Shown here in pieces: positions 1-10,753 of a stretch of DNA of 10,753 bases. Location: the NCBI GenBank assembly GCA_030698575.1, contig JAUYMQ010000149.1, positions 1-10,753 on the forward strand, read 5' to 3'. Below the pieces are notes generated by a model. The model did not search any database, was not told the origin of the DNA, and was given only the letters and a program-made list of their open reading frames with translations. Positions within the stretch are counted from its first letter, which is position 1; the number at the start of each line of letters is the position of its first letter. Origin of the DNA: Deltaproteobacteria bacterium. Its GTDB lineage: Bacteria > JAUYMQ01. Made by a program: the position numbers and the translations under genes.

Positions 1-279
1 GCTGGTGCCGAGCTTCGTGTCGTGAAAGAGTACCCTCCCTCGCTCCAGAGCCTCCGTTTCCGCCTTGTTCATGTGGGCCATTCGCTCATTGGCGGGCATG
101 GGCATGAGCTTGTTCACGTTCGAGAGCCCATTCGCCATGTCTCCCATTCCCATCATCCGCATCATGACGCCCGGGGGATTACGCTGAACCATTCCGGGCG
201 TCGGTGTGCACGTGGCCGCGGCAAGAACTACCGTTCCTATCATCACAGTCCAGACTGCCAGGTACTTTAGCCCTCTCAT
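1..279 (-). CDS. Exported methionine-rich protein, probable cytochrome c-type, 3' part outside window
   Basis: The reading frame is open from an ATG at 279 to the left edge, giving 93 codons with no stop. The start is supported by an AGGAGGG ribosome binding site at 284-290. The first ~22 residues (MRGLKYLAVWTVMIGTVVLA) form a signal peptide. The cysteine after it (AAATC) is a poor lipobox, so lipoprotein status is uncertain. Residues ~38-72 are rich in methionine (MMRMMGMGDM, then MPMPANERMAHM), a composition often linked to copper binding or a flexible linker. The last visible residues, ALERGRVLFHDTKLGTS, match the lead-in to the CxxCH haem site of cytochrome c and di-haem peroxidase-like proteins (G..LF.D..LGT), but the haem site itself would lie outside the window. 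It is the last visible gene of a minus-strand run starting with an ECF sigma gene. An exported protein is nearly certain; the cytochrome assignment is an inference from one short motif. Confidence 0.6.
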   Translation of the reverse strand, partial: MRGLKYLAVWTVMIGTVVLAAATCTPTPGMVQRNPPGVMMRMMGMGDMANGLSNVNKLMPMPANERMAHMNKAETEALERGRVLFHDTKLGTS

Positions 280-283
280 GTGG

Positions 284-290
284 CCCTCCT
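284..290 (-). promoter_or_regulatory. Ribosome binding site of the exported Met-rich protein
   Basis: Read on the minus strand this is AGGAGGG, four bases before the ATG at 279-277. It is the main support for that start codon. Confidence 0.6.
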
Positions 291-316
291 TTATGAAGTG
301 GCATCTCAATCTGTCC

Positions 317-745
317 TCACCGCAACGGGGAAACCGGGGTTGCAGCATGCGTGGCGCCAAGACCCGATTCCTCCCGCCGAGCAGGTCTGGATCGTTCACT
401 TCTCTTTTGTCGGAAGACAATCTCTTCCACCGCCATCCAGGCGAGCTGCTCGGAAACGACGAGATCGCGAAATTCCTCCCACCGGCTGGATAGTTCCGGA
501 TCTTCAGCCGGCTCCGGGCAGGTTCCGGGCATGGAGTAAACGAGGCGCACGGCACCCTCCGCGGTATGCGGCCTCCCAGACTTCGACAACAGGTACAACT
601 CTCCGCTACTCCCCAGGATCATCGGAGGCTCCCAAAGCGAGATACAAGCGACCTTTCCGGCGACATAGATGATTGAGACAGGAATAGGGTTCCAAACTAT
701 TTTCCCTCCCGGAACTTCCGGGCGCGCAAGATCGGCCGGTCGCAC
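317..745 (-). CDS. Hypothetical protein, start uncertain
   Basis: This frame of up to 142 residues lies between the patatin-like gene and the exported Met-rich gene, all on the minus strand. I do not recognise a family. The middle (GSSGELYLLSKSGRPHTAEG to about WMAVEEIVFR) has the mixed hydrophobic/charged pattern of a folded protein with a C-terminal helix. The tail is arginine-rich and low in complexity. The longest form uses a GTG at 745 with no convincing ribosome binding site. A shorter form could start at the ATG at 622-620, preceded by GGGAG, giving 101 residues. Spacing to the neighbours is short (about 50 and 37 bases), consistent with a shared transcript. It could still be a chance open frame in GC-rich DNA. 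Confidence 0.35.
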   Translation of the reverse strand: MRPADLARPEVPGGKIVWNPIPVSIIYVAGKVACISLWEPPMILGSSGELYLLSKSGRPHTAEGAVRLVYSMPGTCPEPAEDPELSSRWEEFRDLVVSEQLAWMAVEEIVFRQKRSERSRPARREESGLGATHAATPVSPLR

Positions 746-796
746 CCTCGCTCGGCGATCGCTCGGCCCCCAAGGAAACCCTGACCGACCGTCGCC

Positions 797-1660
797 CTAC
801 CCTCCATGAGCGTGGGGGAGGAGCGCCCCCAGCTCGGTCCCTCCCTGCAACCCTCCTTTGTCAATCCATTGAAGGGTCGTTTCCTCCGCCTGATCGATCA
901 GCACGCCTGTCCGTGAAAAGTCGTACACCGTGACGTCCAGCGGACAGAGCGGCGGAACGACTTTCAGCGCGGCCCTGTCCGCCAGCCGCCGCACGTCCGC
1001 AACGAGCTGTCTGGCTATGAGCAGATTCAGAGCATGCAGCGCCAGGGCGATAACTCCCCGCGGGGGCCTCTCGAGCGCGCAAGCGATGCCGGTCGGAAGG
1101 ACGATCACGCGCCTGGCCCCGGCTTCGACGGCCGCGGAGACGGGGGTGTTGCTGGCGATGCCCCCGTCCACCAGATATCGCCCATCCAGCCGCACCGGAG
1201 GAAAGACGGCGGGGATGGCCGCGCTGGCGAGCAAGGCGTCCACGACCGGGCCCGATGAAAGGCGGACCTCGCTTCCTCCGAGGACTTCCGTCGCAATCAC
1301 GTGACAGGGAACCTGCGCCTCTTCGAGGAGCCCGTAGGGCAGGTGCCGCTCGAGGAGCTTCCTGAGCCCCGTAGGGTCCACGAGATAATCACGCTTGGAA
1401 AAGAGACCGAAGAGGCCCCCCAGGGGAGCGACCGGAAAGACGTCCCTCCGGTGCAACCGCCGCCATATTCGATCGAGCCCCGTCACCCCGTCCCGATTCG
1501 GCGCGCCGGCGAAATAAGCAGCGTTGATGGCGCCGACGGACGACCCGACAACGAGATCCGGAGCGATGCCGCGTGCCACGAGCGCCTTCAGCATGCCCAC
1601 GTGTACGGCGCCCAGGCTCCCACCGCCCGCAAGGACAAAGGCCGTCTTGACCGCCGGCAT
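797..1660 (-). CDS. Patatin-like phospholipase family protein (RssA-like)
   Basis: This encodes a serine acyl hydrolase of the patatin fold, expected to cleave acyl esters of membrane lipids in the cytoplasm or at the inner membrane. All signature elements are present. The oxyanion loop AGGGSLGA is at residues 11-18. The nucleophile elbow G39-S-S-V-G43 has Ser41 as catalytic serine, and the catalytic Asp165 sits in LVDGG. SAAIPAVFPPV, the usual segment before the Asp motif, is also present. At 287 residues it has the normal length of small RssA/YchK-type bacterial patatins, with no signal peptide or membrane segment. I chose the ATG at 1660 because AGGAG sits five bases upstream; an in-frame GTG at 1666 overlaps that site. 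It begins 23 bases after the stop of an ECF sigma gene, so co-transcription is likely. The substrate cannot be read from the sequence. Confidence 0.92.
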   Translation of the reverse strand: MPAVKTAFVLAGGGSLGAVHVGMLKALVARGIAPDLVVGSSVGAINAAYFAGAPNRDGVTGLDRIWRRLHRRDVFPVAPLGGLFGLFSKRDYLVDPTGLRKLLERHLPYGLLEEAQVPCHVIATEVLGGSEVRLSSGPVVDALLASAAIPAVFPPVRLDGRYLVDGGIASNTPVSAAVEAGARRVIVLPTGIACALERPPRGVIALALHALNLLIARQLVADVRRLADRAALKVVPPLCPLDVTVYDFSRTGVLIDQAEETTLQWIDKGGLQGGTELGALLPHAHGG

Positions 1661-1683
1661 GATCACTCCTTGTGGCCCCTCGC

Positions 1684-2346
1684 TCAGGCCCGGGGGGCGA
1701 AGTCTCGTTCCAGACGTGTGCGGAGAGTTACTCGGGCGCGATGCATGCGGGCCTTGAGGGCGCTGGGGGTAAGACGGTAGCGATCACAAAGCTCACGTTG
1801 ATTCAGCCCCTCGCGGAGGTAAGCCTTCATCGGCAAGCGGAGGGAGGGAATCAGCGCGTCGACCCCCTCTTGAACGGCGTCCAGCTTGCGCAGCTGGACG
1901 AGCACCTTCTCAGGGGTTGACCCCCAGCTCATCTGCTCCCGGCACGCCCACGCATCCTCGGTTGCGCTCGCCGTCCTCTCCGTGGCGCGTCTCCTCCGAA
2001 GAATCATGAGGGCGCTGGTCTGGGTCACCCGGTAGATCCATGTCGAGAGGGACGCTTCCTGCCGGAAAGACCCATACTTCTTGTAAATCCTGAGGAAGGC
2101 GTCCTGGACCGCGTCCTCCGCATCCGATTCGTTCCGGGTGATCCGCAATGCAAGCTGACGCATCCGGGGGGCGTACCTGAGGTAGGCTTCCTCGAATAGC
2201 TCGCGCGGCATCGATCCCGGGGCGTCTGCCCGGGAGGTTGTTCCTTCGGGCGGGACCGAGGCGCTGAATTCGCATTCGAACGAGACGGCAGGGGCGGGGA
2301 AAGAGCGGTATTCCTTACAGGCATTTCTTTCGTGACGCTTTCTCAT
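1684..2346 (-). CDS. ECF (sigma-70 family) RNA polymerase sigma factor
   Basis: This directs RNA polymerase to a dedicated promoter set. Sigma region 2 spans roughly residues 50-120 (FEEAYLRYAPRMRQLALRI, then SDAEDAVQDAFLRIYKKYGSF, then STWIYRVTQTSALMILRRR). Region 4 is near residues 160-212, with the helix-turn-helix LNQRELCDRYRLTPSALKARMHRAR. The region 1.1 and 1.2 segments of housekeeping sigmas are absent. The chosen ATG at 2346 gives 220 residues and is preceded by AGAGAGG; an upstream in-frame ATG at 2427 would add 27 basic residues that do not look like a sigma N-terminus. Even so, about 45 residues of low-complexity sequence precede region 2. No anti-sigma gene lies beside it; the next gene downstream is the patatin-like hydrolase. 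It may be controlled by the unrecognised downstream proteins or at the transcriptional level. Confidence 0.9.
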   Translation of the reverse strand: MRKRHERNACKEYRSFPAPAVSFECEFSASVPPEGTTSRADAPGSMPRELFEEAYLRYAPRMRQLALRITRNESDAEDAVQDAFLRIYKKYGSFRQEASLSTWIYRVTQTSALMILRRRRATERTASATEDAWACREQMSWGSTPEKVLVQLRKLDAVQEGVDALIPSLRLPMKAYLREGLNQRELCDRYRLTPSALKARMHRARVTLRTRLERDFAPRA

Positions 2347-2602
2347 TATCCTCTCTGGATCCTTTCTCCGTTTCGCCGGAAAGTACCGGCCGTGACCCCG
2401 ATGGATTTCACAGGGCACTTGTTTCATCCGGGCAACGCGGTCGGTGCTTGCCTCGGTGGCCTCAGACCGCCTAGGATTGCGCTGAGCTGCATCCCGGCGT
2501 CTCCTGGTGAGTGAAGCGGGGCGGCGATTTCTTACAGCGTTTCGAGGAGATGACTTGGGAGCGGGAGAAAAGCCCGATCGGCCGGCAGAATTCTCGGAGG
2601 CG
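2347..2602. promoter_or_regulatory. Intergenic region between two divergent sigma factor operons
   Basis: This stretch separates the start codons of two divergently oriented ECF sigma genes, so promoters for both units must lie here or nearby. I could not pick out a convincing -35/-10 pair on either strand. If the plus-strand sigma gene starts at the GTG at 2507, the gap shrinks to about 160 bases. Confidence 0.4.
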
Positions 2603-3178
2603 ATGGCCGATCCGGACTTTGTGGCGAGAATTCAAGCGTCGGATGCGAAGGCATTCGAGGACGTGGTTCGAGCCTATCTGGAGCAGGTTTTTCGAACCGC
2701 CCGCGGGGCGGGACTTGATCCGCAACGTTCCGAGGACGTGGTCCAGTCGACATTCGTAACATTCATGGAATCCGCCCACGGATTTGAAGGAAGATCTCAC
2801 GTCCGTACCTGGCTCTTCGGAATTCTCTACAAGAAGATTGCCGAGGCGCACCGGCAGTCCCGGCGGGAACAGGGGACGGAGTCGATTGACGAGCAGATGG
2901 AACAGCGCTTCCGGCCCGATGGAAGCTGGGCGCGCCCGCCGGCGCCCATGGATCTGCAGATTCAGCGGAGGGAAGTCCTGGAGGGAATTCAGGAATGTCT
3001 CGATGGCGTCCCTACCCGACAACGTATGGCCTTCGTTTTGCGGGAGGTCGATGGGCTCTCGACGAAGGAAATCTGTAAGATTCTGGACGTCTCGGTCACT
3101 AACCTAGGGGTGATGTTCTACCGTTGCCGCAACCTCCTCCGGGAGTGTCTCGAGAAAAAGGGCATCAAGGGTCGATGA
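2603..3178 (+). CDS. ECF (sigma-70 family) RNA polymerase sigma factor with adjacent anti-sigma
   Basis: This is a second ECF sigma factor. Region 2 runs from about FEDVVRAYLEQVFRTARGAG through SEDVVQSTFVTFMESAHGF to HVRTWLFGILYKKIAEAHR. Region 4 includes LEGIQECLDGVPTRQRMAF and the helix-turn-helix LSTKEICKILDVSVTNLGVM, followed by FYRCRNLLRECLEKKG. I prefer the ATG at 2603 (MADPDFVARIQASDAKAF, a typical ECF N-terminus, 191 residues), with GGAGG just upstream. That spacing is short, so the in-frame GTG at 2507, which adds 32 residues but lacks a visible ribosome binding site, remains possible. The stop codon overlaps the start of a zinc-binding anti-sigma gene (ATGA), so the two are probably translated together. 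Repression by that partner and positive autoregulation are the usual arrangement in this family; neither is visible directly. Confidence 0.9.
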   Translation: MADPDFVARIQASDAKAFEDVVRAYLEQVFRTARGAGLDPQRSEDVVQSTFVTFMESAHGFEGRSHVRTWLFGILYKKIAEAHRQSRREQGTESIDEQMEQRFRPDGSWARPPAPMDLQIQRREVLEGIQECLDGVPTRQRMAFVLREVDGLSTKEICKILDVSVTNLGVMFYRCRNLLRECLEKKGIKGR

Positions 3179-3486
3179 TCATGCTGAATTGCAAGGAAGT
3201 TACCCGTATCGTTGCGAGCGGGGAGCTGGCTGAAGCGAGCCGGGGGCGTCGCATCGCCGTCAGGTTCCATCACCTTATGTGCCGCCACTGCCGGCGCTAT
3301 GCCCGGCAGCTACGAGCCCTCGGGGACGCCGCAAGAAGGCTCTGGGGACCCGGCCGGGACACGGATCCTGAAACACTCCGGCGGCTCGAAACTGCCATCT
3401 TGAACCGGCGCCCGGCTCTGGGCGCAACCTCTCCCGCGGGCCGCACGAACGGGACGAAATCTTCGGACGACCCGCACGGGGCGTGA
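3175..3486 (+). CDS. Short zf-HC2 (ZAS-type) anti-sigma factor
   Basis: This 103-residue soluble protein most likely binds and inhibits the sigma factor encoded just upstream. The zinc-binding anti-sigma signature is present: Cys6, then His32-x3-Cys36-x2-Cys39 within the segment FHHLMCRHCRRYARQL. In ZAS proteins these residues hold a zinc ion whose loss under thiol stress can release the sigma factor; whether this one is redox-sensitive cannot be seen. There is no transmembrane helix, so sensing would be cytoplasmic. After residue ~50 comes a helix (RALGDAARRLW) and a disordered, polar tail. The ATG at 3175 lies inside the sigma stop codon (ATGA). An in-frame ATG at 3181 is an alternative, and a frame open from 3124 would overlap the sigma gene by more than 50 bases and is less likely. 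Confidence 0.85.
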   Translation: MIMLNCKEVTRIVASGELAEASRGRRIAVRFHHLMCRHCRRYARQLRALGDAARRLWGPGRDTDPETLRRLETAILNRRPALGATSPAGRTNGTKSSDDPHGA

Positions 3487-3585
3487 TCCTTCCCGGCGCT
3501 CGTCCCGTTTCTGCGCGGGGTGTGAGCGAACTGGTCGGAGAGGCTTCCTGCAGGCTTTCCGCAAGCTGATCCAGGAGGTAACCTT

Positions 3586-5376
3586 ATGTCCACCACACCC
3601 GCACGAGGCGCCGCCTTTCTGATCGAGCCGGTCGGCAGCCGGGATGTGTTCATCTGCGCCGACTTCAACGAGACCGATCGGATGTATGCGAAGACCGCCG
3701 AGGATTTCGTCGACAAGGAAGTCCTCTCCCGCCTCCCCGAAATCGAAGCCGGCCAGGAAGGTCTCATGCCGCAGCTGCTCAAGCGCGCCGGCGAACTGGG
3801 TCTCTTGATGCTGGATATTCCGGAAGAGGACGGCGGCCTGGGACTCAGCAAGGCCACGTCGATGCTGGTGAGCGAACGGGCGGCAAAATGCGCCTCGTTC
3901 AGTGTTTCGTGGGGCGCCCATACGGGCATCGGCACCTTGCCCCTGGTGTACTACGGCACACCCGCCCAGAAGGAGCGGTACCTCGCCAAGCTCGCCTCGG
4001 GCGAATTGCTCGCGGCGTACGCGCTCACCGAGCCGGGGGCCGGAAGCGACGCGCTGGCCGCCAAGACGAGGGCGGTGCTGGCGCCCGACGGCGCTAACTA
4101 CGTCCTGAACGGCGTGAAGCAGTTCATCACGAACGCGGGGTTCGCCGATCTCTTCACGGTGTTCGCCAAGATCGACGGCGAGAAGTTCACGGCCTTTCTC
4201 GTCGAGCGGGGCACGAAGGGGCTTTCGACGGGCGCCGAAGAGCAGAAGCTCGGTATCCGGGGCTCTTCGACACGGCAGGTCATCCTGGAGAACGTCGAAG
4301 TTCCCATCGGAAACGTGCTTGGTGAGATCGGGCAGGGCCACAAGATAGCGTTCAATATTCTGAACATCGGCCGCTTCAAGCTCGGCTGCGGTGCGCTGGG
4401 CGTGGCCAAGGAATGCTTGAACGCCGCGTCCCGCTACGCGAGCGAGCGCCAGCAATTCGGTCAGCCTATCGCGAGCTACGGGATGATCCAGCGGAAGATC
4501 GCCGACATGGCGACGCGCATCTACGTTGCGGACAGCATGGGCTACCGGACGGCCGGGCTGATGGACGAGGCCATCGCTCAGCTCGACCCGAAGGGTGCCG
4601 ACCACGCGCGCCGCGTCATCGAGCAGGCGATCGAGGAGTTCACGATCGAGGATTCCATAGTGAAAGTGTTCGGCACAGAGGCGCTTGACATGGTGGCCGA
4701 CGAGGCGCTCCAGATTTTCGGGGGGTATGGGTTCACCGCCGACTACCCGGTGGAGCGGCATTATCGTGATGCACGCATCAACCGCATCTTCGAGGGCACC
4801 AACGAGATCAACCGCCTGATCATTCCGGCGACCCTCATCAAGCGGGTCATGAAAGGGGGACTGCCTATCCTGGATTTCATCAAGCAGGTCGAGGCGGAGC
4901 TCCAGGATGAGACCAAACGCCCCCGGCCCGGGAACGGGCCCCTGGCGCTGGAAGTCCACGCGACCGAAATGTCGAAGCGCCTGGTGGCTTACGTCATCAA
5001 GGTGCTGATCGAGCGCGACCTCGCGTCGCTCAAGACCAAGCAGCAGCACCTCGAGGTCCTGAGCAACATGATCATCGACGTCTACGCGATGGACAGCACA
5101 ATGGCCCGCACATTGAAGCTCATCCGCCTGAAGGACGAAGCGGACACGCAAAACCAGATCGACATAACCCGGATCTTCGTTGCATCCGCCCACGAACGCG
5201 TCGCCGACGGTGCGCGCAGGCTCGTAGCGAACGAAATCGAGGGAGAGGAACTTCGGCGATGCTTCGAGGAGATCTCATCGCTGGAGGCGTTTCTGCCCAT
5301 CAGGACGTTCCATCTCAAATCGCGCCTCGCCGAGCAAGTGGTTGCCGCGGGGGGATCATCATTTTCCGTATGCTAG
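3586..5376 (+). CDS. Acyl-CoA dehydrogenase, long FadE/VLCAD-like type
   Basis: This FAD-dependent enzyme carries out the first step of fatty acid beta-oxidation, converting acyl-CoA to trans-2-enoyl-CoA and passing electrons to electron-transfer flavoprotein. The N-terminal helical domain, middle beta domain (YALTEPGAGSD near residues 145-155, the FAD/substrate-binding signature) and C-terminal helical domain follow in the usual order. ERQQFGQPIASYGMIQRKIADM and EALQIFGGYGFTADYPVERH are standard family segments. The catalytic base is Glu403 in RIFEGTNEINR. A ~160-residue C-terminal extension beyond residue 435 gives 596 residues, as in VLCAD/ACAD9 and Bacillus FadE, rather than ~380 for short- and medium-chain enzymes. 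This suggests long-chain substrates. The start follows AGGAGG seven bases upstream. It lies 99 bases after the anti-sigma gene and may share its transcript or have its own promoter. Confidence 0.95.
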   Translation: MSTTPARGAAFLIEPVGSRDVFICADFNETDRMYAKTAEDFVDKEVLSRLPEIEAGQEGLMPQLLKRAGELGLLMLDIPEEDGGLGLSKATSMLVSERAAKCASFSVSWGAHTGIGTLPLVYYGTPAQKERYLAKLASGELLAAYALTEPGAGSDALAAKTRAVLAPDGANYVLNGVKQFITNAGFADLFTVFAKIDGEKFTAFLVERGTKGLSTGAEEQKLGIRGSSTRQVILENVEVPIGNVLGEIGQGHKIAFNILNIGRFKLGCGALGVAKECLNAASRYASERQQFGQPIASYGMIQRKIADMATRIYVADSMGYRTAGLMDEAIAQLDPKGADHARRVIEQAIEEFTIEDSIVKVFGTEALDMVADEALQIFGGYGFTADYPVERHYRDARINRIFEGTNEINRLIIPATLIKRVMKGGLPILDFIKQVEAELQDETKRPRPGNGPLALEVHATEMSKRLVAYVIKVLIERDLASLKTKQQHLEVLSNMIIDVYAMDSTMARTLKLIRLKDEADTQNQIDITRIFVASAHERVADGARRLVANEIEGEELRRCFEEISSLEAFLPIRTFHLKSRLAEQVVAAGGSSFSVC

Positions 5377-5783
5377 TTCCTTTACCCGGGCCAGGCGGAC
5401 GGGCTCTCGCATACCGGGAGCAGGGATGGCCCGGCTCCGGTGCGGTCCATCCCGAAAAACCTCGCTGATGAGACCACCAGCTAACGGCGGCCATCGGGAA
5501 ATCTACCCGTGATCGACGCGGAGATAGTCGCCCATCTCATCACGCCCCTTCTACGACACCCGGTCCAGCACCAGCTACGCGTCGGTAGGCTTCACCTGGT
5601 GGAAGAGCTGCTGACGCTCAAGGCTGAGTAATCAGCTACCGATCTTCTCGATCAGGTTTTTCTTTCCTGAAATTATCGATCGTCTCGCCCGCGGATTCGT
5701 GCACGGCGCTGCCGAATAATCCCAAGGGATCACGGCCTGGCACGGCTTTTTGGGAACGATCTCGGGCGCCCGTAAATTTACCC
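5377..5783. other. Intergenic region with no convincing gene
   Basis: About 400 bases separate the acyl-CoA dehydrogenase from the MerR-type promoter. It holds an imperfect hairpin at 5423-5453 and a 40-codon open frame on the plus strand (GTG at 5509 to TAA at 5631) that has no ribosome binding site. I see nothing else that can be named. Confidence 0.5.
5423..5453 (+). terminator. Possible terminator hairpin after the acyl-CoA dehydrogenase
   Basis: GGGATGG (5423-5429) pairs with CCATCCC (5447-5453), and CCG/CGG can extend the stem inward after one mismatch. It lies 47 bases after the stop codon. No T-run follows (the next bases are GAAAAAC), so it is not a classical intrinsic terminator. 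Confidence 0.3.
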
Positions 5784-5815
5784 TTGACCTTATACCTTAG
5801 TAGAGGGTGTACATT
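5784..5815 (+). promoter_or_regulatory. MerR-type promoter/operator of the mercury operon
   Basis: A -35 box TTGACC (5784-5789) and a -10 box TACATT (5810-5815) are separated by 20 bases, the over-long spacer typical of MerR-family promoters. Inside the spacer is an imperfect dyad: TATACCTT (5791-5798) and AGGGTGTA (5804-5811), with five bases between and six of eight positions matching. MerR activators bind such a dyad and underwind the DNA so that the polymerase can use the misaligned boxes. The start of transcription would fall near 5822, upstream of merR itself, so merR would regulate its own transcript together with the genes after it. Confidence 0.75.
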
Positions 5816-5839
5816 CCTCCCGGAAGGAGAACCAAACGA

Positions 5840-6250
5840 ATGGACGGACTGAAGATCGGTGAGGTGGCCAGGCAGGCGGAGGTCAACCTCCAGACGCTCC
5901 ACTACTACGAGCGGCGTGGCCTGATTCCAAAACCTCCCCGAACGGATTCGAACTACCGCTCGTACCCGGCTGAAGCCGTGCGACGGGTTCGCTTCATCAA
6001 GCGCGCCCAGGAGCTGGGCTTCACGCTGAAGGAAATCAAGGACCTCCTCTCGCTGCGAGCGGCCCCCAGGACTCGCTGCGCCGACGTTCGCAGGCGGGCA
6101 AAGATCAAGGTCCAGGACATCGAGGGGAAGGTCCGCACCCTGCGGGCCATGCGAAAGGCGTTGAACAAGCTCATCGGCGAGTGTTCCGGAAAGGGGCCAG
6201 TCACGGAATGCCCGATTCTCGATGCCCTGGACCCGGAGGACAAAAGGTAA
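5840..6250 (+). CDS. merR: MerR family transcriptional regulator, mercury-type
   Basis: This metal-responsive regulator has 136 residues. The N-terminal winged helix-turn-helix (LKIGEVARQAEVNLQTLHYY to about residue 70, with YYERRGLI and SNYRSYP) binds the operator. A long dimerisation helix (residues ~80-112) follows. The three cysteines that bind Hg(II) in Tn501 MerR are all here at matching spacing: Cys80, Cys115 and Cys124, the last two separated by eight residues (ECSGKGPVTECP). This favours mercury over copper, zinc or lead as inducer. The start at 5840 is preceded by AAGGAGA; a frame open from 5807 would begin within the promoter. Its stop overlaps the next start codon (TAATG). Unlike Tn21-type operons, the regulator is not divergent but is the first gene of the operon, so expression should be self-adjusting. 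Confidence 0.92.
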   Translation: MDGLKIGEVARQAEVNLQTLHYYERRGLIPKPPRTDSNYRSYPAEAVRRVRFIKRAQELGFTLKEIKDLLSLRAAPRTRCADVRRRAKIKVQDIEGKVRTLRAMRKALNKLIGECSGKGPVTECPILDALDPEDKR

Positions 6251-7017
6251 TGCCGCGCGTCGAACTGATCTACGATCCGGACTGTCCGAACAGGCGTGAA
6301 GCCAGGAAGGCCCTGCTCGAGGCGTTCGAGGAAGCCGGCGTCCGGCCATCCTGGACCGAGTGGGACCGCCAATCGGCCGAGAGCCCGCCCCACGTGCGGC
6401 GGTACGGATCACCCACGATCCTGGTGGATGGCCGGGACATCGCGGGGGGGGAGCCGATGGACGGTTCCGAATCCTGTCGAATCTACGACCACGGCTCCGG
6501 CGCGCTGCGGGGCGTGCCTCCGGTGTCACGCATCGCCGCAGCGCTGTCAAACAGCCGCCCTCCCGCGTCGGCGCGACGCGCAGAGGGCGGCCCTCACCGC
6601 TGGCGTATTGCGGCGTCGTTGCCGGGCGTCGGGGCTGCGCTCCTGCCGATCGGCGCATGCCCCGCGTGCTGGCCCGTCTACGGAGGCGTACTCGGATCGC
6701 TCGGCTTGGGGTTCCTCCTCCAATCGAGCTATTTGCTCCCCGTCAGCGTTGCGCTGCTTGGCTTCGCGCTCTTCGCCCTTGCCTTCCGCGCCGGGAGTCG
6801 CCGGGGCTACGGCCCGTTCGCTCTGGGGATCGCATCGATCACCCTCATCCTGGTGTTCAAGTTCGGCTACGTGCTCGATGCTCCCGTCTACGCCGGGCTC
6901 GCTGGGCTCGTCGCGGCGTCCGCGTGGAACGGCTGGCCGACGGGAAAGAAGGAGGCGCGCTCGTGTTCGAAATGCGCCCCCGTCGAACGTGCTATTGCCA
7001 TCGAGAACTCGCCATAA
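6250..7017 (+). CDS. Thioredoxin-fold domain fused to MerC-like mercury transport membrane domain
   Basis: A 255-residue two-part protein. Residues 1-~100 (VELIYDPDCPN with Cys12, then GSPTILVDGRDIAGG and ESCRIYD) look like the small thioredoxin-fold proteins found in mercury operons, with one cysteine instead of CxxC at the usual site. Residues ~118-230 contain about four hydrophobic helices. The first carries Cys137-Pro-Ala-Cys140 (IGACPACWPVYGG), in the place where MerC and MerT have the cysteine pair that passes Hg(II) across the inner membrane. A cytoplasmic-looking tail bears Cys239-x2-Cys242. The likely role is uptake of Hg(II) with hand-over between cysteine pairs. The start ATG overlaps the merR stop by one base (TAATG), so translation is probably coupled. 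The assignment to MerC is by topology and motif; the domain fusion is read directly from the uninterrupted frame. Confidence 0.75.
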   Translation: MPRVELIYDPDCPNRREARKALLEAFEEAGVRPSWTEWDRQSAESPPHVRRYGSPTILVDGRDIAGGEPMDGSESCRIYDHGSGALRGVPPVSRIAAALSNSRPPASARRAEGGPHRWRIAASLPGVGAALLPIGACPACWPVYGGVLGSLGLGFLLQSSYLLPVSVALLGFALFALAFRAGSRRGYGPFALGIASITLILVFKFGYVLDAPVYAGLAGLVAASAWNGWPTGKKEARSCSKCAPVERAIAIENSP

Positions 7018-7033
7018 AGAAGGAGATGTCGAA

Positions 7034-7303
7034 ATGACAACCACGCGGAAAATCGAGGTGTTCAGCGCCGGATGTCCGGCCTGCGAGGAGACGATTCAAC
7101 TCGTCGACCGACTTGCCTGCCCGTCGTGCGAGGTAACCATCCTCGACATGAACGAACCGCCCATCGGCGAACGCGCGAGGCGGCTGGGCATCCGCTCCGT
7201 TCCCGCCGTCGTCATCAACGGAATGCCGGCTGGCTGCTGCGCCGGCCGTGGTCCTGACGAGACCACGCTCCGGGCCGCCGGGCTCGGGCGGCCGGTCGCA
7301 TAG
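7034..7303 (+). CDS. Small thioredoxin/glutaredoxin-like protein, cysteine-rich
   Basis: This 89-residue cytoplasmic protein has a thioredoxin-like fold. KIEVFSAGCPAC puts the active-site-like pair Cys14/Cys17 after the first strand, and SVPAVVINGMPAG supplies the cis-proline (Pro57) and the following strand. Extra cysteines are Cys29/Cys32 (CPSC) and adjacent Cys68/Cys69 (GCCAGRGPDE), making six in all. Such proteins occur in mercury operons and probably carry or buffer Hg(II), or reduce thiols, between the transporter and a reductase; that role is inference. AGGAG ends eight bases before the ATG, and the gap from the preceding gene is 16 bases, so it belongs to the merR transcript. It is the last gene before a 137-base gap. 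Confidence 0.8.
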   Translation: MTTTRKIEVFSAGCPACEETIQLVDRLACPSCEVTILDMNEPPIGERARRLGIRSVPAVVINGMPAGCCAGRGPDETTLRAAGLGRPVA

Positions 7304-7367
7304 CCATGGACGGATGCGCCCGCGGCGACGGCTGACTCTCCCATGCGGTGGTATTGCATCCCGAACG

Positions 7368-7391
7368 GCCGGATTACATCCTCGATCCGGC
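7368..7391 (+). terminator. Possible hairpin at the end of the mer operon
   Basis: GCCGGAT (7368-7374) pairs perfectly with ATCCGGC (7385-7391) around a ten-base loop, 65 bases after the last mer gene. No T-run follows immediately, so termination is only a possibility. Confidence 0.3.
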
Positions 7392-7440
7392 GGGCGAGAT
7401 TCCTGGAATCCTTTTGCGCCTCAGGTCATCCCAAGAGACG

Positions 7441-8415
7441 ATGCGCTTACGCTTGACTCCTCGCCGGTCGACCGCTCTCTCCGCGTCCGCCCTATGCCTA
7501 GCGCTCCTGTGGATCGCGGCCGAGGCCCCCGGAGTGCGGGCCGGCCCGAATGGCTTCGATCTCACCCGACATGCCGTACCGCCCTCGCAAATCCTGTCGG
7601 GAGGTCCCCCCCGCGATGGCATTCCGGCGCTCCTTCATGCCCGATTCGTTCCCGCGTCCCAGTCCCAGCTCCAGCCCGACGACCGCGTGCTGGGAATTGC
7701 CATCGGCGGGCGGGCCAAGGCCTATCCCCTTCGCATTCTCAACTGGCACGAGGTCGTGAACGACGAGATCGGGGGCTTGCCGGTCGTCATCACCTACTGC
7801 CCTCTGTGCGCTTCCGGCGTCGCCTTCGACCGCAGGGTGGACGGCCAGACGCTCGTTTTCGGGGTGTCCGGCCTGCTGTACAACTCGAACGTCCTGCTGT
7901 ACGACCGGCAGAGCGAGAGCTTGTGGACACAGATCGGGATGCGGGCCGTGGCGGGGCCTCGCACCGGAGCACGCCTTCGATCGCTGCCGCTCTACCACGG
8001 AACATGGTCGGCCTGGCGCGCCCGCCACCCCGGGACCCTCGTTCAATCCTTCGATACAGGCTTCATACGCAGCTACGACCGCGATCCCTACGTCGACTAT
8101 CCGGCCACCCAGCGCCTCATGTTTCCGGTGGAGCCGCGATCCAACCGCCTTCCGGCCAAGACCCTCATCCTGGGAGTAGAACAAGCCGGTGAGGCCCGGG
8201 CCTATCCGCTCGGCGATCTCCGAGGGACGGCCGGTCCGGTCCGGGACCGGCTCGGGGGCCGCGAGGTTCGGATTGTCTACGATCTTGAGGCCGGAACGGC
8301 CACGGTCCTCGACGAGAAGGGCCGCGAGATTCAAAGTCTCGTGACATACTGGTTCGCCTGGTACGCGTTCCATCCCGACACAGGCTTGTGGCAGGGCACC
8401 GCATCCAGCCGATGA
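7441..8415 (+). CDS. Secreted DUF3179 domain-containing protein
   Basis: This 324-residue protein belongs to the uncharacterised DUF3179 family. Residues 1-34 form a signal peptide: basic MRLRLTPRR, a hydrophobic stretch ALCLALLWIAA, and a VRA cleavage site before GPNG. The mature part has the family features: RVLGIAIGGRAKAYPLRIL, WHEVVNDEIGG, then TYCPLCASGVAFDR with Cys120/Cys123, SGLLYNSNVLLYDRQSESLW, and a second AYPLG repeat near the C-terminus. The CPLC pair suggests a disulfide or metal site, but no activity is established for the family. I chose the ATG at 7441 because it gives a clean signal peptide, although its ribosome binding site is weak; a GTG at 7348 in the same frame would bury that signal. 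It is 137 bases from the mer genes and 59 bases before a DoxX-like gene, which is probably co-transcribed. Confidence 0.85.
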   Translation: MRLRLTPRRSTALSASALCLALLWIAAEAPGVRAGPNGFDLTRHAVPPSQILSGGPPRDGIPALLHARFVPASQSQLQPDDRVLGIAIGGRAKAYPLRILNWHEVVNDEIGGLPVVITYCPLCASGVAFDRRVDGQTLVFGVSGLLYNSNVLLYDRQSESLWTQIGMRAVAGPRTGARLRSLPLYHGTWSAWRARHPGTLVQSFDTGFIRSYDRDPYVDYPATQRLMFPVEPRSNRLPAKTLILGVEQAGEARAYPLGDLRGTAGPVRDRLGGREVRIVYDLEAGTATVLDEKGREIQSLVTYWFAWYAFHPDTGLWQGTASSR

Positions 8416-8474
8416 CGGATTCCGGCGGGTCGCCGCTTCGGCGGGCAGGCCGGCCAAAGGCGAAGGAGCCGGAC

Positions 8475-8900
8475 ATGAACGCTTCACAATCACGCTCGAT
8501 CGAGCCGGCGCTCTTCATCCTCCGGGCCGGGCTCGGCATCTTCCTGCTGCTCTGGGGCATCGACAAAATCGTCGAGCCCGGAGCCACTGTAAAGATCTTT
8601 GATCATTTCTACTTCCTGCCAATCGGTCCCGGCGCGGCACGGGTCATCGGCGCCGTCGAGGTTGTTTTCGCGCTCGCCTTCCTCGCCGGCTACCGAAAGA
8701 CTCTGACCTACGGCGCCGCCTTCGCGATGCACGCCATCTCGACGGTTTCAACGTACAAGCAATTGCTATCGCCCTTCGGCCACAACCACCTGTTCGTCGC
8801 CGCCTTGCCGGTCCTCGCGGGCTTCGCCGCGCTATGGATCGCCCGGGACCAGGACCGCCGGTTCATCCTGGGGGGCGCCAGAACCGGGGTACGGGGATAG
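8475..8900 (+). CDS. DoxX-family integral membrane protein
   Basis: This 141-residue inner-membrane protein has about four transmembrane helices: ALFILRAGLGIFLLLWGIDK, RVIGAVEVVFALAFLAG, TYGAAFAMHAISTVSTY, and LFVAALPVLAGFAALWIA. The first helix with its WGIDKI ending and the overall four-helix plan are those of the DoxX/MauE-like superfamily, whose members are often associated with redox or thiol chemistry at the membrane. No specific partner can be named. AAGGAG is six bases before the ATG. It follows the DUF3179 gene by 59 bases on the same strand, and the two may act together at the cell envelope. No plus-strand gene follows before the right edge. Confidence 0.75.
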   Translation: MNASQSRSIEPALFILRAGLGIFLLLWGIDKIVEPGATVKIFDHFYFLPIGPGAARVIGAVEVVFALAFLAGYRKTLTYGAAFAMHAISTVSTYKQLLSPFGHNHLFVAALPVLAGFAALWIARDQDRRFILGGARTGVRG

Positions 8901-9062
8901 GATTGGAACAGGAGGCCAGGCGAGCTGTCGCGCGGGCGGTGAGACGAAGCTCGAACGGCCCTTCGCGCCGGAGAGGCGTCGGGGTGACCGCCATTCGGAG
9001 AGAATTCGCCGAAACGTCGCTTTTCGTACGGGAAACGGACATTCGTGGGATAGTTATTCTGG

Positions 9063-9088
9063 GAAGCCGAACCCCAGCGGTTGGCTTC
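9063..9088 (+). other. Bulged stem-loop, possible structured RNA
   Basis: GAAGCC-G-AACC (9063-9073) pairs with GGTT-GGCTTC (9079-9088), giving ten base pairs with one bulged G and a five-base loop. CTTCG at 9085-9089 could instead pair with CGAAG at 9101-9105. It lies 84 bases upstream of the strong hairpin. No promoter or known RNA family was recognised. Confidence 0.3.
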
Positions 9089-9171
9089 GCTCCCCAAATA
9101 CGAAGGGTCGGAACAGAGAGTCGGCGACAAACCCTGGCATGCCATAAGCCCCCGAAAACCGGCCAGATAAG

Positions 9172-9207
9172 CAGAGACCCCGGCAGCGCGTGCTGCCGGG
9201 GTCTCTG
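9172..9207. terminator. Strong perfect hairpin, probable terminator
   Basis: CAGAGACCCCGGCAGC (9172-9187) is followed after four bases by its exact reverse complement (9192-9207), a 16-bp GC-rich stem. Only two T residues follow directly on the plus strand, so it lacks the classical T-run. It could terminate transcription from the DoxX side, or end a small RNA from the structured region just upstream. Confidence 0.55.
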
Positions 9208-9597
9208 TTAACAACCGACGGCCGATTTCAGCCGTCTATGATTTGGCTCCCCTGAACCTATTCTCTCGATTTGTCTCTGCTCGCTCGCTCTGAAAATAGC
9301 CCGATTTGCACCGGAATCGCCGATTCAGCGTTTCGGCGTAAACATCGCGTGCCCGAGAGCCTGCCGAGCGGGCCGTCGCAGATGCAACTCGCCGAGATGA
9401 AAGAGAGAATCAGAGCAGAGCGCTGCTCCAAGCTGGGCTATCCCCTGGGCCAATCCTTGGTGCGATTCGGTACAATTTCCGGGCGAATCGTTATACCGCG
9501 AACCGCGGGGCTTATACCTCTCGTTGCCCCGTCCAATGCGCGACCGAAGACAAGTCCCAGGAGTCCTCAACGTGACCTGTTAGGCCGTGGGCAGGTG

Positions 9598-9647
9598 CGG
9601 TCCGGGTTCATGGGTGACAGATCGGTCCAGGTACATGGGTGACACTT
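9598..9647. repeat. Two tandem 25-bp repeats, likely a solo IS481-type insertion sequence end
   Basis: Two units (9598-9622 and 9623-9647) start with CGGTCC and share CATGGGTGACA; they match at 21 of 25 positions. Read on the minus strand each begins TGTCACCCATG, which resembles, from memory, the tandem transposase-binding ends of IS481-family elements, whose tips begin with TGT. The outermost TGT would be at about 9645, with the element body to the left, but no transposase gene or second end is visible there. It is most likely a remnant. Confidence 0.55.
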
Positions 9648-9694
9648 CCACGATACTGCGGGCACCCCAGGAGGTGCCCCGTGCCGGGGGAAGG

Positions 9695-10753
9695 CTAATA
9701 AGACGGCGGACGAGGCCGCGCTACTAGCGGAGGTGCCCATGGATCGGCGCGGGAAGCAAAACGCGCTCTGAGGTACTCGCTCCGGAGTTGCTGGCGCTCT
9801 CGGTATGCCTTGGAATATCGCTCTGACTGGCAGAGACAGTTTCTTGAAGCAAGAATGTTGCAGACGGTTCCCTGATCCGGCAGCCGGAGGGCGTCGAACT
9901 GAAAAACGTTGTGCCCACCCTTTGGCAAGCTCCAGCCATACACGCGCCGTTTGATCAGATCCGCAACCATGAAAACCGCCGGCATGAGGGACACGAAACT
10001 GATCGTAGCGGCCGGCAAGGCCTTGTCTGGCTGCATTGTCGAGCACATGCGCTCGACGGCCTGATCGAACCTCAGGCCGGCGTAAGATCCTACATCGTCG
10101 GTGATCGAACGATCCTTTCTTCTTCCCGCCACAACTTCGATGAGATCTGGGTCAATGATTCTTCCACTTCTTGCGAGGTGACGAATCACCTCAACGGGCA
10201 GGCCCAGGTAATTGGCGAGTTCAACCTCAGGGTTAAACCCGAGGCCCCGGGGCTCGGGGTACAAGTCGTTGAGGCATGCGTTCTCCAGCCTATCGAATTC
10301 GTGCAATGAGAGCATCCAACGTGACAGATCAGTGCCACCATTGACCATTACACTGGTCAGCTCCGTTTGTAGGGTGCGACGGAGGGGTCCGCTATCAAGG
10401 CAACACCAGACGTATCCAAGCCGTTCCCGCGCCGCTTCCACAAACCGTTCGAAAGGCATTATGTAAGCGAAGGCGTCGACAGATGGATGAAGATCTTTAA
10501 TGAAACGTTGGGCAGCCAGGACCTTGGGTAGGTTCCTGTTCGCCTTGGGATGGGCACTGATAAACAATCGCTCCTCGTTGCTGGGAGAGATGTGATCCAT
10601 ATCGACCAGGTCAAGCGATATCTCGAGCTTCGGCAGGCACCCCAAGACGTAGGTGCAGGCGCTTCCGATCGCACCCAATCCGAAGGCGCAGGCGTGGCCG
10701 AGTTCGCAGCTCTCTGGGAAAGATGGGTTGGCAGGCCCCTTTTCGTTGATACT
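9695..10753 (-). CDS. E1/ThiF-like ATP-dependent adenylating enzyme, 5' part outside window
   Basis: The frame is open from the right edge to a TAG at 9695, giving 352 visible residues. E1/ThiF/MoeB enzymes activate the C-terminus of a ubiquitin-like or sulfur-carrier protein by adenylation. The nucleotide site is intact: GLGAIG (near visible residues 25-30), DMDHISPSNEER matching the D.D.(5-6)SN..R motif, Lys in NLPKVLAAQ, and the CCLD aspartate after the fourth strand. ENACLNDLYPEPRG aligns in position with the cysteine-bearing loop of the family, and a late NCLCQSERYSKAY may be half of a zinc site. AATISFVSLMPAVFMVADLIKR is the typical helix before the C-terminus. The gene is less GC-rich than its neighbours, which suggests transfer. 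The last ~20 residues (ADPWAPPLVARPRPPSY) look like read-through into flanking DNA next to the repeat, so the natural end may have been altered. The specific subfamily and substrate are not resolvable here. Confidence 0.75.
   Translation of the reverse strand, partial: SINEKGPANPSFPESCELGHACAFGLGAIGSACTYVLGCLPKLEISLDLVDMDHISPSNEERLFISAHPKANRNLPKVLAAQRFIKDLHPSVDAFAYIMPFERFVEAARERLGYVWCCLDSGPLRRTLQTELTSVMVNGGTDLSRWMLSLHEFDRLENACLNDLYPEPRGLGFNPEVELANYLGLPVEVIRHLARSGRIIDPDLIEVVAGRRKDRSITDDVGSYAGLRFDQAVERMCSTMQPDKALPAATISFVSLMPAVFMVADLIKRRVYGWSLPKGGHNVFQFDALRLPDQGTVCNILASRNCLCQSERYSKAYRERQQLRSEYLRARFASRADPWAPPLVARPRPPSY

What the first reader, a model, noticed from the sequence alone, without database searches (positions are those of the whole stretch)
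9695..10753. E1-like adenylating enzyme in low-GC DNA at the right edge, possibly part of a ubiquitin-like conjugation or defence operon
The adenylation motifs are intact, but the sequence between them (a single ACLND cysteine site, a late NCLC pair, a long helical insert from about RGLGFNPEVELANYLGLP to DDVGSYAGLRFDQAVERM) does not read like housekeeping MoeB or ThiF. Stand-alone and multidomain E1-like proteins occur in bacterial ubiquitin-like systems (for example CBASS Cap2 and Bil operons) and in poorly characterised relatives. The reduced GC content and adjacent insertion sequence remnant fit an accessory island. The partners would lie upstream on the minus strand, beyond the edge.
Basis: partly seen in the sequence, partly recalled or inferred. 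Interest (0 to 1): 0.62.

Follow-up and report, generated by a model that had tools for sequence, protein, structure and literature searches.

The report
Contig-cut bacterial ubiquitin-system E1 enzyme
At the edge of this DNA piece lies the end of a gene for a ubiquitin-activating-type (E1) enzyme of the bacterial "Bil" kind, a recently described antiviral protein-tagging machinery; it is a distant but recognisable new member, not a new kind of system.

Summary
The ORF is real: 352 codons without a stop, on the minus strand, cut at its 5' end by the contig end (the window is a whole contig of a 653-contig MAG). It is an E1-like adenylating enzyme (ThiF fold). It is not MoeB, ThiF or TcdA: the same genome has a separate MoeZ-like enzyme. 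The closest named family is BilD, the E1 of the Bil (BilABCD) ubiquitin-like conjugation operons. The solved BilD structure is the top sequence hit, aligned over almost the whole fragment, and the top structural hit (Z 25, with a gap to the next family). Eighteen loci encode relatives (about 20-28% identity) with the same conserved residues. In neighbourhoods read in detail the E1 sits with Ubl, E2-like and JAB genes, usually last. The "long helical insert" is the catalytic-cysteine domain. The likely active cysteine is C237, which aligns with BilD Cys417. The N-terminal domain (about 185 aa) and partners are missing and were not found elsewhere in the assembly, so the operon is inferred. Verdict: a divergent new member of a known kind, of modest interest.

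The parts
9695..10753 (-). 3' part of a BilD-like E1 gene: active adenylation domain (AAD) with catalytic-cysteine domain; 5' end cut by the contig end, about 185 codons (inactive adenylation domain) missing
10664..10681 (-). GLGAIG nucleotide-binding loop (aa 25-30)
   Evidence: G25, G27, A28, I29, G30 invariant in 18 sequences
10523..10603 (-). D51, N59, R62, K77: ATP/Mg adenylation residues of the E1/MoeB/ThiF superfamily
   Evidence: invariant; roles from general knowledge of E1 enzymes
10379..10396 (-). D120...R125 (LDSGPLRR), Mg-binding Asp and adjacent Arg
   Evidence: invariant; role from general knowledge
10265..10276 (-). First half of the zinc knuckle, C160-x-x-D163 (CxxC in nearly all relatives, CxxD here)
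10004..10261 (-). Helical insert = catalytic-cysteine (CYS) domain (about aa 165-250)
   Evidence: alignment with BilD; helices 175-183, 187-196, 202-211, 215-220, 225-239 in the model
10043..10045 (-). C237, likely catalytic cysteine, aligned with BilD Cys417; the only Cys between aa 161 and 297
   Evidence: Cys417 as BilD thioester residue from PMC11354881
9830..9838 (-). Second half of the zinc knuckle, C306-L-C308
   Evidence: C308 invariant, C306 nearly invariant
9239..9587 (.). Dispersed repeat downstream of the E1 gene, two further copies in the genome

Best explanation
The fragment is the C-terminal two thirds of a BilD-like E1 enzyme. It most likely binds ATP/Mg with its active adenylation domain, adenylates the C-terminal glycine of a partner ubiquitin-like protein, takes it as a thioester on C237 in the mobile helical CYS domain, and hands it to the cysteine of a partner E2 (BilB-like), which conjugates it to target proteins; a JAB protease (BilC-like) would process the Ubl or remove it. 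In studied Bil operons this tagging protects against phages (own knowledge). Shown here: the family, the domain layout, the intact adenylation residues, the conserved cysteine, and the Ubl/E2/JAB/E1 gene sets of relatives. Inferred: the presence of partners upstream of the contig end, enzymatic activity, zinc binding with an Asp ligand, and the antiviral role.
For: The best PDB sequence hit from the single sequence is BilD 8tyz, query aa 6-320, E=4e-4, ahead of NEDD8 E1 at 0.03. A four-sequence profile including it hits BilD over its full length at E=3e-113. Best structural hits: 8tyz/8tz0, Foldseek E=7e-17 and 1e-16 against 8e-12 for the next family; VIA Z 25.1 (295 residues) against 21.2 (211 residues) for ThiF. 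PADLOC best model is BilD. 18 genome loci encode relatives from Pseudomonadota, Acidobacteriota, Bacteroidota and Bacillota; C160, C237 and C308 are invariant. Relatives sit in Ubl - E2 - JAB - E1 gene sets (families). BilD has an N-terminal inactive domain plus an active domain with an ~80-aa helical Cys domain, and Cys417 forms the thioester (PMC11354881); residue 417 of 8tyz is the Cys aligned with C237 in the family alignment. The genome has its own MoeZ-like enzyme on C344.
Against: Identity is only about 20-28%; the protein is on a long branch with unresolved placement. The zinc knuckle has lost one Cys. No E2 or E1 N-terminal part was found elsewhere in the assembly, though the E2 search rings in three carriers and the contig end hides the neighbours. 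The only JAB in the genome belongs to a MoaD-like sulfur-carrier cluster. The phmmer alignment to 8tyz puts C237 about three residues from Cys417. The region around C237 is low-confidence in the model (pLDDT under 50 at 235-251). The structural match is not independent of the alignment, which holds BilD relatives.
Confidence: 0.85

Rival explanations
1. An ordinary housekeeping MoeB/ThiF/TcdA-type adenylyltransferase for sulfur carrier proteins.
For: Same superfamily; ThiF and MoeB are close in fold, Z 21 over about 211 residues; an AU test only mildly rejects grouping with ThiF/MoeB rows (p=0.039).
Against: NCBIfam MoeB/ThiF models score 12-15 bits against cut-offs of 159-510; the Cys domain and the BilD match over the whole fragment; the genome already has a MoeZ-like gene scoring 288 bits against ThiF.
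Confidence: 0.04
2. A CBASS Cap2 (E1-E2 fusion) or Bub-type E1 rather than Bil-type.
For: Same fold; BubCD structures are among the structural hits (Z 19-20); the N-terminal part that would show a fused E2 is missing.
Against: PADLOC E1-E2 best E=0.047 over aa 24-93 only, against BilD 5e-5; BilD ranks far above BubCD by sequence profile and by fold.
Confidence: 0.06
3. A decaying pseudogene fragment of a Bil operon left beside mobile DNA.
For: Long branch, CxxC changed to CxxD, a repeat next to it that elsewhere precedes a transposase, partners not found in the assembly.
Against: No stop or frameshift in 352 codons; all adenylation residues, C160, C237, C306 and C308 kept.
Confidence: 0.05

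Closest known systems
BilD (E1 of the BilABCD operon; PDB 8tyz, 8tz0)
   Same: Active adenylation domain with inserted helical Cys domain, catalytic Cys position, zinc knuckle in two halves; alignment over nearly the whole fragment
   Different: Only about 20% identical; CxxD instead of CxxC; N-terminal inactive domain not visible; own operon not visible
BilD-like E1 of Bacillus sp. V3-13 (L050) in a Ubl-E2-E1-unknown-JAB cluster
   Same: Best local match (26% over 281 positions), Cys domain, weakly grouped in one tree (94/78)
   Different: Has CxxC; gene order differs from the rhizobial operons
E1s of multi-ubiquitin operons (Pfam E1-N, Multi_ubiq) in rhizobia (L006, L023, L024)
   Same: Cys domain with conserved Cys, E1 last of the set
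   Different: Different N-terminal family (E1-N); about 19-21% identity to the fragment
CBASS Cap2 and BubCD
   Same: Bacterial E1 fold in defence-associated systems
   Different: Weaker match in sequence and fold

Membership tests
BilD (Bil-type bacterial E1) | Active ThiF-type adenylation domain with intact ATP/Mg residues | tested here: met
BilD (Bil-type bacterial E1) | Helical Cys domain of ~80 aa inserted in the active domain, with catalytic Cys (Cys417 in BilD) | tested here: met
   C237 invariant with 17 relatives and aligned to residue 417 of 8tyz in the family alignment; alignment shifts by about three residues in the single-sequence comparison; activity not tested
BilD (Bil-type bacterial E1) | Four-Cys zinc knuckle (CxxC ... 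CxC or CxxC) | tested here: inconclusive
   three Cys kept, one replaced by Asp; Asp can bind zinc but this was not tested
BilD (Bil-type bacterial E1) | N-terminal inactive adenylation domain | not testable with these tools
   contig ends where it should begin; fragment aligns from BilD residue about 187 on; not found on other contigs
BilD (Bil-type bacterial E1) | Operon with Ubl (BilA), E2 (BilB) and JAB (BilC) | not testable with these tools
   upstream DNA absent; met in relatives; no E2 elsewhere in the assembly
MoeB / ThiF (housekeeping) | NCBIfam curated score cut-off | tested here: not met
   12-15 bits against 159-510
CBASS Cap2 | N-terminal fused E2 domain and neighbouring CD-NTase | not testable with these tools
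   N-terminus and upstream DNA missing; PADLOC E1-E2 models match weakly, best E=0.047

The most novel reading that the evidence does not exclude
The protein represents a separate, deep lineage of Cys-domain bacterial E1s, with an altered zinc knuckle and possibly different Ubl/E2 partners, in an uncultured phylum not known to carry Bil systems.
Probability: 0.2. Interest if true: 0.45.

Novelty: new member of a known kind. Interest (0 to 1): 0.3.

Why it matters
It extends Bil-like ubiquitin-type E1 enzymes to a MAG from a phylum for which no other genome is held here, and shows that the Cys-domain E1 core tolerates about 75-80% divergence and a Cys-to-Asp change in the zinc knuckle. It does not open a new kind of system.

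Tried and rejected
Single-protein scans of genome contigs and viral contigs found no close relative. No match in phage records. A search of 290 genomes with the single protein gave only weak partial matches, up to aa 193 of the fragment, taken to be ordinary ThiF/MoeB-like proteins. A 12-row profile over 386 genomes found one other full-length relative, G028. A 12-row alignment was too diverse for a pattern scan. Own-genome searches for the E1 N-terminus and the E2 found nothing (control for the E2). The JAB gene on C377 sits behind a MoaD-like gene and reads as ordinary. The weak ThiF match on C528 is the nucleotide-binding part of a FAD-dependent reductase-like ORF. Primary Bil papers are not held, so BilD facts come from the review PMC11354881 and from my own knowledge. 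A single-sequence structure prediction as an independent control was not run.

Full report
What is there. The window is the whole of contig C205 (10,753 bases) of a metagenome-assembled genome of 4.1 Mb in 653 contigs, 91.6% complete. No other genome of its phylum is held. The minus-strand frame 9695-10753 is open for 352 codons and still open at the contig edge, so the 5' part of the gene is lost. The frame matches Pfam ThiF (E=8.6e-10).

Housekeeping or not. Curated MoeB, ThiF and related NCBIfam models score only 12-15 bits, far under their cut-offs. The genome has another ThiF gene on C344 that matches the full ThiF profile with 288 bits and continues into a rhodanese-like part, that is, a MoeZ-type enzyme. 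Its only JAB gene sits behind a MoaD-like gene on C377. These cover ordinary sulfur-carrier chemistry.

Which E1 family. With the single sequence, the top hit among all PDB chains is BilD (8tyz), over aa 6-320, E=4e-4, followed by NEDD8 E1 at 0.03. PADLOC's best model is BilD (E=5e-5), and the CBASS E1-E2 models are at 0.05 or worse. tblastn against plasmids found E1s of rhizobia and haloarchaea, and a scan of 84,980 species genomes with a five-sequence alignment found 18 relatives in Pseudomonadota, Acidobacteriota, Bacteroidota and Bacillota (phyla). A model built on these sequences (mean pLDDT 69, pTM 0.63) is most like BilD: Foldseek E=7e-17 against 8e-12 for the next family; VIA-align Z 25.1 over 295 residues against 21.2 over 211 for ThiF. 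The model used BilD relatives as its alignment, so this agrees with, rather than independently proves, the sequence result.

Anatomy. G25, G27, A28, I29, G30, D51, N59, R62, K77, D120 and R125 are invariant among 18 sequences. C160 and C308 are invariant and C306 nearly so; with residue 163 they form the two halves of the zinc knuckle known from E1 enzymes. Between the two halves lies the helical insert, and its only cysteine is C237. C237 is invariant among the 18 and aligned with the "ICGG" cysteine of 8tyz, residue 417, which a review names as the thioester cysteine of BilD (Cys417, PMC11354881). The single-sequence alignment is off by about three residues here, whereas BLASTP with the Bacillus relative places the cysteines together. 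The order zinc half, Cys domain, zinc half is that of true E1 enzymes (general knowledge).

Neighbourhood. In relatives the E1 is usually the last gene after Ubl, E2 and JAB genes: R. etli p42a DUF2604-Metal_CEHH-JAB-E1, Sinorhizobium, multi-ubiquitin versions in Bradyrhizobium and R. leguminosarum, haloarchaeal, Mesorhizobium, Mycolicibacterium and Deinococcus versions, an Acidobacteria MAG and Sediminibacterium. In Bacillus sp. V3-13 the order is Ubl-E2-E1-unknown-JAB. If the window follows this plan, the partners lie beyond 10753. Own-genome searches found neither an E2 nor the E1 N-terminal part, while the same E2 profile rings in three known carriers; most likely that stretch was not assembled or not binned.

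Origin. The E1 gene has 57% GC (64% at third positions) against 63-67% (77-83%) in three other genes of the contig, and next to it is a repeat found twice more in the genome, once in front of an integrase-core transposase gene. This fits an acquired piece of DNA, without proving it.

How far it is from known ones. Trees put it on a long branch (2.2-2.4 changes per site), with weak grouping to the Bacillus E1 (94/78) that is not kept in a second tree. Grouping with ThiF/MoeB rows is mildly rejected (p=0.039), and grouping with the E1s lacking a Cys domain is not rejected (p=0.42). It is thus a divergent new member of the Bil-type E1 kind, and a modest finding.

Noticed in passing
L008:5377-6792, L025:4417-5850, L026:4432-5793, L027:4393-5814: BilD-like E1s of haloarchaea, Mesorhizobium huakuii and Mycolicibacterium lack the catalytic Cys domain although their gene sets still have E2-like (single conserved Cys) and JAB genes; how they pass on the Ubl is open.
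   Followed up: partly
window 9239-9587; G000:C72:1-311; G000:C458:2754-3049: Dispersed repeat (77-79% identical copies); the C458 copy starts 114 bases before an integrase-core transposase gene.
   Followed up: partly
window 9598-9644: Two tandem copies of a 22-base word (CGGTCCGGGTTCATGGGTGACA, 91% alike) between the repeat and the E1 gene end, possibly a mobile-element end.
   Followed up: no
window 9172-9207: Perfect 16-base inverted repeat with a 4-base loop, terminator-like, after the DoxX/MauE-like gene.
   Followed up: no
window 5807-8415: MerR regulator, MerC-like membrane protein and DUF3179 protein in a row, possibly a metal-response cluster.
   Followed up: no
L050:2430-3272: 280-aa protein without Pfam or PADLOC match between E1 and JAB in the Bacillus sp. 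V3-13 cluster.
   Followed up: no
L007:7638-8996: TIR-domain and caspase-family genes shortly after the R. etli Bil-type operon.
   Followed up: no
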